DNA of 64,000 bases from Agrobacterium tumefaciens. Lineage in GTDB: Bacteria > Pseudomonadota > Alphaproteobacteria > Rhizobiales > Rhizobiaceae. Of this stretch, positions 1 through 64,000 are shown piece by piece. The notes under the pieces are model-generated. The model searched no databases and was not told the DNA's origin. It saw nothing but the letters and a program-made list of their open reading frames with translations. Every line of letters starts with the position of its first letter. Position 1 is the stretch's first letter. The translations under genes were made by a program, and so were the position numbers. The stretch lies in assembly GCA_025559845.1 (NCBI GenBank), contig CP048470.1, forward strand, positions 472,001 through 536,000, read 5' to 3'.

Positions 1-687
1 CGCGACAAACCCGTCGAGATACGGCAGTCCTGCGTCCCAATAGTTGGGATTACGCTTCAGCTTGACATAGCTACCACGTTTCCATTCCTCGAAGACGAAG
101 GGACCGGTACCGATCGGGGCGTTGCCATTCGGGCTTTCGTTGAAGTTTTCCGACGGATATGCGTGCGCTGGCAGGATCGGCGTCTCACCGCCAGTCAGTG
201 CTCTCAACAGATAAGGCGCGGGCTTTGACAATACGACCACCGCAATATGGGGATCAGGTGTTTCCACATCGGCAATATTGGCGAATGTGATGCGCCCGCG
301 CGGGCCAACCTTCTTGAAGGCAAGCAAGGAGAACTTCACATCCGTGGAGGTGAAATCCTTCCCGTCATGCCATTTCACGCCTTTACGCAGACGGAATGTA
401 TGGCGCAGACCGTCGGCGGAGGTTTCCCAGCTTTCGGCCAGGACCGGATGCGGTTTGAACTCGCTGTCAAAGCGCACCAGACCTTCCAGGATCTTTGTAG
501 AAATCGCTCTGGTGCGCGTATTGCTGTCGGAGAGCGGTACCAGCGTCGTTGGTTCACCAAGACCGGCAAAGGTCACAAGACCGCCCTTTGTCGGCTGCTT
601 GGAGGCGGCAAACGAAACGGATGGGAGCAATGCGGCCCCACCAAATGCCGCCGTCAGAAGCAATGTCTTTCGTCTTGTCAAATCCAT
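1..687 (-). CDS. Peptide-type ABC transporter substrate-binding protein (family 5), 3' end outside window
   Basis: Reading from the ATG at 687 gives 229 codons with no stop before the window edge, so the C-terminal half is missing. The start MDLTRRKTLLLTAAFGG is a twin-arginine/hydrophobic signal peptide, followed by the typical family 5 layout (GGxVxFAGLGEPTTLVPL, then ILEGLVRFD, LAESWETS, FRLRKGVKWHDG, and GPFVFEEWKRG near the edge). It should bind peptides, opines or similar amides in the periplasm; the permease and ATPase genes would lie beyond position 1. An AGAGGAAA ribosome site precedes the ATG. It sits 20 bp after the M20 amidohydrolase and is probably the last visible gene of the operon starting at 5123, suggesting imported substrate is cleaved by that enzyme. 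Substrate is not readable from sequence. Confidence 0.9.
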   Translation of the reverse strand, partial: MDLTRRKTLLLTAAFGGAALLPSVSFAASKQPTKGGLVTFAGLGEPTTLVPLSDSNTRTRAISTKILEGLVRFDSEFKPHPVLAESWETSADGLRHTFRLRKGVKWHDGKDFTSTDVKFSLLAFKKVGPRGRITFANIADVETPDPHIAVVVLSKPAPYLLRALTGGETPILPAHAYPSENFNESPNGNAPIGTGPFVFEEWKRGSYVKLKRNPNYWDAGLPYLDGFVA

Positions 688-707
688 GATTGTTTCCTCT
701 TTGTGTT

Positions 708-1913
708 TTATACCGGAACCGCCGTGAGGCGCTGCTCGATCAGACGCGCAAACAATGTGGCACCCACCGGCAAGATCGCGTCGTCGACAATGAAACCTGG
801 GTTATGCGCAGGAACGTTGCCCGCATGACCAAGCGTGAAAAAGGCACCAGGAGCGTGCTTCAGGAAGTCTGCGAAATCCTCACTGCCCATAAAGCGACCG
901 GGCTCGGTCGAGACGCGCGCGTCGCCCAAGACATCGCGTGCGACCTCCGCAACGATATCGACAGACGCGTCGTCGTTGGTGAGGACCGAGAAAATGTCTC
1001 TGATATCGACATCCGCTATCAGGCCGTGGGCGGCAGCAACATGTTCCGAAATCGTTGCGATCCGCTCGCGGATCGTCGCGCGAACTTGATCGGAAAACGC
1101 CCTCACCGTTCCGGCAATCGACGCCGTTTCTGGTATGACGTTGTAGGCTGAACCAGCCTCGATCCGTGTGATCGACAGGACTGCTGGATCAATCGGCGAA
1201 ACGTTTCGGCTAACGATCGTTTGCAATGTCTGGATGAGTTCGCCGATTGCCGGTACCGGGTCATGGGAGACATCCGGATGTGCGGCATGTGCGCCTTTGC
1301 CCTTCAGCCTGATATCGAAGAAGTCAGCACCGGCGAGAATTGTGCCGGGAGAGACTTTGAGATGATTGGGCGCGGCATGAGAGGAGTTATGCAGTCCATA
1401 AATCTCATCGACGGGAAAGTCCTTGAACAACCCATCGGCGATCATGGCACGCGCACCACCAAGACCTTCTTCCGCAGGCTGAAAGATGAAAACGACCGTG
1501 CCGGCGAAATCGCGAGTTTCGGCCAGATAACGCGCAGCCCCCAAAAGGATCGTCGTGTGCGCATCGTGACCGCAGCCATGAAATTTGCCGGGGTAGATCG
1601 AGGCATAGGGCAAACCCGTATCCTCCGGCATCGGCAGGGCATCCATGTCGGCGCGCAGACCAACCGAGCGATTACCCGCATGTTTTCCACGCAAGATACC
1701 GACCACGCCTGTTTTGCCATATCCGCGATGCACCTCGATACCCCAGGACGCAAGTTTCTCGGCGACGATCCCGGAGGTTCGCACCTCTTCAAAGCCAATT
1801 TCCGGGTGCTGGTGCAGATCGTGACGGATCGACACCAGTTCGGGAATGTAGGTAACAATCCTGTCGATGACTTTCGGTGCTGGGGTGTTTGTGGGGTCTA
1901 CGGCGATGTTCAC
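708..1913 (-). CDS. M20 family metallo-amidohydrolase (hippuricase/N-acyl amino acid amidohydrolase type)
   Basis: 401 aa, the usual length for the M20D hippuricase group. Visible motifs: RHDLHQHPE (residues 30-38), RADMDALP (87-94), HGCGHDAH with the metal-ligand cysteine (112-119) and the acidic pair in FQPAEEG (E148-E149); a lid domain follows in the middle third. These are the di-metal centre and substrate-lid features of enzymes releasing an acid from N-acyl amino acids. No signal peptide, so cytosolic. It lies 92 bp downstream of the flavin monooxygenase and 20 bp upstream of a peptide-type binding protein on the same strand. Inference: it deacylates an amide taken up by that transporter. 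The exact acyl or amino acid group cannot be assigned. Confidence 0.9.
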   Translation of the reverse strand: MNIAVDPTNTPAPKVIDRIVTYIPELVSIRHDLHQHPEIGFEEVRTSGIVAEKLASWGIEVHRGYGKTGVVGILRGKHAGNRSVGLRADMDALPMPEDTGLPYASIYPGKFHGCGHDAHTTILLGAARYLAETRDFAGTVVFIFQPAEEGLGGARAMIADGLFKDFPVDEIYGLHNSSHAAPNHLKVSPGTILAGADFFDIRLKGKGAHAAHPDVSHDPVPAIGELIQTLQTIVSRNVSPIDPAVLSITRIEAGSAYNVIPETASIAGTVRAFSDQVRATIRERIATISEHVAAAHGLIADVDIRDIFSVLTNDDASVDIVAEVARDVLGDARVSTEPGRFMGSEDFADFLKHAPGAFFTLGHAGNVPAHNPGFIVDDAILPVGATLFARLIEQRLTAVPV

Positions 1914-2005
1914 GGCATATCCTTTGGCAATGGAATTCCCTGCCGCTACCGGAGGGTGGCGAGCGATCAGGGACGTTTGATGGTGAAACAGAGGTGGCGA
2001 AGGCG

Positions 2006-3175
2006 TCAGAGCCTTAAGCCGGCCTCTTTCATCAGTGGCAGGATCCGGTCGGCGAAATATTCGAGGTCTTCCCGGAAATCGTAGAAATTGAGCTGAACGC
2101 CGTCGATCCCCGCTTTCTTGAGGCCAATCAACTGTTCAACGACCTGTTCAGGCGAACCGATAATCTCGATATTGCCGCCGAGATTGCGTCCCTGCTTGTG
2201 GCGCGCATCGCCACGTCCCCGCCAGGCATGCGCATCGCTCTCATAATTGTTGGTAGCAAAAGCACGTGTACCCGGCTGTGGCTTTCCTGCCTCGATGGCG
2301 TCAGCATACGCAAAGGCTTCAGCTTCAGTATCACGGCTGACAATTATCGGATTGATGAGTGTCTTGACCTGACGGCCATGTGCTATTGCACGGTTTTTAA
2401 CATTGGCGACATGGGCCGGGAGTGTTTCCAATGCACTATCGATGTGCGCGCCACCAGGCGATGTCACGAAAACCAGGTCGGAATGACGTGCGGCAAAGTC
2501 AATCCCGGCAGGCGAACCCGTCGCAGTTACCAGAGGTGGACGACCAAAGGACGGCTTTGGTGTGATCCAGCCGTTGTTGACCGCCCAGGGATTGAGCTTT
2601 CCTTCGTAGGAGTAGTTTTCGGTTTCACCCCACAATCGGTGCAGCACATCAAACAGTTCACCCGCCATGTCGTAACGTTTGTCGTGTTCGATCCTTTGCC
2701 AACCAAACATCTCATGCTCGATGGCCCGGTGCCCGGTGACGATATTAATGCCCCAACGGCCATTGGCGATGTGATCCAGTGTCGCCCCGTATTTGGCGAG
2801 ATGGAGGGGATGCAAGGGGCCATAAAGGACGTGGATGGTCGAAATTAGCAGGATGCTTTTCGTAACCGCCGCCATAGCACCAAGCGCGATAAAACTGTCG
2901 AGGGAGGAATCACCGTCATAGCCGCCCTTCGGCAGCCATTGCGTGCGACTGAAGGCGATTTCGAAACCCAGCTCCTCAGCGCGTTTGACCAGCTCGACAT
3001 TGTAATCGAATGTCCAGCTATTGCTCGTTGGCAGGCTGGAAAAGTTGATATCCTGCAAATTGAGAAAGAGCCCGAGCATCAACGGCTGTTGTGCAGCACG
3101 GCTTAACGGGCTTTCCTCAAAATCGAACGGTGCCTTCAATTCGAGTGTATCGCTGACCGGCGCTGTCAGTGCCAT
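2006..3175 (-). CDS. LLM class flavin-dependent monooxygenase (SfnG/SsuD-like)
   Basis: 389 aa with the bacterial-luciferase TIM-barrel pattern: FNLQDINFSS near the N-terminus, YNVELVKRAEELGFE, ISTIHVLYGPLHPLHLAKYGATLDHIANGR broken over residues about 105-135, GRWGINIVTG, and the PLVTATGSPAGIDFAARHSDLVF flavin-binding stretch. These enzymes use FMNH2 and O2, often to split C-S bonds of sulfonates or sulfones. The first bases overlap the end of the NmrA-type gene by 10 nt, so the two are translationally coupled, and a DszB-like desulfinase heads the same operon. That context favours a sulfur substrate over the pyrimidine (RutA) reaction. A reduced-flavin supplier is not evident in the window apart from possibly the NmrA-type gene. 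Confidence 0.88.
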   Translation of the reverse strand: MALTAPVSDTLELKAPFDFEESPLSRAAQQPLMLGLFLNLQDINFSSLPTSNSWTFDYNVELVKRAEELGFEIAFSRTQWLPKGGYDGDSSLDSFIALGAMAAVTKSILLISTIHVLYGPLHPLHLAKYGATLDHIANGRWGINIVTGHRAIEHEMFGWQRIEHDKRYDMAGELFDVLHRLWGETENYSYEGKLNPWAVNNGWITPKPSFGRPPLVTATGSPAGIDFAARHSDLVFVTSPGGAHIDSALETLPAHVANVKNRAIAHGRQVKTLINPIIVSRDTEAEAFAYADAIEAGKPQPGTRAFATNNYESDAHAWRGRGDARHKQGRNLGGNIEIIGSPEQVVEQLIGLKKAGIDGVQLNFYDFREDLEYFADRILPLMKEAGLRL

Positions 3176-4074
3176 GATTTTTCTCCCTTCGGATTATGTG
3201 TAGGAATGTCAGCGCCTGCCAGGCGCGCGCTGAGGTAAGCGTCTACGGTTCGCGGTTCGCGGCCGGTGATCCGACGAACGTCATCGCTTAACGAGGACGC
3301 CAAACCTTCGGCGATCAGCACACAGAACTCACCAACCGCCTTTTGCTCAAAGGTGCCAGGGTGTGATGGCAGCGCGGTGTGAACTGTCTGCGACACGCCG
3401 ATCGGGCGATGCAAGATACGCGCGGCAATCCGCCCGATTTCGAGTGCTGTCAGCGCTTTGCCACCCGTCAGGACAAAGGCACCGTTCAACGGTGTCTCTT
3501 TCGTCAATGCCGCAACGGAAACATCCGCGATATCATCCGCATCGATGTAGGAGACGGCGGCACCGGAGTAACGGTCAGGCAAATCCTCCCGGCTGAGAAT
3601 TGCCGCGATTGTGGGCTCAAGTGCGACCTGCATCCACGCATTGGGTCTCAGGATCGTGTGTGCGACACCGCTTTCAGCCAGATGGGCTTCCACCAAGGCG
3701 TGAGCCGATCCGGAAACCGAGCGATCTGCATTTCGTATCGTCCAGTCCGAACCGGATACCTTGACGATACGCTCGATCCCGGCAGAAGCTGCCGCATCAA
3801 CTGCCGCGTTTTGATGTGATGCCAGCGCTTCGCTGATCGGCGACAGCAGAAAGAGTGCATCGATATCAACCAATGCCTCTTTCAAGCTGGGTGGATCCGC
3901 AAAGTCACCTTGAGCGACCTCCACAGCATCGCCCCACAAGCGACGCGCCTCCTCTGGTCTGCGCGTCAGAATGCGCACCTCGGAATTCTTTTTCAGAAGG
4001 CGCTCGACGACGCGTTTTCCGAGTTTGCCTGTCGCTCCTGTGACGAGAATTCTCCGAGCCATGTCCGACCTCAC
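3166..4074 (-). CDS. NmrA-type NAD(P)-binding reductase/isomerase family protein
   Basis: 302 aa Rossmann protein. The dinucleotide motif TGATGKLG is at residues 12-19, followed by a basic patch (RILTRRPEEARR) typical of NADP-preferring atypical SDRs, VEVAQGDFADPPSL, and ALFLLSPISEA. There is no YxxxK active site, as usual for the NmrA/azoreductase-like group. The upstream choice is a GTG at 4074 that forms a GTGA overlap with the stop of the desulfinase gene; an ATG four codons later (4062) is the alternative. Coupled at both ends, it is an integral part of the operon. It may reduce a cofactor or a product for the monooxygenase (inference), or act as a redox sensor as NmrA does. Known members include quinone and aldehyde reductases. 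Confidence 0.85.
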   Translation of the reverse strand: MRSDMARRILVTGATGKLGKRVVERLLKKNSEVRILTRRPEEARRLWGDAVEVAQGDFADPPSLKEALVDIDALFLLSPISEALASHQNAAVDAAASAGIERIVKVSGSDWTIRNADRSVSGSAHALVEAHLAESGVAHTILRPNAWMQVALEPTIAAILSREDLPDRYSGAAVSYIDADDIADVSVAALTKETPLNGAFVLTGGKALTALEIGRIAARILHRPIGVSQTVHTALPSHPGTFEQKAVGEFCVLIAEGLASSLSDDVRRITGREPRTVDAYLSARLAGADIPTHNPKGEKSWH

Positions 4075-5123
4075 AAATCGCGGGGCTGGTGTGCCGCCAA
4101 GGGGCGCGCATCAACCCAATCAAGAACATCGAAATCCGCAGGTATGAAGTGCCACTCCAACAGGAAGTCCTTGAAGTGCGCGATCGCTTCTACCTCTGCC
4201 GGATCGAGAGTGAGGCCAAGGTTTTGACTGACATTCGGACCATTGGCAGCGAGCACCGCATCCTCGCTTACGCCAATTTCACGCGCGATAAACCTGACGG
4301 CGTCGCCGGGATTTTCTTTCGCCCAGCCGGAAACCCGCTGCACCGTGGTAACCAGTTCCGTTACGAGGTCCGGTCGTTCATTTGCAAAAGTCGCATCGAC
4401 CGTGAGTGGTCGCGGAGTGCCGTTGTTGATGCGAATTTTCGGGTCAGGGTGAAATCCCGTCGACACGACAACAAGAGCACCGATAAGGTTGGCGACAGTG
4501 ATACCCTCCGCACCCTTGACGAAAAACGCATCGATGTCACCGCGATTCAGAGCTGCAATTTCCTCCCCATAGGGAAAACGCCTTTTCAGCCCAAGAAACC
4601 GCTCGTCATCTGGACCGAGCAAGACCGGTTCGTTTGCGACGAGGTCGACAAGCTCGACGTTGCTTGTTGTCAGCCCGGAGATCGTCAGTGCTGAGACAAT
4701 GCCCTTTAACGATGTCGCGCGCTGAAAATCGATCGTCTCGTGCGGCCTTCTGGGAAGTCCAACACGCCGCCCCTTCAAATCCGCGCCATTGCGGATACCG
4801 CTCGCGGGCAATGCGATAACAGCCTGAAACTCGTCTGTTCTTGTCAGACCGATCAGGCGTGTCTGACGACCACCCGATCGCGCCCATATTGGTGGAATGC
4901 TACCCCCCTGCCGAAACGACCACTCCAGACTGTGATCAAAATGGCTTTGGCGGATGGAAGGGTCTGCCGCATCGCGTATTGAGGAGACATGGATGGCGTG
5001 GTGAGCGAAGTTTTCCGCGACCCAACCAAGTTGAACTGCGATCGACAACGGCGTCGGCGCAGGACAGCGTGTATACCAGATTGTTTCCGGTTGGAGAGTT
5101 TTGCGTAGTGCCGCCTCGACCAT
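4071..5123 (-). CDS. DszB-like sulfinate desulfinase (usually annotated as a sulfonate-binding protein)
   Basis: 350 aa of periplasmic-binding-protein fold (SsuA/TauA/NMT1 type) but without any signal peptide, so it should stay in the cytosol. By eye it carries the three active-site positions of 2'-hydroxybiphenyl-2-sulfinate desulfinase DszB: Cys20 in YTRCPAPTPL (DszB Cys27), His61 in RQSHF (His60) and Arg71 in FRQGGSIPP (Arg70, followed by the Gly-Gly and Ile-Pro-Pro). The His-Arg spacing of 10 residues is the same as I recall for DszB. The family releases sulfite from an organic sulfinate. It is first in an operon with an NmrA-type reductase and a flavin monooxygenase, which fits oxidation then desulfination of an organosulfur compound. 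A plain sulfonate-binding role is the alternative. The start at 5123 follows a GAGGAT site. Confidence 0.75.
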   Translation of the reverse strand: MVEAALRKTLQPETIWYTRCPAPTPLSIAVQLGWVAENFAHHAIHVSSIRDAADPSIRQSHFDHSLEWSFRQGGSIPPIWARSGGRQTRLIGLTRTDEFQAVIALPASGIRNGADLKGRRVGLPRRPHETIDFQRATSLKGIVSALTISGLTTSNVELVDLVANEPVLLGPDDERFLGLKRRFPYGEEIAALNRGDIDAFFVKGAEGITVANLIGALVVVSTGFHPDPKIRINNGTPRPLTVDATFANERPDLVTELVTTVQRVSGWAKENPGDAVRFIAREIGVSEDAVLAANGPNVSQNLGLTLDPAEVEAIAHFKDFLLEWHFIPADFDVLDWVDARPLAAHQPRDL

Positions 5124-5318
5124 GTCATATCCTCAGTGATGACCATGCGCGATAGGCTATAGGCTTAAAAATATTTTCTATAGATAAAGTGTACTATTTA
5201 AATTGCCCACTGGAGAATTCGGTTCCGCATAGATGGCGCTTAGCATCGTAATCCCGATTCAGCTTCTCGTGTGGAGCATGTGACTGCGTGCAACTGGGAC
5301 TGAAAGAGCGGCTGTATA

Positions 5319-5354
5319 TTGTTTCCGCGATCATATTCAGTATACCATTGGTAT
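5319..5354 (+). promoter_or_regulatory. Promoter and GntR-type operator of the DapA-like gene
   Basis: ATACCATTGGTAT at 5342-5354 is a perfect palindrome around a single central T (arms ATACCA/TGGTAT). It overlaps a possible -10 TATACC (5341-5346) placed 16 nt after TTGTTT (5319-5324). The same ATAC-N5-GTAT core occurs twice in the pxpA/pxpB divergent region (13312-13324 and 13401-13413). Such sites are typical of FCD-class GntR repressors, two of which are encoded in this cluster. The rest of the 5124-5419 gap holds an AT-rich stretch (about 5165-5205) that probably carries the divergent minus-strand promoter of the desulfinase operon; no clear -35/-10 pair could be fixed there. Confidence 0.65.
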
Positions 5355-5419
5355 GTTTATTCGCAGAGCAATCAAATTGCTGCAGACGCAAGTCCCGTCC
5401 GTTCCAGAAGGAGACCACC

Positions 5420-6346
5420 GTGCCATTGATTTCTACGGAGACGAAGGGTGTCTTCGTCATCGCTGTAACGCCCTTTCACGAAGACGGCGCTGTCGATCAC
5501 GAAAGCATCGATCGCATGGTCGACTTTTATTACGAGAAAGGTGCCGATGGCCTGACAATCCTGGGCATGATGGGTGAAGCACCCAAGCTGACACAGGCCG
5601 AATCCATCGAAATAACCCGGCGCACCCTGAAACGTTCACCAGGCAAAGCGGTCGTTGTCGGCGTATCAGCTCCGGGTCTGGCTGCTATCGGTGAACTGAC
5701 CAAGGCTGTTATGGATATGGGGGCAGCGGGCGTCATGGTAGCGCCGCCATCAAACCTGCGGACCGACGAACAGATCATTACCTATTACCGTAATGTCGTT
5801 GAAACCGTCGGGACTGAAGTCCCTCTTGTCCTGCAGGACTTTCCGCTATCGACAGGCGTTCAGATATCCTCAAAAACACTCGGCGTTATTTTTGAAAACC
5901 ACCCCAGCATCGTCATGCTGAAACACGAAGACTGGCCGGGTCTGCAAAAAATAACAGATCTGCGTGAGGCCGAAGCCAGAGGGCGCCGCCGTATCTCGAT
6001 ACTCTGCGGCAACGCCGGCGTCTTCTTGCCGGAAGAAATGCAACGTGGCGCTGACGGTGCGATGACAGGTTTCGCCTACCCGGAGATGATGGTCGATGTC
6101 GTGCGGCTCAGCAACGAGGGCAATCATGACGCCGCACAGGATATGTTCGATGCCTATCTGCCGTTGATGCGCTACGAGCAACAACCGGGCATGGGACTGG
6201 CGATCCGCAAATATGTGCTCGCACAACGTGGTGCGATTGCTAATGCTGCACAACGTCGTCCTGGAGCGGCCCTCAGCCCACGCGCGGCTGACGAAGTTGA
6301 CCGGTTGATTGACCGCCAGACCCGCAGACTTGCCAAGCTTGCCTGA
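5420..6346 (+). CDS. Dihydrodipicolinate synthase/N-acetylneuraminate lyase family aldolase, not a true DapA
   Basis: 308 aa TIM barrel. The GTG at 5420 is chosen because AGAAGGAG ends 7 nt before it and the protein then begins at the usual family N-terminus (KGVFVIAVTPFHEDG); reading further upstream would run through the operator. The Schiff-base lysine is K168 in IVMLKHEDWPG. The conserved GTTGE loop of DapA is LGMMGEAP here, and the catalytic tyrosine position (YNVP in DapA) reads LQDFP (D140), so lysine biosynthesis is unlikely. It probably cleaves or forms a 2-oxo acid adduct with pyruvate or a similar keto acid. It shares the ATAC-N5-GTAT operator with the oxoprolinase/D-amino-acid cluster, which suggests it serves the same pathway. 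Confidence 0.88.
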   Translation: MPLISTETKGVFVIAVTPFHEDGAVDHESIDRMVDFYYEKGADGLTILGMMGEAPKLTQAESIEITRRTLKRSPGKAVVVGVSAPGLAAIGELTKAVMDMGAAGVMVAPPSNLRTDEQIITYYRNVVETVGTEVPLVLQDFPLSTGVQISSKTLGVIFENHPSIVMLKHEDWPGLQKITDLREAEARGRRRISILCGNAGVFLPEEMQRGADGAMTGFAYPEMMVDVVRLSNEGNHDAAQDMFDAYLPLMRYEQQPGMGLAIRKYVLAQRGAIANAAQRRPGAALSPRAADEVDRLIDRQTRRLAKLA

Positions 6347-6367
6347 TTGGCACGAAAGAGGGATGCA

Positions 6368-6399
6368 GAGATAGGCGATGTCTCAACACCGCCTATCTC
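6368..6399. terminator. Inverted repeat between convergent genes, probable terminator
   Basis: GAGATAGGCG (6368-6377) and CGCCTATCTC (6390-6399) form a perfect 10-bp stem with a 12-nt loop between the stops of the DapA-like gene (+) and the VOC gene (-). No long T-run follows on either strand, so efficiency is uncertain. Confidence 0.6.
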
Positions 6400-6412
6400 C
6401 CCCATCTCCATT

Positions 6413-6826
6413 TCATTGAGCAAATACGCCGTCGAAGTCCTTGAAACCCTTGACCTCGATCGGATTGCCGCTCGGATCAAAAAAGAACATCGTGCGCTGT
6501 TCGCCGGGTTCTCCTTCGAACCGCACGACAGGCGGTATGTCAAAGGCAATACCGGCATCTTCGAGGCGTTTTGCCAAAGCAAACCAGTCATCAAGGCGCA
6601 AAATGACACCGAGATGCGGCATCATCACCATATGGTCCCCAACCTTGCCGGTCCGGGTCACTTCGAATGGCTTTCCGAGATGAAGCGAAATTTGATGACC
6701 AAAGAAATCGAAATCAACCCAGGTGTCGGTGGAGCGGCCTTCCTCACAACCCAGCACATCGCCATAGAAGCGGCGAGAAGCATCAAGGTCGGTGACGTGA
6801 TAGGCAAGATGGAACAATGAACGCAT
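6413..6826 (-). CDS. VOC superfamily (glyoxalase/dioxygenase fold) protein
   Basis: 137 aa, the length of a single two-module VOC protein. Features: LFHLAYHVTDLDASRRFY at the N-terminus with H6 and H10 as metal-ligand candidates, a second histidine-bearing strand (HMVMMPHLGV), and the C-terminal FFFDPSGNPIEVKGF with E124 as a further ligand. It resembles small ring-cleaving dioxygenases or lyases rather than glyoxalase I proper. It is the last gene of the minus-strand operon starting at 13283, 44 bp after the M24 hydrolase. Its reaction in the pathway cannot be named. Confidence 0.82.
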   Translation of the reverse strand: MRSLFHLAYHVTDLDASRRFYGDVLGCEEGRSTDTWVDFDFFGHQISLHLGKPFEVTRTGKVGDHMVMMPHLGVILRLDDWFALAKRLEDAGIAFDIPPVVRFEGEPGEQRTMFFFDPSGNPIEVKGFKDFDGVFAQ

Positions 6827-6870
6827 GGCTGTCTTCCTTTGGAGGGTAAAATCAATCCGGACCTGCCGGA

Positions 6871-8079
6871 TTATCGGATGCTCATATCGCGCGGCAGGCT
6901 GGAAAGAGGCTCTATGCCAGTGTCTGTCACGATGACCGTTTCGGATGCGCCAACGGTCCAGACGCCGTAACTGCGCAATGTGGCTGGGAGGTGAAAGACC
7001 ATTCCGGGTTCGATCGATCGCTCAACGCCAGAAAAAAGACTAAGCAGAGCGCCCTCGCCCCAATCAGGTGCAAACGCAATGCCCATGGAGTACCCGATGC
7101 GCTTGCGAAACGCCGCCTTGTAGCCGGCCTCATCGATGATCTTTTGCGCCGCCTCGTGTGGCGCGGAGCACGCGACGCCTGGACGCATGACAGACAATGC
7201 AGCATCCAGCGCTCTCAGGGCGCAATCCATCATCCGTCTCGCCTCGTCAGGCGGGTTGCCGATCCACGCACAGCGCATCAACGCGGCGTGATACCGTGCA
7301 TGGCTCCCAGAAAGCTCGAGAAAGATGGGATCGCCATCTTCGAGCTTTCGCCGCCTCCATGTCATGTGTGGAAGTCCGCTGCGATAGCCGGAGGAAACCA
7401 GGGGCTCCATCGCCATCGTTTCGGAGCCTGCGAGTGTTGCTGCTTCCAGCATCGCTGCCGCAACGGCATTTTCATCCGATCCGAGGCTGCAACACGACAA
7501 TCCGGCCATCAACCCCTTTTCCGCATATTTCGCGGCTGTCCGGATGGCCTGCAATTCGGCAGATGACTTGATGATGCGCAAGGGTGGCAAGACAGCCGAC
7601 CCATCCTCGATTGCGGCAAATCCCGCTTTCTTTGCAATGTCTGCGGCAAACCGCGGTGAGACGAACCAACCATCCAGCTCCATCGCCAGACGACTTGCAC
7701 CAAGGCCACGAAGCACGCGCGAAAGAACCTCTGCCGGATCCTCACCGTCCTGATAGCTAACGATATCGTCGAGCCAGGTGTTGGCGACGGCACCGGGCAT
7801 TTCAAGTTGCCGGACGAGCAGCACCGGCGGCCCGCTTGTCGGCATGATGAAGGCTTGAAACGCAAAATATCCGGCAGTCTGACGACCCGTCAGCCAGTAG
7901 ATATTCTCAGGGCTCGTGACAACAAGGGCGTCAAATCCGGCCTTGTCGATCGCAGCACGCGCCCGTTTCTGCCGCTCAGCAAACTCCGCCGCAGGAAATG
8001 CGGCCTCGCAGCCCTGAAAACCTTTATATTCATGCACTGTCGTCATCGATCCAGGATTGTCCTGCGCCATCTGCCTCAT
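6871..8079 (-). CDS. M24 family hydrolase, creatinase/ectoine-hydrolase (DoeA)-like
   Basis: 402 aa from the ATG at 8079, which overlaps the GntR stop as ATGA; a TTG at 8094 in frame is less likely. N-terminal creatinase domain (ALVVTSPENIYWLTGRQTAGY) and C-terminal pita-bread domain. The five metal ligands of prolidase-type M24 enzymes are not all present: the first Asp is E255 in FLELSG, the second falls in ARYHAALMR without an acid, and the metal His region reads GYSMGIAF. Instead H238 (GLPHMTW), E255 and E380 (GASETVIV) fit the metal-independent active site of creatinase. So it probably opens a ring or C-N bond of a small substrate (creatine, ectoine or a lactam-like compound) rather than acting as a peptidase. 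Confidence 0.82.
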   Translation of the reverse strand: MRQMAQDNPGSMTTVHEYKGFQGCEAAFPAAEFAERQKRARAAIDKAGFDALVVTSPENIYWLTGRQTAGYFAFQAFIMPTSGPPVLLVRQLEMPGAVANTWLDDIVSYQDGEDPAEVLSRVLRGLGASRLAMELDGWFVSPRFAADIAKKAGFAAIEDGSAVLPPLRIIKSSAELQAIRTAAKYAEKGLMAGLSCCSLGSDENAVAAAMLEAATLAGSETMAMEPLVSSGYRSGLPHMTWRRRKLEDGDPIFLELSGSHARYHAALMRCAWIGNPPDEARRMMDCALRALDAALSVMRPGVACSAPHEAAQKIIDEAGYKAAFRKRIGYSMGIAFAPDWGEGALLSLFSGVERSIEPGMVFHLPATLRSYGVWTVGASETVIVTDTGIEPLSSLPRDMSIR

Positions 8080-8714
8080 GGTCGGGAAAGCCAACCGAGA
8101 AAACGGTTCTTGGCACTGTCGAAATGCGCCTCCATGGCAGCGGCGGCCCGGGGGGCGTCACGCTCCTCGATTGCGTCGATCACGGCAATATGCTCCCGGG
8201 CCTGATCGGCAAAACGATCATGGGTTCGGGTAATGGTACAGCGCCGTGCAATGCTGCGCAGTTCGTTCAACATCCCGGGAAGAAGTGCGAGGCCCGCGGC
8301 ATCTGCCACAGCCTCATGAAACCGGTCGTCATCCATCCAGAAATTGTCGAATGCAGTGTCCTTGCCGTCGGCATAATCCTGCATGACCACACGCGAGGTC
8401 TTCAAAGCGTCCGTGAACGGACGTTCTGCCGCACGCGCAGCGGCCGCTGCTTCCAGAAGCCGTCGGATCTGGATGATCTCGAGAAGCTGTTCCAGCGTGA
8501 CAGGCCGAACCATCAAGGCGCCATTGGCCAATCTGGAGACAACTCCCTCTTTTTCAAGTCGGGAAATGGCTGCCCTGAGCGGCGTGCGGGAAATACCGGA
8601 ATCACCTGCAAGCGTTCGCTCTGTCAAAAGGTCGCCCGCCTTGAACGTTCCTTGCAATATGCGCTGTTTGAGATCCTTGTAGGCCTGCTGAGCCAAGGTT
8701 TCCTTTTCACTCAT
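8076..8714 (-). CDS. GntR family transcriptional regulator, FCD subclass (first of two)
   Basis: 212 aa from the ATG at 8714, preceded by a G-rich ribosome site and 10 bp after the upstream stop; an in-frame ATG at 8744 would overlap that gene. The winged HTH covers residues about 5-70 (AYKDLKQRILQGTFKAGD, SRTPLRAAISRLEKEGVV), followed by the all-helical FCD ligand domain with metal-site candidates in MDDDRFHEAVADAAG and the late AREHIAVIDAI and AMEAHFDSA histidines. It is in the middle of the catabolic operon and is a candidate for the ATAC-N5-GTAT sites together with the second GntR at 10907. Ligand unknown; probably a carboxylic acid intermediate. Confidence 0.9.
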   Translation of the reverse strand: MSEKETLAQQAYKDLKQRILQGTFKAGDLLTERTLAGDSGISRTPLRAAISRLEKEGVVSRLANGALMVRPVTLEQLLEIIQIRRLLEAAAAARAAERPFTDALKTSRVVMQDYADGKDTAFDNFWMDDDRFHEAVADAAGLALLPGMLNELRSIARRCTITRTHDRFADQAREHIAVIDAIEERDAPRAAAAMEAHFDSAKNRFLGWLSRP

Positions 8715-8724
8715 GTCGCCCCCT

Positions 8725-9966
8725 TCAATGACCCGACCATGCACGGTGAAGAACCTGTACGGCCAATGCTAGATCGGCCGGGTTCATCGCCTCATCCGGA
8801 TTGTGGCTGCCATTCCAGTTACGCAGGAACACCATAACGGAATCCCAGCCAGCCTGTGCGAAGGCCGCCGCATCGTGGCCACCACCGGACAACATTGTCC
8901 GCGGTGAGAGGTTCATTTTTGCTGCGGCACCGGAAATTTCCGCGGCAAGACCGCTGGACAGTTTCGTTGGCTGGCTGCGAGATTGCGGCCCCAAAATGAA
9001 ACGCACACCCCTGGCCTTTTCAATGCGCGCGATCTCGTTGAGCAGGACAGTATCTACCCGGTCCAGAACCCTATCGTCGTCGCTTCGTATATCGACACAG
9101 AAATCCAGGCGACCCGGGACCTTGGCGAAGGCATGTTCACTGCTGGCCGCATCCACCCGGCCGAAGGTCACGGCGAGATCATCACCATCCTGCAAGACAC
9201 GCTCCCACGCTGTGTCCATACCCACGACGAGATCGGCAAACGCAAACACCGCATCTGACCTCGCTTCGCGCGGCGCACCGCCCGAATGTGCCCAGGCGCC
9301 CTCAATCGTTGCCTTGCGATAACGCAAACCGCCACGCACGCCGTGGACGATGCCGAAGGCTTCGCCAGCATTATCGAGGACTGGACCCTGCTCGATATGC
9401 AGCTCAACAAACCGCGCCGGCGCAAGGCCAGGCCCCCGCAGGACAGCCTCAGGATCGCCTCCAAGCTCGGCCATGTGATCGGCGAGTGTGCGTCCAGTAT
9501 CAGCCCGAAGCGCTTGCATTTCTGGTGCGGTCAGCCTGCCGAGTGCAGCACGCGAACCGACGTATGACACCGGAAACCAGACACTTTCTTCCGCCCGCGT
9601 TACCATCACCACTATATCGCTTGGCGGCACTTCACCGCTTTTGACGAATGCCGCGGCCAGTGCCACGGCGCCAGCCACGCCCGCCTGTCCGTCAAAAGCA
9701 CCGCCCATAGGCACGGTGTCGAGGTGAGAGCCAATATAAAGCGGCGGGGCGGTTCGATCCTTGCCCGGCAGGCGCGCAAACAGGTTTAGGGCCGGATCAC
9801 GCGTCACCTCGAGACCTAGCGCCTCGCATTCCACTGCAACAATCTGATGAGCCGCGCTTTCCAGTGCGCTGTAAGATGGACGGGTAAAGCCTGGTCCCGG
9901 TTCGGATATAGCATTGATGCGATCTATGAGCCGGTCGATCGTGTCCTTGATGAAAACCTCTGTCAT
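8725..9966 (-). CDS. M20 family N-carbamoyl-L-amino-acid/allantoate amidohydrolase type Zn enzyme
   Basis: 413 aa, standard for the AmaB/HyuC/AllC group. Metal ligands and motifs: YIGSHLDTVP (H81), GGAFDGQAGVAGAV (D92), the acidic pair in TRAEESVWFP (E126/E127), FVELHIEQGP (H190), and the last metal histidine in LSGGGHDAAAFAQ. The order differs from the hippuricase-like M20 at 708. These enzymes hydrolyse a ureido or amide bond of a carbamoyl amino acid or allantoate-like compound. The gene overlaps the dehydrogenase gene by 4 nt (ATGA). With the 5-oxoprolinase subunits and a D-amino-acid aminotransferase nearby, a role in opening or deblocking cyclic amino acid derivatives is likely, but the substrate is not determined. 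Confidence 0.88.
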   Translation of the reverse strand: MTEVFIKDTIDRLIDRINAISEPGPGFTRPSYSALESAAHQIVAVECEALGLEVTRDPALNLFARLPGKDRTAPPLYIGSHLDTVPMGGAFDGQAGVAGAVALAAAFVKSGEVPPSDIVVMVTRAEESVWFPVSYVGSRAALGRLTAPEMQALRADTGRTLADHMAELGGDPEAVLRGPGLAPARFVELHIEQGPVLDNAGEAFGIVHGVRGGLRYRKATIEGAWAHSGGAPREARSDAVFAFADLVVGMDTAWERVLQDGDDLAVTFGRVDAASSEHAFAKVPGRLDFCVDIRSDDDRVLDRVDTVLLNEIARIEKARGVRFILGPQSRSQPTKLSSGLAAEISGAAAKMNLSPRTMLSGGGHDAAAFAQAGWDSVMVFLRNWNGSHNPDEAMNPADLALAVQVLHRAWSGH

Positions 9967-10910
9967 GCCAGCAAACGCTCCGGTTCATTGAGTGCCGTCA
10001 CCGGACGTTCGCCAGAAAGCGCAGTCAAAACATGCCTTGCCGAGCCGATGGCCACGCGCTTCAAGGCTTCCAGCGTGGTTCCCCCGAGATGCGGTGTGAA
10101 GATCACCCGTCCGCTGGCAGCAAGAGGACCAATCGGTGCATCGTGGGAATAAACATCCAGCCCCGCAGCTGAGATACGGCCGTCGGCGACGGCATCAGCC
10201 AACGCGCTCTCGTCGATCAGACCGGCACGCGCTGTGTTGATCAAAATGGCCCCTTTCTTGATCATGGAAAGGGCGTGTTGGCCAATCAATTCACGGGTCT
10301 CCTGCCTGAGGGGGGTGTGAAGCGACACCAGATCGCATTGGCGCAACCCATCCTCGAGTGTTGGCGCCCGCTCGAAACCGTCGATGTCGGCAACGCGTGG
10401 CGAATATACGAGAACGCGCATGTCCAGTGCCGCTTTCAGCATCTTGCCGAGGCCTGCACCTGTGGCGCCCCAACCAACGATAAGTGCCGTTTTTCCAGAC
10501 AGCTCCGAAAAGGTCTCACGCTCGCGAAAACCGAAAAGGCCGGCACGCTCATCACGATCAGCTGCGGCTATACCACGGGCGGCCGCAAGCGCCAGCCCGA
10601 GTGCCAGTTCGGAAACAGAGCGAGCATTGGCGCCAGGTGTGTTGCAGACCAGGATTCCTCTTGCCGTCGCTGCCTCCTTATCGACCGCGTCGTGCCCGGC
10701 ACCATGTACCACGATAACCCGCAGCCGATCGGCCGCCTGTATCGCTTCGGCCGACAAACCTCTGTCCCGCGTGATAACGGCATCGCACCCCTGGATGTAG
10801 TGCGACACCACGGCCATGTCAGGGCTCGGGCATATCACCGGTTCAACGCCTGCGGCTTTCAAAATCTCCAGACCGTCGGAGTGGACCGGTTGGACAATAA
10901 GACACTTCAT
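9963..10910 (-). CDS. D-isomer-specific 2-hydroxyacid dehydrogenase family protein
   Basis: 315 aa. The nucleotide fold is seen at TALIVGWGATGAGLG (141-155), the substrate arginine in NTARAGLID (R228) and the general-acid histidine in FTPHLGG (H274). The catalytic glutamate normally found in DVFE is not there: the segment reads DVYSHDAP with Ser255 at that place, so activity may be altered. Family role: NAD(P)-linked reduction of 2-oxo acids or oxidation of D-2-hydroxy acids. ATGA overlaps with both neighbours put it firmly within the operon. It could reduce the 2-oxo acid made by the D-amino-acid aminotransferase (inference). Confidence 0.85.
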   Translation of the reverse strand: MKCLIVQPVHSDGLEILKAAGVEPVICPSPDMAVVSHYIQGCDAVITRDRGLSAEAIQAADRLRVIVVHGAGHDAVDKEAATARGILVCNTPGANARSVSELALGLALAAARGIAAADRDERAGLFGFRERETFSELSGKTALIVGWGATGAGLGKMLKAALDMRVLVYSPRVADIDGFERAPTLEDGLRQCDLVSLHTPLRQETRELIGQHALSMIKKGAILINTARAGLIDESALADAVADGRISAAGLDVYSHDAPIGPLAASGRVIFTPHLGGTTLEALKRVAIGSARHVLTALSGERPVTALNEPERLLA

Positions 10911-11557
10911 CCCTCGTCTGTCCTTTCGGGAAATTGCTCCAGTTTAGCGAGAACGGCATCACGCGCATGTACGATGTGGTCTGCCATCATCCGGCCGGCC
11001 TCATCTCCACGGCCGTCACGCAATGCCGCAATCATGGCTAGATGCTCATCGCAGCTTTTCAGAAACCGGTCCGGAACCTGCGTGTGGTCAAACATGCAGG
11101 TGCGACGGCGCAAATCCTCGATCATAGCCGCCATTGTCTCGCTGCCCGTAGAAAAGGCGATCGTGCGGTGAAACTCGTCATCCACCTGACGCTGCTCATC
11201 ATCCTCACCCGGGCCGTTCTGCTGCAGGTGCCTGACACGCGCCTCCAGACTATCAAGGATGGTTGGCGCGACCATCGTTGCGTGCCGCGCACAATAGGAT
11301 TCAAGCACCTGTCGTAAAAAGAAGATTTCCTTGACTTCCTCAGAACTTAACTTGCGGACCCTCAGAAACCGGCCATCCTGTGAGACCAAACCTTCCGCCT
11401 CGATACGCTTGATCGCCTCGCGTACGGGTGTGCGGGACATTTCAAGCACTTCGCCCAGCTTGGCCTCCTGCAAAGCGTCGCCTGGCGTCAAAGCGCCTGA
11501 CAGGATCATCTGGATGATTTTGCCATAGGCTTGCTTTGCAAGCGGTTGCGTCGTCAT
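10907..11557 (-). CDS. GntR family transcriptional regulator, FCD subclass (second of two)
   Basis: 216 aa. HTH at residues about 8-70 (AYGKIIQMILSGALTPGD, MSRTPVREAIKRIEAEGLV) followed by FCD helices (FFLRQVLESYCARHA, DDEFHRTIAFSTGSE, CDEHLAMIAALRDG, MADHIVHARDA) containing the conserved Asp/His metal positions. The gene is chained by ATGA overlaps between pxpC and the dehydrogenase. Because it is the third gene of the transcript whose promoter carries the ATAC-N5-GTAT palindrome, autoregulation is plausible. Which of the two GntR proteins recognises which site cannot be decided by reading. Confidence 0.9.
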   Translation of the reverse strand: MTTQPLAKQAYGKIIQMILSGALTPGDALQEAKLGEVLEMSRTPVREAIKRIEAEGLVSQDGRFLRVRKLSSEEVKEIFFLRQVLESYCARHATMVAPTILDSLEARVRHLQQNGPGEDDEQRQVDDEFHRTIAFSTGSETMAAMIEDLRRRTCMFDHTQVPDRFLKSCDEHLAMIAALRDGRGDEAGRMMADHIVHARDAVLAKLEQFPERTDEG

Positions 11558-12522
11558 GACATGTCTCCTCGAACATTTTGCCGGTTCGGCTTTGTTACCA
11601 GATTCCCCAACACGTTGCGCAACGCAGCACGCTCGGAAATCAGCAACGCCTCCGCCTCATCTTGCGACACGTAGTTGAACCGCACGCTGCGGCCGCTTGT
11701 AACCTGCGCAAGCCTTGGGAGATCGACGGATGCAACCGTGCCTATCTTCGGATAACCACCTGTGGTCTGCCGCTCCGCCATCAACACGATCGGCCGGCCG
11801 GATGACGGAACCTGAATGGAACCGGCAGACGTCCCGTCGGAAACGATGTCATGGCCACGCTCGGCATGAATTTCCTGTCCATCCAGCATTTGTGCCATCC
11901 GGTCTCGCGCAGCAGAAACAATGAAGTCCGCCTGTGTGAAGGCCTTGCGTGTCTCTGCTGAGAAATAGTCGTCCTGTGGACCCGGGACGACCCTGATCGG
12001 GCGCACTGATCGTCTCCACATACCACTCAACGCCATTTCGTTTTTCGAATGGGCTTCGTGAAGAGACAGGCGATCTCCTGCCTGCAGCCGGCGGCCGTCC
12101 AAGCCACCAACACCGCTGCGCAAGTGTGTGGAGAGCGAGCCAAGCACGGATGGCAAGTCTATGCCACCCGCGAACGCCAGATACCCCCACACGCAGTCGC
12201 GCAAAGCACCGATATGCAATTGCTGCCCCGGCTCCATCCTGTAGCTTTCCCACGGGTGCAGGGCCGTCCCATCGAGATGAATGCTGACATCGCCGCCCGT
12301 TACCGAGAACAGTGCAGGTTGCGAGACGGAAAACATGCCGCCAACGCCGGCGAACTCCAGAGCGGCCGCATTGCCATGATTGCCGACGAGTGCATTGGCA
12401 ATCCGGAAAGAAGGCGTATCCATTGGGCCGCAGCCGGAAACGCCAGCATGATGCAGCCCTTTCCGCCCAAGATCCTGAACGGTCGCCATCGGCCCGACCT
12501 GATGAACATCAAGCACATTCAT
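11554..12522 (-). CDS. pxpC: 5-oxoprolinase subunit C (biotin-dependent carboxyltransferase-like)
   Basis: 322 aa, matching PxpC/KipA length. Typical segments: TVQDLGRKGLHHAGVSGCGPMD at residues about 14-35, NALVGNHGNAAALEF, HLRSGVGGLDGRRLQAGD, and near the end MAERQTTGGYPKIGTVASVD. In bacteria PxpA, PxpB and PxpC together hydrolyse 5-oxoproline to glutamate with ATP. It overlaps pxpB by 4 nt (ATGA) and the GntR gene by 4 nt. The pxpA partner is on the other strand at 13476. Within a cluster for amides and D-amino acids the complex might act on another lactam. Confidence 0.93.
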   Translation of the reverse strand: MNVLDVHQVGPMATVQDLGRKGLHHAGVSGCGPMDTPSFRIANALVGNHGNAAALEFAGVGGMFSVSQPALFSVTGGDVSIHLDGTALHPWESYRMEPGQQLHIGALRDCVWGYLAFAGGIDLPSVLGSLSTHLRSGVGGLDGRRLQAGDRLSLHEAHSKNEMALSGMWRRSVRPIRVVPGPQDDYFSAETRKAFTQADFIVSAARDRMAQMLDGQEIHAERGHDIVSDGTSAGSIQVPSSGRPIVLMAERQTTGGYPKIGTVASVDLPRLAQVTSGRSVRFNYVSQDEAEALLISERAALRNVLGNLVTKPNRQNVRGDMS

Positions 12523-13283
12523 GGCTGCAAACCCATGATGTTTTCACCTGCGGCGATAGCGCGATCGAGGTCAGCCCCCTCGCTCTCGCTGACAGGACGA
12601 AATCGAACACGGTCACCCGCTTTCAACAGGAAGGGATGAAGCCGTTGCGGGTCAAAAAGCTTGAGCGGGGTACGGCCGATGAAACGCCAGCCACTTGGCC
12701 CGGCAACCGAGTTGACGCTCGCCTGCTTGCCGCCGATACCAACGGCACCCGCCTCGATGCGTTGACGCGGCGTCGCAAGGCGCGGTGTGTGCAGGGCCTC
12801 CGGCAAGCCGCCGAGATAAGCAAATCCTGGAGCAAAACCAATCATGTAGACGCGGTACTCGGCAGAGCTGTGCATCTGGATAAGGGCATCGGGCGACAGG
12901 CCCTTCATTCCCGCCAACTCTTCGAGATCAAGACCGACGGTTCCGCCATAGACGACGGGAATTTCGAATTGACGGGACGGACGCGCATCCGCAATCAGCG
13001 AGGACAGACGCTGCAGCAATGCTCCAGAAAGCATCCGGCCCCGAACGATTTCAGGATCATACATTACCATCAGTGATCGGTAGGTCGGAACAAGCTCGTC
13101 AATTCCGTCGATGGGATTTTCGGCAAGATCATCAGCAAGAGCAATAACGCGCGCGCTTACGCTTTCATCGATCTCGTCGGACAATTCAACAGATATGGCG
13201 CTATCACCGCAAGCAAGAATGCGCGGAAACTTGTCAGCCTCTCGAATCCGTATTTCCTTACCGGTCATGCACGCTCGATTCAC
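12519..13283 (-). CDS. pxpB: 5-oxoprolinase subunit B (KipI-like)
   Basis: 254 aa. Motifs of the KipI/PxpB family: GDSAISVELSDEID near residue 28, VPTYRSLMVMYDP, YRVYMIGFAPGFAYLGGLPE around residue 150, and SVNSVAGPSGWRFIGRTP. The protein partners with PxpC as the kinase-like half of 5-oxoprolinase. It is the first gene of the eight-gene minus operon. The ATG at 13283 follows a region with TTGACA on the minus strand (13329-13324) and the operator palindrome (13312-13324) immediately downstream of it. An N-terminal extension of about 20 residues (MNRACMTGKEIRIREAD) precedes the conserved part, so an internal start is possible. Confidence 0.92.
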   Translation of the reverse strand: MNRACMTGKEIRIREADKFPRILACGDSAISVELSDEIDESVSARVIALADDLAENPIDGIDELVPTYRSLMVMYDPEIVRGRMLSGALLQRLSSLIADARPSRQFEIPVVYGGTVGLDLEELAGMKGLSPDALIQMHSSAEYRVYMIGFAPGFAYLGGLPEALHTPRLATPRQRIEAGAVGIGGKQASVNSVAGPSGWRFIGRTPLKLFDPQRLHPFLLKAGDRVRFRPVSESEGADLDRAIAAGENIMGLQP

Positions 13284-13308
13284 GATCTTAGTTTCATCAA
13301 TGTATTTC

Positions 13309-13329
13309 AGTATACCACCAGTATGTCAA
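13309..13329 (-). promoter_or_regulatory. GntR-type operator in the pxpB operon promoter
   Basis: ATACCACCAGTAT (13312-13324) has ATAC/GTAT arms around five bases. On the minus strand it starts within a TTGACA (-35 candidate, 13329-13324) and includes TATACT (13314-13309). A repressor here would cover the core promoter. The companion site 89 bp away faces pxpA, and a third copy precedes the DapA-like gene. Confidence 0.65.
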
Positions 13330-13387
13330 CGCTGGCATTATGGTGAAGCGCTCGGCCCCTGAATCTGAAAGCACACGACAAGCTCGC

Positions 13388-13416
13388 TTGAGTTTTGAGT
13401 ATACCACCTGTATGTC
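13388..13416 (+). promoter_or_regulatory. GntR-type operator in the pxpA promoter
   Basis: ATACCACCTGTAT (13401-13413) repeats the ATAC-N5-GTAT core. It lies in the spacer between a possible -35 TTGAGT (13388-13393) and a weak -10 TATGTC (13411-13416) of pxpA. Centre-to-centre distance to the pxpB-side site is 89 bp. Confidence 0.6.
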
Positions 13417-13475
13417 CGAATGGATACATCTGCGGCACGCTTCGCGAAACGCTCAACAATAAGGGGAACCGACCG

Positions 13476-14249
13476 ATGGCAACAATCGATCTGAACTGCG
13501 ACATGGGCGAAAGCTTCGGCGCCTGGACGATGGGCGAGGATGCAATCATGATGGAGCTGATCACCAGCGCCAACATTGCCTGCGGCTTCCATGCCGGAGA
13601 TCCGGTCGTGATGCGCGACAGCATCCTGGCAGCCAAGGCACGCGGCGTTTCCATCGGCGCCCACCCGTCATTCATGGATCTTTACGGTTTCGGTCGACGC
13701 CGCATCTACGGCGAACGCCCCGCCGATGTGGAAGCGCAACTGATTTATCAGATCGCTGCAATGCAGGGCATGGCAACATCGCTTTCCTGGCCCATGACGC
13801 ACGTCAAAACCCATGGTGCGCTGGGCAACATCGCCGCCATTGAACCCGAACTTGCCAAGGTCTGCGTGAGCGCCATCAAGGCTGTCGATCCGTCGCTAAC
13901 CTTTATCACCCTACCTTACTCCGAAACCATGAAAGCAGCCGAGAAAGCCGGTCTGCGTGTCGCCTGCGAAGTCTACGCCGATCGTACCTATGACGATAAT
14001 GGCATGCTGACCTCGCGACAGACCGAAGGCGCAGTCATTCACGATCCGGCGCAAAGCGTCGAGCAGGTCTTGTCGATGGTCTGCGACGGGATTATTCCAA
14101 CGACGGGCGGCAAGAAACTGCCGGTGGAGGCTGCAACGATCTGCGTTCATGGCGACACCCGCGGCGCGGCGGAAACTGCGCGCGCACTCCGCACGACATT
14201 AACACGGCACGGGCTGGAATTTGCCCCCTTCGCCAAACCAAACATCTGA
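13476..14249 (+). CDS. pxpA: 5-oxoprolinase subunit A (LamB/YcsF family)
   Basis: 257 aa from the ATG at 13476, with AAGGGG at 13461-13466 as ribosome site; in-frame codons upstream run into the promoter. Diagnostic N-terminus ATIDLNCDMGESFG, then SANIACGFHAGDPVV, GAHPSFMDLYGFGRR, HVKTHGALGNIA and CVHGDTRGA near the end. With PxpB and PxpC it makes ATP-dependent 5-oxoprolinase. It is transcribed divergently from pxpBC, an unusual split, and is followed after 14 bp by the D-amino-acid aminotransferase gene. Confidence 0.94.
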   Translation: MATIDLNCDMGESFGAWTMGEDAIMMELITSANIACGFHAGDPVVMRDSILAAKARGVSIGAHPSFMDLYGFGRRRIYGERPADVEAQLIYQIAAMQGMATSLSWPMTHVKTHGALGNIAAIEPELAKVCVSAIKAVDPSLTFITLPYSETMKAAEKAGLRVACEVYADRTYDDNGMLTSRQTEGAVIHDPAQSVEQVLSMVCDGIIPTTGGKKLPVEAATICVHGDTRGAAETARALRTTLTRHGLEFAPFAKPNI

Positions 14250-14263
14250 ACCGGAGATCCGCA

Positions 14264-15118
14264 TTGACACGTACAGTTTACCTGAATGGAGAATGGCTTC
14301 CCGAGGCCGAGGCAAAGGTTTCAATTTTTGACCGCGGCTTCCTTTTCGCCGACGCCATTTATGAGGTCACTGCCGTCATCGGCGGCAAGCTCATCGACTA
14401 TGCCGGCCACTCCGCACGCCTGCAACGATCCCTCTCCGAACTTGGCCTGACCAACCCGCTTTCGGCAGATGATCTGCTTACGGTTCACAGGGAGATCGTG
14501 CGCCTCAACAATATCGATGAAGGCCTCATCTATCTTCAGATTTCGCGCGGCGTCGCTGATCGCGACTTTGCATTTCCGGTCGACGCCAAACCTACAATTA
14601 CACTGTTTACTCAGGCCAAGCCTGTTCTGAACAATCCGCGCAGTGCGACAGGAATAAGCATCGCCACAGTGCCTGACAGACGATGGGAGCGACGCGACAT
14701 CAAGACCGTTCAGTTGCTTTACCCGTCAATGGCGAAGATGGAGGCGCTTTCTCGCGGCGCAGACGATGCCTGGCTTGTCGAAGACGGCTACGTAACCGAA
14801 GGCAGTGCTGCAAATGCGCATATCATCAAGAAGGACGGCACACTTGTCACCCGGGAGCTCTCCACTGCTCTTCTGCATGGCATCACCCGCGCCAGTATTC
14901 TAGACCTCGCCGTACAGGCAGGAATTCCGGTTGAAGAGCGTACCTTTACGGTGGAAGAAGCGAAGGAGGCGGCGGAAGCCTTTGTGACATCGGCAACCAA
15001 TTTTGCCACCTCCGTCGTCAAAATCGACGACACAACGATTGCGGACGGGAAACCCGGCCCGATCGCTGCCAAATTGCGCGATCTCTACATTGGAAGCAGA
15101 CTTGCCTCTGCAATCTGA
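14264..15118 (+). CDS. dat: D-amino-acid aminotransferase (class IV PLP enzyme)
   Basis: 284 aa. Fold-type IV motifs: FDRGFLFADAIYEV (22-35), PLP lysine K147 in RRDIKTVQLL, and YVTEGSAANAHI with E179 holding the pyridine nitrogen. The DIK context is that of Bacillus-type D-amino-acid transaminase more than of branched-chain IlvE. It converts D-amino acids plus 2-oxoglutarate or pyruvate to 2-oxo acids and D-Glu or D-Ala. Start is a TTG at 14264 after CCGGAG, 14 bp from pxpA, so both share the GntR-controlled promoter. A linked role is plausible: the transaminase yields D-glutamate, or handles the D-amino acid released by the amidohydrolases. Confidence 0.87.
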   Translation: MTRTVYLNGEWLPEAEAKVSIFDRGFLFADAIYEVTAVIGGKLIDYAGHSARLQRSLSELGLTNPLSADDLLTVHREIVRLNNIDEGLIYLQISRGVADRDFAFPVDAKPTITLFTQAKPVLNNPRSATGISIATVPDRRWERRDIKTVQLLYPSMAKMEALSRGADDAWLVEDGYVTEGSAANAHIIKKDGTLVTRELSTALLHGITRASILDLAVQAGIPVEERTFTVEEAKEAAEAFVTSATNFATSVVKIDDTTIADGKPGPIAAKLRDLYIGSRLASAI

Positions 15119-15140
15119 GCGTTTGCCAGACAATCATCTT

Positions 15141-15167
15141 GAGGGTCGGCGCGACAGCGCCGCCCTC
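15141..15167 (+). terminator. Hairpin after dat
   Basis: GAGGG/CCCTC and GGCGC/GCGCC pair around a GACA loop (15141-15167) with small internal bulges, 22 bp after the dat stop. GC-rich stem without T-run; a weak or Rho-assisted terminator. Confidence 0.5.
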
Positions 15168-15234
15168 GCTATCGCCTGTACGTGACCCCCTCCATAAACG
15201 CAGGCGCCTCACTCTTTGGAGAAAATTATCTTGA

Positions 15235-15260
15235 TTAAATACCAACCAGTCTGTATTTAA
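15235..15260. promoter_or_regulatory. Palindromic operator ahead of the TetR gene
   Basis: TTAAATAC (15235-15242) and GTATTTAA (15253-15260) are perfect 8-bp inverted arms around a 10-bp spacer that itself contains ACCAG. It ends 21 bp before the TetR start codon, a classical autoregulation position. Note that its inner bases ATAC and GTAT resemble the GntR sites but with a longer spacer. Confidence 0.65.
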
Positions 15261-15281
15261 TTTCTTCAGAGGAGATTGAGG

Positions 15282-15905
15282 ATGGCACGCAGGCAAAATC
15301 CATCGACGAGACCAAGTCTGCTGGAGGCAGCCTTTTCCGTTATCCGAACCAAAGGCTATACCGCGACAACGGTTGATGACGTCTGCGCAAAAGCCGACTT
15401 GTCAAAGGGTGCGTTCTTCCATCATTTCTCCAGCAAGGAAGAAATGGCGGTTGCCGCGGCGGACCACTGGTCAGAAGTCACGGGAGCAGTATTTGAAGCA
15501 GCACCCTATCACAGGGCCGCCGACCCACTTGATCGCCTGCTGGCCTATATCGAGTTCCGAAAGCATCTGATCGCAGGAGAACTCCCTGATTTCACCTGCT
15601 TTGTCGGCACGATGGCGCAAGAAGTCTACGAAACGAGCATGCCGATCCGGCAAGCCTGCTGGAATAGCATTTCGGGTCATGCCGACACACTCATTACCGA
15701 CATCAAGGCTGCCATGGCTGAACATCGGGAGATCGGTTCATTTACGGCAGAAAGCCTCGCCCTGCACATCCAGGCCGCCATCCAGGGCTCATTCATTCTC
15801 GCCAAGGCAAGTGGCGACCCGAAGCAAGCCGTCGAAAGCCTTGGCCATCTCTACCGGTATATCGAGCTATTGTTTGGCCGGCCGAGGGCCGGCCAAAAAA
15901 ATTGA
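15282..15905 (+). CDS. TetR family transcriptional regulator
   Basis: 207 aa from the ATG at 15282 behind AGAGGAG; a TTG at 15276 is the alternative. The N-terminal HTH is clear: LLEAAFSVIRTKGYTATTVDDVCAKADLSKGAFFHHFSSKEE in residues about 12-55, split here by family-typical turns. The C-terminal half (CFVGTMAQEVYETSMPIRQAC) is of the AcrR/TetR_C type seen beside small-molecule stress genes. It is probably an autorepressor via the palindrome 21 bp upstream and likely also controls the SRPBCC gene 28 bp downstream. Confidence 0.92.
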   Translation: MARRQNPSTRPSLLEAAFSVIRTKGYTATTVDDVCAKADLSKGAFFHHFSSKEEMAVAAADHWSEVTGAVFEAAPYHRAADPLDRLLAYIEFRKHLIAGELPDFTCFVGTMAQEVYETSMPIRQACWNSISGHADTLITDIKAAMAEHREIGSFTAESLALHIQAAIQGSFILAKASGDPKQAVESLGHLYRYIELLFGRPRAGQKN

Positions 15906-15933
15906 CTGACCTTGAAACCAATGGGAGGAAATC

Positions 15934-16377
15934 ATGCCTAGCACTATCCGTCTACATCGCGTCTTTTCGACCAAACCCGAAAAGCTCTATCGTGCATTTA
16001 TTGAACCGGACGCCATCGCCAGTTGGCTGCCACCGTTCGGCTTTACGTGCACGGTTCACGAACTGGATGCAAAGGTGGGAGGCAAGCACCGGATGTCATT
16101 CAGGAACTTCACCACGGGCGAAAGTCACTCATTCGGCGGCACCTATCTCGAACTCGTGCCAGGTGAACGCCTTGTCTACACCGACAGTTTTGAAGATCAG
16201 AACCTGCCAGGCGAGATGAAAGTAACGATCAGCCTGAAGGCCGCTCCGTCGGGGACTGAGGTCAACATCGAGCAACAAGGCGTGCCTGACATCATACCTG
16301 CTGATGCATGCTACCTCGGTTGGCAGGAATCGTTGCGAAAACTCGCCAAACTCGTCGAACCGGACATTACGCAGTAA
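15934..16377 (+). CDS. SRPBCC/AHSA1-like domain protein
   Basis: 147 aa single START-like domain: HRVFSTKPEKLYRAFIEPDAIASWLPP at residues about 8-34 is the hallmark of the AHSA1 (activator of Hsp90 ATPase C-terminal-like) family, followed by GGKHRMSFRNF, GGTYLELVPGERLVYTD and a C-terminal helix GWQESLRKLAKLV. The cavity binds hydrophobic ligands; no catalytic residues can be assigned. GGAGG lies just before the ATG. Cotranscription with the TetR gene suggests a ligand-response role. Confidence 0.88.
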   Translation: MPSTIRLHRVFSTKPEKLYRAFIEPDAIASWLPPFGFTCTVHELDAKVGGKHRMSFRNFTTGESHSFGGTYLELVPGERLVYTDSFEDQNLPGEMKVTISLKAAPSGTEVNIEQQGVPDIIPADACYLGWQESLRKLAKLVEPDITQ

Positions 16378-16395
16378 TCCAACCATGACTATTCA

Positions 16396-16428
16396 CTGGC
16401 CGCCTCTTGAAAAATTACAGGCGGCCAG
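16396..16428 (+). terminator. Stable inverted repeat after the SRPBCC gene
   Basis: CTGGCCGCCT (16396-16405) and AGGCGGCCAG (16419-16428) make a perfect 10-bp stem with a 13-nt A-rich loop, 19 bp after the stop. No T-tract follows, so either a Rho-dependent site or an mRNA 3' end stabiliser. Confidence 0.55.
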
Positions 16429-16638
16429 CGCTGCATTTGCGCCTGCTTGAGCGTGTTTGCAAAGACAGGTGCCAGCCAATAGCGCCCATGCTCCCCTATC
16501 CGAGAAAAGCCTCTTAAGTCCCTGTTTTTCCGTTTTCTTCTTTGTTTTAGACAGGGTGTTTGCGCAAGCGACTGACGCGTGACGCCACGCCTCCATGTGG
16601 CTTCAAGCTTTCTCGCAGAACAAATATTCATCACCTTA

Positions 16639-16667
16639 TTGCGTCGCACAAAAAACGACCATATAGT
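16639..16667 (+). promoter_or_regulatory. Predicted sigma70-type promoter of the TRAP operon
   Basis: TTGCGT (16639-16644) and TATAGT (16662-16667) are separated by exactly 17 bp, about 100 bp before the dctP start. Reasonable -10, weaker -35. Confidence 0.45.
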
Positions 16668-16765
16668 CCTGACGCTCGGAACACGGCTGGTGTACCGAAA
16701 CAAATCGACGCCAGATCGGTCCTGCTACAAGCGAGCCAGAAACAATAATGAAGGGGTTCATGACG

Positions 16766-17746
16766 ATGAAAAATGCAATTCTTGCCGGGTTGGCTCTGAC
16801 GCTTGCCAGCTTTGCAACCTCTGCTTTTGCCGAGACAGCCTGGGACATGTCAGTCGTATGGCCGGAGGGTAATTTTCACACCAAGAATGCGATGAAATTT
16901 GCCGAAACGGTCAAGACCGTAACTGGTGGAGAGGTGGTCATCACCGTTCACTCCGGCGGCGCGCTCGGTATCAAGGGGCCTGAAGGCATGACCGCCGTAC
17001 GCGACGGCATTGTGCCGATAGCAGACATCCTCATGAGCCAGCAGGTGGGCGAGGCACCCGTGCTCGGCGTCGAGACGCTGCCTTACCTGGCGCCGACAAT
17101 GCCCGACCTTGCCCTGTTGCACAAATTCTTCCGCCCCAAGATCGAGGAAGTCGCCACCTCGATGAACCAGAAGCTTCTCTACATGGTTCCGTGGCCAGGA
17201 CAGGCTGTTTACTCGCCCAAACCCATCGAAAAGATTGAAGACGTCAACGGGCTGAAAATCCGCGTCGTTGATTCCAACGGCCACAACTTCTTTCATGCGC
17301 TGGGAGCCCTCCCCGTCCAGATGCCATGGGGCGAAGTCGTACCATCGCTTGCCGCGGGTACCATTAACGGTGTCACCACCTCATCATCTTCGGGTGTCGA
17401 TGGCGCCTTCTGGGAGTTCATGAAAGACATGAGCACCTTCAACTGGCAGGCATCGTCCAACATCGTCACCGTCAATCTCGACGCCTGGAATGCATTGTCT
17501 CCAGAACATCAGGCAGCCATTGAACTCGCCTCCAAGCAGCTTGAAGGCGAATTCTGGCTTGTGAGCCGTGCCGAAGACGAAACCAAGCTCGCTACACTGA
17601 AAGAAAAGGGCATTACCGTCACCTCGCCATCGCCGGAGCTCAAGGCAGCGCTGATCGAACGAGCCAAACCACTATGGGACGACTTCCTCAAGCGCGTGCC
17701 GGATGCCGCACCTTACGTTGAAGCCTACCTGAAGGCACGGAACTAA
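16766..17746 (+). CDS. dctP: TRAP transporter solute-binding protein (DctP family)
   Basis: 326 aa from the ATG at 16766, 9 nt after AAGGGG; ATGs at 16748 and 16760 are alternatives. Signal peptide AILAGLALTLASFATSAFA. DctP landmarks: WDMSVVWPEGNFHTKNAMKFAE, HSGGALGIKGPEGMTAVRDG, QAVYSPKPIEKIEDVNGLKIRV with the carboxylate-binding arginine, and GEVVPSLAAGTINGVTT. It delivers a carboxylate (mono- or dicarboxylic or sugar acid) to the Na+-coupled membrane subunits encoded next. A stable hairpin follows before dctQ, which would allow higher expression of this subunit. The gene symbol denotes the family, not a proven C4-dicarboxylate specificity. Confidence 0.93.
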   Translation: MKNAILAGLALTLASFATSAFAETAWDMSVVWPEGNFHTKNAMKFAETVKTVTGGEVVITVHSGGALGIKGPEGMTAVRDGIVPIADILMSQQVGEAPVLGVETLPYLAPTMPDLALLHKFFRPKIEEVATSMNQKLLYMVPWPGQAVYSPKPIEKIEDVNGLKIRVVDSNGHNFFHALGALPVQMPWGEVVPSLAAGTINGVTTSSSSGVDGAFWEFMKDMSTFNWQASSNIVTVNLDAWNALSPEHQAAIELASKQLEGEFWLVSRAEDETKLATLKEKGITVTSPSPELKAALIERAKPLWDDFLKRVPDAAPYVEAYLKARN

Positions 17747-17768
17747 GTTTCTCCTCGTCGGACATGAA

Positions 17769-17798
17769 GGGGTAGCCGGTCCGCCGGCTGCTCGCCCC
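17769..17798 (+). other. Intercistronic hairpin between dctP and dctQ
   Basis: AGCCGG (17774-17779) and CCGGCT (17784-17789) pair around TCCG, with flanking GGGG and CCCC able to extend the structure across an interior loop. No T-tract, so likely mRNA stabilisation or partial attenuation. Confidence 0.5.
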
Positions 17799-17823
17799 AT
17801 TCTGCGCATTCTGGAGAAGCATC

Positions 17824-18357
17824 ATGCACAGACCACCCAATCCTGCATTCAATGCCATCATTGACCCGATCGATCGCCTGACCGAGGTTGGCAACACACT
17901 CGCCGCCATCTCGCTGCTTGGTATCTTCACTCTCATCGCCTGCGAGATATTTCTCAGGAACGGTGTTGGCTATTCACTACCCTTCGCCTGGGATGTTGCA
18001 GCCTACCTGATGGCGGCCAGCTTCCTTCTTGCTGGTGCAAGCGCTCTGAAATCCGGCTCCCACGTCCGCGTCACAGCAATCGGCGAGATGCTGTCTTCGT
18101 CCGGTGCGCGCTGGCTGGACGTCGTTGCCTGCCTCATCGGTCTCGCAATCTGCGTTGCTCTATCCATCGCGCTCACCGACATGGCTTTCCTGTCCTTTCA
18201 GCGCGGCTCGACCTCCTCGTCCGTCATTCGTATTCCGCTTGTTTATCCGCAGGTCGCCCTGGCAGCCGGCGCGATCATCCTGAATTTGCAAATGCTGGCC
18301 CAATTGTTGCGGCTTCTGCGCGGTGAGACCCTTTCAACCGGCCCAGGACTGGAATGA
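17824..18357 (+). CDS. dctQ: TRAP transporter small permease subunit (DctQ)
   Basis: 177 aa with four hydrophobic segments (about residues 25-45, 55-80, 95-120, 140-165), the DctQ topology. Family pattern FAWDVAAYLMAASFLLAGASALKSGSHVRV is recognisable in the middle, including the G-x-H-V-R-V end of helix 2. CTGGAG precedes the ATG. The stop is followed by ATG of dctM after 3 bp, so the membrane subunits are translated together. Confidence 0.92.
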   Translation: MHRPPNPAFNAIIDPIDRLTEVGNTLAAISLLGIFTLIACEIFLRNGVGYSLPFAWDVAAYLMAASFLLAGASALKSGSHVRVTAIGEMLSSSGARWLDVVACLIGLAICVALSIALTDMAFLSFQRGSTSSSVIRIPLVYPQVALAAGAIILNLQMLAQLLRLLRGETLSTGPGLE

Positions 18358-18360
18358 ACC

Positions 18361-19662
18361 ATGGGAAAAATTACCTTCAGCCTGCTCGGCCTGATGACAC
18401 TCATTCTGGGAACCGGCGTCTGGATCGGACTTGGCCTTGTCGGTACGGGGGCTGCCCTTGCAGCACTTTTTCGCCCAACCCTGCCTTTGTTCAAGCTTCT
18501 CGCCCAACAGGCGTGGAACACACTTGTTTCGCCGGAAATGTTGGCATTACCACTGTTCATATTCATGGCGGAAATTCTGTTCCGGACGAAGATCTCCGAA
18601 GCGCTATTTTCCGGTCTTGCCCCTTGGCTACGCCATGTACCCGGACGCCTCGCCCATATCACGGTGCTTGGCTGCACACTTTTCGCATCTGTCTGCGGTT
18701 CCTCTGCCGCCACGACGGCAACGGTCGGGCGCATCACCGCCAAGGAGTTGATCTCACGCGGTTATAACCGCGATCTTATCACCGGTAGCCTCGCGGGAGC
18801 CGGAACCCTTGGTTTTCTCATTCCGCCATCAACGATCATGATCATCTATGGGGTCATGGCCGAGGAATCGATCCTCAAACTCTTTATGGCGGGAATCCTG
18901 CCGGGGTTCCTGATGGCCGCGTCCTATATGGGCTATATCGGCATCAGGGCACTCATGAACCCAGCACTTGTCGGTGAAGCTTTACCTCCAACGACGTTTT
19001 TACAGAAGCTCGCCGCTCTCAAAGATCTCGGACCATTGCTGCTGCTCATTATCGGTGTCGTCGGCTCCATGTATGGCGGTATCGCCTCGCCAACCGAAGC
19101 TGCAGCTGTCGGTGTGGGTGGAGCAATCATCATCGGTGCTCTGCAGAAGACGTTGACGTTCAAGAACCTGATGCAAGCTGCAAAGCAGGCTGCTGACTCC
19201 TGCGCCATGATCGGCCTCATCATGGTGGGAGCAATGTTCCTCTCGACCGTTATCGGTTACCTCGGCATGCCACGTTATATTGCGGGTACGATTGAAAGCT
19301 GGGGGCTGTCGCCTTTCATGCTCATCCTCGTCCTGCTGATCTTCTACATCATCCTCGGAACGGTCATGGAAGGTCTCGGCTGCATTGTCATGACACTGCC
19401 GATCACCCTGCCTCTTGTCATGGCCGCAGGCTACAGCAAAGTCTGGTTCGGTATCTTCATCGTTATCGTCGTAGAAATGGCACAGATTTCTCCGCCTGTC
19501 GGGTTCAATCTGACCGTCATACAACGCCTCACTGGAGACAGCATGGCACGCATCACCCGCGCCACCATGCCGTTCTTTTTCATCATGTGCGCATTCGTAC
19601 TGCTGATCGCGCTTTTCCCGGAGATCGTCTCAATCGTTCCGGACATGATGGCGAAGAACTGA
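18361..19662 (+). CDS. dctM: TRAP transporter large permease subunit (DctM)
   Basis: 433 aa, standard DctM length, about twelve hydrophobic segments. Motifs: LALPLFIFMAEILFRT, CGSSAATTATVGRITAKEL, SLAGAGTLGFLIPPSTIMI and PTEAAAVGVGGAI, all characteristic of the ion-coupled translocation core. It follows dctQ by 3 bp and ends at a strong convergent terminator. It transports the solute presented by DctP using a sodium gradient (family knowledge). Confidence 0.94.
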   Translation: MGKITFSLLGLMTLILGTGVWIGLGLVGTGAALAALFRPTLPLFKLLAQQAWNTLVSPEMLALPLFIFMAEILFRTKISEALFSGLAPWLRHVPGRLAHITVLGCTLFASVCGSSAATTATVGRITAKELISRGYNRDLITGSLAGAGTLGFLIPPSTIMIIYGVMAEESILKLFMAGILPGFLMAASYMGYIGIRALMNPALVGEALPPTTFLQKLAALKDLGPLLLLIIGVVGSMYGGIASPTEAAAVGVGGAIIIGALQKTLTFKNLMQAAKQAADSCAMIGLIMVGAMFLSTVIGYLGMPRYIAGTIESWGLSPFMLILVLLIFYIILGTVMEGLGCIVMTLPITLPLVMAAGYSKVWFGIFIVIVVEMAQISPPVGFNLTVIQRLTGDSMARITRATMPFFFIMCAFVLLIALFPEIVSIVPDMMAKN

Positions 19663-19676
19663 GGCAAAGCAAAACA

Positions 19677-19701
19677 CCGGCCAGTGGATGAAACTGGCCG
19701 G
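19677..19701. terminator. Convergent terminator between dctM and the GlxA-type gene
   Basis: CCGGCCAGT (19677-19685) and ACTGGCCGG (19693-19701) form a perfect 9-bp stem with a 7-nt loop, located between two converging stops 50 bp apart. An AAAACA run precedes it on the plus strand, giving TGTTTT after the stem for minus-strand transcription. Confidence 0.7.
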
Positions 19702-19712
19702 CGATAAGGCCG

Positions 19713-20699
19713 TCACGCCGCAGCCATGACAGAGTTGCTCGAAAACCGGCTGCGATATTCTCCAGGCGAAAGACCGAGAATGCGATGAAACACGCGCCGA
19801 AATGCGGCCGCGTCCTCATAGCCGACTGACCACGCGATCTGATCGACCGATCGCTTGGTGAATTCCAGCAGTTCGCGGGCCTTGCCGACGCGCAGATGTT
19901 GAACATATTCGATCGGCTTCATGCCAGTTGCAGACTTGAAACGCCGCAGGAAGGTCCGCTCCTCGAGCCCGGCCTGATCTGCCATGTCGGACACGCTTGT
20001 TGCACGCCCGGCACGCGCCTGAAGCCAATGTTGCACTTTCAGGATCGACTCATCGCCATGCGTCAGGCGTGGTGCGAAGCTGCTGTAGTGTCGCTGCTCG
20101 CGACCTGACGGATCGATCAGCAGAAATTTCCCGGTTTCGATCATTACCGATGGCCCCAGAAGCCGGTCCACGATGCGCAAACCAAGATCGGTCCATGCCA
20201 TCAACCCGCCAGCCGTGATGATGTCACCATCCTCGATGACAATCTTGTCGATCTCGACACGGACATCCGGAAAACGTTCGCGAAAACGCTCCGCAAACAG
20301 CCAATGCGTTGTGGCTGGGCGACCGGCCAGCAGACCTGTTGCCGCGAGAATGAACGATCCTCCACAACTCGCGGCCAACGTCGCTCCTTGTGCGTGACGG
20401 TCAAGCAACCAGCGAGCGTAAGGTGCAGCCTCTTCGACTTCGGCGGGACCCGTCAGCCTGCCGGGCACCACCAGAATGTCCGGATGTCCGGCCGCGTCAG
20501 GACTGGTGTCGTAACAGCGGCAAAAACTACCGTTCTCTTCCATGTTCCAGTGGCTGACACGCAACTCGGGTCCGCCACGATCCTTGGAAAACAGTGACGC
20601 GATTGCAAAAAGGTCGGTTATGCCGTGCACCATGGCAATCTGGCAGCCCCGGTAGAGAACGAGGCCAACCTCCAAAGCACTCCCTGAAGCTCCTGCCAT
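19713..20699 (-). CDS. GlxA family (DJ-1/PfpI plus AraC HTH) transcriptional regulator
   Basis: 328 aa in two parts. Residues about 10-190 are a DJ-1/PfpI class I amidotransferase-like domain with the nucleophile-elbow region AASCGGSFILAATGLL (cysteine present). Residues about 220-320 form the AraC double HTH (SVSDMADQAGLEERTFLRRF and SVGYEDAAAFRRVFHRILGLSPGEYR). Such regulators often control catabolic or detoxification genes placed divergently. It is divergent from the alpha/beta hydrolase-SDR-membrane protein operon with a 131-bp shared region, so that operon is its likely target. Confidence 0.92.
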   Translation of the reverse strand: MAGASGSALEVGLVLYRGCQIAMVHGITDLFAIASLFSKDRGGPELRVSHWNMEENGSFCRCYDTSPDAAGHPDILVVPGRLTGPAEVEEAAPYARWLLDRHAQGATLAASCGGSFILAATGLLAGRPATTHWLFAERFRERFPDVRVEIDKIVIEDGDIITAGGLMAWTDLGLRIVDRLLGPSVMIETGKFLLIDPSGREQRHYSSFAPRLTHGDESILKVQHWLQARAGRATSVSDMADQAGLEERTFLRRFKSATGMKPIEYVQHLRVGKARELLEFTKRSVDQIAWSVGYEDAAAFRRVFHRILGLSPGEYRSRFSSNSVMAAA

Positions 20700-20733
20700 C
20701 TCTGTTTTCCCCTTTTTGTCAGTTTTGGCCCGT

Positions 20734-20746
20734 CTTCTGTCAGAAG
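20734..20746. promoter_or_regulatory. Small palindrome in the divergent GlxA/alpha-beta hydrolase region
   Basis: CTTCTGTCAGAAG is symmetric (6-bp arms around T) and lies 35 bp from the regulator start and 85 bp before the hydrolase start. Possible binding site; no clear -35/-10 pair nearby. Confidence 0.35.
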
Positions 20747-20830
20747 CGCCAATCCTGCGCTCGCTGGCTCCAGAGTATCTCTATTCCCACGGGACGCAAG
20801 CAAGCTCCCTGAACCAAAGGAGAGAGAGAA

Positions 20831-21658
20831 ATGAGCACGATCACCACCAAAGACGGCACGCATATCTACTACAAAGACTGGGGCTCCAAGGATGCTCAGC
20901 CGATCATCTTCTCGCACGGCTGGCCACTCAGCGCCGATGCCTGGGATGCGCAGATGGTGTTCTTCGCCAATCACGGTTTCCGCACCATTGCCCATGATCG
21001 TCGCAGCCACGGTCGCTCCGATCAGGTCTGGGATAACAACAACATGGACCAGTATGCTGATGACCTTGCTGAACTGATCGAACAGCTTGACCTGCACGAC
21101 ATTATTCTGGTCGGTCACTCCACTGGCGGTGGCGAAGTGACCCGCTACATCGGACGCCATGGAACAGCGCGCGTCGCCAAGATCGGCCTGATCGGCGCTG
21201 TACCGCCGCTGATGCTGAAAACGGAAAGCAATCCCGGCGGTTTGCCGATCGACGTCTTCGACGGCATTCGCAAAGGCACCTACGACAATCGCAGCCAGTT
21301 CTTCAAGGATCTGACAATACCCTTCTACGGTTACAACCGTGACGGCGCTGTCATCTCCGAAGGTATTCGCGAAGAATTCTGGCGCCAGGGCATGATGGGC
21401 GGCCTCAAGGGCCAACTCGACAGCATTCGGGCCTTTTCCGAGAGCGACTTTCATCAGGATCTGAAGGCTTTCGACAAACCGACGCTGGTCTTGCATGGAG
21501 ATGACGATCAGATCGTCCCGATCGGGGCGTCTGCACACTCGACGGTCAAGATCGTCAAGCACGCTGTCCTGAAGGTCTACGAAGGCGCCGACCACGGTTT
21601 GACGCAGACACATCAGGATCGTTTCAACGCCGATCTCCTCACCTTCATCAAAGCCTGA
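20831..21658 (+). CDS. Alpha/beta hydrolase, cofactor-free haloperoxidase/esterase type (cytosolic paralogue)
   Basis: 275 aa. Ser97 in VGHSTGGGE is the nucleophile, with the acid in HGDDDQIVP (about D225-D226) and H255 in GADHGL. The oxyanion region reads [15 protein letters not shown] and [10 protein letters not shown] follows, all typical of the non-haem chloroperoxidase/esterase group. No signal peptide. A second copy with an export signal is encoded at 42003 and is very similar from its internal Met51 onward. GGAGAGAG precedes the ATG. Operon partners are an SDR and a membrane protein; substrate unknown, hydrolysis of esters or perhydrolysis being typical. Confidence 0.9.
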
Positions 21659-21724
21659 AACACCAACGGCAAAGCACTGGCGCCTGGAGGCGCCAGCCCG
21701 CCGCTTTCAAAAGGAACATTCGAA

Positions 21725-22519
21725 ATGACCAAGGAAACATTTCTCGTCACCGGCGCATCGGATGGTATCGGCGCCGTTTATGCCGATCGTCTGGCAGGGC
21801 GCGGTTACAATCTGGTGCTTGTCGCGCGCCGCGCTGAAAAACTGCAGTCGCTGGCTGCGCAACTCGAGAAGGTTCACGGTGTCTCGGTGGAGGTTTTGGC
21901 CGCTGACCTTTCGACCGCCCAGGGCCTCGAAAAGGTAGAAAACCGCCTGCGCGAAGACAGCCAGATCACTGGCCTCGTCAACAATGCCGGCATTGCAGGG
22001 GAAGGCAACATAACCGAACTCGACCCGTCCTATGTCACCGGCATGATCCACCTCAATATCCTCGCCGTCACCCGGCTCGCAGCAGCGATCGCCCCACGCT
22101 TGTCTTCCCGTGGTAAAGGCACAATCATCAACATCACCTCCGTCACGGCACTCATGCCGGCCGCATTCACGGCGGTCTATCCAGCGACGAAGGCTTTTGT
22201 ACTTGCTTTCACAGAGGCACTGCAGGCACAACTCGCTCCCTCCGGTGTCCGCGTCCAGGGCGTTCTGCCAGGAATTACACGCACAGCAATCTGGGAAGAA
22301 GTAAAACTCAGCACCATCCCTGCCGCAATGGTCATGGACGTCAATGACATGGTCGATGCTGCCATGGTTGGTCTCGATCTCGGCGAAGTAATGACCATTC
22401 CCTCGCTGCCAGACAGCGCCGACCTTGAAACCTATCTCAGTGCGCGTTCGGCTTTGCGACCCAATCTGTCGCTTGCAAAACCGGCCGCCCGCTACAGCGT
22501 CGTCACCGCAGTAAAGTAG
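21725..22519 (+). CDS. Short-chain dehydrogenase/reductase
   Basis: 264 aa classical SDR. TGASDGIG (9-16) binds the dinucleotide, NNAG is at 86-89, and the catalytic residues are S139, Y152 and K156 (YPATK). The basic pair in VARRAEKL after strand 2 suggests NADP. It lies 66 bp after the alpha/beta hydrolase stop and probably belongs to the same transcript under the GlxA-type regulator. Substrate cannot be inferred; the C-terminal third resembles the DltE-like branch of SDRs. Confidence 0.92.
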   Translation: MTKETFLVTGASDGIGAVYADRLAGRGYNLVLVARRAEKLQSLAAQLEKVHGVSVEVLAADLSTAQGLEKVENRLREDSQITGLVNNAGIAGEGNITELDPSYVTGMIHLNILAVTRLAAAIAPRLSSRGKGTIINITSVTALMPAAFTAVYPATKAFVLAFTEALQAQLAPSGVRVQGVLPGITRTAIWEEVKLSTIPAAMVMDVNDMVDAAMVGLDLGEVMTIPSLPDSADLETYLSARSALRPNLSLAKPAARYSVVTAVK

Positions 22520-22530
22520 TGGGTACCGCC

Positions 22531-23031
22531 ATGATCCTCGGACTGACAATTTCCCAATTCACCCTATTGCATGTCGCCTTGAGCTTCATTGGCATCGCTT
22601 CCGGCCTGATCGCGCTCCCGGCCTATGCATCCGGAAAGTGGATGCCGCGCATGACTGGTCTTTTTCTCGCGACGACCCTGGCGACAACGCTGACGGGATT
22701 TCTCTTTCCCATCAGTACATTTACCCCGGCACTTGGGGTAGGCATCATTTCCACCATCATTCTGGCGGCCGCACTCGCAGCCCTTTATGTTTACAAGCTG
22801 AACGGCAAGGCACGAGTAATCTACGCTGTCACGGCAACGACAGGCTTATATCTCAATATGTTCGTTTTGATTGTTCAGTCATTTTTGAAAATCGAAACGC
22901 TGAACGAGCTTGCCCCGAATGGTAACGAACCGCCGTTCGTCGTTGCCCAAAGTGCGCTTTTGCTCGCCGCAATCATTCTCGGTCGCAAGGCGTCTACGAA
23001 GAGCCGACATTTCGGGATATTCGCGAAATGA
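22531..23031 (+). CDS. Unrecognised four-helix inner-membrane protein
   Basis: 166 aa from the ATG at 22531; a GTG at 22519 overlapping the SDR stop would add four residues. Four to five hydrophobic stretches (about 8-30, 40-62, 68-90, 98-120, 138-158) and a basic C-terminus (KASTKSRHFG). No enzyme motif or known family was recognised. It is coupled to the SDR and followed by a strong terminator, so it is the last gene of the alpha/beta hydrolase operon. Possible role in transport or membrane sensing of the same compound is only inference. Confidence 0.75.
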   Translation: MILGLTISQFTLLHVALSFIGIASGLIALPAYASGKWMPRMTGLFLATTLATTLTGFLFPISTFTPALGVGIISTIILAAALAALYVYKLNGKARVIYAVTATTGLYLNMFVLIVQSFLKIETLNELAPNGNEPPFVVAQSALLLAAIILGRKASTKSRHFGIFAK

Positions 23032-23043
23032 CTGCCCGGCCCC

Positions 23044-23077
23044 TTCCGCAGAACTCCCAACAGGTCGTTCTGCGGAA
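23044..23077 (+). terminator. Intrinsic terminator
   Basis: TTCCGCAGAAC (23044-23054) and GTTCTGCGGAA (23067-23077) pair perfectly over 11 bp with a 12-nt loop, followed by TTT. It lies between converging genes and would also work on the minus strand. Confidence 0.8.
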
Positions 23078-23106
23078 TTTACATGAGGGAAGCTCTGGTT
23101 CTACAA

Positions 23107-23919
23107 TCAGAAACGATAGGTCAAGCCGAGAACGGGGCCTTTAAGCGTTGAATCAAACACGTGGCCATCAGAATCATAATCTACGTCGAGAATTTTGTAG
23201 CCTGCAGACACAGACAGGTGGTCGGTAAACGCATAATTTGCCGTGGCAAGCGCCTGCCAGGTGTGATCCGATCCCGCTCCAAAACCACCGATGTCGGCCT
23301 GCGCGTGAACAGAGAATTTCGGTGTAACTTTGTAAAATGCCCGGAAACCAATCACCGGATCGACCCAGCCGAAATCCTCTCCGTAACTGCGTGAAAATGT
23401 GCCGTAATTGACAGTCACATCGTTGGAAATATGCCAGATACGCATGCCTGCAAGGAGATCGAGCGTCAGATCCTGATCATCATAGACCCGGTATCCACCT
23501 TTCAACGTCGCAGAAAACTGGACCGTATCGACGTCCGCACTCAACCCATGCGTCGCCCCAATGACAGGAAGCGCGCCGATCACATGGCTATCTGTGGTGT
23601 TGACGTACATCATGTCGCCGGAGAAAACGAGACGGTCATATCGCCCCCAAACGTCGAGGAAACCTCCGACGTTGAGATGATCCACCACGTCCGAGAAGGA
23701 CTTTTCGACCGAGATTGTCGGTCCACGGCGAAATGGGGAGATATCGCCTTTGAGCCCTGCGGCCCAGAGATACGGGGTAATCTGCAAAGCCCAGCCTGGC
23801 GGAAGGCTGCTATCTTCGGTTACGTCAGCCACCGCCTGCGGCAAAGATGGATCAGCCGCCTCGGCGCTGACTGCCAGCAACGGCAAAAGCACCAAAGCCC
23901 ATTTCAAACCATTCCCCAT
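23107..23919 (-). CDS. Outer-membrane beta-barrel protein of unknown function
   Basis: 270 aa. A signal peptide (KWALVLLPLLAVSAEAA) is followed by alternating hydrophobic strands, such as LQITPYLWAAGLKGDIS, VGGFLDVWGRYDRLVFSGDMMY and LTLDLLAGMRIWHISNDVTV broken by turns, and the chain ends in LTYRF with the C-terminal phenylalanine needed for outer-membrane insertion. Size and strand number suggest an 8-10 stranded barrel like small rhizobial/Brucella porin-like proteins. The stretch PYLWAAGLKGD resembles a conserved start of uncharacterised proteobacterial barrels. It lies 76 bp after the periplasmic hydrolase gene. Confidence 0.82.
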   Translation of the reverse strand: MGNGLKWALVLLPLLAVSAEAADPSLPQAVADVTEDSSLPPGWALQITPYLWAAGLKGDISPFRRGPTISVEKSFSDVVDHLNVGGFLDVWGRYDRLVFSGDMMYVNTTDSHVIGALPVIGATHGLSADVDTVQFSATLKGGYRVYDDQDLTLDLLAGMRIWHISNDVTVNYGTFSRSYGEDFGWVDPVIGFRAFYKVTPKFSVHAQADIGGFGAGSDHTWQALATANYAFTDHLSVSAGYKILDVDYDSDGHVFDSTLKGPVLGLTYRF

Positions 23920-23959
23920 TTATACGTTCTCTCGTTCCACCAAACCGCTAGGAATCGGA

Positions 23960-23975
23960 CGGGCGAAACCGCCCG
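23960..23975 (-). terminator. Short hairpin between the hydrolase and barrel genes
   Basis: CGGGCG (23960-23965) and CGCCCG (23970-23975) around AAAC. A compact 6-bp GC stem 20 bp after the choloylglycine-hydrolase-family stop; may attenuate readthrough into the barrel gene. Confidence 0.35.
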
Positions 23976-23995
23976 ACAATCACGCTATCATTCTG

Positions 23996-25063
23996 TCAGA
24001 GCCCTTGAAACGGGAAAGGCTTTGCGTCCTGGAAATCTGCCGTTGCATCACCGGAAAATGTGTGGACCTGATCTGTGCCAAGATCGAGCCGTTTGACCTT
24101 GCCCGTCTCCTTCGAAAAATCGATCTTCTTCAGATCGACCCAGAAGGTATTGGGCGTCATGGCGGATTCGAAGAAATAGAGCTTGCGTTTGTGATCGTAG
24201 ACGGTGCGCCACCGGGTGGACGAAATCTCCGGCTGGTCCGGTGAGGAAATACCAAGCGGAACCGATACGTTGCGGATCACTCCGAAAACGCTTGCAAGCA
24301 ACCGGTTCGGCTCACCACTTTGCGGTATTGCATTCACATAGAACGCTGCGCGTGTGAAACGATCGGCAGCCCGGTTCGTACCAGGCAGCATGACGGTGCC
24401 GCCGATGTCTTGCCAATAGGACGTTAACGCGAGTTGCTCGTCATAAGTCGGGGAGTTGGTCATGACCTGGTATTGGCGGCCATGATGGATGACCTGCTTT
24501 CCGTCGATATATTCGATAATGGCACTGTCGCCACTTGAATCGGAAAGAGACAGATGGAGCGAAGTTAGTCGATCCTGCCCCGGCACATTGTCCGTGACTA
24601 TCGTGAACGGCTGCGTCTTCAGAACCTCGACGGTCTCCGCGACCGTGGCAAACCGATCAAGGACATATTGCGCCCAGGCAGCAATGGTCAGGCCGGGTTT
24701 GCTGCTCGCCTCAAACTTCGGATACTCCGATTCAGTCAGCCACAGGACATTGGCAACGAGCCCGGCTTCGTTTGCACCATCAGTTGTCGAAACGTCGTAG
24801 CCTGTCGTCACCACAGACCCATATTTGGCAGTCCATTTCAGGGAATTCGGACCTGCTTCTCCGTTGCGCTCGATACCACGAGGCAGGATGTAGAGATTGC
24901 TGCCAATATCGTATTTCCAGTCCATCGATCGGGCGGTGACAATGTTGCCATCCTGCCCAAGGAACACGAACCGCGTGCATGCGTCTGCTGTTAGTGGTGA
25001 CGCGACGGCATAAAAACCAGCCAAGCCGAACGTGAATACTCTCCGGAACGCTTTCGAAATCAT
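23996..25063 (-). CDS. Periplasmic linear amide C-N hydrolase (choloylglycine hydrolase/penicillin V acylase family)
   Basis: 355 aa from the ATG at 25063, chosen because AGGGGG precedes it and a signal peptide follows directly; an in-frame ATG at 25132 would add 23 unlikely residues. The signal (VFTFGLAGFYAVASPLTADA) ends exactly before Cys29 in ACTRFVF, so signal peptidase cleavage would expose the Ntn nucleophile cysteine. Other family residues: TARSMDW (Arg and Asp) and EAGLVANVLWL, DNVPGQDR, QVMTNSPTYDEQ (Asn) and a late SSTRWRTVYDH (Arg). Members hydrolyse bile-salt, penicillin V or N-acyl homoserine lactone amides. In gram-negative hosts quorum-signal acylase or bile resistance roles are known. 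Specificity is unassigned. Confidence 0.88.
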   Translation of the reverse strand: MISKAFRRVFTFGLAGFYAVASPLTADACTRFVFLGQDGNIVTARSMDWKYDIGSNLYILPRGIERNGEAGPNSLKWTAKYGSVVTTGYDVSTTDGANEAGLVANVLWLTESEYPKFEASSKPGLTIAAWAQYVLDRFATVAETVEVLKTQPFTIVTDNVPGQDRLTSLHLSLSDSSGDSAIIEYIDGKQVIHHGRQYQVMTNSPTYDEQLALTSYWQDIGGTVMLPGTNRAADRFTRAAFYVNAIPQSGEPNRLLASVFGVIRNVSVPLGISSPDQPEISSTRWRTVYDHKRKLYFFESAMTPNTFWVDLKKIDFSKETGKVKRLDLGTDQVHTFSGDATADFQDAKPFPFQGL

Positions 25064-25278
25064 CGGCACCCCCTGACGAAAATGATCGCCAAAGGACAAT
25101 GGATTTCCTTCTATCATCCTCAGGCGATGCAAGAGTGCACCAGGTTTACGACAACCTCAAGATGAGAACGACCTTAATCATGCCCCTGATTATCTCCACA
25201 CATTCAGACGGCCATGTTCTGGCCATAGCGTCATCATGGCGTGGCAATTACTGAAGATGTCAAAAGCTGAAAAGGAAG

Positions 25279-25308
25279 GGCTCGCGAACACCTAGGTATA
25301 CGCGAGCC
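25279..25308 (-). terminator. Intrinsic terminator of gpmI
   Basis: GGCTCGCG (25279-25286) and CGCGAGCC (25301-25308) form an 8-bp stem with a 14-nt loop; on the minus strand it is followed by CTTCCTTTTC. It starts 8 bp after the gpmI stop. The remaining part of the 25064-25315 gap contains the upstream region of the periplasmic hydrolase, with no clear promoter pair. Confidence 0.75.
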
Positions 25309-25315
25309 ATAGCCA

Positions 25316-26833
25316 TCACTTTGCGATGAGGCTTTTTCCAGTCATTTCAGCAGGTTGCGGCAGGTTCATCAGTTGCAGGATCGTCGGTGCGACATCAGCA
25401 AGAATACCGTCGCGCACCGTTGCACCGTCCGGTCCACCGAACAGGATGACCGGCACCGGATTGGTGGTGTGTGCCGTGTGCGGTCCTCCGGTGACCGGAT
25501 CGACCATGGTCTCGCAATTGCCGTGATCGGCGATCACCAGCATGGCGCCGCCAACCTTTTCCAGCGCTGCAACAACTTGCGCCAGTCCGCGATCTACTGC
25601 TTCGCATGCCTTGATTGCGGCATTCAGGTCACCGGTATGCCCAACCATATCAGGGTTAGCGTAATTTGTGACGATGAGATCGTAACCCTTGCCGATCGCC
25701 TCCACGAATTTCTCCGTGACTTCAGGCGCGCTCATTTCCGGTTGCAGATCATAGGTTGCAACCTTCGGCGACTTCGGCATAAACCGATCTTCACCCACTT
25801 CCGGCTCTTCCTTTCCGCCATTCAGGAAAAACGTGACATGCGGATATTTCTCGGTTTCTGCCAAGCGGAACTGGCGCAATCCGTGACTTGCCACCCAGGC
25901 ACCCAGAGTGTTGGCAATATCACGCTTGGGATAGGCCGTGGCCATGAAAGCATTGTGTTTCGTGGAGTATTCCACCATGCCCAGCAGGGCGGACAGTTGC
26001 GGCTTCTGACGCGCAAACCCGTCGAAATCTTCGGCACCGATGGCAGACAGAATTTCACGGGCGCGGTCCGCGCGGAAATTGAGGCAGAACAGGCCGTCAC
26101 CGGTCTTGAAGCCTTCATACCCACCAATCACAGTTGGCAGGATGAATTCATCCGTCACGTTGTTTTTGTAGCTTGCCGTAACGGCGCTGACAGCGTCTGG
26201 CGCATGTTCGCCCTTGGCGAGAACCATCGCATCGTAGGCTTTTTCGACGCGCTCCCAACGATTGTCGCGGTCCATGGCATAATAACGCCCGATCACGCTG
26301 CCGATGCTGGCCCCCTCGGGCAAGCTGTCGACAAACGTCTGCACGAAGCCTTCTGCCGATTTAGGGGCAACATCGCGTCCATCTGTCATGACGTGGAAAA
26401 TGACTTTCAGCCCAAGATCCACCAACAGTTTGACGGCCGCCTGAGCATGCACGATATGACCATGCACGCCACCGTCGGAAATAACGCCCGTAAGGTGCGC
26501 GGCACCGCCGGCAGCCTTTACCTTCGAGGCAAAATCCAGAATGGAAGCGTTTTTGAAAAAGCTGCCGTCCTCAATGGCAAGATCAATTTGACCGAGATCC
26601 ATCGCAACGACCCGGCCCGCACCGATATTGGTGTGACCAACTTCGGAATTGCCCATCTGCCCCGTCGGCAGTCCGACGTTCGGTCCAAAAGTGGTGAGCG
26701 TCGCATGTGGGCACGTCGCAAACAGCCGGTCCATGGTTGGCGTGTTGGCCAGGGCGGGCGCGTTGCTCGACCGATCCTCGCTCAGCCCCCAGCCATCGAG
26801 AATGGTCAGAACAACGGGTTTCGGAGTGCTCAT
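25316..26833 (-). CDS. gpmI: 2,3-bisphosphoglycerate-independent phosphoglycerate mutase
   Basis: 505 aa, usual for GpmI. The alkaline-phosphatase-fold metal site is seen in LTILDGWG (D13), the phosphoserine in QMGNSEVGHTNIGAGR (S63), then GLISDGGVHGH-like VISDGGVHGHIVHA, HVMTDGRDVAP, RYYAMDRDNRWER, NFRADRARE, and the C-terminal metal cluster NYANPDMVGHTGD and VIADHGNCE. It interconverts 3- and 2-phosphoglycerate with Mn2+ in central glycolysis/gluconeogenesis. It stands alone between two gaps; the 202-bp upstream region 26834-27035 has a 7-bp hairpin (26916-26941) but no convincing promoter boxes. Useful beside glycerol and amino acid catabolism for gluconeogenic flux. Confidence 0.97.
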   Translation of the reverse strand: MSTPKPVVLTILDGWGLSEDRSSNAPALANTPTMDRLFATCPHATLTTFGPNVGLPTGQMGNSEVGHTNIGAGRVVAMDLGQIDLAIEDGSFFKNASILDFASKVKAAGGAAHLTGVISDGGVHGHIVHAQAAVKLLVDLGLKVIFHVMTDGRDVAPKSAEGFVQTFVDSLPEGASIGSVIGRYYAMDRDNRWERVEKAYDAMVLAKGEHAPDAVSAVTASYKNNVTDEFILPTVIGGYEGFKTGDGLFCLNFRADRAREILSAIGAEDFDGFARQKPQLSALLGMVEYSTKHNAFMATAYPKRDIANTLGAWVASHGLRQFRLAETEKYPHVTFFLNGGKEEPEVGEDRFMPKSPKVATYDLQPEMSAPEVTEKFVEAIGKGYDLIVTNYANPDMVGHTGDLNAAIKACEAVDRGLAQVVAALEKVGGAMLVIADHGNCETMVDPVTGGPHTAHTTNPVPVILFGGPDGATVRDGILADVAPTILQLMNLPQPAEMTGKSLIAK

Positions 26834-27035
26834 GAATGGACCTTTTCTTCGTTAATCGTCTGCGGGCGACGAACAGAAAGGCCGCCGGAGCGTGCCCGTT
26901 CGCCGTTTTGTCATGGTGAGAAGCAGGCTTCCCGTTCTCACTCTTCTATACTCGAAGACCATGAACGCAAGCCCATATCGTTGCCGGATCAGCCTTCACA
27001 GATCCGACGTCCCTCGGCATGACGGGCAGACGACA

Positions 27036-28286
27036 TCAGTCCTCGATGAAGATCAGTGCCGGTTTTTCCAGCAAGGTTTTGATCTTCTGAATGAAGACTG
27101 CGGCATCCCAGCCATCCACCACCCGGTGATCGAAACTCGACGACAGGTTCATCATCTTTCTCGGGACAAACTGACTGCCGTCCCAGACCGGCCGCGTGAC
27201 AATCTTGTTGACCCCGATGATTGCGACTTCGGGATGGTTGATGACCGGTGTAGAGGCGATACCGCCCAATGCACCGAGCGAACTGATGGTAATTGTCGAG
27301 CCGGACAGTTCCTCACGTTTGGCAGTGCCGTTGCGAGCGGCCTCGGCAACACGGCCGAGTTCTTCTGCACATTCCCACAACCCGCGCGCTTCTGCATGGC
27401 AGACGACCGGTACAATGAGACCAGCCGTGGTCTGCGTCGCGATGCCAATGTGAACAGCGCTGTAGTGATTGATCACCCCGGCCTCATCATCGAAGGTTGC
27501 GTTCATTCCGGGTTGATCGGAAACCGCCCGTACCATTGCGCGCATCAGAAAAGGCAGGATCGTGAGTTTCGGTTGCCCACTCCTGCGCTTGCCGTTCATG
27601 ATGGCGCGCAATTCCTCAACGTCAGTGACGTCGATTTCCTCGACGTAGGTAATATGGGGAATACGCGAGACCGAAAGCACCATCTTCTCGGCAATCTTGC
27701 GCCGTAGCCCTGTCATTCTCACCTGTTCGACCGCACTATCGCCGGGCGATGCACGAAGACGCTGCTCAGTCGTGGAGCGCGATAAAAGGAACGCATCAAG
27801 ATCGGCGTGTGTGATATGCCCATCCGGACCAGTCGGCTTAACCTGATGGAGATCAAGATCGAGATCGTCGGCACGTTGGCGGACAGCGGGAGAGGCGAGC
27901 GGTTTATGATCGTCCTGCAATGCCGGCGGGACATCGGGTTTAATATCGGTAACAGGCGGGGGTGTTTCCACTTGAGCGGGCTCATCAAGAGCAATTACGG
28001 CATCTTGTGCCTCCGGCTCATCCTCTACCACCGTCGCTGCGTTAACCTCGGTCTCTATGCGCAGCAGTGGCGCCTTAACCGCGACTGTGTCTCCAATTTC
28101 AGCGGCGATCCAGGTTACCACGCCTGAAACCGGCGATGGAATTTCGACTGTCGCCTTGTCGGTCATCACTGCGGCAAGGACCATATCTTCATGGACCGGA
28201 TCACCGGGCTTGACGTGCCATTCGACCAGTTCGGCCTCCGCGACACCTTCCCCGACATCGGGCATAGTGAGAACGTATTCCGTCAT
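27036..28286 (-). CDS. bkdB: Branched-chain 2-oxoacid dehydrogenase E2 (dihydrolipoyl acyltransferase)
   Basis: 416 aa. One N-terminal lipoyl domain with the lipoylated K44 in MTDKATVEIPSPVSG, an Ala/Pro/Glu-rich linker, an E1/E3-binding domain (ASPAVRQRADDLDLDLHQV near residues 130-150) and the catalytic domain ending in SFDHRVVDGWDAA (H387, D391). It transfers the branched acyl group to CoA and forms the core of the complex. It follows the E1 beta gene by 3 bp. The dedicated E3 (lpd) gene normally found in some bkd operons is not present here, so a shared lipoamide dehydrogenase must serve the complex. Confidence 0.95.
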   Translation of the reverse strand: MTEYVLTMPDVGEGVAEAELVEWHVKPGDPVHEDMVLAAVMTDKATVEIPSPVSGVVTWIAAEIGDTVAVKAPLLRIETEVNAATVVEDEPEAQDAVIALDEPAQVETPPPVTDIKPDVPPALQDDHKPLASPAVRQRADDLDLDLHQVKPTGPDGHITHADLDAFLLSRSTTEQRLRASPGDSAVEQVRMTGLRRKIAEKMVLSVSRIPHITYVEEIDVTDVEELRAIMNGKRRSGQPKLTILPFLMRAMVRAVSDQPGMNATFDDEAGVINHYSAVHIGIATQTTAGLIVPVVCHAEARGLWECAEELGRVAEAARNGTAKREELSGSTITISSLGALGGIASTPVINHPEVAIIGVNKIVTRPVWDGSQFVPRKMMNLSSSFDHRVVDGWDAAVFIQKIKTLLEKPALIFIED

Positions 28287-28289
28287 CCT

Positions 28290-29303
28290 TCAGGCCTCCA
28301 TGACGTCTATAAGTGCACGCCCGACACGGGCTGGACCGGGAAAATAATCCCACTCCTGTGCATGCGGATAAGGCGTATCCCAACCGGCGACGCGAACGAT
28401 CGGTGCCTCCAGATGATAGAAACAATGTTCCTGAACCAATGACACGACTTCCGCGCCGAAACCGGATGTGAGCGTCGCCTCGTGGACCATGACACAACGT
28501 CCGGTCTTGGCGACCGAGCGCGTGATGGTTTCGAGATCAAGCGGCAACAGGCTGCGCAAGTCTATCACCTCGGCATCAACACCTGTCTCCTCCGCTGCCG
28601 CCAACGCGACATGCACCATTGTTCCATAAGCAATGACTGTGACGCCAGCGCCAGCACGCCTCACGGCAGCCTTGCCAATGGGAATGGTATAGTGCTCGTC
28701 CGGCACTTCACCCAACTCATGTTTGGCCCAGGATGTTACAGGCCTGTCGTGATGCCCATCGAATGGGCCGTTGTAGAGGCGCTTCGGCTCCAGGAACATC
28801 ACCGGGTCAGGATCTTCGATCGCTGATATGAGCAGGCCCTTCGCATCATGCGGATTGGAGGGAACGACGACTTTCAGCCCGCAGACATGCGTGAAAAGCG
28901 CTTCCGGACTTTGGCTGTGCGTCTGACCACCGAATATGCCGCCACCGGTTGGCATGCGCAAAACGATCGGGCAGGTAAAATCACCGTTAGAGCGATAGCG
29001 GATGCGTGCAGCCTCCTGGGTGATCTGATCGTAGGCGGGATACATGTAATCGGCGAACTGTATCTCGACACAGGGACGTAGACCGTAGGCAGCCATGCCG
29101 ATCGCCGTGCCGACAATACCGGATTCGCTGATTGGTGCGTCGAAACACCGGGTCTTGCCGTATTTTGCCTGCAGCCCCTGGGTTGCCCGGAACACGCCGC
29201 CGAAGTAGCCGACGTCCTCACCGAACACGACAACATTGTCGTCACGTCCCATCGATACGTCCATGGCGCTCCGGACGGCTTCGATCATTGTCATTCTTGT
29301 CAT
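28290..29303 (-). CDS. bkdA2: Branched-chain 2-oxoacid dehydrogenase E1 beta subunit
   Basis: 337 aa from the ATG at 29303, whose first base is 1 nt from the E1 alpha stop; an upstream in-frame ATG at 29402 lies inside the E1 alpha gene and is ignored. Typical E1 beta features: TMIEAVRSAMDVSM start, VFGEDVGYFGGVFRAT, FDAPISESGIVGTAIGMA with the ThDP glutamate, EIQFADYMYPAYDQI, and RSLLPLDLETITRSVAKTGR. Pairs with the alpha subunit to decarboxylate the 2-oxoacids of Leu, Ile and Val using thiamine diphosphate. Confidence 0.96.
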   Translation of the reverse strand: MTRMTMIEAVRSAMDVSMGRDDNVVVFGEDVGYFGGVFRATQGLQAKYGKTRCFDAPISESGIVGTAIGMAAYGLRPCVEIQFADYMYPAYDQITQEAARIRYRSNGDFTCPIVLRMPTGGGIFGGQTHSQSPEALFTHVCGLKVVVPSNPHDAKGLLISAIEDPDPVMFLEPKRLYNGPFDGHHDRPVTSWAKHELGEVPDEHYTIPIGKAAVRRAGAGVTVIAYGTMVHVALAAAEETGVDAEVIDLRSLLPLDLETITRSVAKTGRCVMVHEATLTSGFGAEVVSLVQEHCFYHLEAPIVRVAGWDTPYPHAQEWDYFPGPARVGRALIDVMEA

Positions 29304-29304
29304 A

Positions 29305-30588
<1,284 letters not shown>

Positions 30589-31716
30589 CTAGAGATTTCG
30601 CGCAATCACCATGCGCTGGATATCGCTTGTCCCCTCGTAAATCTGGCAGATGCGCACATCGCGATAAATCCGCTCCACCGGATAATCCGCCATGTAGCCG
30701 TAACCGCCGTGGATCTGGATGGCGTCGGAGCACACCCGTTCGGCCATCTCGGACGCAAAAAGCTTCGCCATGGAGGCCTGCGAAAGGCAGGGCTCTCCCG
30801 CTTCCTTCAGAGCGGCGGCATGCAGGACAAGCTGGCGCGCGGCCTCGATATTGGTCGTCATATCCGCAAGCCGAAAGGCGACCGCCTGATGGTCAACAAT
30901 CGCTGTTCCAAAAGCCGAGCGCCCGCGCGCGTAATCGCGGGCAGCCTCAAATGCGGCTTGGGCCATACCTACGGCCTGGGCAGCAATACCGATGCGACCA
31001 CCCTCAAGATTGGCAAGCGCGATCCGATAACCTTCTCCTTCTTCCCCCAGCCGCAGTGCGGCGGGGACGGTCATGTCCGTAAAGGCGATCTGGCACGTGT
31101 CTGACGCGTGAAGGCCTAGTTTTTCCTCTACTCTCACCACCTCATAGCCTGGTGTATCTGTTGGCACGATAAAGGCGCTGATGCCCTTCTTGCCGGCATC
31201 TGGATCGGTAACGGCAAACACGATAATGACGTTGCCATTCTTTCCCGAGGTGATGAACTGTTTCGAACCGTTAAGGACGTAGCTATCGCCGTCTCGCCGG
31301 GCCCGGGTTTTCAGATTGGAAGCGTCTGATCCCGCCTGCGGTTCAGTCAGAGCGAAGCCGCCTATCCATTCGCCGCAAGCGAGTTTCGGCAGAAATCGCT
31401 TTTTTTGTTCGTCCGTTCCGAATTTCAGGATCGGCACGCAGCCAACAGAATTGTGCACGCTCATGATGGTGGAACAGGCGCCGTCAGCAGCGGCAATTTC
31501 CTCAAGTGCCAAGGCATAGGCGACGGCACCGGTTTCCGATCCCCCGTAGGTCTCCGGCACAAGCATTCCAAGGAAACCGAGTTCGCCCATTTCTTTCAAT
31601 TCGCTCCGCGGAAAACGGCTCTCCCGATCACGTAAGCTGGCACCGGGTGCCAGACGTTCTCGGGCAAAATCGCGGGCCACTTCTCTGATCTGCTGCTGGG
31701 CGTCGTTCAATATCAT
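30589..31716 (-). CDS. Acyl-CoA dehydrogenase, short/branched-chain type
   Basis: 375 aa. FAD and substrate motifs [50 protein letters not shown], and the canonical catalytic glutamate E361 in [11 protein letters not shown]. Because the base is at this C-terminal place, unlike the isovaleryl enzyme at 33669, it is probably the isobutyryl- or 2-methylbutyryl-CoA dehydrogenase acting after BCKDH on Val or Ile carbon, or a general short-chain enzyme. It is the second gene of the minus operon, 9 bp after the thiolase stop. It is an FAD homotetramer passing electrons to ETF (family knowledge). Confidence 0.92.
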
Positions 31717-31725
31717 GATCGGCCC

Positions 31726-32904
31726 TCAATGACGTTCGACGGCGAAAGCTGTGGCCTCACCACCGCCAATGCAGACGGCAGCAACGCCGCGCTTCAGTGC
31801 GTGCCGCTTCAATGCGGAAAGCAGCGTGACTATGATCCTTGCCCCGGATGCACCAATCGGATGGCCAAGCGCGCAGGCACCACCATGCACATTCACCTTA
31901 TCGTGCGGCAGATCGAGATCGCGCATGGCGGCCATTGCCACCACGGCAAAAGCTTCGTTGATTTCGAACAGATCGATTTCACCCAATTGCCAACCGGTCC
32001 TATCCGTAAGCCGCCGGATAGCACCAACTGGCGCGGTCGGAAATCTCGCCGGAGCATCCGCAAATGTAGCGTGCCCCGCGATTGTCGCCAGCGGCTGCAA
32101 GCCGCGCCTGTCGGCATCGGAGCGGCGCATAAGGACCAGCGCCGCTGCACCATCGGAAATCGAGCTGGAGTTAGCGGCCGTCACCGTTCCGCCTTCGCGA
32201 AAAGCAGGTTTCAACAATGGAATCTTTTCCGGCCTTGCCTTGCCAGGCTGCTCATCGACATCGATCTGCCGGCCTGAGGAATTCGAGACGGCCGCTATCT
32301 CTTCTGCGAAAGCGCCGTCGGCAATGGCACGACGTGCACGTTCCAGCGAGGTCAAAGCATAATCGTCCTGCATGCTGCGTGTGAACTGATAGGCTTCGGC
32401 ACAATCCTCGGCAAAGGTTCCCATGAGACGACCCTTGTCATAGGCGTCTTCAAGCCCATCGAGAAACATGTGATCCGTCACCTTGCCATGGCCGAGACGG
32501 TATCCCGAGCGGGCCCGATCAAGCAGATAGGGTGCGTTGGTCATGCTCTCCATGCCGCCGGCGACAACGATGTCAGATGTTCCGGCCGCGATCTGATCAT
32601 GCGCCAGCATCGTCGCTCGCATCCCTGATCCACACATCTTGTTGATGGTGACAGCACTTGTGGAATGAACAATGCCTGCGGCGATCGCTGCCTGTCGTGC
32701 CGGCGCCTGTCCCTGACCAGCGGTCAGAACGCAGCCCATTGCAACGTCGTCGATTTCAGAAAAAGAAAGTGTTGATCGCTGGACGGCAGCGCGGATCGCT
32801 GCAGCCCCCAGATCTGGAGCCGCAACCGAACCAAAGTCGCCCTGGAAACCGCCCATCGCAGTGCGAGCGGCCCCGACGATAACCACGGGGTCATGCACAG
32901 TCAC
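31726..32904 (-). CDS. Acetyl-CoA C-acetyltransferase (thiolase)
   Basis: 392 aa from the GTG at 32904, preceded by GGGAGG; this gives the regular thiolase N-terminus (DPVVIVGAARTAMGGF). A start at 33018 would include the palindromic operator and is rejected. Nucleophile Cys91 in TINKMCGSGMRAT, H348 in CALGHPIGASGAR and C378 in AAVCIGGGEA. It cleaves acetoacetyl-CoA or 2-methylacetoacetyl-CoA and completes leucine and isoleucine breakdown. First gene of the minus operon and divergent from the AsnC regulator. No CoA-transferase for acetoacetate is encoded nearby. Confidence 0.95.
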   Translation of the reverse strand: MTVHDPVVIVGAARTAMGGFQGDFGSVAAPDLGAAAIRAAVQRSTLSFSEIDDVAMGCVLTAGQGQAPARQAAIAAGIVHSTSAVTINKMCGSGMRATMLAHDQIAAGTSDIVVAGGMESMTNAPYLLDRARSGYRLGHGKVTDHMFLDGLEDAYDKGRLMGTFAEDCAEAYQFTRSMQDDYALTSLERARRAIADGAFAEEIAAVSNSSGRQIDVDEQPGKARPEKIPLLKPAFREGGTVTAANSSSISDGAAALVLMRRSDADRRGLQPLATIAGHATFADAPARFPTAPVGAIRRLTDRTGWQLGEIDLFEINEAFAVVAMAAMRDLDLPHDKVNVHGGACALGHPIGASGARIIVTLLSALKRHALKRGVAAVCIGGGEATAFAVERH

Positions 32905-33000
32905 TTTCCACCTCCCTGGAAAGAGCCCGAACCTTGACCGCAACCTCCTCCAGGCTGCGACCGATCCAATGCTGCCGAACACACAGTTCAGACAACTACG

Positions 33001-33022
33001 GATAGTGAACGCTATCACTATC
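33001..33022. promoter_or_regulatory. Perfect palindrome between thiolase and AsnC genes, probable regulator site
   Basis: GATAGTGA (33001-33008) and TCACTATC (33015-33022) are perfect 8-bp arms around 6 bp. It is about 97 bp before the thiolase start and 93 bp before the AsnC start, a fitting place for an AsnC/Lrp-class regulator. Two CGATATC copies (33068-33074 and 33092-33098) lie closer to the AsnC gene and could be further sites. Confidence 0.55.
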
Positions 33023-33048
33023 TCGAATTCATTTCAAAGCTATTTTGA

Positions 33049-33076
33049 TTGACAGTTTTGCACTTCGCGATATCTT
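33049..33076 (+). promoter_or_regulatory. Predicted promoter of the AsnC regulator/liu operon
   Basis: TTGACA (33049-33054), 16-bp spacer, TATCTT (33071-33076). A CGATATC element overlaps the -10, so the regulator may repress itself here. Confidence 0.55.
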
Positions 33077-33114
33077 TGATCCAACAATGCCCGATATCAT
33101 AGAGCAAATGATCC

Positions 33115-33588
33115 ATGATTGAGCTCGACAGTTTCGACCAGAAGATTTTGCATGTGCTTGGCGACGACGGCCGTATAAGCTGGCGTGATCTTGCATCGCG
33201 CATCGGCCTTTCCTTTACACCGACCTTGCGTCGCGTTCGAAAGCTGGAAGAAGAGGGCATCATTCGCGGATATACGGCTGTATTCGATGAGAACCGTCTG
33301 CTCGGCAACATGGGCGTCTTCATTTCGGTGACACTCGAACGGCAGATCAAGGAAGCACTGACCACCTTCGAACATCATGTCGCCTCTATTCCGGAAGTCG
33401 TGGGCGGCTATCAGACAAGCGGAAGTTCCGACTATCTCATTCATGCGATGGTGCGAGATCTGCCACATTACCAGCAGCTTCTGGATTTTCTGACAACCGT
33501 TCCCGGTGTCTCTCGTATCCAGTCCAATTTTGCCATTAAGACATTCGTGCGCCGCTCGGCTGCATTTACAGGGGGCGACGACGCATAA
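33115..33588 (+). CDS. Lrp/AsnC family regulator of branched-chain catabolism (BkdR-like)
   Basis: 157 aa. HTH in the first 60 residues (LDSFDQKILHVLGDDGRIS, DLASRIGLSFTPTLRRVRKLEEEGII) and the RAM ligand domain afterwards (GVFISVTLERQ, VVGGYQTSGSSDYLIHAMVRD, SRIQSNFAIKTFV). It sits precisely between the divergent thiolase-bkd operon and the liu operon, the same position as BkdR in Pseudomonas. It is likely the amino-acid-responsive regulator of both operons. The ATG at 33115 lacks a strong ribosome site, as often for regulators. Confidence 0.92.
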   Translation: MIELDSFDQKILHVLGDDGRISWRDLASRIGLSFTPTLRRVRKLEEEGIIRGYTAVFDENRLLGNMGVFISVTLERQIKEALTTFEHHVASIPEVVGGYQTSGSSDYLIHAMVRDLPHYQQLLDFLTTVPGVSRIQSNFAIKTFVRRSAAFTGGDDA

Positions 33589-33668
33589 AGGGAGTGCCGG
33601 TGCGGAGGAGGTACTGGCAGTTCACAAGAGGGCGGTGAGGAAGAGCCGCCGGAGGAGGAACACACGCG

Positions 33669-34841
33669 ATGAGCTCGAACCTCGCCGCCATTTTCGATGC
33701 CGACCTTGCGCCGGAAATCGCTGCCCTGCGCGAAAGTGTCCGGGCTTTTGCCGATGACAGGATTGCTCCCCATGCCGACGCGATTGATCGGGAAGATAAG
33801 TTTCCGCGTCAACTCTGGCCAGAGATGGGCCGCTTAGGGCTGCACGGCATCACCGCCTTTGAAGAATATGGCGGTGCAAATATGGGTTATCTGGCCCATT
33901 GCGTGGCGATGGAGGAGATCAGCCGCGCTTCCGCTGCGATCGGTCTATCCTATGGTGCCCATTCCAACCTTTGCATCAACCAGATTCATCGCTGGGGACG
34001 GGACGAACAGAAACGGCGTTATCTTCCAAAACTGATCTCCGGTGAGCATGTCGGTTCGCTCGCCATGAGCGAAACGGAAGCCGGGTCGGACGTTGTTTCG
34101 ATGCGGCTGAAGGCAGAGCGAAAAGGCGATCATTATGTCCTGAACGGCTCCAAAATGTGGATTACCAACGGGCACGAGGCCGATACGCTGGTGGTCTATG
34201 CCAAGACGGATGTGTCGGCTGGCCCACGCGGCATTACCGCTTTCCTGATTGAGAAGGAGTTTCCCGGCTTTCGACCTGCGCAGAAGCTCGACAAGCTTGG
34301 CATGCGCGGCTCTCCGACCTCGGAACTGGTTTTCGAAGATTGCGAGGTGCCGCAAGACAATGTCCTCGGCAAACTCAACGACGGCGTAACGGTGTTGATG
34401 AGTGGCCTTGATTACGAGCGGGCAGTGCTTGCCGCAGGTCCCGTCGGCATTATGCAGGCGGCCATCGATCTGGTCCTGCCCTACAGCCGCGAACGCCAAC
34501 AGTTTGGCAAACCAATCGGTGAATTCCAGCTTGTGCAGGGAAAAATTGCCGACATCTACACGGCGATGAACGCCTCGCGGAGCTATGTTTACGCTGTTGC
34601 AAAAGCCTGCGACAGCGGCCGCATCACGCGGCAGGATGCGGCAGGCGCCATCCTGTTTGCCGCTGAACGGGCAACGCAAGTCGCACTCGACACCATCCAA
34701 CTGCTTGGAGGGGCGGGCTATGTCAATGAAAGTCCAGCCGGGCGCCTCCTACGGGATGCGAAGCTTTACGAAATCGGCGCTGGCACCAGTGAAATCAGGC
34801 GGATGCTGATCGGACGTGAACTTGTCAAAGGCAATATGTGA
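33669..34841 (+). CDS. ivd: Isovaleryl-CoA dehydrogenase
   Basis: 390 aa. The catalytic glutamate is E250 in [13 protein letters not shown], the isovaleryl-CoA-dehydrogenase position, while the usual C-terminal glutamate is replaced by Gly ([14 protein letters not shown]). This pair of features separates IVD from other acyl-CoA dehydrogenases. Other segments: [37 protein letters not shown]. It oxidises isovaleryl-CoA from leucine to 3-methylcrotonyl-CoA with FAD. GGAGGAGG precedes the start. First enzyme gene of the plus operon, 80 bp after the regulator. Confidence 0.95.
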
Positions 34842-34849
34842 GGCGAACC

Positions 34850-36451
34850 ATGAAGCTTTCATCCAGCCTGTTACGAGACCCCTCGTTTGCCGACAACACC
34901 AGCTTCATGTCCTCTCTTGTCCATGACCTGCAACATCATGTGCAGCAGATATCGCAGGGAGGTGGCGAGAAATCGCGCGTGAAACACCTGGGGCGCGGCA
35001 AACTTCTGGTCCGTGACCGCATCGATGCCCTTCTCGATCCGGGCAGCCCCTTTCTGGAGTTGTCGCAATTTGCCGCGCACGCCGTCTATGATGAGCCCGT
35101 CCCCGCAGCCGGGATCATCACAGGCATCGGGCGCATTTCCGGTCGTGAATGCATGGTTGTTGCCAATGACGCGACGGTCAAAGGTGGGACCTACTATCCC
35201 TTGACGGTCAAGAAGCATCTTCGAGCCCAGGAGATTGCCCGCGAAAACCGGCTTCCCTGTATCTACCTGGTGGATTCTGGCGGAGCAAACCTCCCCAACC
35301 AGGATGAAGTCTTTCCGGATCGCGATCATTTTGGCCGGATTTTTTTCAACCAGGCGACCATGTCGGCCCAGGGAATTGCCCAGATCGCCGTCGTGATGGG
35401 AAGTTGTACGGCGGGTGGCGCTTATGTCCCTGCCATGAGCGACCAATCCGTCATTGTCAAAAATCAGGGTACGATTTTCCTCGGGGGACCACCTCTGGTA
35501 AAGGCGGCCACCGGCGAAGTCGTCACCGCTGAAGAATTGGGTGGCGCGGACGTGCACTCACGCCAGTCCGGCGTTACGGACTACTACGCGCGTGACGACA
35601 GGCACGCCCTGGCCATCACCCGCCAGATCGTCGCGGGCCTCAATCGCAGCAAAAAAAACCAACTCGAAATCCGACCTCCAACCGAGCCACTATTTCCACC
35701 AGACGAGCTTTACGGCATCGTTCCGGCCGATACACGCAAGCCATTCGAGGTTCGCGAAGTTATCGCCCGGCTGGTGGATGGCTCAGAATTCGATGAATTC
35801 AAGGCGTTGTATGGGACAACTCTGGTTTGCGGCTTTGCGCATATTCACGGCTATCCGGTCGGCATCATCGCCAATAACGGCATCCTGTTTTCTGAATCAG
35901 CACTCAAAGGCGCGCACTTTATAGAACTGTGTTGCCAGCGCGGCATACCGCTCGTCTTTCTGCAGAACATCACGGGTTTTATGGTCGGCCGCGCCTACGA
36001 AGCTGGTGGCATTGCAAAAGACGGGGCAAAACTTGTCACCGCCGTTGCCTGCGCGCGTGTTCCCAAATTCACTGTCATTATAGGCGGCTCTTTCGGCGCT
36101 GGTAACTACGGGATGTGCGGCAGAGCCTACTCCCCGCGCTTTTTGTGGATGTGGCCGAACGCGCGCATTTCGGTGATGGGCGGAGAACAGGCAGCATCAG
36201 TGTTGGCACAGGTGCGCCGTGATGGCATCGAAGCAGATGGCCGCCACTGGTCAACAGAGGGCGAAGACGCGTTTAAGCAGCCGATCCGGGAAAAATACGA
36301 ACGTGAGGGACATCCCTATTACGCCAGTGCACGCCTTTGGGACGACGGCATCATCGACCCGAAAGACACGCGCCTGGTTTTAGGGCTCGGGCTTTCAGCA
36401 GCGTTGAATGCGCCGATCGAACCCACTTCCTTCGGCACGTTCAGGATGTGA
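34850..36451 (+). CDS. mccB: 3-methylcrotonyl-CoA carboxylase beta (carboxyltransferase) subunit
   Basis: 533 aa, typical length. Carboxyltransferase features: [19 protein letters not shown] [39 protein letters not shown] with the family signature [39 protein letters not shown], and the biotin-site [34 protein letters not shown]. It transfers the carboxyl group from biotin to 3-methylcrotonyl-CoA. The ATG at 34850 is 8 bp after the ivd stop; the GTG at 34838 overlapping ivd is less likely. Confidence 0.96.
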
Positions 36452-36458
36452 GGTCGTC

Positions 36459-38444
36459 ATGTTTTCCAAAATACTGATTGCCAATCGTGGCGAGATCGCC
36501 TGCCGGATCATCCGAACCGCCCGAAAGATGGGTATCACAACAGTCGCGGTCTACTCCGAGGTTGATCGCAATGCCATGCACGTGACAATGGCCGATGAAG
36601 CCTTCGAGATTGGCCCCGCGCCTGCCCGCTCATCCTATCTCGATGGCGCTAAAATTATTGAAGTCGCACAAAAGAGCGGCGCGCAGGCTATTCATCCCGG
36701 CTACGGTTTTCTTTCTGAGAATGCCGGCTTCGCGGCGGCCTGTACCGAGGCCGGGTTAGTCTTCATAGGTCCACCGGCCGCCGCCATAGTCGCTATGGGC
36801 GGTAAAAGTGAAGCCAAGGCACTTATGGCAAAGGCGGGTGTTCCTGTTGTTCCGGGCTATCACGGAGACGAACAGGGCCCCGAAACCCTCCAAGCAGAAG
36901 CTGATGGCATCGGCTACCCGGTATTGATCAAAGCCTCCGCAGGTGGCGGTGGCAAGGGTATGCGTGTCGCCAAGAAGCGGAAAGAGTTTGCCGCGGAGCT
37001 TGCTGGGGCAAAACGTGAAGCGCTCGCCGCGTTCGGCGACGATCGTATGCTGATCGAGAAATATCTGAGCCGACCGCGGCATGTGGAGGTGCAGATTTTC
37101 GCCGACGCACATGGCAATTGCGTTTCATTGTTTGAGCGTGATTGTTCGATCCAGCGGCGGCATCAGAAAGTCATCGAAGAGGCGCCAGCCCCGGGTCTTT
37201 CTGATAGCCTGCGCACACGAATGTACGCTGCTGCCATCGCAGCGGCACGCGCCATAGATTACCGAGGCGCTGGCACGATAGAGTTTCTTCTCGATAGCTC
37301 CGGCGATTTCTATTTCATGGAAATGAATACCCGGCTCCAGGTCGAGCATCCGGTTACGGAATTCATCACCGGCCTTGATCTGGTCGAATGGCAAATTCGC
37401 GTCGCCGATGGACAGGCGTTGCCGGATGAATGGACTGAACTACGGATCAAGGGTCACGCAATCGAGGCCCGCATTTACGCCGAAGATCCGAGCCATGAAT
37501 TCCTTCCGTCGACGGGTACGGTCAGCCACCTCATCTTCCCAGATCAAAGCCCTCATCTCCGGATCGACAGCGGCATTGAGGCAGGCGACATCATTTCAGT
37601 GCATTATGACCCGATGATCGCAAAACTGATCGTTTGGGACACAGACCGTCCCTCCGCCGTCAATCGGATGCGCCTTGCCCTCGAGAAACTGGCTGTCGCA
37701 GGCGTCACCAACAATGCCGCGTTCCTTGCGAAAATTGTTAGCCTGGAAGCCTTCGAGAACGCCAAACTCGATACAGGTTTCATAACCCGCAATGAAGGTG
37801 CACTCTTCTCTTTGGAAGAGCCGACGCAATCCGAACTCGCGACTGCGGCACTCGGCCTTCTTCTAGTCCGCACCAAGCGCGTTGGTTCAGAAACAGATCC
37901 TTACAGCCCATGGAACGTCCCAACTGCCTTTCGCATGAATGCGCCCGCTCGCCAAACGCTGCACTTCAAGGTGGATGGACAGGAGTTGATGTTAGCCGTC
38001 ACGCATGGTGCCGACACTCTGCTTCTGGATATTGGTGGGAAGAAGGTCATGATCTCCGGCCGTCTCACCGAGGACGGATTGTTAAGAGCTACGATCGGCG
38101 ACCGGCAAGAAAGCGCCTATTTTTTCTCAGGCGATCATACCCATGATCTCTTCATCAGGGGCAGGCACTTTCGGGTCTGCGAATGCGAACTGGCCGACGA
38201 CGAGACCACCAGTCAACCATCAGGTGGGCTGGAGGCACCGATGCCCGGCCTTGTTCGCTCGGTTTTTGGAAAGAAGGGTGCCAAAGTCAAGGCCGGCGAA
38301 GCTCTTGTCGTTATGGAAGCAATGAAGATGGAGCATACCATTCGTGCACCGTCAAACGGCAGGGTAACCGCATTCAACTGTGCTGAAGGCGACATGGTCG
38401 AAGCGGGCAAGGTGTTGTTGGACTTCGAACCGGAGGCCACGTGA
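36459..38444 (+). CDS. mccA: 3-methylcrotonyl-CoA carboxylase alpha (biotin carboxylase/BCCP) subunit
   Basis: 661 aa. N-terminal biotin carboxylase (MFSKILIANRGEIACRIIRT, ATP loop KASAGGGGKGMRVAKK, ERDCSIQRRHQKVIEEAPAP, EMNTRLQVEHPVTE), a middle linker domain, and a C-terminal biotinyl domain with K623 in VMEAMKMEHTI. It carboxylates its own biotin with bicarbonate and ATP. Start chosen at 36459, 7 bp after the mccB stop; the more upstream ATG (36408) would lie inside mccB. Next gene starts 1 bp after this stop. Confidence 0.96.
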   Translation: MFSKILIANRGEIACRIIRTARKMGITTVAVYSEVDRNAMHVTMADEAFEIGPAPARSSYLDGAKIIEVAQKSGAQAIHPGYGFLSENAGFAAACTEAGLVFIGPPAAAIVAMGGKSEAKALMAKAGVPVVPGYHGDEQGPETLQAEADGIGYPVLIKASAGGGGKGMRVAKKRKEFAAELAGAKREALAAFGDDRMLIEKYLSRPRHVEVQIFADAHGNCVSLFERDCSIQRRHQKVIEEAPAPGLSDSLRTRMYAAAIAAARAIDYRGAGTIEFLLDSSGDFYFMEMNTRLQVEHPVTEFITGLDLVEWQIRVADGQALPDEWTELRIKGHAIEARIYAEDPSHEFLPSTGTVSHLIFPDQSPHLRIDSGIEAGDIISVHYDPMIAKLIVWDTDRPSAVNRMRLALEKLAVAGVTNNAAFLAKIVSLEAFENAKLDTGFITRNEGALFSLEEPTQSELATAALGLLLVRTKRVGSETDPYSPWNVPTAFRMNAPARQTLHFKVDGQELMLAVTHGADTLLLDIGGKKVMISGRLTEDGLLRATIGDRQESAYFFSGDHTHDLFIRGRHFRVCECELADDETTSQPSGGLEAPMPGLVRSVFGKKGAKVKAGEALVVMEAMKMEHTIRAPSNGRVTAFNCAEGDMVEAGKVLLDFEPEAT

Positions 38445-38445
38445 G

Positions 38446-39372
38446 ATGGGATGGCCAGCCGCAGTCAAAATCGTCGAGGTCGGTCCGCGTGATGGGCTGC
38501 AAAACGAACCCGCATTGGTCCCAGCCTCTGTGAAGATAGAGTTGATAGAACGTCTTGCGGCGGCAGGATTGACCGTCGTGGAAGCGGGGGCATTCGTTTC
38601 ACCCAGATTGGTTCCCCAAATGGCAGATAGCCGTGATGTCTATCATGGGCTGAGACCGCGCCCCGGTGTCGCCTACCCGGCGCTTGTTGCCAACATGAAA
38701 GGCCTTGTGGCGGCGATCGAAGCTGGAGTTCAGGAGATTGCTGTTTTCGTGTCCGCGTCTGAAGGTTTCAGCCAGCACAACATCGCCTGCTCTCGCGCTG
38801 AAAGCCTGATCCGATTGCGTGAAGTCGTGGAGACGGCGCACAAGTGGAACTTCAAAATACGAGGCTACGTATCCTGCATCGCTGGCTGCCCATATGATGG
38901 CGCTGTGCCACCCGAGAATGTCGTGGCGATGACTGATGCACTTCTGGCCATGGGATGTAACGAAATATCGCTCGGTGACACGATTGGCGTGGGTACGGCA
39001 GGCCAGATCCGAACGATCATAGACCGGGTGGCGACCTACGCTGCGCGCGACAAACTCGCGATGCATTTCCACGACACCTACGGTCAGGGACTGGCGAATG
39101 TGTTGGCATCGCTTGAGGAAGGAATCTCGGTCTTTGATGCCTCTGTCGCTGGCCTCGGTGGTTGCCCATTTGCACCTGGCGCAAGCGGAAACGTTGCGAC
39201 TGAAGATCTTCTCTACCTGCTACAGGGCCTCGGCATCGAAACAGGCGTCGATCTGATGACGATCGCAAAAACCGGGGACTGGATCAGCCGCAACCTAGGA
39301 CGGGCAAATGCCGCCAAGGCGGGAAAAGCGCTGCTCGCGGCAGGTATTCGAGGAGACACCGATGGCGGATGA
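38446..39372 (+). CDS. Hydroxymethylglutaryl-CoA lyase
   Basis: 308 aa DRE-TIM metallolyase. VKIVEVGPRDGLQNEP at the N-terminus is the HMG-CoA lyase start (R, D and N of the active site), followed by EAGAFVSPRLVPQMADS, FVSASEGFSQHNI, GYVSCIAGCPYDG, EISLGDTIGVG, MHFHDTYGQGLANV (metal histidines) and the family signature GLGGCPFAPGASGNVATED with the catalytic Cys. It splits HMG-CoA into acetoacetate and acetyl-CoA, the last step of leucine breakdown. Starts 1 bp after mccA and overlaps the next gene by 11 nt. Confidence 0.96.
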   Translation: MGWPAAVKIVEVGPRDGLQNEPALVPASVKIELIERLAAAGLTVVEAGAFVSPRLVPQMADSRDVYHGLRPRPGVAYPALVANMKGLVAAIEAGVQEIAVFVSASEGFSQHNIACSRAESLIRLREVVETAHKWNFKIRGYVSCIAGCPYDGAVPPENVVAMTDALLAMGCNEISLGDTIGVGTAGQIRTIIDRVATYAARDKLAMHFHDTYGQGLANVLASLEEGISVFDASVAGLGGCPFAPGASGNVATEDLLYLLQGLGIETGVDLMTIAKTGDWISRNLGRANAAKAGKALLAAGIRGDTDGG

Positions 39373-40144
39373 ATTGCTGGTAGATAACCGCGGCGACGTT
39401 CTCTGGCTGACGTTGAACCGGCCACAGGTTCACAACGCCCTGAATGTAGCGATGACCGAGGCTTTGGCGAACGCAATCAATCAGGCGTCTGGCGACAATT
39501 CATTGCGCGCCGTTGTAATAACAGCCAGTGGCGAATGGAGCTTCTGCTCCGGGGCCGATCTCAAGGAAAATGCAGGTGGGATGTTCCTCACGCAATCCGG
39601 CACGAACCCGATAGCAGACGTCATCCGTGCCATAGAAAACTGCGACAAAGTCGTCATCGTACGCATTGGCGGTAATGTTTTGGCGGGCGGTATCGGCATT
39701 GTTGCCGCCTGCGACCTCGCCTACGCAGCCGACCATGCAGAATTTGGGTTACCTGAGGTGCGTGTGGGGCTCTTTCCGGTGATGGTGGCGGCCAAACTTC
39801 TGGAAAGAATACCACTTCGGCGACTTCAGGAGATGGCTTATCTGGGGCAGCCAATCAGCGCGACCGAGGCCAGGGAATGCGGTTTGATCAACGACTGTGT
39901 TTCCCTCAGAGACCTTGATGACGCTGTTGAGGACGCACTCACTCTGTTGCGACAAAATTCACCGGAGGCGCTTTCTGCAGGCAAACGGGCAATGTCGCAG
40001 CTGCGCGACATGGCGACCGACGAGCGGTTCGCTTTTGCGGAGCGGACAATCGCCGCCATCAGCAAAAGCGCGGATGCGATCGAAGGCAGGTCAGCTTTTG
40101 CCGAAAAAAGAAAACCGCAGTGGCTCAAATCACCCAAGATATGA
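39362..40144 (+). CDS. Enoyl-CoA hydratase/isomerase family protein, probable methylglutaconyl-CoA hydratase
   Basis: 260 aa crotonase. LTLNRPQVHNALNVAM (CoA-binding), FCSGADLKEN (oxyanion loop), GNVLAGGIGIVAACDLAYAA and FGLPEVRVGLFPVMVAAKL. The place of catalytic Glu in the second motif is LPEVRVGL. Because ivd, mcc and HMG-CoA lyase surround it, the missing leucine-pathway step, hydration of 3-methylglutaconyl-CoA, is its most likely role. Start at 39362 within the end of the lyase gene, behind CGAGGAG. The frame from 39308 is an extension inside the previous gene. Confidence 0.9.
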   Translation: MADELLVDNRGDVLWLTLNRPQVHNALNVAMTEALANAINQASGDNSLRAVVITASGEWSFCSGADLKENAGGMFLTQSGTNPIADVIRAIENCDKVVIVRIGGNVLAGGIGIVAACDLAYAADHAEFGLPEVRVGLFPVMVAAKLLERIPLRRLQEMAYLGQPISATEARECGLINDCVSLRDLDDAVEDALTLLRQNSPEALSAGKRAMSQLRDMATDERFAFAERTIAAISKSADAIEGRSAFAEKRKPQWLKSPKI

Positions 40145-40257
40145 CGGCTTCTGCTTAATCGATATTATCCCCGTACACGCGTTGACGCCCTTCGGCAAAT
40201 CGCGTTCTATCCGCTGCCTTTCGCCGGGACATGCTGGCGGAACAGGGAGGGACAAAC

Positions 40258-41133
40258 ATGCGTCTGGTCAAAACCGTTGGTGAACTGCGCGAACATATCG
40301 CCGTACTCCGGCGTGACGGTAAAAAAGTCGGTTTTGTTCCGACGATGGGTTTTCTTCATATTGGTCATATGACGCTGGTTGCTCATGCCCAGGCGGAAAA
40401 CGACGCGACGGTGGTCTCCATCTTTGTCAATCCGCTGCAATTTGGTGCCAACGAGGATCTGGCACGTTACCCTCGCGATCTCGACCGTGACAGCTCAATG
40501 CTCGAGGCTGCCGGTGTCGACATTCTGTTCGCTCCCGATGTCAGCGAGATGTATCCACGCCCCATGCAGACGGTGGTGGATGTTCCCGAACTTGGCAGCC
40601 AACTGGAAGGAGCCGTCCGCCCTGGGCACTTTGCGGGCGTTTCGACTGTGGTGACGAAGCTGTTCAATCTGGTTCAGCCAGACGCCGCTTATTTCGGAGA
40701 GAAAGACTACCAGCAGGTGACCTTGATCAAGCGTATGGTTGAGGATCTCGCCCAACCGGTTCGTGTTGTTGCCGTGCCCACGGTGCGTGAGAGCGATGGC
40801 CTGGCCTGCTCGTCCCGCAATGTCTACCTGAGCAGTGACCAGCGAAGAGCAGCTGTCATCGTGCCTCGAGCGCTCAATGAAGCCGAGCGACTTTATCAGT
40901 CTGGATGTGACGACCCGGTTGCATTCGAAGCTGCGATCACGCGCTTCATTGCAGACGAACCGTTGGCGACACCCGAAGTCGTCGCCGTCTGCGATCCCTT
41001 CACTCTCACGCCACTGACATCTCTGCAATCTGGTCCTGTTCTCGTTGCACTCTTCGTGCGGATTGGCGCTACACGCCTTCTCGACAACAGGGTAATCGGG
41101 GCAGACAAGTCCACCAATGGAAAGGCTGCCTGA
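40258..41133 (+). CDS. panC: Pantothenate synthetase (pantoate-beta-alanine ligase)
   Basis: 291 aa from the ATG at 40258 (GGGAGGG ahead; the frame opens earlier at 40231). The nucleotidyl-transferase motif [18 protein letters not shown] bears the HIGH signature; [39 protein letters not shown] and [18 protein letters not shown] follow. It joins pantoate and beta-alanine with ATP. The 113-bp gap after the hydratase gene contains a weak promoter candidate (TTGACG at 40182, TTCTAT at 40205), so panCB may be separately expressed. panCB lying away from other CoA genes and next to a catabolic operon is also known from rhizobial replicons. Confidence 0.96.
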
Positions 41134-41954
41134 TGAGTGCACAAGGCAAGCAGAAGAGGCTGACCACAGCCTCCATCCGAAAGATGAAAGGCAATGCGCG
41201 TATTGTCTGCCTGACGGCCTATACGACACCGATCACCCGGCTGCTCGATCCCCATTGTGACCTTTTGCTAGTAGGCGATTCCCTTGGCATGGTACTTTAC
41301 GGCATGGATACGACGGTTGGCGTCACGATGGATATGATGGTAGCGCATGGCCGAGCCGTCATGCGCGGGGTTGAGCATGCCTGCGTTATCGTTGATCTTC
41401 CTTTTGGTAGCTATCAGGAATCAAAAGAACAGGCGTTTCGCAGTGCCGTACGCCTGATGCAGGAAACGGGCTGCGACGGTGTAAAACTCGAGGGCGGCGA
41501 GGAGATGGCAGAAACGATTGCTTTCCTTGTTGCACGCGGCGTTCCCGTTTTCGGTCATGTTGGGCTGATGCCCCAATCGGTCAACACAGCCGGCGGCTTC
41601 CGGTCCCTTGGACACACAGATGAGGAAGCCGAGAAGATCCGGCGCGACGCCATTGCCGTTGACCGCGCCGGAGCCTTTGCAATCGTCGTGGAAGGAACGG
41701 TGGAGCCCCTTGCCCGTGAAATAGCGGCAAGCGTGTCAGCACCGACAATTGGTATTGGCGCCTCGCCGGCCTGCGACGGTCAGGTTCTGGTCTCGGACGA
41801 CATGCTTGGATTGTTTGCTGACTTCAAACCGAAATTCGTCAAACGTTTCGCCGATCTTGGCCCACTTGTCTCAACTGCGGCGGAAGCTTATGCGGCCGAG
41901 GTACGCGAGGGACTTTTCCCCGCAGTAGAGCACACGTTTCAGATCAGAAAATAG
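41133..41954 (+). CDS. panB: 3-methyl-2-oxobutanoate hydroxymethyltransferase
   Basis: 273 aa. [56 protein letters not shown] [36 protein letters not shown], and [22 protein letters not shown] are the PanB signature blocks. It adds a hydroxymethyl group from methylene-THF to ketoisovalerate. That is also a substrate of the branched-chain dehydrogenase encoded at 27036-30537. The start shares one base with the panC stop (TGATG). Confidence 0.97.
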
Positions 41955-41960
41955 CATAGC

Positions 41961-41991
41961 AAAAATAGCCGCAGCAGTTTCCTGCTACGGC
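41961..41991 (-). terminator. Intrinsic terminator of the alpha/beta hydrolase gene
   Basis: GCCGCAGCAG (41968-41977) and CTGCTACGGC (41982-41991) pair with one mismatch around TTTC. On the minus strand the stem is followed by TATTTTTG (41967 down to 41960). It begins 11 bp after the hydrolase stop and also separates convergent panB. Confidence 0.78.
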
Positions 41992-42002
41992 CATGGCTCA
42001 TA

Positions 42003-42989
42003 TCACGCTTTGATGAAAGCGAGGATATCCTCGTTGAGCGTGTCTGCGTTGACGGTGAGCATACCGTGCGAGAAGCCTGGATAGGTTTTCAGGGTACCGT
42101 TTTTCAGAAGCTTGACCGCCTTGTGGGCGGAAGCGACGATCGGCACGATCTGGTCGTCTTCACCATGCAGCACCAGGGTCGCAACGCTGATCGACTTCAG
42201 GTCTTCGGTCTGGTCGGTCTCGGAGAAGGCCTTGATGCCATCGTAATGTGCCTTGGCACCACCCATCATACCCTGACGCCACCAGTTCTGGATCACCCCT
42301 TCCTGAACCGTCGCGCCATCACGGTTGAAGCCGTAGAACGGACCGGCCGGAACGTCGCGGAAGAACTGCGCCCGGTTGGCCGCAAGGGCTGAGCGGAACC
42401 CGTCAAACACCTCGATCGGCAAACCCTCTGGATTTTCTGGCGTCTTCAGCATCAGCGGCGGAACGGCCGAAACCAGAATGGCCTTGGCAACACGACCGGC
42501 AGGCTCGCCATGCTTGGCCACATACCGGGCAACCTCACCGCCACCGGTCGAGTGACCGATATGCACGACGTTCTTCAGATCGAGCGCCTCGACAACAGCA
42601 AAGGCGTCGGCAGCGTAATGGTCCATGTCGTGACCGTCCGCCACCTGGGCAGAGCGGCCATGGCCACGCCGGTCATGGGCAACAACCCGGTATCCCTTCG
42701 ACAGGAAGAACAGCATCTGGGCGTCCCAGTCGTCCGAAGACAGCGGCCAGCCGTGGTGAAACATGATCGGTTGGGCATCCTTCGGACCCCAGTCCTTATA
42801 GAAAATCTCTACGCCGTCCTTGGTGGTGATCGTGCTCATTGTCTTGTCTCCGTTCGCGGAATTGATGTTCGAGGTGGTTGCTGTGGCCGTTGCCGCCATG
42901 ATCGGCCGTGTTGGAAATGCGGCGGCCGCCGCGAGTGTTCCGCCGAGGATCAGGGCGCTGCGGCGATTGAAGAGGGGAAATCCGGTCAT
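42003..42989 (-). CDS. Exported alpha/beta hydrolase with Tat-type signal, paralogue of the 20831 enzyme
   Basis: 328 aa. The first 50 residues are an extra signal region: NRRSALILGGTLAAAAAFPT has the twin arginine and hydrophobic core of a Tat signal. From Met51 onward the chain ([18 protein letters not shown]) matches the cytosolic paralogue from its own start. Active site Ser147 ([10 protein letters not shown]), acid in LHGEDDQIVP and the His in FSHGML. Met51 at 42839 has GGAGACAAG ahead of it, so it may still act as a second start giving a cytosolic form. Shares an upstream element with the isochorismatase-like gene and lies 186 bp after it. Probably esterase, perhydrolase or non-haem haloperoxidase activity outside the cytoplasm. 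Confidence 0.87.
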   Translation of the reverse strand: MTGFPLFNRRSALILGGTLAAAAAFPTRPIMAATATATTSNINSANGDKTMSTITTKDGVEIFYKDWGPKDAQPIMFHHGWPLSSDDWDAQMLFFLSKGYRVVAHDRRGHGRSAQVADGHDMDHYAADAFAVVEALDLKNVVHIGHSTGGGEVARYVAKHGEPAGRVAKAILVSAVPPLMLKTPENPEGLPIEVFDGFRSALAANRAQFFRDVPAGPFYGFNRDGATVQEGVIQNWWRQGMMGGAKAHYDGIKAFSETDQTEDLKSISVATLVLHGEDDQIVPIVASAHKAVKLLKNGTLKTYPGFSHGMLTVNADTLNEDILAFIKA

Positions 42990-43072
42990 GGTCTGCTCCT
43001 GGACGATTGCTGCTTACCGGCCGCGTCCGTGTTTCGATGGAAGGAAGGTAACGCGCGTCATCGCGACCAACA

Positions 43073-43111
43073 ATTGCAACACTGATTTCGATTGAATTGC
43101 CGATTATGAAA
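43073..43111 (-). promoter_or_regulatory. Shared upstream element, copy 1 (before the alpha/beta hydrolase)
   Basis: ATTGCAACA (from 43073) followed 17 nt later by GATTGAATTGCCGATTATG (from 43090). The same arrangement, with the same 17-nt offset, occurs at 44010-44048. The AATTGC/GCAATT words recall LysR-type sites. It is about 85-120 bp before the start codon. Confidence 0.5.
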
Positions 43112-43125
43112 TGAACGATGCGGCT

Positions 43126-43157
43126 GGCAGGGTGCGGGCGGTTCGCCGCACCCTGCC
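43126..43157 (-). terminator. Long perfect hairpin after the isochorismatase-like gene
   Basis: GGCAGGGTGCGG (43126-43137) and CCGCACCCTGCC (43146-43157) form a 12-bp perfect stem with an 8-nt loop, 18 bp after the stop of the minus-strand gene. There is no T-run downstream on the minus strand (GGATTTTT is on its upstream side), so it may be a 3'-end stabiliser or Rho-assisted terminator. Confidence 0.65.
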
Positions 43158-43175
43158 GAAAAATCCAGATCTGCC

Positions 43176-43865
43176 TTACTTGGCAGGGTTTGGTCCGATG
43201 CGCTTGCCGTGCTTGACGCGTTCTGCACCGCCATGGACGTGGGTGACGGCATAATCGATGCCCATGCCGTAAGCGCCCGAATGTTCCTTCACCAGCGACG
43301 TCACCGCATCGTAGGTTTCCTTGCGGGCCCAGTCGCGCTGCCATTCCAGAAGAACCTGCTGCCAGGTTACCGGGATCACACCGGCCTGGACCATGCGGTC
43401 CATCGCGTATTTATGCGCATCGAGCGACGTGCCGCCGGAGGCATCAGCCACCATGTAGATCTCGTAATCGGCAACATCATGCAGCGCCGAAAGCGCGAAG
43501 GTCGTGTTGCACACTTCCGTCCAGAGGCCGGAAACCACGATCTTCTTGCGACCGTTGGCGGCGTTCCTGGCCAGCGCATCACGGACATTCTGGTCATCCC
43601 AGGAGTTCATCGAGGTGCGCTCGAGAATGTCGTTTTCCGGAAACACTGCCAGCAGTTCCGGAAAGGTGTTGCCGGAGAAGCTTTCGGTTTCGACCGTGGT
43701 GATGGTGGTCGGGATGTTGAAGATCCTGGCAGCCTTGGCGAGGCCGACGACGTTGTTCTTCAGCGTCTGGCGGTCGATCGACTGGACGCCGAAAGCCATC
43801 TGCGGCTGCTGGTCGATGAAGATGAGCTGGCTGTTGGCGGGGGTCAGGACTTCAAGCTTCGACAT
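43176..43865 (-). CDS. Isochorismatase-like (YcaC-type) cysteine hydrolase
   Basis: 229 aa from the ATG at 43865 with GGAG before it; the frame extends upstream without any start context. Active-site residues: D18 in LIFIDQQPQMAFG and nucleophile Cys119 in VSGLWTEVCNTTFAL, plus the cis-peptide region before it. ILERTSMNSWDDQNV is typical of the YcaC octameric subgroup. These hydrolases act on unknown amide or ester substrates and are often found next to alpha/beta hydrolases of the haloperoxidase type, as here. Both genes have the same upstream element, so co-induction is likely. No signal peptide. Confidence 0.9.
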   Translation of the reverse strand: MSKLEVLTPANSQLIFIDQQPQMAFGVQSIDRQTLKNNVVGLAKAARIFNIPTTITTVETESFSGNTFPELLAVFPENDILERTSMNSWDDQNVRDALARNAANGRKKIVVSGLWTEVCNTTFALSALHDVADYEIYMVADASGGTSLDAHKYAMDRMVQAGVIPVTWQQVLLEWQRDWARKETYDAVTSLVKEHSGAYGMGIDYAVTHVHGGAERVKHGKRIGPNPAK

Positions 43866-44009
43866 GGTGGTTCTCCGTAAAATGATGGCCAAAGGCGGCT
43901 GGGTTGAAACGTCGTCGCTTGGGCGTGACCGGTGTAGCTCTGGTATTGTCCGGTGTGTCCGTCGCGTCTCTGTTGGAGCTATAACTAGCCCAACCGAACG
44001 CGGCACAGA

Positions 44010-44048
44010 ATTGCAATAATAATTGCGAATGAATTGCGATTATTGAAA
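44010..44048 (-). promoter_or_regulatory. Shared upstream element, copy 2 (before the isochorismatase-like gene)
   Basis: ATTGCAATA (from 44010) then GAATGAATTGCGATTATTG (from 44027), aligned with copy 1 at 43073-43111. Additional symmetry CAATAAT/ATTATTG (44014-44020 and 44038-44044) makes this copy an extended palindrome. About 150-180 bp before the start codon. Confidence 0.5.
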
Positions 44049-44203
44049 CAATTAACAGGGCAGAGACTGCAACGTGCAACCGAAACGGATCATCGCTCAC
44101 TTATCGCGGAAGGTCTTGCTTCCAAGTCATTTACTTTGACGATTAGTCACACCGGTTGAACGCAGTGCCCGCATCACAGCCGGGAATCGTAACAGCAACG
44201 ATG

Positions 44204-44230
44204 AAAAACGCCTGACGTGGTTGCCAGACG
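44204..44230 (-). terminator. Intrinsic terminator of the DeoR-type gene
   Basis: On the minus strand CGTCTG (44230-44225) pairs with CAGGCG (44214-44209, one G-U pair) around a 10-nt loop, directly followed by TTTTT (44208-44204). Located 30 bp after the stop. Confidence 0.65.
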
Positions 44231-44259
44231 CTACAGTGCCGTTTTGCAGGTCAGATCCA

Positions 44260-45051
44260 TCAACCTGCTTCGACGACTTCGAGCTTTGCTTTGGCGAAAG
44301 AAGACAGGAGAAAATCCGGAGGCGCAAGATCGGTGACAAGATGGGAGAAATCGCGGGGGCTCCCCACTGTCGCGATTGCCTTGCGAGCAAACTTCGAATG
44401 ATCACCAACCAGAACTGACTGGACCGAACGCCGCATTGCCGCCTGCTTGATTGCGATCTTTTCAAGATCGTAGTCGAGGATCGTGCCATCCGTCGCAAAG
44501 CCGGAAAAACCGATGAATGCGAAATCGAAGTGGATTGTTTCGATCTCAGCCAATGTTCTAGCGCCGACAAGTGAACCGTCAGCGCCGCGCGAAGAGCCAC
44601 CAAAGACATGAAGGTGCAGGTCGGGTTCCCCGGTCAGAAGCATCGCGCAAGCAAGACTGTTGGTAAAGACATGCAAACGGATAGCGCGTTCCTTGAGAGC
44701 TCTGGCGACGGCTTCTACGGTGGTACCGACGTCCAGGAAGATTGCTGCGCCATCAGGCACCAAGTTTGCGGCCGAACGTCCTATTCTCTCCTTGGCAGCC
44801 GCTGCCCGCATCGTCTTTTCGGCATATCCAAGACGAACGGTCGAATCCATAGGCCCCGCTCCGCCGTGAAAGCGTTGCAACAAACGGAGCTTGTCGAGTT
44901 GGATTATGTCTCGCCTTATCGATTGTACGGAAACATCGAAGCGCTGAGAAAGGGTCTCCAGCGTTGCATATCCATGCTCCCCCACCAGTTGCAATATCTC
45001 GGTCTGGCGCGGCGTCAGCTCGCTATTCTCTGGCATGTCATCTCTTGTCAT
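44260..45051 (-). CDS. DeoR/GlpR family transcriptional regulator
   Basis: 263 aa. DeoR HTH at the N-terminus (LTPRQTEILQLVGEHGYAT, SQRFDVSVQSIRRDIIQLDKLRLL, RFHGGAG) and the sugar-phosphate-isomerase-like sensor (AIFLDVGTTVEAVARAL, VFTNSLACAMLL, FIGFSGFATDGTILDYDLEKIAIKQA, VGDHSKFARKA). The effector is usually a phosphorylated sugar or polyol. It is divergent from the LOG-like/ABC transporter operon with a 73-bp shared region that includes an imperfect palindrome, so it is probably the repressor of that importer. It differs from GlpR at 58924. GGGAG precedes the ATG at 45051. Confidence 0.92.
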   Translation of the reverse strand: MTRDDMPENSELTPRQTEILQLVGEHGYATLETLSQRFDVSVQSIRRDIIQLDKLRLLQRFHGGAGPMDSTVRLGYAEKTMRAAAAKERIGRSAANLVPDGAAIFLDVGTTVEAVARALKERAIRLHVFTNSLACAMLLTGEPDLHLHVFGGSSRGADGSLVGARTLAEIETIHFDFAFIGFSGFATDGTILDYDLEKIAIKQAAMRRSVQSVLVGDHSKFARKAIATVGSPRDFSHLVTDLAPPDFLLSSFAKAKLEVVEAG

Positions 45052-45065
45052 AAAACTCCCATTAA

Positions 45066-45093
45066 TGTCACTTATATTACAAACTACATGACA
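45066..45093. promoter_or_regulatory. Possible DeoR operator in the divergent region
   Basis: TGTCA (45066-45070) and TGACA (45089-45093) flank an AT-rich 18-bp core with TTATATTA, in the 73-bp region between the DeoR gene and the LOG-like gene. The position fits control of both directions; symmetry is limited to 5 bp. Confidence 0.4.
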
Positions 45094-45124
45094 GTTTTAA
45101 GAATTGAACGGAGCAAAAATCATT

Positions 45125-45754
45125 ATGGTGGAATTGCGCTGGAACGCACAGGAAAAACGCCTGCACGGTACTGGAAAAGTCTTCGATCCTTCCCGGTTGG
45201 AATGGTTGGATAACGATGCTCCCGACAACAGAAGCGGTTCGGCCGTGACGCCACTTGAAGCCTTGAAGTGTCTTGCCGGGCATCGCTTGCTCAAGCGGGT
45301 TCCGATTGGCATCATCGGACCTCGAGACGCAACCGTTGAACAGCGACAGACAGCCTACCAACTTGCCTCAGCCATGGCGGATCACGGCCTGCAGCTTATC
45401 TGCGGCGGAAAGAATGGCGTTATGGAAGCGGCATGTGAGGGGCATGCTTCACGTGGTGGCTTGCCAATCGGGATATTGCCCGATGAGGAATGGCAAGCAG
45501 CCAACCCTTTCGTTGCTATACCGATTGCCACCGGCATAGGTCCTGCCCGTAACGCAATTATTGCACGTGCGTGTGTAGCGCTCGTTGCTGTCGGCGGTGG
45601 CGTCGGTACCCTGTCCGAAATGGCGCTGGGGCTGCAGTTCAACCGGTTGGTGATTGCCATGGCAGGCGCTCCGCATGTCGACAGCGTGCCTGTCATCGAA
45701 ACCATTGAAGATGTGCTGGAACGCATCGCCAATCGAATTCTCTTCAAAATGTAA
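45125..45754 (+). CDS. LOG/TIGR00725-like Rossmann-fold protein
   Basis: 209 aa from the ATG at 45125, 10 nt after CGGAGC; a TTG at 45104 is the alternative. After an unusual N-terminal arm of about 60 residues (ELRWNAQEKRLHGTGKVFDP) comes a nucleotide-binding fold: PIGIIGPRDATVEQRQTAY, LICGGKNGVMEAACEGHASRGG, IGPARNAIIARACVALVAVGGGVGTLSEMAL. The GGGVGTLSE loop corresponds to the PGGxGTxxE motif of lysine-decarboxylase-like (LOG) phosphoribohydrolases. These proteins bind or cleave nucleoside monophosphates or related nucleotides. It leads the operon of an ABC importer, an uncommon neighbour, so it may process the imported compound or a nucleotide signal (inference). Confidence 0.82.
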   Translation: MVELRWNAQEKRLHGTGKVFDPSRLEWLDNDAPDNRSGSAVTPLEALKCLAGHRLLKRVPIGIIGPRDATVEQRQTAYQLASAMADHGLQLICGGKNGVMEAACEGHASRGGLPIGILPDEEWQAANPFVAIPIATGIGPARNAIIARACVALVAVGGGVGTLSEMALGLQFNRLVIAMAGAPHVDSVPVIETIEDVLERIANRILFKM

Positions 45755-45841
45755 GCTTTCTTCCATTTGTCATCAAACTATTACATCGCATCACTAGAAG
45801 GGCGACGGACATCGAACCGCAACGCTTAAGAGGCTGCCCTC

Positions 45842-46627
45842 TTGCCCTTCATTGCAATCGCCTATCTGATCTTTCTGGTATCCCCCGTGCTTTTGCTTGC
45901 ACTGGGCTCGTTCGGCGAAAACTGGAGTAACACCCTTCTGCCAACGGGTTTCACATGGCGCTGGTATGAGGAGGTTATGGCGGACCCCAGTTTTCGCCGA
46001 GCCTTTATCACCAGCCTGCAGATCGTCGGCGTCACCTGCGCCCTGAATATGTTGATCGGTCTGCCCTTCGCATATGCCATCCAGGTGGGCGCCAGAGGCG
46101 GTGTCAGATTTGCGGCCCGTCTGGTGACATTGCTTCCGGTTGCGGTCCCTGATCTCGTTCTTGCCTTCGGCTTCATCCTTGTCTTTTCATCCGACACGCT
46201 CCCGTGGCTTGGCAGCTTCTGGCTACTGGCGGCAGGTCATCTTGTCTTGACGCTACCCTACACAGTCACGGCGCTTGTCGCCGACATGGAGCAGTTGCGG
46301 CTGGACGAATACGAACATGCCGCCTCCACGCTTGGCGCCTCCTTCCTCGCCAGACTTCGCGACATCGTCATTCCGCTGCTTGGCCCCAGTCTGATGTCAT
46401 CCATGCTGACTGTTGCGGCTTTGTCGATTGGCGAATTTCAGCTTTCAAACCTCATCTCCGGGTTCCTCTCCCGCACCTACCCCGTTGTGCTTTTGCAAGC
46501 CTTTTACGGCGCAACTGGCTTTGCCTGTGCGGCCACCATCGTGCTGCTTTTCCTCGCCGCCATCGCGTCGCTGGCAAGCAGCCTCACATCCAAATTTTCA
46601 GGCGACAAGAAAGCAGTTTCCGCATGA
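45842..46627 (+). CDS. ABC importer permease (PotC/FbpB type), subunit 1
   Basis: 261 aa with six hydrophobic segments. The start is assigned to the TTG at 45842 because the hydrophobic first helix begins at once (MPFIAIAYLIFLVSPVLLLALGSFG); a ribosome site is weak (AAGAGG about 10 nt ahead). The coupling EAA loop is EYEHAASTLGASFLARLRDIVIPLL near residue 160. The downstream ATPase gene overlaps by 4 nt (ATGA). It resembles the second permease of spermidine/putrescine, thiamine or iron transporters. A 88-bp gap separates it from the LOG-like gene. Confidence 0.9.
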   Translation: MPFIAIAYLIFLVSPVLLLALGSFGENWSNTLLPTGFTWRWYEEVMADPSFRRAFITSLQIVGVTCALNMLIGLPFAYAIQVGARGGVRFAARLVTLLPVAVPDLVLAFGFILVFSSDTLPWLGSFWLLAAGHLVLTLPYTVTALVADMEQLRLDEYEHAASTLGASFLARLRDIVIPLLGPSLMSSMLTVAALSIGEFQLSNLISGFLSRTYPVVLLQAFYGATGFACAATIVLLFLAAIASLASSLTSKFSGDKKAVSA

Positions 46628-47661
46628 CGCTCACATATGAAAACGTCAGCTTCACCTATCCGGGCGCAAAAACCGGCATCTTCGATCTGTCGCTTGAGAT
46701 CGGGCCTGGTGAGCTTCTGGCCATCATCGGCGCCTCGGGCTCTGGCAAATCGACAATCCTGAAGCTGCTTGCCGGCTTCATCACCCCGTCCAGCGGCCGC
46801 ATTCTGATTGATGGTACCGACGTAAGCGCACTGTCTCCGGAGAGACGGCGACTTGGTGTCGTTTTCCAGAACTACGCGCTCTTTCCCCACATGCGCTTGT
46901 GGGAAAACGTCGCTTATCCGTTGAAGGTACGCGGCATAGCCAAAGCCGAACGGCGCACGCGGGCAATCGACATGCTGGACCGTGTCGGCATGAGCCACCG
47001 GGCCGATGATGTTCCCGCCGCACTTTCAGGCGGACAGCAGCAGCGCGTTGCACTTGCCCGCGCACTGGTCTTCGAACCTCAAGGCCTTCTTCTCGACGAG
47101 CCGCTTTCGGCCCTCGACGCCAATCTGCGTGTAGACATGCGCGACGAGATTTTGCGCGTTCAACGCGCTTCAGGCATCGCCACATTGCTCGTGACGCACG
47201 ACCAGGAGGAGGCGCTTTCGATAGCCGACAAGATCGCCGTAATGCGTGACGGTCGGTTAATCCAGATCGGCACCCCACAGGAACTCTACGAAACACCAGC
47301 CAATGCTTATGTGGCAGCTTTTGTCGGCCAATCGAACCTCTGGAAGGGCACGATCGCCGCCGACGGGTTGGTTGAGACCGAGATCGGCACACTCCGCTGC
47401 GACACCAAAGGCCACACGCCGGGGGGTGCGGTGACCGTGTTCGTTCGCCCCGAACGGATTACTCCCGCACTCGACGCTGATGCGCGGACCTCCACCGGCG
47501 TCTTCTCCGGGGTTGTGGCCGCCGATCGTTACCTCGGCCCGATCCGTCGCATCGATCTCAATGTTCAGGGCGGCCTCATCCGCCTGGAAACGCATCTGAG
47601 GGAGGCTGTGACATCCGTGCAGGTCCCTCCAGACGCAGTACGCCTTCTTCCCCCCAACTGA
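46624..47661 (+). CDS. ABC importer ATP-binding protein (PotA/FbpC type)
   Basis: 345 aa. Walker A GASGSGKST (36-44), Q-loop VVFQNYALFPHM, signature ALSGGQQQRVALARAL, Walker B GLLLDEPLSALD, H-loop VTHDQEEAL. The last 110 residues are a TOBE-type regulatory domain (VFVRPERITPALD). The true start is the ATG at 46624 overlapping the permease stop; the longer frame from 46204 is spurious. It energises import with the two permeases at 45842 and 48869. Confidence 0.94.
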   Translation: MTLTYENVSFTYPGAKTGIFDLSLEIGPGELLAIIGASGSGKSTILKLLAGFITPSSGRILIDGTDVSALSPERRRLGVVFQNYALFPHMRLWENVAYPLKVRGIAKAERRTRAIDMLDRVGMSHRADDVPAALSGGQQQRVALARALVFEPQGLLLDEPLSALDANLRVDMRDEILRVQRASGIATLLVTHDQEEALSIADKIAVMRDGRLIQIGTPQELYETPANAYVAAFVGQSNLWKGTIAADGLVETEIGTLRCDTKGHTPGGAVTVFVRPERITPALDADARTSTGVFSGVVAADRYLGPIRRIDLNVQGGLIRLETHLREAVTSVQVPPDAVRLLPPN

Positions 47662-47684
47662 ATTTCAGCAAAAAAGGTACGACC

Positions 47685-48764
47685 ATGAACAGACGCCAAT
47701 TCATGACAACCATGGCCGCAGGCGCCATAGTCTTGAGCTTTGCCTCCAGCGCACTCGCCTTTGAAGGCCCAGAACTCTATCAGGGTGAAAAAGCACTTTA
47801 TGAGGCCGCTCAGAAAGAAGGCCTCGTCGTGTCCTTCGACACCGGCCCAACGTGGGCAAACTGGGCAGGCCAGTTCAAGGCTTTCCAGAAGCGTTATCCG
47901 GGTGTGGAGATGGTCTATAACGATCTCGGCTCGGCAGCCACAGTTGTTGCCCTCGACAAATCCCGCAACCGCCCGCAGGCCGACACGGCCTATTACTTCG
48001 CCGCATCTGCGCTCGATGCCGCCAAGGCTGGTGTTGTGGAAGGCTACAAGCCAACAAACTTTGACCGCTTGCCCGAGACACTTCGAGCGACTGATGGCCA
48101 GTGGTTCACGGTTCACACGTTGAGTGTTGCCTTCCTCGTCAACACCAAGCTGGTTAAAAACGTTCCGAAAACCTGGGCCGATCTTCTTAAGCCCGAATAC
48201 AAGAATGCAATCGTCTATCAGGACCCGCGTTCGACAGGCCAGGGACAGGTTGTCACCTTCGCAGCAAGCTTCGGCAATGGCGGCAGCATGGACGATGTAA
48301 CACCAGGCATCGACTATCTCGGCAAGCTCAGCAAGGCAGGCAATGTCCTTCGCACCGTCGGCACAACGCCTTACGCTCAGTTCCTGAAGGGTGAAATCCC
48401 GATCTGGATCGGCTACGAAAACGATGGCCTGAAAGCGAAGTTCACCGATGGCATGGCAGATGGCATCGAGGTCGTCATTCCCGAGGAGGCATCGGCCGCG
48501 GCCCCCTATGCGATTTCACTGGTCAAGAATGGCCCGAACCCCAATGCGGGCAAGCTGTGGCTGAACTTTGTCATGAGCGACGAAGGTCAGAAGATCTTTG
48601 CCGAAGGCTATGTCCGCCCCTCCGTCAACGACATCAAGCTTCCTGAAGCTGTCGCGGCCAAGATGCCGACTGCCACCCAGATCAAGCCACTCGATATTGC
48701 CAAGGCAACCGCCAAGAAGGCGGAAATTGATGCCGGTTGGGCCAAAGCCGTTCTGGGTCAGTAA
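47685..48764 (+). CDS. ABC importer substrate-binding protein (iron/polyamine/phosphonate-type)
   Basis: 359 aa. The N-terminus MNRRQFMTTMAAGAIVLSFA is a Tat-like signal peptide (twin arginine plus RQFM) ending about SALA-FE. Mature part has the family pattern ALYEAAQKEGLVVSFDTGP, AFQKRYPGVEMVY, LLKPEYKNAIVYQDPRSTGQG, KLWLNFVMSDEGQKIFAEGYVRP. This is the group of AfuA/FbpA- and 2-aminoethylphosphonate-type receptors; no iron tyrosine pair is evident, so an organic ligand is favoured. A 10-bp hairpin follows the gene before permease 2. Confidence 0.9.
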   Translation: MNRRQFMTTMAAGAIVLSFASSALAFEGPELYQGEKALYEAAQKEGLVVSFDTGPTWANWAGQFKAFQKRYPGVEMVYNDLGSAATVVALDKSRNRPQADTAYYFAASALDAAKAGVVEGYKPTNFDRLPETLRATDGQWFTVHTLSVAFLVNTKLVKNVPKTWADLLKPEYKNAIVYQDPRSTGQGQVVTFAASFGNGGSMDDVTPGIDYLGKLSKAGNVLRTVGTTPYAQFLKGEIPIWIGYENDGLKAKFTDGMADGIEVVIPEEASAAAPYAISLVKNGPNPNAGKLWLNFVMSDEGQKIFAEGYVRPSVNDIKLPEAVAAKMPTATQIKPLDIAKATAKKAEIDAGWAKAVLGQ

Positions 48765-48776
48765 CAACGCCTCAGT

Positions 48777-48805
48777 CACCCGCCGCGCAATGAAGGCGGC
48801 GGGTG
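48777..48805 (+). other. Intercistronic hairpin after the substrate-binding protein gene
   Basis: CACCCGCCGC (48777-48786) and GCGGCGGGTG (48796-48805) pair perfectly with a 9-nt loop. It lies 12 bp after the stop and 63 bp before the next permease; likely protects upstream mRNA. Confidence 0.6.
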
Positions 48806-48868
48806 GCACGCCAACGGGCAGACAACGTTGGCCTGCAACTGGCAGCCATCCCTATCAGGAGAATTTCG

Positions 48869-49696
48869 ATGGGCGTTCGTGCCTCCAAAAAAGCACTCGC
48901 ACTGTTCGCCTTGCCTGGCTGTACAGTCCTTGGTGTGTTCTTCATCCTCCCCATCTGTGCAGTTCTGATTGGAGCATTTTCCGATAGCGGCAACGCATTC
49001 GTTCGATTGATCGACGATCCGGTCTTCTGGAACGGATTAAAGGGAACGCTTATTCTCGGAACAGCCGCCCCCCTGTTTTCCCTGATCGTCGGGCTTTGCG
49101 TCGCTCTTGCCCTAGCCCGCCTAGCACCGCGGCTTAAGATGGCCGCATTGATTGCCATCTCTCTGCCGCTAACATTTTCAGGGCTGATCGTGGCCTATGG
49201 CTTTATTCTTTTGCTTGGGCGCTCAGGCTTCGTAACCCTGCTGCTTGCCGAACTCGGCTTCGATCCAGCCGTGGTCGGGGGCTTCATTTTTTCACCATTC
49301 GGCCTAGGGCTCGCCTACGCCTATTATCTCGTCCCGCGCGTTGTCCTTATCGTGCTTCCCGCCATCACCAATTTCGACCGCAACCAGCTGATTGCGGCGC
49401 GGTCGCTTGGAGCCAGCAATGGCCGCGCGATGGTCGATGTGATGCTGCCGCAGATTGCACCAAGCCTCGTGGCCGCGTTCTGCCTGACGTCTGCCGTGGC
49501 GGTTGGAGCCTATGGTACAGCGCTCGCTCTTGTCGGCACACAGGTGAACATTCTTCCGCTGGTTCTCTACAGCAAGGTTTCCGAAACCGGGACTGACTTG
49601 CCCGCAGCTTCGGCAGCCTCGCTTGTACTCATCGCGATTTGCGCCCTGATCATCTCGCTTGGAGAAGCTGTCGGCCGGAAGAGCCGGTCGACTTAA
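48869..49696 (+). CDS. ABC importer permease (PotB/FbpB type), subunit 2
   Basis: 275 aa from the ATG at 48869 behind AGGAG; the frame opens at 48803 inside the hairpin region. Six transmembrane segments; first helix LFALPGCTVLGVFFILPICAVL, EAA loop QLIAARSLGASNGRAMVDVMLPQIAPSL near residue 175. It completes the transporter encoded from 45842. The gene order permease-ATPase-receptor-permease is unusual; most such operons keep the two permeases adjacent. Its stop codon overlaps the T-tract of the opposite glp terminator. Confidence 0.9.
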   Translation: MGVRASKKALALFALPGCTVLGVFFILPICAVLIGAFSDSGNAFVRLIDDPVFWNGLKGTLILGTAAPLFSLIVGLCVALALARLAPRLKMAALIAISLPLTFSGLIVAYGFILLLGRSGFVTLLLAELGFDPAVVGGFIFSPFGLGLAYAYYLVPRVVLIVLPAITNFDRNQLIAARSLGASNGRAMVDVMLPQIAPSLVAAFCLTSAVAVGAYGTALALVGTQVNILPLVLYSKVSETGTDLPAASAASLVLIAICALIISLGEAVGRKSRST

Positions 49697-49720
49697 AAAG
49701 CATAATGACCCTGGTTATGC
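49695..49720 (-). terminator. Intrinsic terminator of the glp operon overlapping glpK and its neighbour
   Basis: On the minus strand GCATAA (49720-49715) contains the glpK stop codon TAA, the 9-nt loop follows, then TTATGC (49705-49700) and TTTTT (49699-49695). The T-tract also overlaps the TAA of the plus-strand permease (49694-49696), so two converging genes are separated by only 18 bp. Confidence 0.8.
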
Positions 49721-51211
49721 CGGTCGCGACAGGCATCTGCTCACGCTGTCTCGCCAGCCGGCGATAGCACGCTCGCGTTCAGCGCCATCGAGATCTGGCG
49801 TAAAGCGACGATCACGCTTCCAATGCGAGGCAAAGCCTTCCTGATCCGGCCAGATACCGGCACGCGACGCTGCAAGCCATGCCGCTCCCAAAATCGTCGT
49901 TTCGAGAAAAACCGGGCGGTCGACGGGTGCGGCAAGAACATCGGCAAGCCGCTGCATGGTCCAGTCGGAAGCAACCATGCCACCATCGACCCTGAGAACC
50001 GTCTTGCCGTTATCGCCTGCCCAATCCTTGCGCATGGCCTCGAGCAGGTCGAATGTCTGATAGGCAACGCTTTCCAGTGCTGCGCGCGCAAACTCGGCCG
50101 GCCCGGTTCCACGCGTCAAACCGAAAATGGCGCCGCGCGCTTCCGCGTCCCAGTAAGGTGCCCCAAGTCCCGTGAACGCCGGAACCAAATAAACCCGCTG
50201 GTTGGGATCGGCCTTTTCGGCAAGTGCACTAACCTCCGACGCAACAGAGATAAACCCGAGTTCGTCGCGCAGCCACTGCACCGCCGCGCCTGCAATAAAG
50301 ATCGACCCTTCGAGCGCGTAGGTCGTAACACCGTTAAGTCGGTAGGCGATGGTGGTCAGCAGCCTGTTGGTCGATGCAACGCGATCCGTTCCAGTGTTGA
50401 GCAGCGCAAAGCAGCCGGTACCATAGGTCGACTTCATCATGCCCGGTTCGAAGCAGGCGTTGCCGATGACGGCCGCCTGCTGGTCGCCCGCCACGCCGAG
50501 GATCGGAATTTCAGCGCCGAACAAAGCCTTGTCCGTGATGCCGAAATCGGCAGCACAATCCAGTACCTCCGGCAGCATGGCGCGTGGAATATCGAGAATG
50601 GACAGGAGTTCTTCGTCCCAGGCGTTTTCTTCAATGTTGTAGATCAACGTTCTCGACGCATTCGTGGCATCGGTCACGTGACGTCGGCCGCCTGTGAGAC
50701 GGTAGATCAGAAAACTGTCGACAGTTCCGAAACATATCTCGCCATTGACTGCCTTTTCACGCAGACCGCTTACGCTGTCGAGCAACCATGCAAGCTTCGT
50801 TCCCGAGAAATAAGGATCAAGAAGCAACCCTGTTTTTTTCGCAAAGAGCGGCTCCAGCCCGCGTCTCTTTAACTCCTCGCACACCGGCGCGGCGCGGCGA
50901 TCCTGCCAGACAACGGCGCGATGGACGGCCTCGCCGGTATTCTTGTCCCATAGAACAGTGGTTTCGCGCTGATTGGTAATGCCGATCGCCTCGATGTCGG
51001 AGGCGCCGATACCTGCGTCTGCCAGCGCCAGGCGGATGGTTTCAACCACACTGTTCCAGATATCTTCCGGTTCATGCTCCACCCAGCCAGATGCCGGGAA
51101 ATGCTGGGGGAATTCTCGCTGTCCGACCCCGATGACCCGCATATCGCGATCGAAAACCATAGATCGCGTTGATGTCGTTCCCTGGTCGATCGCCAGAATA
51201 TACCCACCCAT
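49715..51211 (-). CDS. glpK: Glycerol kinase
   Basis: 498 aa from the ATG at 51211 (GAAGGGAG ahead; the frame opens at 51235). [17 protein letters not shown] phosphate loop, [63 protein letters not shown], and [15 protein letters not shown] are FGGY glycerol-kinase blocks. It phosphorylates glycerol taken up by the adjacent ABC importer. Last gene of the glp operon, 70 bp after glpV with a strong hairpin between, so it may be expressed less than glpV. Confidence 0.97.
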
Positions 51212-51239
51212 TATGTCACTCCCTTCAAGATGCAAATGA

Positions 51240-51261
51240 CCGGGGCGGCAAGCCGCCCCGG
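51240..51261 (-). other. Intercistronic hairpin between glpV and glpK
   Basis: CCGGGGCGGC (51240-51249), AA, GCCGCCCCGG (51252-51261): a 10-bp perfect GC-rich stem. Since the drawn loop has only 2 nt, the innermost pair would open. It sits 20 bp after the glpV stop with no T-tract; a 3' protective structure for the abundant binding-protein mRNA is likely. Confidence 0.6.
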
Positions 51262-51281
51262 TTAGAATGTGCCGTCAGAAA

Positions 51282-53003
51282 TTACTTCTGCCAGCTTTTG
51301 ACCAGCTCGTCATAATTGACGGTAACAGGCTTTTCCTTTTCGTCGGCAATCTTCAGCTGTGGTGCCAGATTACCCTTCGAAACTGCGTCCTTGTTCCAGT
51401 ATTCGATGTCGTGCTCTTCCGCCAGCGCAGGCCCGAATTCACCCTGGACCTTGGCGCGCTCAAGACGCTGCAGCACCTTTTCCTGCTCTGCGCAAAGCGA
51501 GTCCATCGCTTCCTGCGGGGTCTTTGCACCGGAAGACGCATCGCCGATGGCCTGCCACCACAATTGTGCAAGCTTCGGATAATCCGGAACGTTTGTACCG
51601 GTCGGCGACCATTGCACGCGGGCCGGCGAGCGATAGAACTCGACCAGACCGCCAAGCTTCGGTGCGCGCTCCGTGAAGCTCTTGTCCCGGATACTGGATT
51701 CGCGAATGAAGGTCAGGCCGACGTGGCTCTTCTTGACGTCGACTGTCTTGGAGGTCACGAACTGTGCGTAAAGCCAGGCGGCTTTGGCACGATCGTCAGG
51801 TGTCGATTTCATGAGCGTCCATGAACCGGCGTCCTGATAGCCAAGTTTCATACCATCTTTCCAGTAGACGCCGTGCGGGCTTGGAGCAAAACGCCACTTC
51901 GGCGTTCCATCCTCGTTGACGACCGGCAGACCGGGTTTCACAAAGTCGGCGGTGAAAGCGGTGTAGGTGAACATCTGCTGGGCGATCTCACCCTGCGATG
52001 GAACAGGACCGGATTCGGAGAAGGTCATGCCCTGGGCTGCGGCCGGAGCGTAAGCCTTCATCCAGTCCAGGTATTTCTGGATCGAATAGACAGCAGCTGG
52101 ACCGTTTGTGTCACCACCGCGGGCGACGCACGAGCCGACCGGACGCGACTTTTCGTCAACCTTAATGCCCCATTCATCAACTGGCTTGCCGTTCGGAATA
52201 CCCTTGTCGCCATTACCAGCCATGGAGAGCCAGGCGTCGGTGAAGCGCCAACCGAGCGACGGGTCCTTCTTGCCATAGTCCATGTGGCCATAGACCTTCT
52301 TGCCACCGACCTCGCGGCCGGTGAAGAATTCGGCAATGTCTTCATATGCCGACCAGTTGACTGGAACGCCGAGATCGTAGCCGTATTTCGCCTTGAAATC
52401 CGCCTTGTTTTTGTCGTCGTTGAACCAGTCATAGCGGAACCAGTAAAGGTTTGCGAACTGCTGGTCCGGCAACTGATAGAGCTTTCCATCGGGTGCCGTT
52501 GTGAAAGACTTGCCGATGAAGTCATCGATGTCCAGGCCGGGGTTCGTAACGTCCTTGCCTTCGTTGGCCATGAAGTCGGTCAGGCTGCGCGCCTGCTGAT
52601 AGCGCCAATGTGTACCGATGAGATCGGAATCGTTGATATAGGCGTCATAGATGTTTTCGCCGGACTGCATCTGCGTCTGCAGTTTTTCAACAACGTCACC
52701 TTCACCAATCAGGTCATGGGTGATCTTGATGCCGGTGATGGCGGTAAAGGCTGGCGCCAGAACCTTCGATTCATATTCATGCGTGGTGATGGTCTCAGAG
52801 ACCACCTTGATGTCCATGCCGGCAAAAGGCTTTGCCGCATCGATGAACCATTGCATTTCTTTTTCCTGATCGGCGCGGGTCAGCGTTGAAAGCTCCCCGA
52901 CTTCCTTGTCAAGAAAGGTCTTTGCCTCGTCCATGCCGGCATAGGCGGAACCCGCCATCGCCAACAATATTCCTGCTGTTGTCGCTAATAGATGCCTTCG
53001 CAT
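51282..53003 (-). CDS. glpV: Glycerol ABC transporter substrate-binding protein
   Basis: 573 aa, long as in rhizobial GlpV. Signal peptide RRHLLATTAGILLAMAGSAYA, then a family 1 binding fold (MQWFIDAAKPFAGMDIKVVSETI, FTAITGIKITHDLIGEGD, VEKLQTQMQSGENIYDAYIND, DYGKKDPSLGWRFTDAWLSMAG, WTLMKSTPDDRAKAAWLYAQF). The C-terminal part (CAEQEKVLQRLERAKVQGE) is helical. It captures glycerol in the periplasm. GGGAGG precedes the ATG. Gap to glpU is 75 bp. Confidence 0.94.
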   Translation of the reverse strand: MRRHLLATTAGILLAMAGSAYAGMDEAKTFLDKEVGELSTLTRADQEKEMQWFIDAAKPFAGMDIKVVSETITTHEYESKVLAPAFTAITGIKITHDLIGEGDVVEKLQTQMQSGENIYDAYINDSDLIGTHWRYQQARSLTDFMANEGKDVTNPGLDIDDFIGKSFTTAPDGKLYQLPDQQFANLYWFRYDWFNDDKNKADFKAKYGYDLGVPVNWSAYEDIAEFFTGREVGGKKVYGHMDYGKKDPSLGWRFTDAWLSMAGNGDKGIPNGKPVDEWGIKVDEKSRPVGSCVARGGDTNGPAAVYSIQKYLDWMKAYAPAAAQGMTFSESGPVPSQGEIAQQMFTYTAFTADFVKPGLPVVNEDGTPKWRFAPSPHGVYWKDGMKLGYQDAGSWTLMKSTPDDRAKAAWLYAQFVTSKTVDVKKSHVGLTFIRESSIRDKSFTERAPKLGGLVEFYRSPARVQWSPTGTNVPDYPKLAQLWWQAIGDASSGAKTPQEAMDSLCAEQEKVLQRLERAKVQGEFGPALAEEHDIEYWNKDAVSKGNLAPQLKIADEKEKPVTVNYDELVKSWQK

Positions 53004-53078
53004 AATATCCTCCCAAGGTTTGCGATTGCAGTCTTAACGTCAGGCGGCCAGTTACCCGGCCATCTGTATCCTCCCGGC

Positions 53079-53360
53079 CTATACAAAGCGGAAAACGCCT
53101 ATGGCGTAGACCACCGCGAGGCCAAGTGCCCACCACAGGTTGGGTCCCACAAAACCCAGCCATGCGAGATGAATGAACGCCGCACCAAGCAGCGAGATGA
53201 AGAGACGATCCCCCCTCGTCGTCTCAAACCGTAAAATGCCAACACGTGGCGATCCACCCGGCGCCAGATATTCCCAGACGCCCATGCTGAGCAAAAGCAC
53301 GAGGATCGTCAGGAAGAACAATGCGGTTGGCAATGTCCACGCCATCCAGGAAAAATTCAT
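53079..53360 (-). CDS. glpU: Small membrane protein of the glycerol ABC operon (DUF2160)
   Basis: 93 aa from the ATG at 53360, 7-8 nt after GGGAG; a TTG at 53366 is the alternative. Two to three hydrophobic segments (WMAWTLPTALFFLTILVLLL; LFISLLGAAFIHLAWLGF; LWWALGLAVVYAIGVFRF) separated by a polar loop with GILRFETTRGDRLF. Its place between the permease and binding protein genes and its size match the protein of unknown function named GlpU in Rhizobium. Possible accessory subunit of the importer. Confidence 0.9.
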   Translation of the reverse strand: MNFSWMAWTLPTALFFLTILVLLLSMGVWEYLAPGGSPRVGILRFETTRGDRLFISLLGAAFIHLAWLGFVGPNLWWALGLAVVYAIGVFRFV

Positions 53361-53375
53361 GTCCAATCTCCCTTC

Positions 53376-54203
53376 TCAGACGCGACCGAGCGCGAAGCCC
53401 TTGGCGATATAGTTGCGGACAAAATAGATGACGAGCGCGCCGGGAATGATGGTCAGCACACCGGCTGCAGCAAGCACTCCCCAATCCATGCCCGATGCCG
53501 ATACTGTGCGTGTCATGATCGCTGAAATCGGCTTTGCCGCTGTGGTTGTCAGCGTGCGGGCAAGCAAGAGCTCAACCCACGAAAACATGAAGCAAAAGAA
53601 GGCAGCAACACCAATGCCAGACGCCACCAGTGGCATGAAGATCCGAACGAAGAAACGGGGGAACGAATAGCCGTCGATATAGGCCGTCTCATCGATTTCC
53701 TTCGGCACACCGGACATGAAACCTTCCAAGATCCAAACGGCCAACGGTACGTTAAAGAGGCAATGCGCCAGTGCGACAGCGATATGCGTGTCGATCAGCC
53801 CGAACGCGGAATAGAGCTGGAAGAAGGGAAGCGCGAAAACGGCAGGGGGTGCCATGCGGTTTGTCAGCAGCCAGAAGAACAGATGCTTGTCCCCGAGGAA
53901 CCGGTAACGCGAGAAGGCGTAAGCAGCCGGCAGCGCAGCAAGCACCGAGATCACCGTGTTCAGAGCAACATAGGTGATCGAATTGATATAGCCCCTGTAC
54001 CACGATGGATCTGTGAAGATTATCGTATAGTTGCGCAGTGTCGGGTTGACCGGCCAGAGCGAGAAGGTGCCGGTAATCTCCGCATTTTCCTTGAAGCTCA
54101 TGTTGATCAACCAGTAGATGGGCAGCAGGAGGAAGACGATGTAGATCGTCGAAACAACCCACGAATAATTGCCAGCCGGTTTGTATTTGATTGTCTGGGC
54201 CAT
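53376..54203 (-). CDS. glpQ: Glycerol ABC transporter permease GlpQ
   Basis: 275 aa from the ATG at 54203 (GAGGGGAGAGGA ahead; the frame opens at 54263 within glpP). MalG-like permease: six hydrophobic segments, first at YIVFLLLPIYWLINMSF, ENAEITGTFSLWPVNPTLRNYT, EAA loop PKEIDETAYIDGYSFPRFFVRIFMPL. It pairs with GlpP to form the channel. 15 bp after the next gene. Note this GlpQ is a permease name and is unrelated to E. coli glycerophosphodiesterase GlpQ. Confidence 0.94.
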   Translation of the reverse strand: MAQTIKYKPAGNYSWVVSTIYIVFLLLPIYWLINMSFKENAEITGTFSLWPVNPTLRNYTIIFTDPSWYRGYINSITYVALNTVISVLAALPAAYAFSRYRFLGDKHLFFWLLTNRMAPPAVFALPFFQLYSAFGLIDTHIAVALAHCLFNVPLAVWILEGFMSGVPKEIDETAYIDGYSFPRFFVRIFMPLVASGIGVAAFFCFMFSWVELLLARTLTTTAAKPISAIMTRTVSASGMDWGVLAAAGVLTIIPGALVIYFVRNYIAKGFALGRV

Positions 54204-54217
54204 GTTGTCCTCTCCCC

Positions 54218-55084
54218 TCATGCGTTCTCGTCGCCGCTGGTCATCACGGTGTAGAAGATCCATGAAAGCAGCAGGACGATGAGGAAGTAGATGATCGACA
54301 TGGCCGCAGCGGGTCCGAGGTCAAACTGACCCACGGCCATCTTGACGAGGTCGATCGACAGGAACGTCGTGGAATTGCCGGGGCCACCACCCGTGACAAC
54401 GAAAGGTTCGGTGTAGATCATGAAACTGTCCATAAAGCGCAGCAGCACAGCGATCAGCAAAACACGCTTCATCTTCGGCAGTTGAATATAGCGGAACACC
54501 GACCAGCGAGTGGCGCCATCGATCTTTGCCGCCTGATAATAGGCGTCCGGGATCGACACGAGACCTGCATAGCAAAGCAACACGACGAGGCTCGTCCAAT
54601 GCCAGACATCCATGACGATGATGGTGACCCAGGCATCGATCGGATCGCGGACGTAGTTGTAGTCGAGCCCGATCGCTGCAAGCGTGCGTCCGAGCAGGCC
54701 AATATCGACACGTCCGAATACCTGCCAGATTGTTCCGACCACGTTCCACGGGATCAGCAATGGCAGCGCCATCAAGACCAGGCAAACAGGAACACCGATG
54801 CCCTTTTTCGGCATATTGAGCGCAATGAAAATACCAAGCGGGATTTCCAGAAGCAGGATGATGATCGAGAAGATCAGATTGCGCTGCAACGCTTCCCAAA
54901 AACGGTCGGAATGCAATGTCTGCACGAACCAATCCGCGCCCGCCCAAAAGAATTCGTTGTTTCCGAACGTATCCTGCACGGAATAGTTCACAACGGTCAT
55001 CAAAGGGATGACCGCCGAGAACGCCACGAGCACGAGCACCGGCAGCACCAGAAACCAGGCCTTGTTATTCCAGGTCTTGTTCAT
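54218..55084 (-). CDS. glpP: Glycerol ABC transporter permease GlpP
   Basis: 288 aa MalF-type permease with six membrane segments: LVLPVLVLVAFSAVIPLMTVV first, LIFSIIILLLEIPLGIFIAL second; EAA loop IPDAYYQAAKIDGATRWSVFRYIQLP near residue 195; GGGPGNSTTFLSIDLVKMA after it. The ATG at 55084 follows the glpT stop by 3 bp; a GTG directly after the stop is also possible. Forms the membrane part of the glycerol importer with GlpQ. Confidence 0.94.
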   Translation of the reverse strand: MNKTWNNKAWFLVLPVLVLVAFSAVIPLMTVVNYSVQDTFGNNEFFWAGADWFVQTLHSDRFWEALQRNLIFSIIILLLEIPLGIFIALNMPKKGIGVPVCLVLMALPLLIPWNVVGTIWQVFGRVDIGLLGRTLAAIGLDYNYVRDPIDAWVTIIVMDVWHWTSLVVLLCYAGLVSIPDAYYQAAKIDGATRWSVFRYIQLPKMKRVLLIAVLLRFMDSFMIYTEPFVVTGGGPGNSTTFLSIDLVKMAVGQFDLGPAAAMSIIYFLIVLLLSWIFYTVMTSGDENA

Positions 55085-55087
55085 CAC

Positions 55088-56158
55088 TCAGCCCTCCCTG
55101 CCGACGCGCCAGGAATCTGCGTAAATGCTGATTGCGCCGGGATCGAACGTAACGCGCGCTTCAGCAGGAATGTCCGCATCTTCCGACACCACGATCGCTA
55201 TTGCCTGCCCCGCGAATGTGGCCCGAACAATCTTGTGACGCCCGATATCCTCGACCCTGTTGATTGTAACGGGCATGCCCTCGCGGCCGATCCGAACGAA
55301 TTCCGGTCGGATGCCTAGTTCGGTCTTGGCGCCGGCGTTCGTCTTGGGGGTGAAGTCGAGCGAAAGAACCTCATCACCAAGCTTGACCCTGTTCCCATCG
55401 AGCGTTGCCGGGATGACATTCATCCCCGGCGAACCGATGAAATAACCAACAAATGTATGGCTTGGCCGCTCGAACAATTCCGCCGGCGTGCCGATCTGGA
55501 CAATCTGCCCATCATACATCACCACGACCTTGTCTGCGAAGGTCAGCGCCTCCGTCTGGTCGTGGGTGACATAGACCATTGTAAAGCCGGACTGGCGATG
55601 CAGGCGTTTCAACTGAGAGCGCAACACCCATTTCATGTGCGGATCAATGACCGTCAGCGGCTCATCGAAAAGAATGGCGTTTACATCCGAGCGAACCAGT
55701 CCGCGCGCCAGGGAAATCTTCTGCTTCTGGTCAGCTGTCAGTCCGTGCGCACGGCGCTTCGCCATGCCCGCGAGATCGGTCATTTCAAGGATTTCGCGAA
55801 CTCGCCGATCGACGTCTGCCTCCGGTACATGCCGGTTGCGCAACGGAAAGGCGAGATTATCGTAGACGGTCATGGTGTCGTAAACGACCGGGAACTGGAA
55901 AACCTGGGCAATGTTTCGATCTTCCGTGGCGAGATCGGTAACATCAGTTCCGTCGAAGGCAATGCGCCCATCCGACGGCCGGATAAGGCCGGAAATGATG
56001 TTGAGCAACGTCGTTTTTCCACAGCCGGATGGACCGAGTAGCGCATAGGCACCGCCGTCTTCCCATTCATGATGGACTTCCTTCAACGCGTAATCGCCTG
56101 CGGCTTGCGCCTTGGCGCTGTAGGCGTGGCGTATATGATCCAGCGTGATGCGTGCCAT
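55088..56158 (-). CDS. glpT: Glycerol ABC transporter ATP-binding protein GlpT
   Basis: 356 aa. Walker A GPSGCGKTT, Q-loop AQVFQFPVVYDTM, signature-like GLTADQKQKISLARGL (here TADQK replaces the usual SGGQQ), Walker B AILFDEPLTVIDP, H-loop VTHDQTEAL. C-terminal MalK-like domain (ELGIRPEFVRIGREG). The changed LSGGQ loop, also in the paired ATPase's relatives in rhizobia, suggests an asymmetric ATPase pair. Not related to the E. coli G3P antiporter GlpT. Confidence 0.94.
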   Translation of the reverse strand: MARITLDHIRHAYSAKAQAAGDYALKEVHHEWEDGGAYALLGPSGCGKTTLLNIISGLIRPSDGRIAFDGTDVTDLATEDRNIAQVFQFPVVYDTMTVYDNLAFPLRNRHVPEADVDRRVREILEMTDLAGMAKRRAHGLTADQKQKISLARGLVRSDVNAILFDEPLTVIDPHMKWVLRSQLKRLHRQSGFTMVYVTHDQTEALTFADKVVVMYDGQIVQIGTPAELFERPSHTFVGYFIGSPGMNVIPATLDGNRVKLGDEVLSLDFTPKTNAGAKTELGIRPEFVRIGREGMPVTINRVEDIGRHKIVRATFAGQAIAIVVSEDADIPAEARVTFDPGAISIYADSWRVGREG

Positions 56159-56170
56159 GATCGCCCCTCC

Positions 56171-57253
56171 TCAAACCTGCCCGACAGGAGCAACACCGAT
56201 GGCGCGACCGTCTGCGTCGAAAGCCATCAGATGTTGTGTGTCGAGGAACAGTTCTATCTCGCGGTCGGGTTCAATGTCGTGAATGCCCTGTGCGAGCATC
56301 ACCCAACGTTGCCCGGCAAATTCGATATGCACGAAACTTTCCGATCCGGCGATTTCCGATATCAATGTCCGTGCATGGATGGCTTGCGCCGTATGCGCCT
56401 GCGATGCGGGAAACAGATGGTGTGGTTGGAAGGCGATCGTAAGGGGACCATCCGGAATGGCCACCAGATGGGCAGGAACCGCCATCACTTGGCGATCGGC
56501 GCGCACAAAACTGCCGTTCGTCTTCATCACCTCTATCGTGTTCAGCGGTGGATCGGCGAAAGTGGCAGCGGTAACGATATCGACCGGCCGGCGATAGACA
56601 TCGATAGTCCTCCCAAATTGTGTCAGCCGTCCTTCGCTCAGCGTAGCCGTATTGCCACCGAGCAAAAGCGCCTCTGATGGTTCTGTTGTCGCATAGACGA
56701 AAATAGCACCGGACTCTGCAAAGATGCGCGGCAATTCCAGACGCAATTCCTCGCGCAGCTTGTAGTCAAGATTGGCCAACGGCTCGTCCAGAAGCACAAG
56801 ATTGGCATTCTTGACGATGGCGCGTGCCAATGCCGTACGCTGTTGCTGGCCACCGGACAGATTAAGCGGTGTGCGGTCGAGATAAGGGGTCAATTTCAGA
56901 AGATCTGCGGCCTTACGGACTTCCCTGTCGATGGTCGCCTGGTCCTTGCCTGCCACACGCATGGGAGACGCAATGTTCTCATACACGGTGAGCGCCGGAT
57001 AATTGATGAATTGCTGGTAGACCATGGCAACGTTGCGCGTCTGAACCGGGCGCCCGGTCACATCCTCGCCGTTGAAAAAGATCGCACCGCCGCTTGGCCG
57101 ATCGAGGCCCGCCATCAATCGCATGAGCGTGGTCTTGCCGGATAACGTTGGCCCAAGAAGCACATTCAGGCTTCCACGCTGCAACGTCAGGTCCGTCGGA
57201 TGAATATGATATTCTCCGCCAACCATCTTCGAGACGTTTCGCAATTCAAGCAT
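56171..57253 (-). CDS. glpS: Glycerol ABC transporter ATP-binding protein GlpS
   Basis: 360 aa. Walker A is GPTLSGKTT, Q-loop AMVYQQFINYPAL, signature LNLSGGQQQRTALARAI, Walker B LVLLDEPLANLD, but the switch (H-loop) histidine segment reads IFVYATTEPSEALLL with Thr at the histidine position. So catalytic features are split: GlpT has the H-loop, GlpS has the canonical signature. That fits a heterodimer with one working ATP site. C-terminal regulatory domain follows. 12 bp before glpT. Confidence 0.94.
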   Translation of the reverse strand: MLELRNVSKMVGGEYHIHPTDLTLQRGSLNVLLGPTLSGKTTLMRLMAGLDRPSGGAIFFNGEDVTGRPVQTRNVAMVYQQFINYPALTVYENIASPMRVAGKDQATIDREVRKAADLLKLTPYLDRTPLNLSGGQQQRTALARAIVKNANLVLLDEPLANLDYKLREELRLELPRIFAESGAIFVYATTEPSEALLLGGNTATLSEGRLTQFGRTIDVYRRPVDIVTAATFADPPLNTIEVMKTNGSFVRADRQVMAVPAHLVAIPDGPLTIAFQPHHLFPASQAHTAQAIHARTLISEIAGSESFVHIEFAGQRWVMLAQGIHDIEPDREIELFLDTQHLMAFDADGRAIGVAPVGQV

Positions 57254-57291
57254 CTAAACCCAAAGCCTCCTCCAGCCTTCGGTGTGAATTT

Positions 57292-58818
57292 TTATATCGC
57301 CTTCACATGACTGCCGGCGACACCATCCAGATAGTCTTGCAGCGCCCTCACCTCATCGCCGCTCAACCTCAAGCCCTGTTTTGTGCGTCTCCAGAGGATG
57401 TCATTGGCGGTGACGGCCCATTCACGTTCGACCAGCCAGCGCACCTCGATCTCGTAGAGCGTTCCACCGAAGTGGCGACCGAGATCGGCAGCACTCGATG
57501 CAGCGCCAAGCAACTCGCCAGCATCCGTACCGTAGTTGCGCACCAGTCGCTCACCATGCACACGCTCAAGGAACGGGTAGCGCGCCAAAAGCGCCTTCAC
57601 CTGTTCCTCATAACCATTCACCCCGAAGTCACCACCTGGCAGATGGGAAGACGCTGTCCACGCGTTGCCCTTTGCTCCAATGGCTGAACCGATCTTTTCC
57701 AGCGCATGCTCGGCCAGGCGACGATAGGTTGTCAGCTTGCCGCCGAACACGTTAAGAAGCGGTGCCTCGCCATCGGCGCCTTCCACCTTCAGGACGTAAT
57801 CGCGCGTTGCTTCCTGCGCCTTCGATGCGCCGTCATCGAACAGCGGGCGAACCCCTGAATAGGTCCAGACGATATCTTCAGCCTTGACTGGCTCGGAGAA
57901 ATACTCGCTTGCCGCATTGCACAGATAGCTCGTCTCTTCGGCGCTGATACGCACATGGGCCGGATCGCCGGTATAGTCGCGGTCGGTCGTGCCGATCAGG
58001 GTAAAATCCCGCTCATAGGGGATGGCGAAGATGATACGCCCATCCGGGTTCTGGAAGAAGTAGGCACGCGGATCGGCGAACTTCTTCTTCACAATGATAT
58101 GGCTGCCCTGCACCAGCCGGACATTGTGCACATTGTTGCGGCCGAACACGCCTGACAGCACCGTATCGACCCAGGGACCGGAGGCATTGACCAGCATGCG
58201 GGCCGAATAGACACCCGCCTGCCCGCTCTTTTCGTCAAAGGTCTCGATCCGCCATAGGCCAGCCTCGCGCCGTGCCGACACCACGCGGGTGCGGTTCAGG
58301 ATCGTCGCACCGCGCTGTTGCGCATCGCGGGCATTCAGCACCACGAAACGCGCATCATCGACCCAGCCGTCGGAATATTCGAACGCGGTCGCAAACACCG
58401 GCTTCAGCGGCTTGCCGGCCACATCACGGCGAAGGTCGAGTGTCTTCGTCGCTGGCAACAGCTTGCGGCCACCCAGGTGGTCATAGAGAAACAGGCCGAG
58501 CCGGATCAGCCAGGCCGGGCGCACGCCGCCTTTCTGGAACGGCAGCACGAAGCGCATCGGCCAGATGATGTGCGGCGCCATCGCCCACAGCACCTCGCGC
58601 TCCATCAGCGCTTCGCGCACCAGCCGGAATTCGTAATGTTCGAGATAACGCAGACCGCCATGGATCAGCTTGGTCGCTGCAGACGACGTGCCAGAGGCAA
58701 AATCACCCTTTTCCGCCAGCGCAACAGAATAACCACGGCCTGCCGCATCGCGCGCAATCCCGCAACCGTTCACGCCGCCGCCAATCACGAAAATGTCGCG
58801 AATTGCCTCACCAGACAT
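57292..58818 (-). CDS. glpD: Aerobic glycerol-3-phosphate dehydrogenase
   Basis: 508 aa. FAD-binding DIFVIGGGVNGCGIARDAAGRG at the N-terminus, FASGTSSAATKLIHGGLRYLEHYEF, LVNASGPWVDTVL, GSHIIVKKKF, FAIPYERDFTLIGTTDRDY, YSGVRPLFDDGASKAQEATRDY. The membrane-associated flavoprotein oxidises G3P to dihydroxyacetone phosphate and reduces quinone. First gene of the main operon, read from a promoter containing GlpR-like repeats (58875-58910). The base composition here appears somewhat higher in GC than in neighbours. Confidence 0.96.
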   Translation of the reverse strand: MSGEAIRDIFVIGGGVNGCGIARDAAGRGYSVALAEKGDFASGTSSAATKLIHGGLRYLEHYEFRLVREALMEREVLWAMAPHIIWPMRFVLPFQKGGVRPAWLIRLGLFLYDHLGGRKLLPATKTLDLRRDVAGKPLKPVFATAFEYSDGWVDDARFVVLNARDAQQRGATILNRTRVVSARREAGLWRIETFDEKSGQAGVYSARMLVNASGPWVDTVLSGVFGRNNVHNVRLVQGSHIIVKKKFADPRAYFFQNPDGRIIFAIPYERDFTLIGTTDRDYTGDPAHVRISAEETSYLCNAASEYFSEPVKAEDIVWTYSGVRPLFDDGASKAQEATRDYVLKVEGADGEAPLLNVFGGKLTTYRRLAEHALEKIGSAIGAKGNAWTASSHLPGGDFGVNGYEEQVKALLARYPFLERVHGERLVRNYGTDAGELLGAASSAADLGRHFGGTLYEIEVRWLVEREWAVTANDILWRRTKQGLRLSGDEVRALQDYLDGVAGSHVKAI

Positions 58819-58874
58819 TGCTCCTCCCGCGCTTTCATCGACGCTCTCCCCATCGACATATTGAAAGCCAGAAC

Positions 58875-58910
58875 ATCTAATTCGAACGAAAAACGAATGT
58901 CAAACGAAAA
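58875..58910 (-). promoter_or_regulatory. Promoter and GlpR operator of the glp operon
   Basis: On the minus strand TTGACA (58903-58898), 17-bp spacer and TTAGAT (58880-58875) form a good promoter. The plus-strand sequence ACGAAAAACGAATGTCAA (58886-58903) repeats almost exactly at 59741-59758 upstream of glpR (17 of 18 bases), and AACGAAAA occurs again at 58903-58910. This is the best candidate for GlpR binding. Confidence 0.7.
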
Positions 58911-58923
58911 TTAAAACACGCAC

Positions 58924-59694
58924 TCAGCCTGCGTTTTCTGCCGTCTCGATAAGCCTCACATCGCTGTCAGCACAGATGGTTCGCACACTTTCCAAAGGAC
59001 AACGGTCGGTAATGAATGTGTGGACCTGCGAGATATGACCGATACGAACCGGGGCAGTTCTTTCGAACTTGGAAGAATCAGACACCAGAATTACGTGCCG
59101 GGCATTCGACATGATTGCCTGGGCAACTTTCACTTCACGAAAATCGAAATCGAGCAGGGCGCCGTCTTCATCGATTGCCGACACACCGATCACAGCAAAA
59201 TCGACCTTGAACTGGCGAATGAAGTCAACCGCCGCTTCTCCGACGATGCCACCATCCGCACCGCGCACCACACCACCGGCAATCACCACCTCAATGCCGG
59301 GGAAAACGCGCAACCTGTTGGCAACATTGATGTTGTTAGTGATGACCATCAACTCGTGGTGGTTCTCCAATGCCTCACCAACCGCTTCGGTCGTCGTGCC
59401 GATATTGATAAACAGCGAGGAATTGTTTGGTATCAATCCGGCGGCTGCAGCGCCTATCGCCTGCTTTTCCGTCGAAGCTATTGCCCGCCTCGCTTCGTAT
59501 TTTACGTTTTCATTGCCGCTCGGGAAAATGGCACCGCCATGAATGCGGGTCAGGGCGCGTGCATCGCATAAATCGTTCAGATCCTTACGGATGGTCTGAG
59601 GCGTTACAGAAAAGCGCGTTGCCAGTTCGTCGACCAATACCCTGCCATTGGCTTTAGCAAGTGCAACAATTTCGTCCTGTCGCGGGGTGAGCAA
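58924..59694 (-). CDS. glpR: DeoR-family repressor of glycerol genes
   Basis: 256 aa. HTH LTPRQDEIVALAKANGRVL, ATRFSVTPQTIRKDLNDLCD, LTRIHGGAIFPSG, then the sensor domain SLFINIGTTTEAVGEAL, MVITNNINVANRL, DFAVIGVSAIDEDGALLDFDFREV, LVSDSSKFERTAPV. The E. coli homologue binds glycerol-3-phosphate. Start is a TTG at 59694 behind AGGGAGGA, which would hold expression low. It is upstream of glpD in the same direction, with its own operator copy and a second operator between it and glpD. Confidence 0.94.
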   Translation of the reverse strand: MLTPRQDEIVALAKANGRVLVDELATRFSVTPQTIRKDLNDLCDARALTRIHGGAIFPSGNENVKYEARRAIASTEKQAIGAAAAGLIPNNSSLFINIGTTTEAVGEALENHHELMVITNNINVANRLRVFPGIEVVIAGGVVRGADGGIVGEAAVDFIRQFKVDFAVIGVSAIDEDGALLDFDFREVKVAQAIMSNARHVILVSDSSKFERTAPVRIGHISQVHTFITDRCPLESVRTICADSDVRLIETAENAG

Positions 59695-59712
59695 TAGTTA
59701 TCCTCCCTTTTC

Positions 59713-59758
59713 TTTCGTTTTTCATTCTATTGAAGGAGAAACGAAAAACCAATGTCAA
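59713..59758 (-). promoter_or_regulatory. Promoter and GlpR operator of glpR
   Basis: Minus-strand TTGACA (59758-59753) with a possible -10 TTCAAT (59734-59729, 18-bp spacer). ACGAAAAACCAATGTCAA (59741-59758) matches the glpD-side element, and an inverted copy TTTCGTTTTTCATT lies at 59713-59726. Autoregulation by GlpR is likely. Confidence 0.65.
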
Positions 59759-59853
59759 GTGATCGGTATTCTCGCGGGATTAAGCATGTGCGATCTCCAC
59801 CTCCGGTCAATCGATGTGGCCGCAGCAACGAAGCGATCAACTTTGCTTGATGA

Positions 59854-59871
59854 CCGTCATCCAACTGTCAT
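59854..59871 (+). promoter_or_regulatory. phoA: Pho box upstream of the alkaline phosphatase
   Basis: CCGTCAT-CCAA-CTGTCAT: two 7-mers 11 bp apart, one mismatch from the PhoB consensus direct repeat. A possible -10 TATGCC (59882-59887) starts 11 bp after the box, so it takes the -35 place as in known Pho promoters. 50 bp before the start codon. Confidence 0.75.
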
Positions 59872-59921
59872 CCGCCAAAGCTATGCCATCGACGATCAAC
59901 GATGTCATTAAGAGGGCTCCC

Positions 59922-61679
59922 ATGCGACATTTTCTAGCTCTACTCGCTACGACCACTTTCCTGGCCGGCGCGGCGCAAGCTGCCACCGTCTACCCGCTTG
60001 ATCGGGCAACGATCCTCGCCGGTTCGCCTTTCGATTTCAAAGTGGAACTGAAAAACGTCGTCAAGCAGGATGACGTGAAGATCACCGTCAACGGTCAAGA
60101 CTACAAAGCTATCTTCGGTTCTGAAGCCCAATTCGTTGCCGACGAAAAAGGCAAGGAAGACAAGAGCCTGGGCTCAGCGGTTATCCTGCGCGATCTGAAG
60201 ATTGCAAAGCCGGGCGCCTATGTAATCGAAGTCACGGCAGGCGACGAAAAGAAGTCAGTCACCTGGGATGTTTACGGGACCTCGGCAACGCCGAAAGCCA
60301 AGAACATCATCTTCATGGTTGGTGATGGTCTTTCCGTTGCACATCGCACGGCTGCCCGCCTGATGTCGAAGGGCATGACTGAAGGCAAGGCAAGCGGCCG
60401 TCTGAACATGGACGAAATGGACCGGATGGCCTTTATCGGTACGTCCGCAACCAACGCTGTCGCGACTGACAGCGCAAACACAATGTCGGCCTACATGACC
60501 GGCCACAAAACTGCCGTCAACGCGATTGGCGTCTACGCCGACCGTACGCCTGACAGCTTTGACGACCCGAAGGTCGAAACGCTGGCCGAAGCAATTCGCC
60601 GCGAAACGAAGAAATCGATCGGCGTCGTCACGACCTCCGAACTTCAGGACGCAACGCCTGCAGCCGTGGTTGCCCATACCCGCAAACGCGGCGACAAGCC
60701 TGAGATCACCGGCATGCTGCTCGACGTCAAGCCAGAAGTTGTTCTGGGTGGCGGTTCCGCCTACTTCCTGCCCAAGGAAACCGTTGGTTCCAAGCGCAAG
60801 GACGACAAGGATTATATCAAGCTGTTCCAGGAAGCCGGATATTCGCTGGCAACCACGAAGGGCGAACTCGCGACCGCTGCCGGCACCAATAGCGGCAAGA
60901 TCCTTGGCCTCTTCCACACCGGCAACATGGATACGCTTCTCGATCGCAATTTCCTGAAAAAGGGCACCGTCGGCAAGTTCCCCGAGCAGCCCGGCCTTGT
61001 CGAAATGACTGAGACAGCGCTCAACGAACTCTCCAAGAACCCTGAAGGTTTCTTCCTGATGGTCGAAGCCGCAAACATCGACAAGATGTCTCATCCGCTC
61101 GACTGGGACCGCGCGGTCGTTGAAACCATCGAGTTCGACAAGGCACTTGGCGTTGCGCGCGAATTCGCCTCCAAGAACCCGGACACACTGATCGTCTTCA
61201 CCGGCGACCACACGCACGGCGTTTCCATCATCGGTACTGTCGATGACGAAAAGGAAGGCACCGAAATGCGCGAAAAGGTCGGCACCTACGACGACGCAGG
61301 CTTCCCGAACTACACGGATGCCGATGGCGACGGTTATCCGGACAAGATCGATGTCACCCGCCGCCTGTTCCTGAATGCCAATAACGGCCCGGATCACTAT
61401 GAGACGTTCCGCCCGAAGCTTGACGGTCCCTTCGTTCCGGCGATCCAGAACGAGAAGAAGGAATATGTTGCGAACGAAGCCTATAAGGACGTTCCCGGCG
61501 CAGTCTTCGTTCAGGGCAATATCCCGAAGAGCGGCGACAGCGGCGTCCACGCTGTAGACGACATGGTTTTGCAATCGACCGGCCCCGGCTCCGATGGCTT
61601 CAAGGGCTACATGGAACAGAGCGACGTTTACCGAGTACTTGCGGACACATTTGCACTTGGCACGGTTGCGTCGAACTGA
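59922..61679 (+). CDS. phoA: Periplasmic alkaline phosphatase with an EF-hand-like calcium loop
   Basis: 585 aa from the ATG at 59922; the open frame from 59814 is rejected since the signal peptide MRHFLALLATTTFLAGAAQA begins here. N-terminal extra domain of about 130 residues (Ig-like, TVYPLDRATILAGSPFDFKV). Phosphatase core: IIFMVGDGLSVAHR, nucleophile S184 in ATDSANTM, EAANIDKMSH, VFTGDHTHG, VHAVDDM. D466-D477 reads DADGDGYPDKID, an exact 12-residue calcium-binding loop. Much longer than E. coli PhoA. It releases phosphate from esters in the periplasm, controlled by the Pho box. Glycerol freed from glycerophosphates could feed the glp importer (inference). Confidence 0.92.
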   Translation: MRHFLALLATTTFLAGAAQAATVYPLDRATILAGSPFDFKVELKNVVKQDDVKITVNGQDYKAIFGSEAQFVADEKGKEDKSLGSAVILRDLKIAKPGAYVIEVTAGDEKKSVTWDVYGTSATPKAKNIIFMVGDGLSVAHRTAARLMSKGMTEGKASGRLNMDEMDRMAFIGTSATNAVATDSANTMSAYMTGHKTAVNAIGVYADRTPDSFDDPKVETLAEAIRRETKKSIGVVTTSELQDATPAAVVAHTRKRGDKPEITGMLLDVKPEVVLGGGSAYFLPKETVGSKRKDDKDYIKLFQEAGYSLATTKGELATAAGTNSGKILGLFHTGNMDTLLDRNFLKKGTVGKFPEQPGLVEMTETALNELSKNPEGFFLMVEAANIDKMSHPLDWDRAVVETIEFDKALGVAREFASKNPDTLIVFTGDHTHGVSIIGTVDDEKEGTEMREKVGTYDDAGFPNYTDADGDGYPDKIDVTRRLFLNANNGPDHYETFRPKLDGPFVPAIQNEKKEYVANEAYKDVPGAVFVQGNIPKSGDSGVHAVDDMVLQSTGPGSDGFKGYMEQSDVYRVLADTFALGTVASN

Positions 61680-61700
61680 CGTTATCTAAAATTATGCAAC

Positions 61701-61727
61701 ATTCCGGGCGGCACCTACGCCCGGAAT
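61701..61727 (+). terminator. Terminator after the phosphatase gene
   Basis: ATTCCGGGCG (61701-61710) and CGCCCGGAAT (61718-61727), 10-bp perfect stem with a 7-nt loop, followed by TCCTGTTTC. 21 bp after the stop. Confidence 0.7.
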
Positions 61728-61757
61728 TCCTGTTTCTAAAGCCTGAAGAGGTACAAG

Positions 61758-62216
61758 ATGCCGCCCTTGCTCAGCCGCCGTCACATGCTGACACTGCTCG
61801 GTCTTTCGCCGGTCTTCGCTTCTCACAAAATGTCCATGGCCGCGGCCAATGCCGAAATCGGTTTCGGGGACCTCTACAGCAAGATCAGCGTACTTGGCCT
61901 CGAGTTTTCCGAAAAGCTGAAGGGACTTGTCGGCAAACCCGTGACGATGGGTGGCTTCATGGCTCCACCATTGAAAGCTGAGGCCGCCTTTTTCGTTCTG
62001 ACCGAGATCCCGATGTCGATTTGCCCGTTCTGTTCATCGGACTCCGACTGGCCGGACAATATCGTGGTCATCTATCTCGACGAAAAACAGACATTTGTGC
62101 AGCCGAGCACCCGTATCGAGGTCTCCGGAGTTTTGGAAATGGGGAGCTGGACTGACCCAGAAACCGGTTTCGTCAGCCGCCTACGCATTCGTGACGCAAA
62201 ATATTGGGTTGCCTAA
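61758..62216 (+). CDS. Tat-exported small protein, DUF3299-like
   Basis: 152 aa. SRRHMLTLLGLSPVFASHKM is a short Tat-type signal with twin arginine. The mature part has VTMGGFMAPPL, FFVLTEIPMSICPFCSSDSDW with a CPFC pair, and a beta-rich tail (IEVSGVLEMGSWTDPETGFVSRLRIRDA). By memory it resembles DUF3299-type periplasmic proteins encoded beside a MacB-like ABC pair in zinc (Zur)-controlled loci of Pseudomonas. Here too an ATPase and FtsX-type permease follow after 5 bp. The CPFC motif could bind metal or form a disulfide. Family assignment is tentative. Confidence 0.7.
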   Translation: MPPLLSRRHMLTLLGLSPVFASHKMSMAAANAEIGFGDLYSKISVLGLEFSEKLKGLVGKPVTMGGFMAPPLKAEAAFFVLTEIPMSICPFCSSDSDWPDNIVVIYLDEKQTFVQPSTRIEVSGVLEMGSWTDPETGFVSRLRIRDAKYWVA

Positions 62217-62221
62217 ACAGC

Positions 62222-62908
62222 ATGCTTTCTCTTTCTCTTGAAAACCTGTCCGTTTCCTTTCCCGGCTTGAATGATCCGGTGCTTTTCATTCAAAAACTGG
62301 ATCTGCCTGCTGGCTCCCGCGTGGCCGTAACCGGCCCGTCCGGTTCGGGTAAAAGCACACTGGTGAATATCATCAGTGGCCTGGAACGGGCGGACAATGG
62401 CGCCGTTGCCTGGTCGGGCACGGATATCACCCGTCTTTCAGAAAGCGGCCGCGACCGATGGCGAGCTGAAAATATTGGCCTCATCATGCAGGACTTTCAC
62501 CTGTTTCCAGGGCTGTCTGCGCTCGACAATGTCCTACTTCCGGCTCGGCTTTCGCGTGCATCGTCGTCCACTCTTGAAGAGCGGGCCGCCGATCTGTTGT
62601 CGCGTGTAGGCATTAAACGCAACAACCAGAACATCGAGACAATGTCCCGGGGAGAAATGCAGCGTGTGGCGGTGGCCCGTGCACTTTTGCGTAAACCTGG
62701 CGTCGTCATTGCCGATGAACCGACCGCAAGTCTGGACCGCGAAAGCGGTGCGGCTGTCGGGCATCTTCTCCTCGAACTGGCAGCGACCGAGCAGAGTACA
62801 TTGATCATCGTTTCGCATGACAGCCGCCTCACCGAGCGTCTTGATCGCCGCGTTACTCTGAATGCCGGTCGCCTTAGTCACGACGGCAAGGCGGAGATGG
62901 CCGCATGA
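62222..62908 (+). CDS. MacB/LolD-type ABC transporter ATP-binding protein
   Basis: 228 aa from the ATG at 62222, 5 bp after the previous stop. Walker A GPSGSGKST, Q-loop GLIMQDFHLFPGL, signature MSRGEMQRVAVARAL (SRGEMQ in place of SGGQQQ), Walker B VVIADEPTASLD, H-loop IVSHDSRLTERL. It belongs to the MacB/LolD/FtsE class that drives mechanotransmission rather than bulk import. The permease start overlaps its stop (ATGA). Function tied to the histidine-rich permease. Confidence 0.92.
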   Translation: MLSLSLENLSVSFPGLNDPVLFIQKLDLPAGSRVAVTGPSGSGKSTLVNIISGLERADNGAVAWSGTDITRLSESGRDRWRAENIGLIMQDFHLFPGLSALDNVLLPARLSRASSSTLEERAADLLSRVGIKRNNQNIETMSRGEMQRVAVARALLRKPGVVIADEPTASLDRESGAAVGHLLLELAATEQSTLIIVSHDSRLTERLDRRVTLNAGRLSHDGKAEMAA

Positions 62909-64000
62909 TCCGCTTCATTCTTGCTGACCTGCGCCGCCTCTGGGTTGGCGCACTGGTAGTCGTCCTTCTTGTTGCGCTGGCCGTTGCCCTTAGTGTGACA
63001 GTCACACTTCAAGAGCGGTCGCTGCGGCTTGGTAGCGCTCGCGCAGCCGACAAATTCGACCTTGTCGTCGGCGCGGGCGGTAGCGAAACACAACTCGTGC
63101 TGTCCTCGGTCTTTCTTCAGCCCTCTCCTCTTCCGTTGATGGAGGGAGAGGTATTGGCCAAGCTCGCAAACGATCCTCGTGTTGCCTGGGCGGCGCCAAT
63201 TGGTTTCGGCGATTCCTTCAATGGTTTTCCAATTGTCGGCACGACAACTGCGCTCGTCTCAAACCTGTCCGCCGGGTTGCAGGAAGGCCGAGTTTTCACG
63301 ACTGAAGGCCAGGCTGTGGTCGGCTCAGCTGTATCTCTTGCCCTTGGCGCAGAAATCAAGCCGATGCATGGCGCCCCAGGTGAAGGCGGCCATACACATG
63401 GCGAACTTGCCTACACTGTCTCCGGTCGCCTGAAGCCGACCGGCACCGCATGGGACCGCGCCATCCTCGTGCCCATACAGGCCGTCTGGCACATTCACGG
63501 CCTTGGGCATGGCGATGGAACCGAAGGAAAAGAAGTCGCGGCGACAGCTGGACAGGAAAAACCCCAATCGGAGCATGACCATGATCATGCCAGCGGCAGC
63601 GAAGCCACCCATGACCATGCATCCCACGACCATTCCGGTCACGGCCACTTTGCGAGCCCGAGCCAGGATCACGACCACGAAGCACACGATCATTCCGCTC
63701 ACGCGGACGCGCCGATCGTAGAGGACTGGGATCACGATGTACCCGGCCTACCGGCAATCCTCGTCAAACCGAAAACCATTGCGGACGCCTACAAGCTACG
63801 ACAGGAGTATCGAGGCGGAACGACTGTTGGTGTCTTCCCCGGCGAAGTTCTGACGCGGCTTTATGCGACACTGGGAGATGCAAGACTGGTGTTGTTTGCA
63901 GTGGCAACCGGCTCGCAAGTCCTGGTGGCTGCATCACTGCTGCTGGTCACCGTTCTGCATATCGGCCAGCGTCGCCGGCAGATCGGTGCGCTTCGCGCCT
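62905..64000 (+). CDS. FtsX/MacB-like ABC permease with histidine-rich periplasmic loop, 3' end outside window
   Basis: The first 365 codons are present. One N-terminal membrane helix (LWVGALVVVLLVALAVALSV), a large MacB-PCD-like periplasmic domain, and a second helix starting near residue 335 (LFAVATGSQVLVAASLLLVTVL) with the cytosolic tail GQRRRQIGALRA, which is the coupling segment of FtsX permeases. Between residues 224 and 277 there are 15 histidines, mainly as HDH, HxH and HDHDH repeats, with more at H154, H164 to H166 and H196, H198, H202. Such loops bind Zn, Ni or Co. It follows the ATPase by an ATGA overlap. Likely a zinc-related exporter or metal sensor/transfer system. Confidence 0.9.
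   Translation, partial: MIRFILADLRRLWVGALVVVLLVALAVALSVTVTLQERSLRLGSARAADKFDLVVGAGGSETQLVLSSVFLQPSPLPLMEGEVLAKLANDPRVAWAAPIGFGDSFNGFPIVGTTTALVSNLSAGLQEGRVFTTEGQAVVGSAVSLALGAEIKPMHGAPGEGGHTHGELAYTVSGRLKPTGTAWDRAILVPIQAVWHIHGLGHGDGTEGKEVAATAGQEKPQSEHDHDHASGSEATHDHASHDHSGHGHFASPSQDHDHEAHDHSAHADAPIVEDWDHDVPGLPAILVKPKTIADAYKLRQEYRGGTTVGVFPGEVLTRLYATLGDARLVLFAVATGSQVLVAASLLLVTVLHIGQRRRQIGALRA

Follow-up and report, generated by a model that had tools for sequence, protein, structure and literature searches.

The protein encoded at positions 4071..5123 on the minus strand of the window (the whole stretch of Agrobacterium tumefaciens DNA analysed here, 64,000 nucleotides in length) is a candidate cytosolic, cofactor-free and cysteine-dependent sulfinate desulfinase of the DszB superfamily that belongs to a clade sister to DszB/TdsB, and we put the probability of this reading at roughly 0.7. 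The rationale behind it combines homology, conservation of residues, predicted fold, absence of a signal peptide and gene neighbourhood, from which we infer the reaction, the order of its steps and the substrate. A resemblance to DszB had already been proposed in a sequence-only reading of the same DNA, and it is now backed at the level of sequence, predicted fold and catalytic residues as well as by the tree. The clade stands apart as a sister group of DszB, and its oxidative partners recur as a set.

The gene run and the catalytic residues

The DszB-like gene encodes 350 amino acids, with Cys20, His61, Arg71 and an RxGG motif at residues 71-74 and without a signal peptide, and it stands in a run of genes on the minus strand. 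Adjoining it downstream is the gene of an NmrA-like NAD(P)-binding reductase (3166..4074), and the run goes on with an LLM flavin-dependent monooxygenase (2006..3175), an M20 family amidohydrolase (708..1913; TIGR01891, above cut-off) and the start only of a gene for an oligopeptide/glutathione-type binding protein (1..687), which runs past the window edge (L005:12193-13788). The coordinates of the DszB-like, NmrA-type, LLM and M20 genes were confirmed on the sequence. The gene overlaps described in the sequence-only reading hold for the NmrA and LLM genes, which share 10 bases, whereas for the DszB-like and NmrA genes an overlap, of 4 bases, requires the latter to start at GTG, the next ATG leaving an 8-base gap. 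Likewise, the peptide transporter assigned to the operon is present as the start of the binding-protein gene at 1-687, but its permeases and ATPases lie some 8-12 kb outside the window and on the other strand.

Sequence alignments place T18, C20, H61, R71, G73 and G74 of the window protein on S25, C27, H60, R70, G72 and G73 of DszB, its RQGG on the RxGG motif and its GGSIPP on GGEIPP, bearing out the earlier claims that Cys20, His61 and Arg71 coincide with DszB Cys27, His60 and Arg70 and that both the His-Arg spacing and the GG-x-IPP motif are shared. Cys20 is also the sole cysteine of the protein. According to the available part of PMC6100217, Cys27 is critical in DszB and its change to Ser inactivates the enzyme, His60 and Arg70 appear to form hydrogen bonds with the substrate, and Arg70 is part of an RxGG motif that is conserved among DszB homologues and assumed to be structural. 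Two mechanisms are proposed there, in which Cys27 acts either by nucleophilic attack or, through its proton, by electrophilic substitution, and the cofactor-free desulfination is described as the slow step of biodesulfurization.

Within the family, the His, the Arg and both glycines are kept in 47 of 47 rows and the Cys in 43, the other four having Ser. These rows derive from 50 collected ones after the duplicates L007 and L013_+11311 were dropped and the truncated L020 was excluded from the quoted rows; the copy from the own genome (L073) is the window row, and DszB was added to the alignment. The full pattern is also found in 238 of 240 listed homologues from two protein searches (the best 120 of 1409 and the best 120 of 897), the two misses being one N-truncated sequence and one that has the Cys and fails at the next residue. 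Because the family rows keep these residues at such frequencies whereas C, H and R are all absent from the catalytic columns in the 18 SsuA_fam/NMT1-family proteins encoded by this genome, in an alignment that is unsure for such distant rows, we consider the match to go beyond chance. The glycines of the RxGG columns occur in several binding proteins as well and hence are not telling by themselves.

Partner genes in the island and among relatives

The closest solved relative of the window LLM monooxygenase is the dimethylsulfone monooxygenase SfnG (E 5.3e-43), which reportedly makes methanesulfinate, followed by RutA, with DszA at 3.2e-19. Identification as SfnG itself was rejected, since the protein scores 184.7 bits against the SfnG equivalog model TIGR04021, below the curated cut-off of 382.95. 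A paralogue of the DszB-like gene lies about 18 kb downstream on the same strand, with an ACAD-fold flavoenzyme gene directly after it. Between the two DszB-like genes are found oligopeptide permeases and ATPases, an aldo-keto reductase, a LysR regulator, three oligopeptide-type binding proteins, the M20 enzyme, the window LLM and NmrA genes, an ACAD-fold protein of the SfnB family (E 4.4e-91, short of the equivalog cut-off) and an NtaA/DmoA-type LLM (over its subfamily cut-off). Just beyond this island are an alkanesulfonate monooxygenase, which passes its cut-off, and relatives of a thiosulfate transporter and of a sulfurtransferase, which both fall short of theirs. An LLM monooxygenase, an ACAD-fold flavoenzyme and the desulfinase candidate are encoded together in this island and in relatives.

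We infer that the ACAD-fold genes act as sulfur monooxygenases. Their identification as SfnB or DszC was rejected, as none attains the curated cut-offs, and some of them also match models of acyl-CoA dehydrogenase and 3-sulfinopropanoyl-CoA desulfinase, so that a dehydrogenase or CoA-thioester role is possible for them. For the ACAD-fold protein adjacent to the paralogue (closest solved relatives 5z8t, E 1.5e-52, and 5gj7, 1.7e-52), acyl-CoA dehydrogenase-type models and SfnB match to a similar degree and DszC is the poorer match, which makes its role as a sulfur monooxygenase unsure. This partner is patchy, being matched in 7 of 297 genomes of the order (E <= 1e-80, own genome counted), with one in-frame stop in two of the matches, that of G128 included. 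The distribution of the DszB-like family is patchy as well: in the bacterial family it was found in 11 of 297 genomes (E <= 1e-20) and in the phylum sample in 7 of 398 (E <= 1e-12), the own genome being counted in both.

Gene order within these loci recurs. In all 12 loci of the Rhizobiaceae clade of the window-type DszB-like gene, that gene is followed by NmrA; the paralogue type is followed by an ACAD-fold gene in each of the 13 Rhizobiaceae loci whose copy is complete and shares 66% identity or more with the paralogue. NmrA takes the place of the ACAD-fold gene in a Variovorax locus, whose copy is 60% identical to the paralogue, and the query panel found no ACAD-fold gene in L051, whose copy of the paralogue is truncated. 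Rhizobium acidisoli has its genes in the sequence binding protein, LLM (58% identical to that of the window), DszB-like and ACAD, an arrangement repeated in G128, where the match to the ACAD-fold gene contains one in-frame TAG; on pSymA of S. meliloti, which in strain ml66 (L061) carries two copies, genes of both DszB-like types flank an ACAD-fold gene.

Counting partners over 30 DszB-like loci, we found LLM genes in 26, ACAD-fold genes in 19 and oligopeptide permeases in 17, as against 1, 0 and 2 among 20 control stretches, all taken from the window's own genome, a contrast that is somewhat flattering because the panel of queries derives from those same DszB-like loci, with counts that are not independent because the loci are related. 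Two of the 30 have none of the three partner types. The loci represent 29 genomes or records, G231 contributing two, the count leaving aside L004, L043, L045 and L047 as other halves of counted loci and L098 and L099 as unannotated. The proposed co-occurrence of the DszB-like gene with an LLM monooxygenase of the C-S-cleaving type is hence seen in the own run and extends to distant relatives.

Relationship to DszB and to binding proteins

Structure prediction, which the sequence-only reading had put forward as a check, gave a fold for which DszB is the closest match in structure comparison and SsuA the second-best, with 23-24% identity to DszB in the structure alignments. In the maximum-likelihood tree, the DszB/TdsB group (9 rows, support 91/92) is sister to the DszB-like family (24 rows and one intermediate, 100/99), the window protein being placed outside the former, and both together are split with support of 100/99 from 7 binding proteins, at a junction where, as the tree program warns, long branches meet. 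For this tree, the second of two, the family was represented by 24 of its 47 rows and the binding proteins by 7 of 18, joined by DszB and 9 of the 80 matches from the search with DszB (P0320 and 8 that fall in the DszB/TdsB group); the first had contained 14 of the 18 binding proteins. L152, W155 and F203 of DszB, which we take to be aromatic pocket residues, are invariant in 9 of 9 DszB/TdsB rows. All 24 family rows have gaps at the columns of the first two; at that of F203, 21 have a gap and 3 a different residue, in a region where the alignment is unsure. Because these residues are not kept, the sequences suggest that the substrate is probably a sulfinate other than the biphenyl type.

The same change bears on an alternative in which an enzyme of this fold uses its Cys/His/Arg site for another scission of C-S, C-C or C-N bonds, or acts as a sulfonate lyase. 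Several chemistries are carried out on the fold, Thi5, MqnD and 4,5-dihydroxyphthalate decarboxylase being also among the matches, and with L152, W155 and F203 missing the chemistry could have shifted. We nevertheless consider this unlikely, as all three DszB catalytic positions and RxGG are retained and flavoenzymes of the SfnG/DszA and SfnB/DszC types, the best-known relatives of which produce sulfinates and sulfones, are encoded at many of the loci.

The protein could also be a non-catalytic binding protein or sensor, that is, a cytosolic relative of SsuA with a regulatory or delivery role that takes a sulfinate or sulfonate as its ligand. In favour of this are the binding-protein fold, the second rank of SsuA among the fold matches and a Pfam match to the NMT1/THI5-like domain PF09084 (23.8 bits, above the cut-off of 20.5), and the Ser found for Cys in four relatives, a change that inactivates DszB, suggests that non-catalytic members may exist. 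The window protein matches the NCBIfam model SsuA_fam at 73.8 bits, below its cut-off of 163.5, and differs from SsuA, with which it shares the fold, in belonging to another clade and in having a Cys/His/Arg site that is absent from the relatives of SsuA in the own genome. SsuA proteins are secreted. The stop-to-stop frame of the DszB-like gene measures 353 amino acids as against 350 for the protein, that is, only three codons more, and therefore a signal peptide cannot be encoded, as the earlier reading had maintained; a hidden upstream start that would add one is ruled out by the same figures. The first strand of the fold starts at residue 14. The hydrophobicity of the N-terminus is weakly informative, reaching 1.41 over the first 45 residues of the window protein, against 0.36-2.73 over the first 70 of the 18 binding proteins of the own genome, and the argument rests for that reason on the length of the frame. 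Taking into account also that Cys is kept in 43 of 47 family rows as against 0 of 18 related binding proteins, and that the transporter of the island is of the oligopeptide type and has its own binding proteins, we give a role in binding or sensing a low probability. The description of the protein as an enzyme disguised as a binding protein holds in part, since some public entries of the family already carry desulfurization names ('putative dibenzothiophene desulfurization enzyme B', '2'-hydroxybiphenyl-2-sulfinate desulfinase' and 'desulfurase', among the matches listed). The nearest homologues are from Agrobacterium and Rhizobium, in keeping with a genome of the Rhizobiaceae.

An ordinary DszB acting on hydroxybiphenyl sulfinate (HBPS) in the classical 4S pathway of petroleum desulfurization is hardly credible, for although catalytic residues and fold are common to both and some homologues are publicly so named, the protein falls outside the DszB/TdsB group (own clade 100/99; DszB/TdsB 91/92) and L152, W155 and F203 are missing from it.

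A possible route and its meaning

Under the desulfinase reading, an organosulfur compound would be imported through the peptide-type ABC transporter, the M20 enzyme would perhaps remove an acyl group and the ACAD-fold flavoenzymes would oxidise the sulfur, present as a sulfide. The SfnG/DszA-like LLM monooxygenase could then cleave the C-S bond of the sulfone to yield a sulfinate and a carbonyl, the latter perhaps being reduced by the aldo-keto reductase. The organic sulfinate (R-SO2-) would be bound in the cleft of the periplasmic-binding-protein fold of the DszB-like enzyme, its sulfinate group held by Arg71, His61 and the RxGG glycines, and Cys20 would drive the C-S scission to sulfite, to be released for sulfur assimilation.

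With DszB/TdsB (PDB 2de2, 2de3) the window protein shares the fold, the Cys-His-Arg site, RxGG-x-[IV]PP, the lack of a signal peptide and partners among LLM and ACAD-fold flavoenzymes, whereas identity is about 23%, the two are sister clades and L152/W155/F203 of DszB are not retained. Unlike DszB/TdsB, the window clade is found here mainly in Rhizobiaceae and in some other Proteobacteria, often with two copies per genome and with a peptide-type transporter in the island. Chelatococcus is an alphaproteobacterium. DszB peptides have been reported in it in the portion of PMC4839641 available, and one of these is letter-identical to a stretch of the DszB sequence.

Among other systems, bdsABC of Gordonia terrae is alike by its operon description, a desulfinase standing in one operon with FMNH2-dependent and alkanesulfonate-type monooxygenases, and differs in being actinobacterial; in the accessible text of PMC3868597, extracts of E. 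coli expressing bdsABC convert benzothiophene to o-hydroxystyrene. The route of SfnG, to which the window LLM is related, differs in leading from methanesulfinate to methanesulfonate and then to sulfite, as far as the consulted part of PMC13352529 describes it, and neither 'DszB' nor 'desulfin' occurs in that text. The salvage of S-alkylcysteines by CmoO/CmoJ, in the section of PMC10863075 at hand, resembles the proposed route in its C-S-cleaving flavin monooxygenases, its deacetylation step and its occurrence in soil bacteria, and differs in passing through a sulfenic acid intermediate and recovering cysteine, not sulfite from a sulfinate. Within the literature covered, which was mostly open-access, we found neither a paper characterising the DszB-like clade nor activity data for any member, and the term 'DszB-like' has no occurrence in the 30 papers listed of 95 matching ones.

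Desulfurization has been ascribed to related bacteria. In the excerpts of these sources, Agrobacterium MC501 is cited as desulfurizing DBT-type compounds, the cited title naming dibenzothiophene sulfone (PMC4327732), and Sinorhizobium KT55 as a benzothiophene desulfurizer (PMC4327732; also cited in PMC3868597) with dimethyl sulfone as sulfur source (PMC6630823); those excerpts name no genes behind either trait. It is a tentative suggestion, to which we give somewhat less than even odds, that the clade constitutes a second, proteobacterial class of cofactor-free sulfinate desulfinases for aliphatic or amino-acid-derived sulfinates, serving with its LLM and ACAD-fold partners an undescribed rhizosphere route from sulfone through sulfinate to sulfite that could underlie desulfurization by MC501 and KT55.

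The results suggest that entries named 'ABC transporter substrate-binding protein' that have no signal peptide are worth checking for enzyme function. Should the desulfinase reading be true, a clade from Rhizobiaceae and other Proteobacteria that has the DszB catalytic site without L152/W155/F203 would offer new enzymes and substrates, and there would be named candidate genes for the desulfurization traits of rhizobia that were reported in 1996 and 2001 (as cited in the available part of PMC4327732). Judged from its sequence, the gene island around the DszB-like candidate in these soil and root bacteria looks suited to the removal of sulfite from an oxidised organosulfur molecule, and would then represent a sulfite-yielding organosulfur route in plant-associated bacteria.

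Tandem copies with cysteine and serine

Four genomes from a single proteobacterial family share one gene order, with an SsuD-like gene ahead of a tandem of DszB-like genes (9698/10849, 11029/9887, 11067/9937 and 10472/9345 in the stretches L057, L058, L059 and L060, respectively). The first copy of each tandem has the Cys, within the motif WYTRCPVP, and in the second this residue is replaced by Ser (WYTHSPVP). The Ser-bearing second copies are natural counterparts of the inactive C27S mutant of DszB.

Divergent relatives and a protein of the same fold

The divergent DszB-like tandem pair in L055 (8173-9261 and 9297-10361), at about 30% identity, retains the Cys, the His and RxGG, and no LLM monooxygenase, ACAD-fold flavoenzyme or OppBC genes neighbour it within the 20-kb stretch. 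These residues are also kept in a relative on a Rhizobium leguminosarum plasmid (L065, 7965-9131; 26% identity to the paralogue), whose gene is flanked by two genes of the 2-hydroxyacyl-CoA dehydratase family and by two for acyl-CoA dehydratase activases; rhodaneses and a sulfate permease are encoded in the vicinity.

The window's own genome encodes an SsuA-family protein (L070, G000:C2:2233511-2234284; 287-aa frame) whose sequence opens with the domain's first strand, with an N-terminus that is not hydrophobic (0.36), and that lacks Cys, His and Arg at the alignment columns of the DszB-like site. It may be another cytosolic member of the fold.

Gene neighbourhoods and a possible substrate class

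Positions 11554-14249 of the window hold genes that we take to resemble a 5-oxoprolinase subunit set. On a Variovorax plasmid (L062, 11986-21195) the DszB-like/NmrA pair is followed by genes for a sulfurtransferase, an amino-acid ABC transporter, a cysteine dioxygenase family protein and cystathionine beta-lyase, and these downstream genes hint at an amino-acid-derived substrate.
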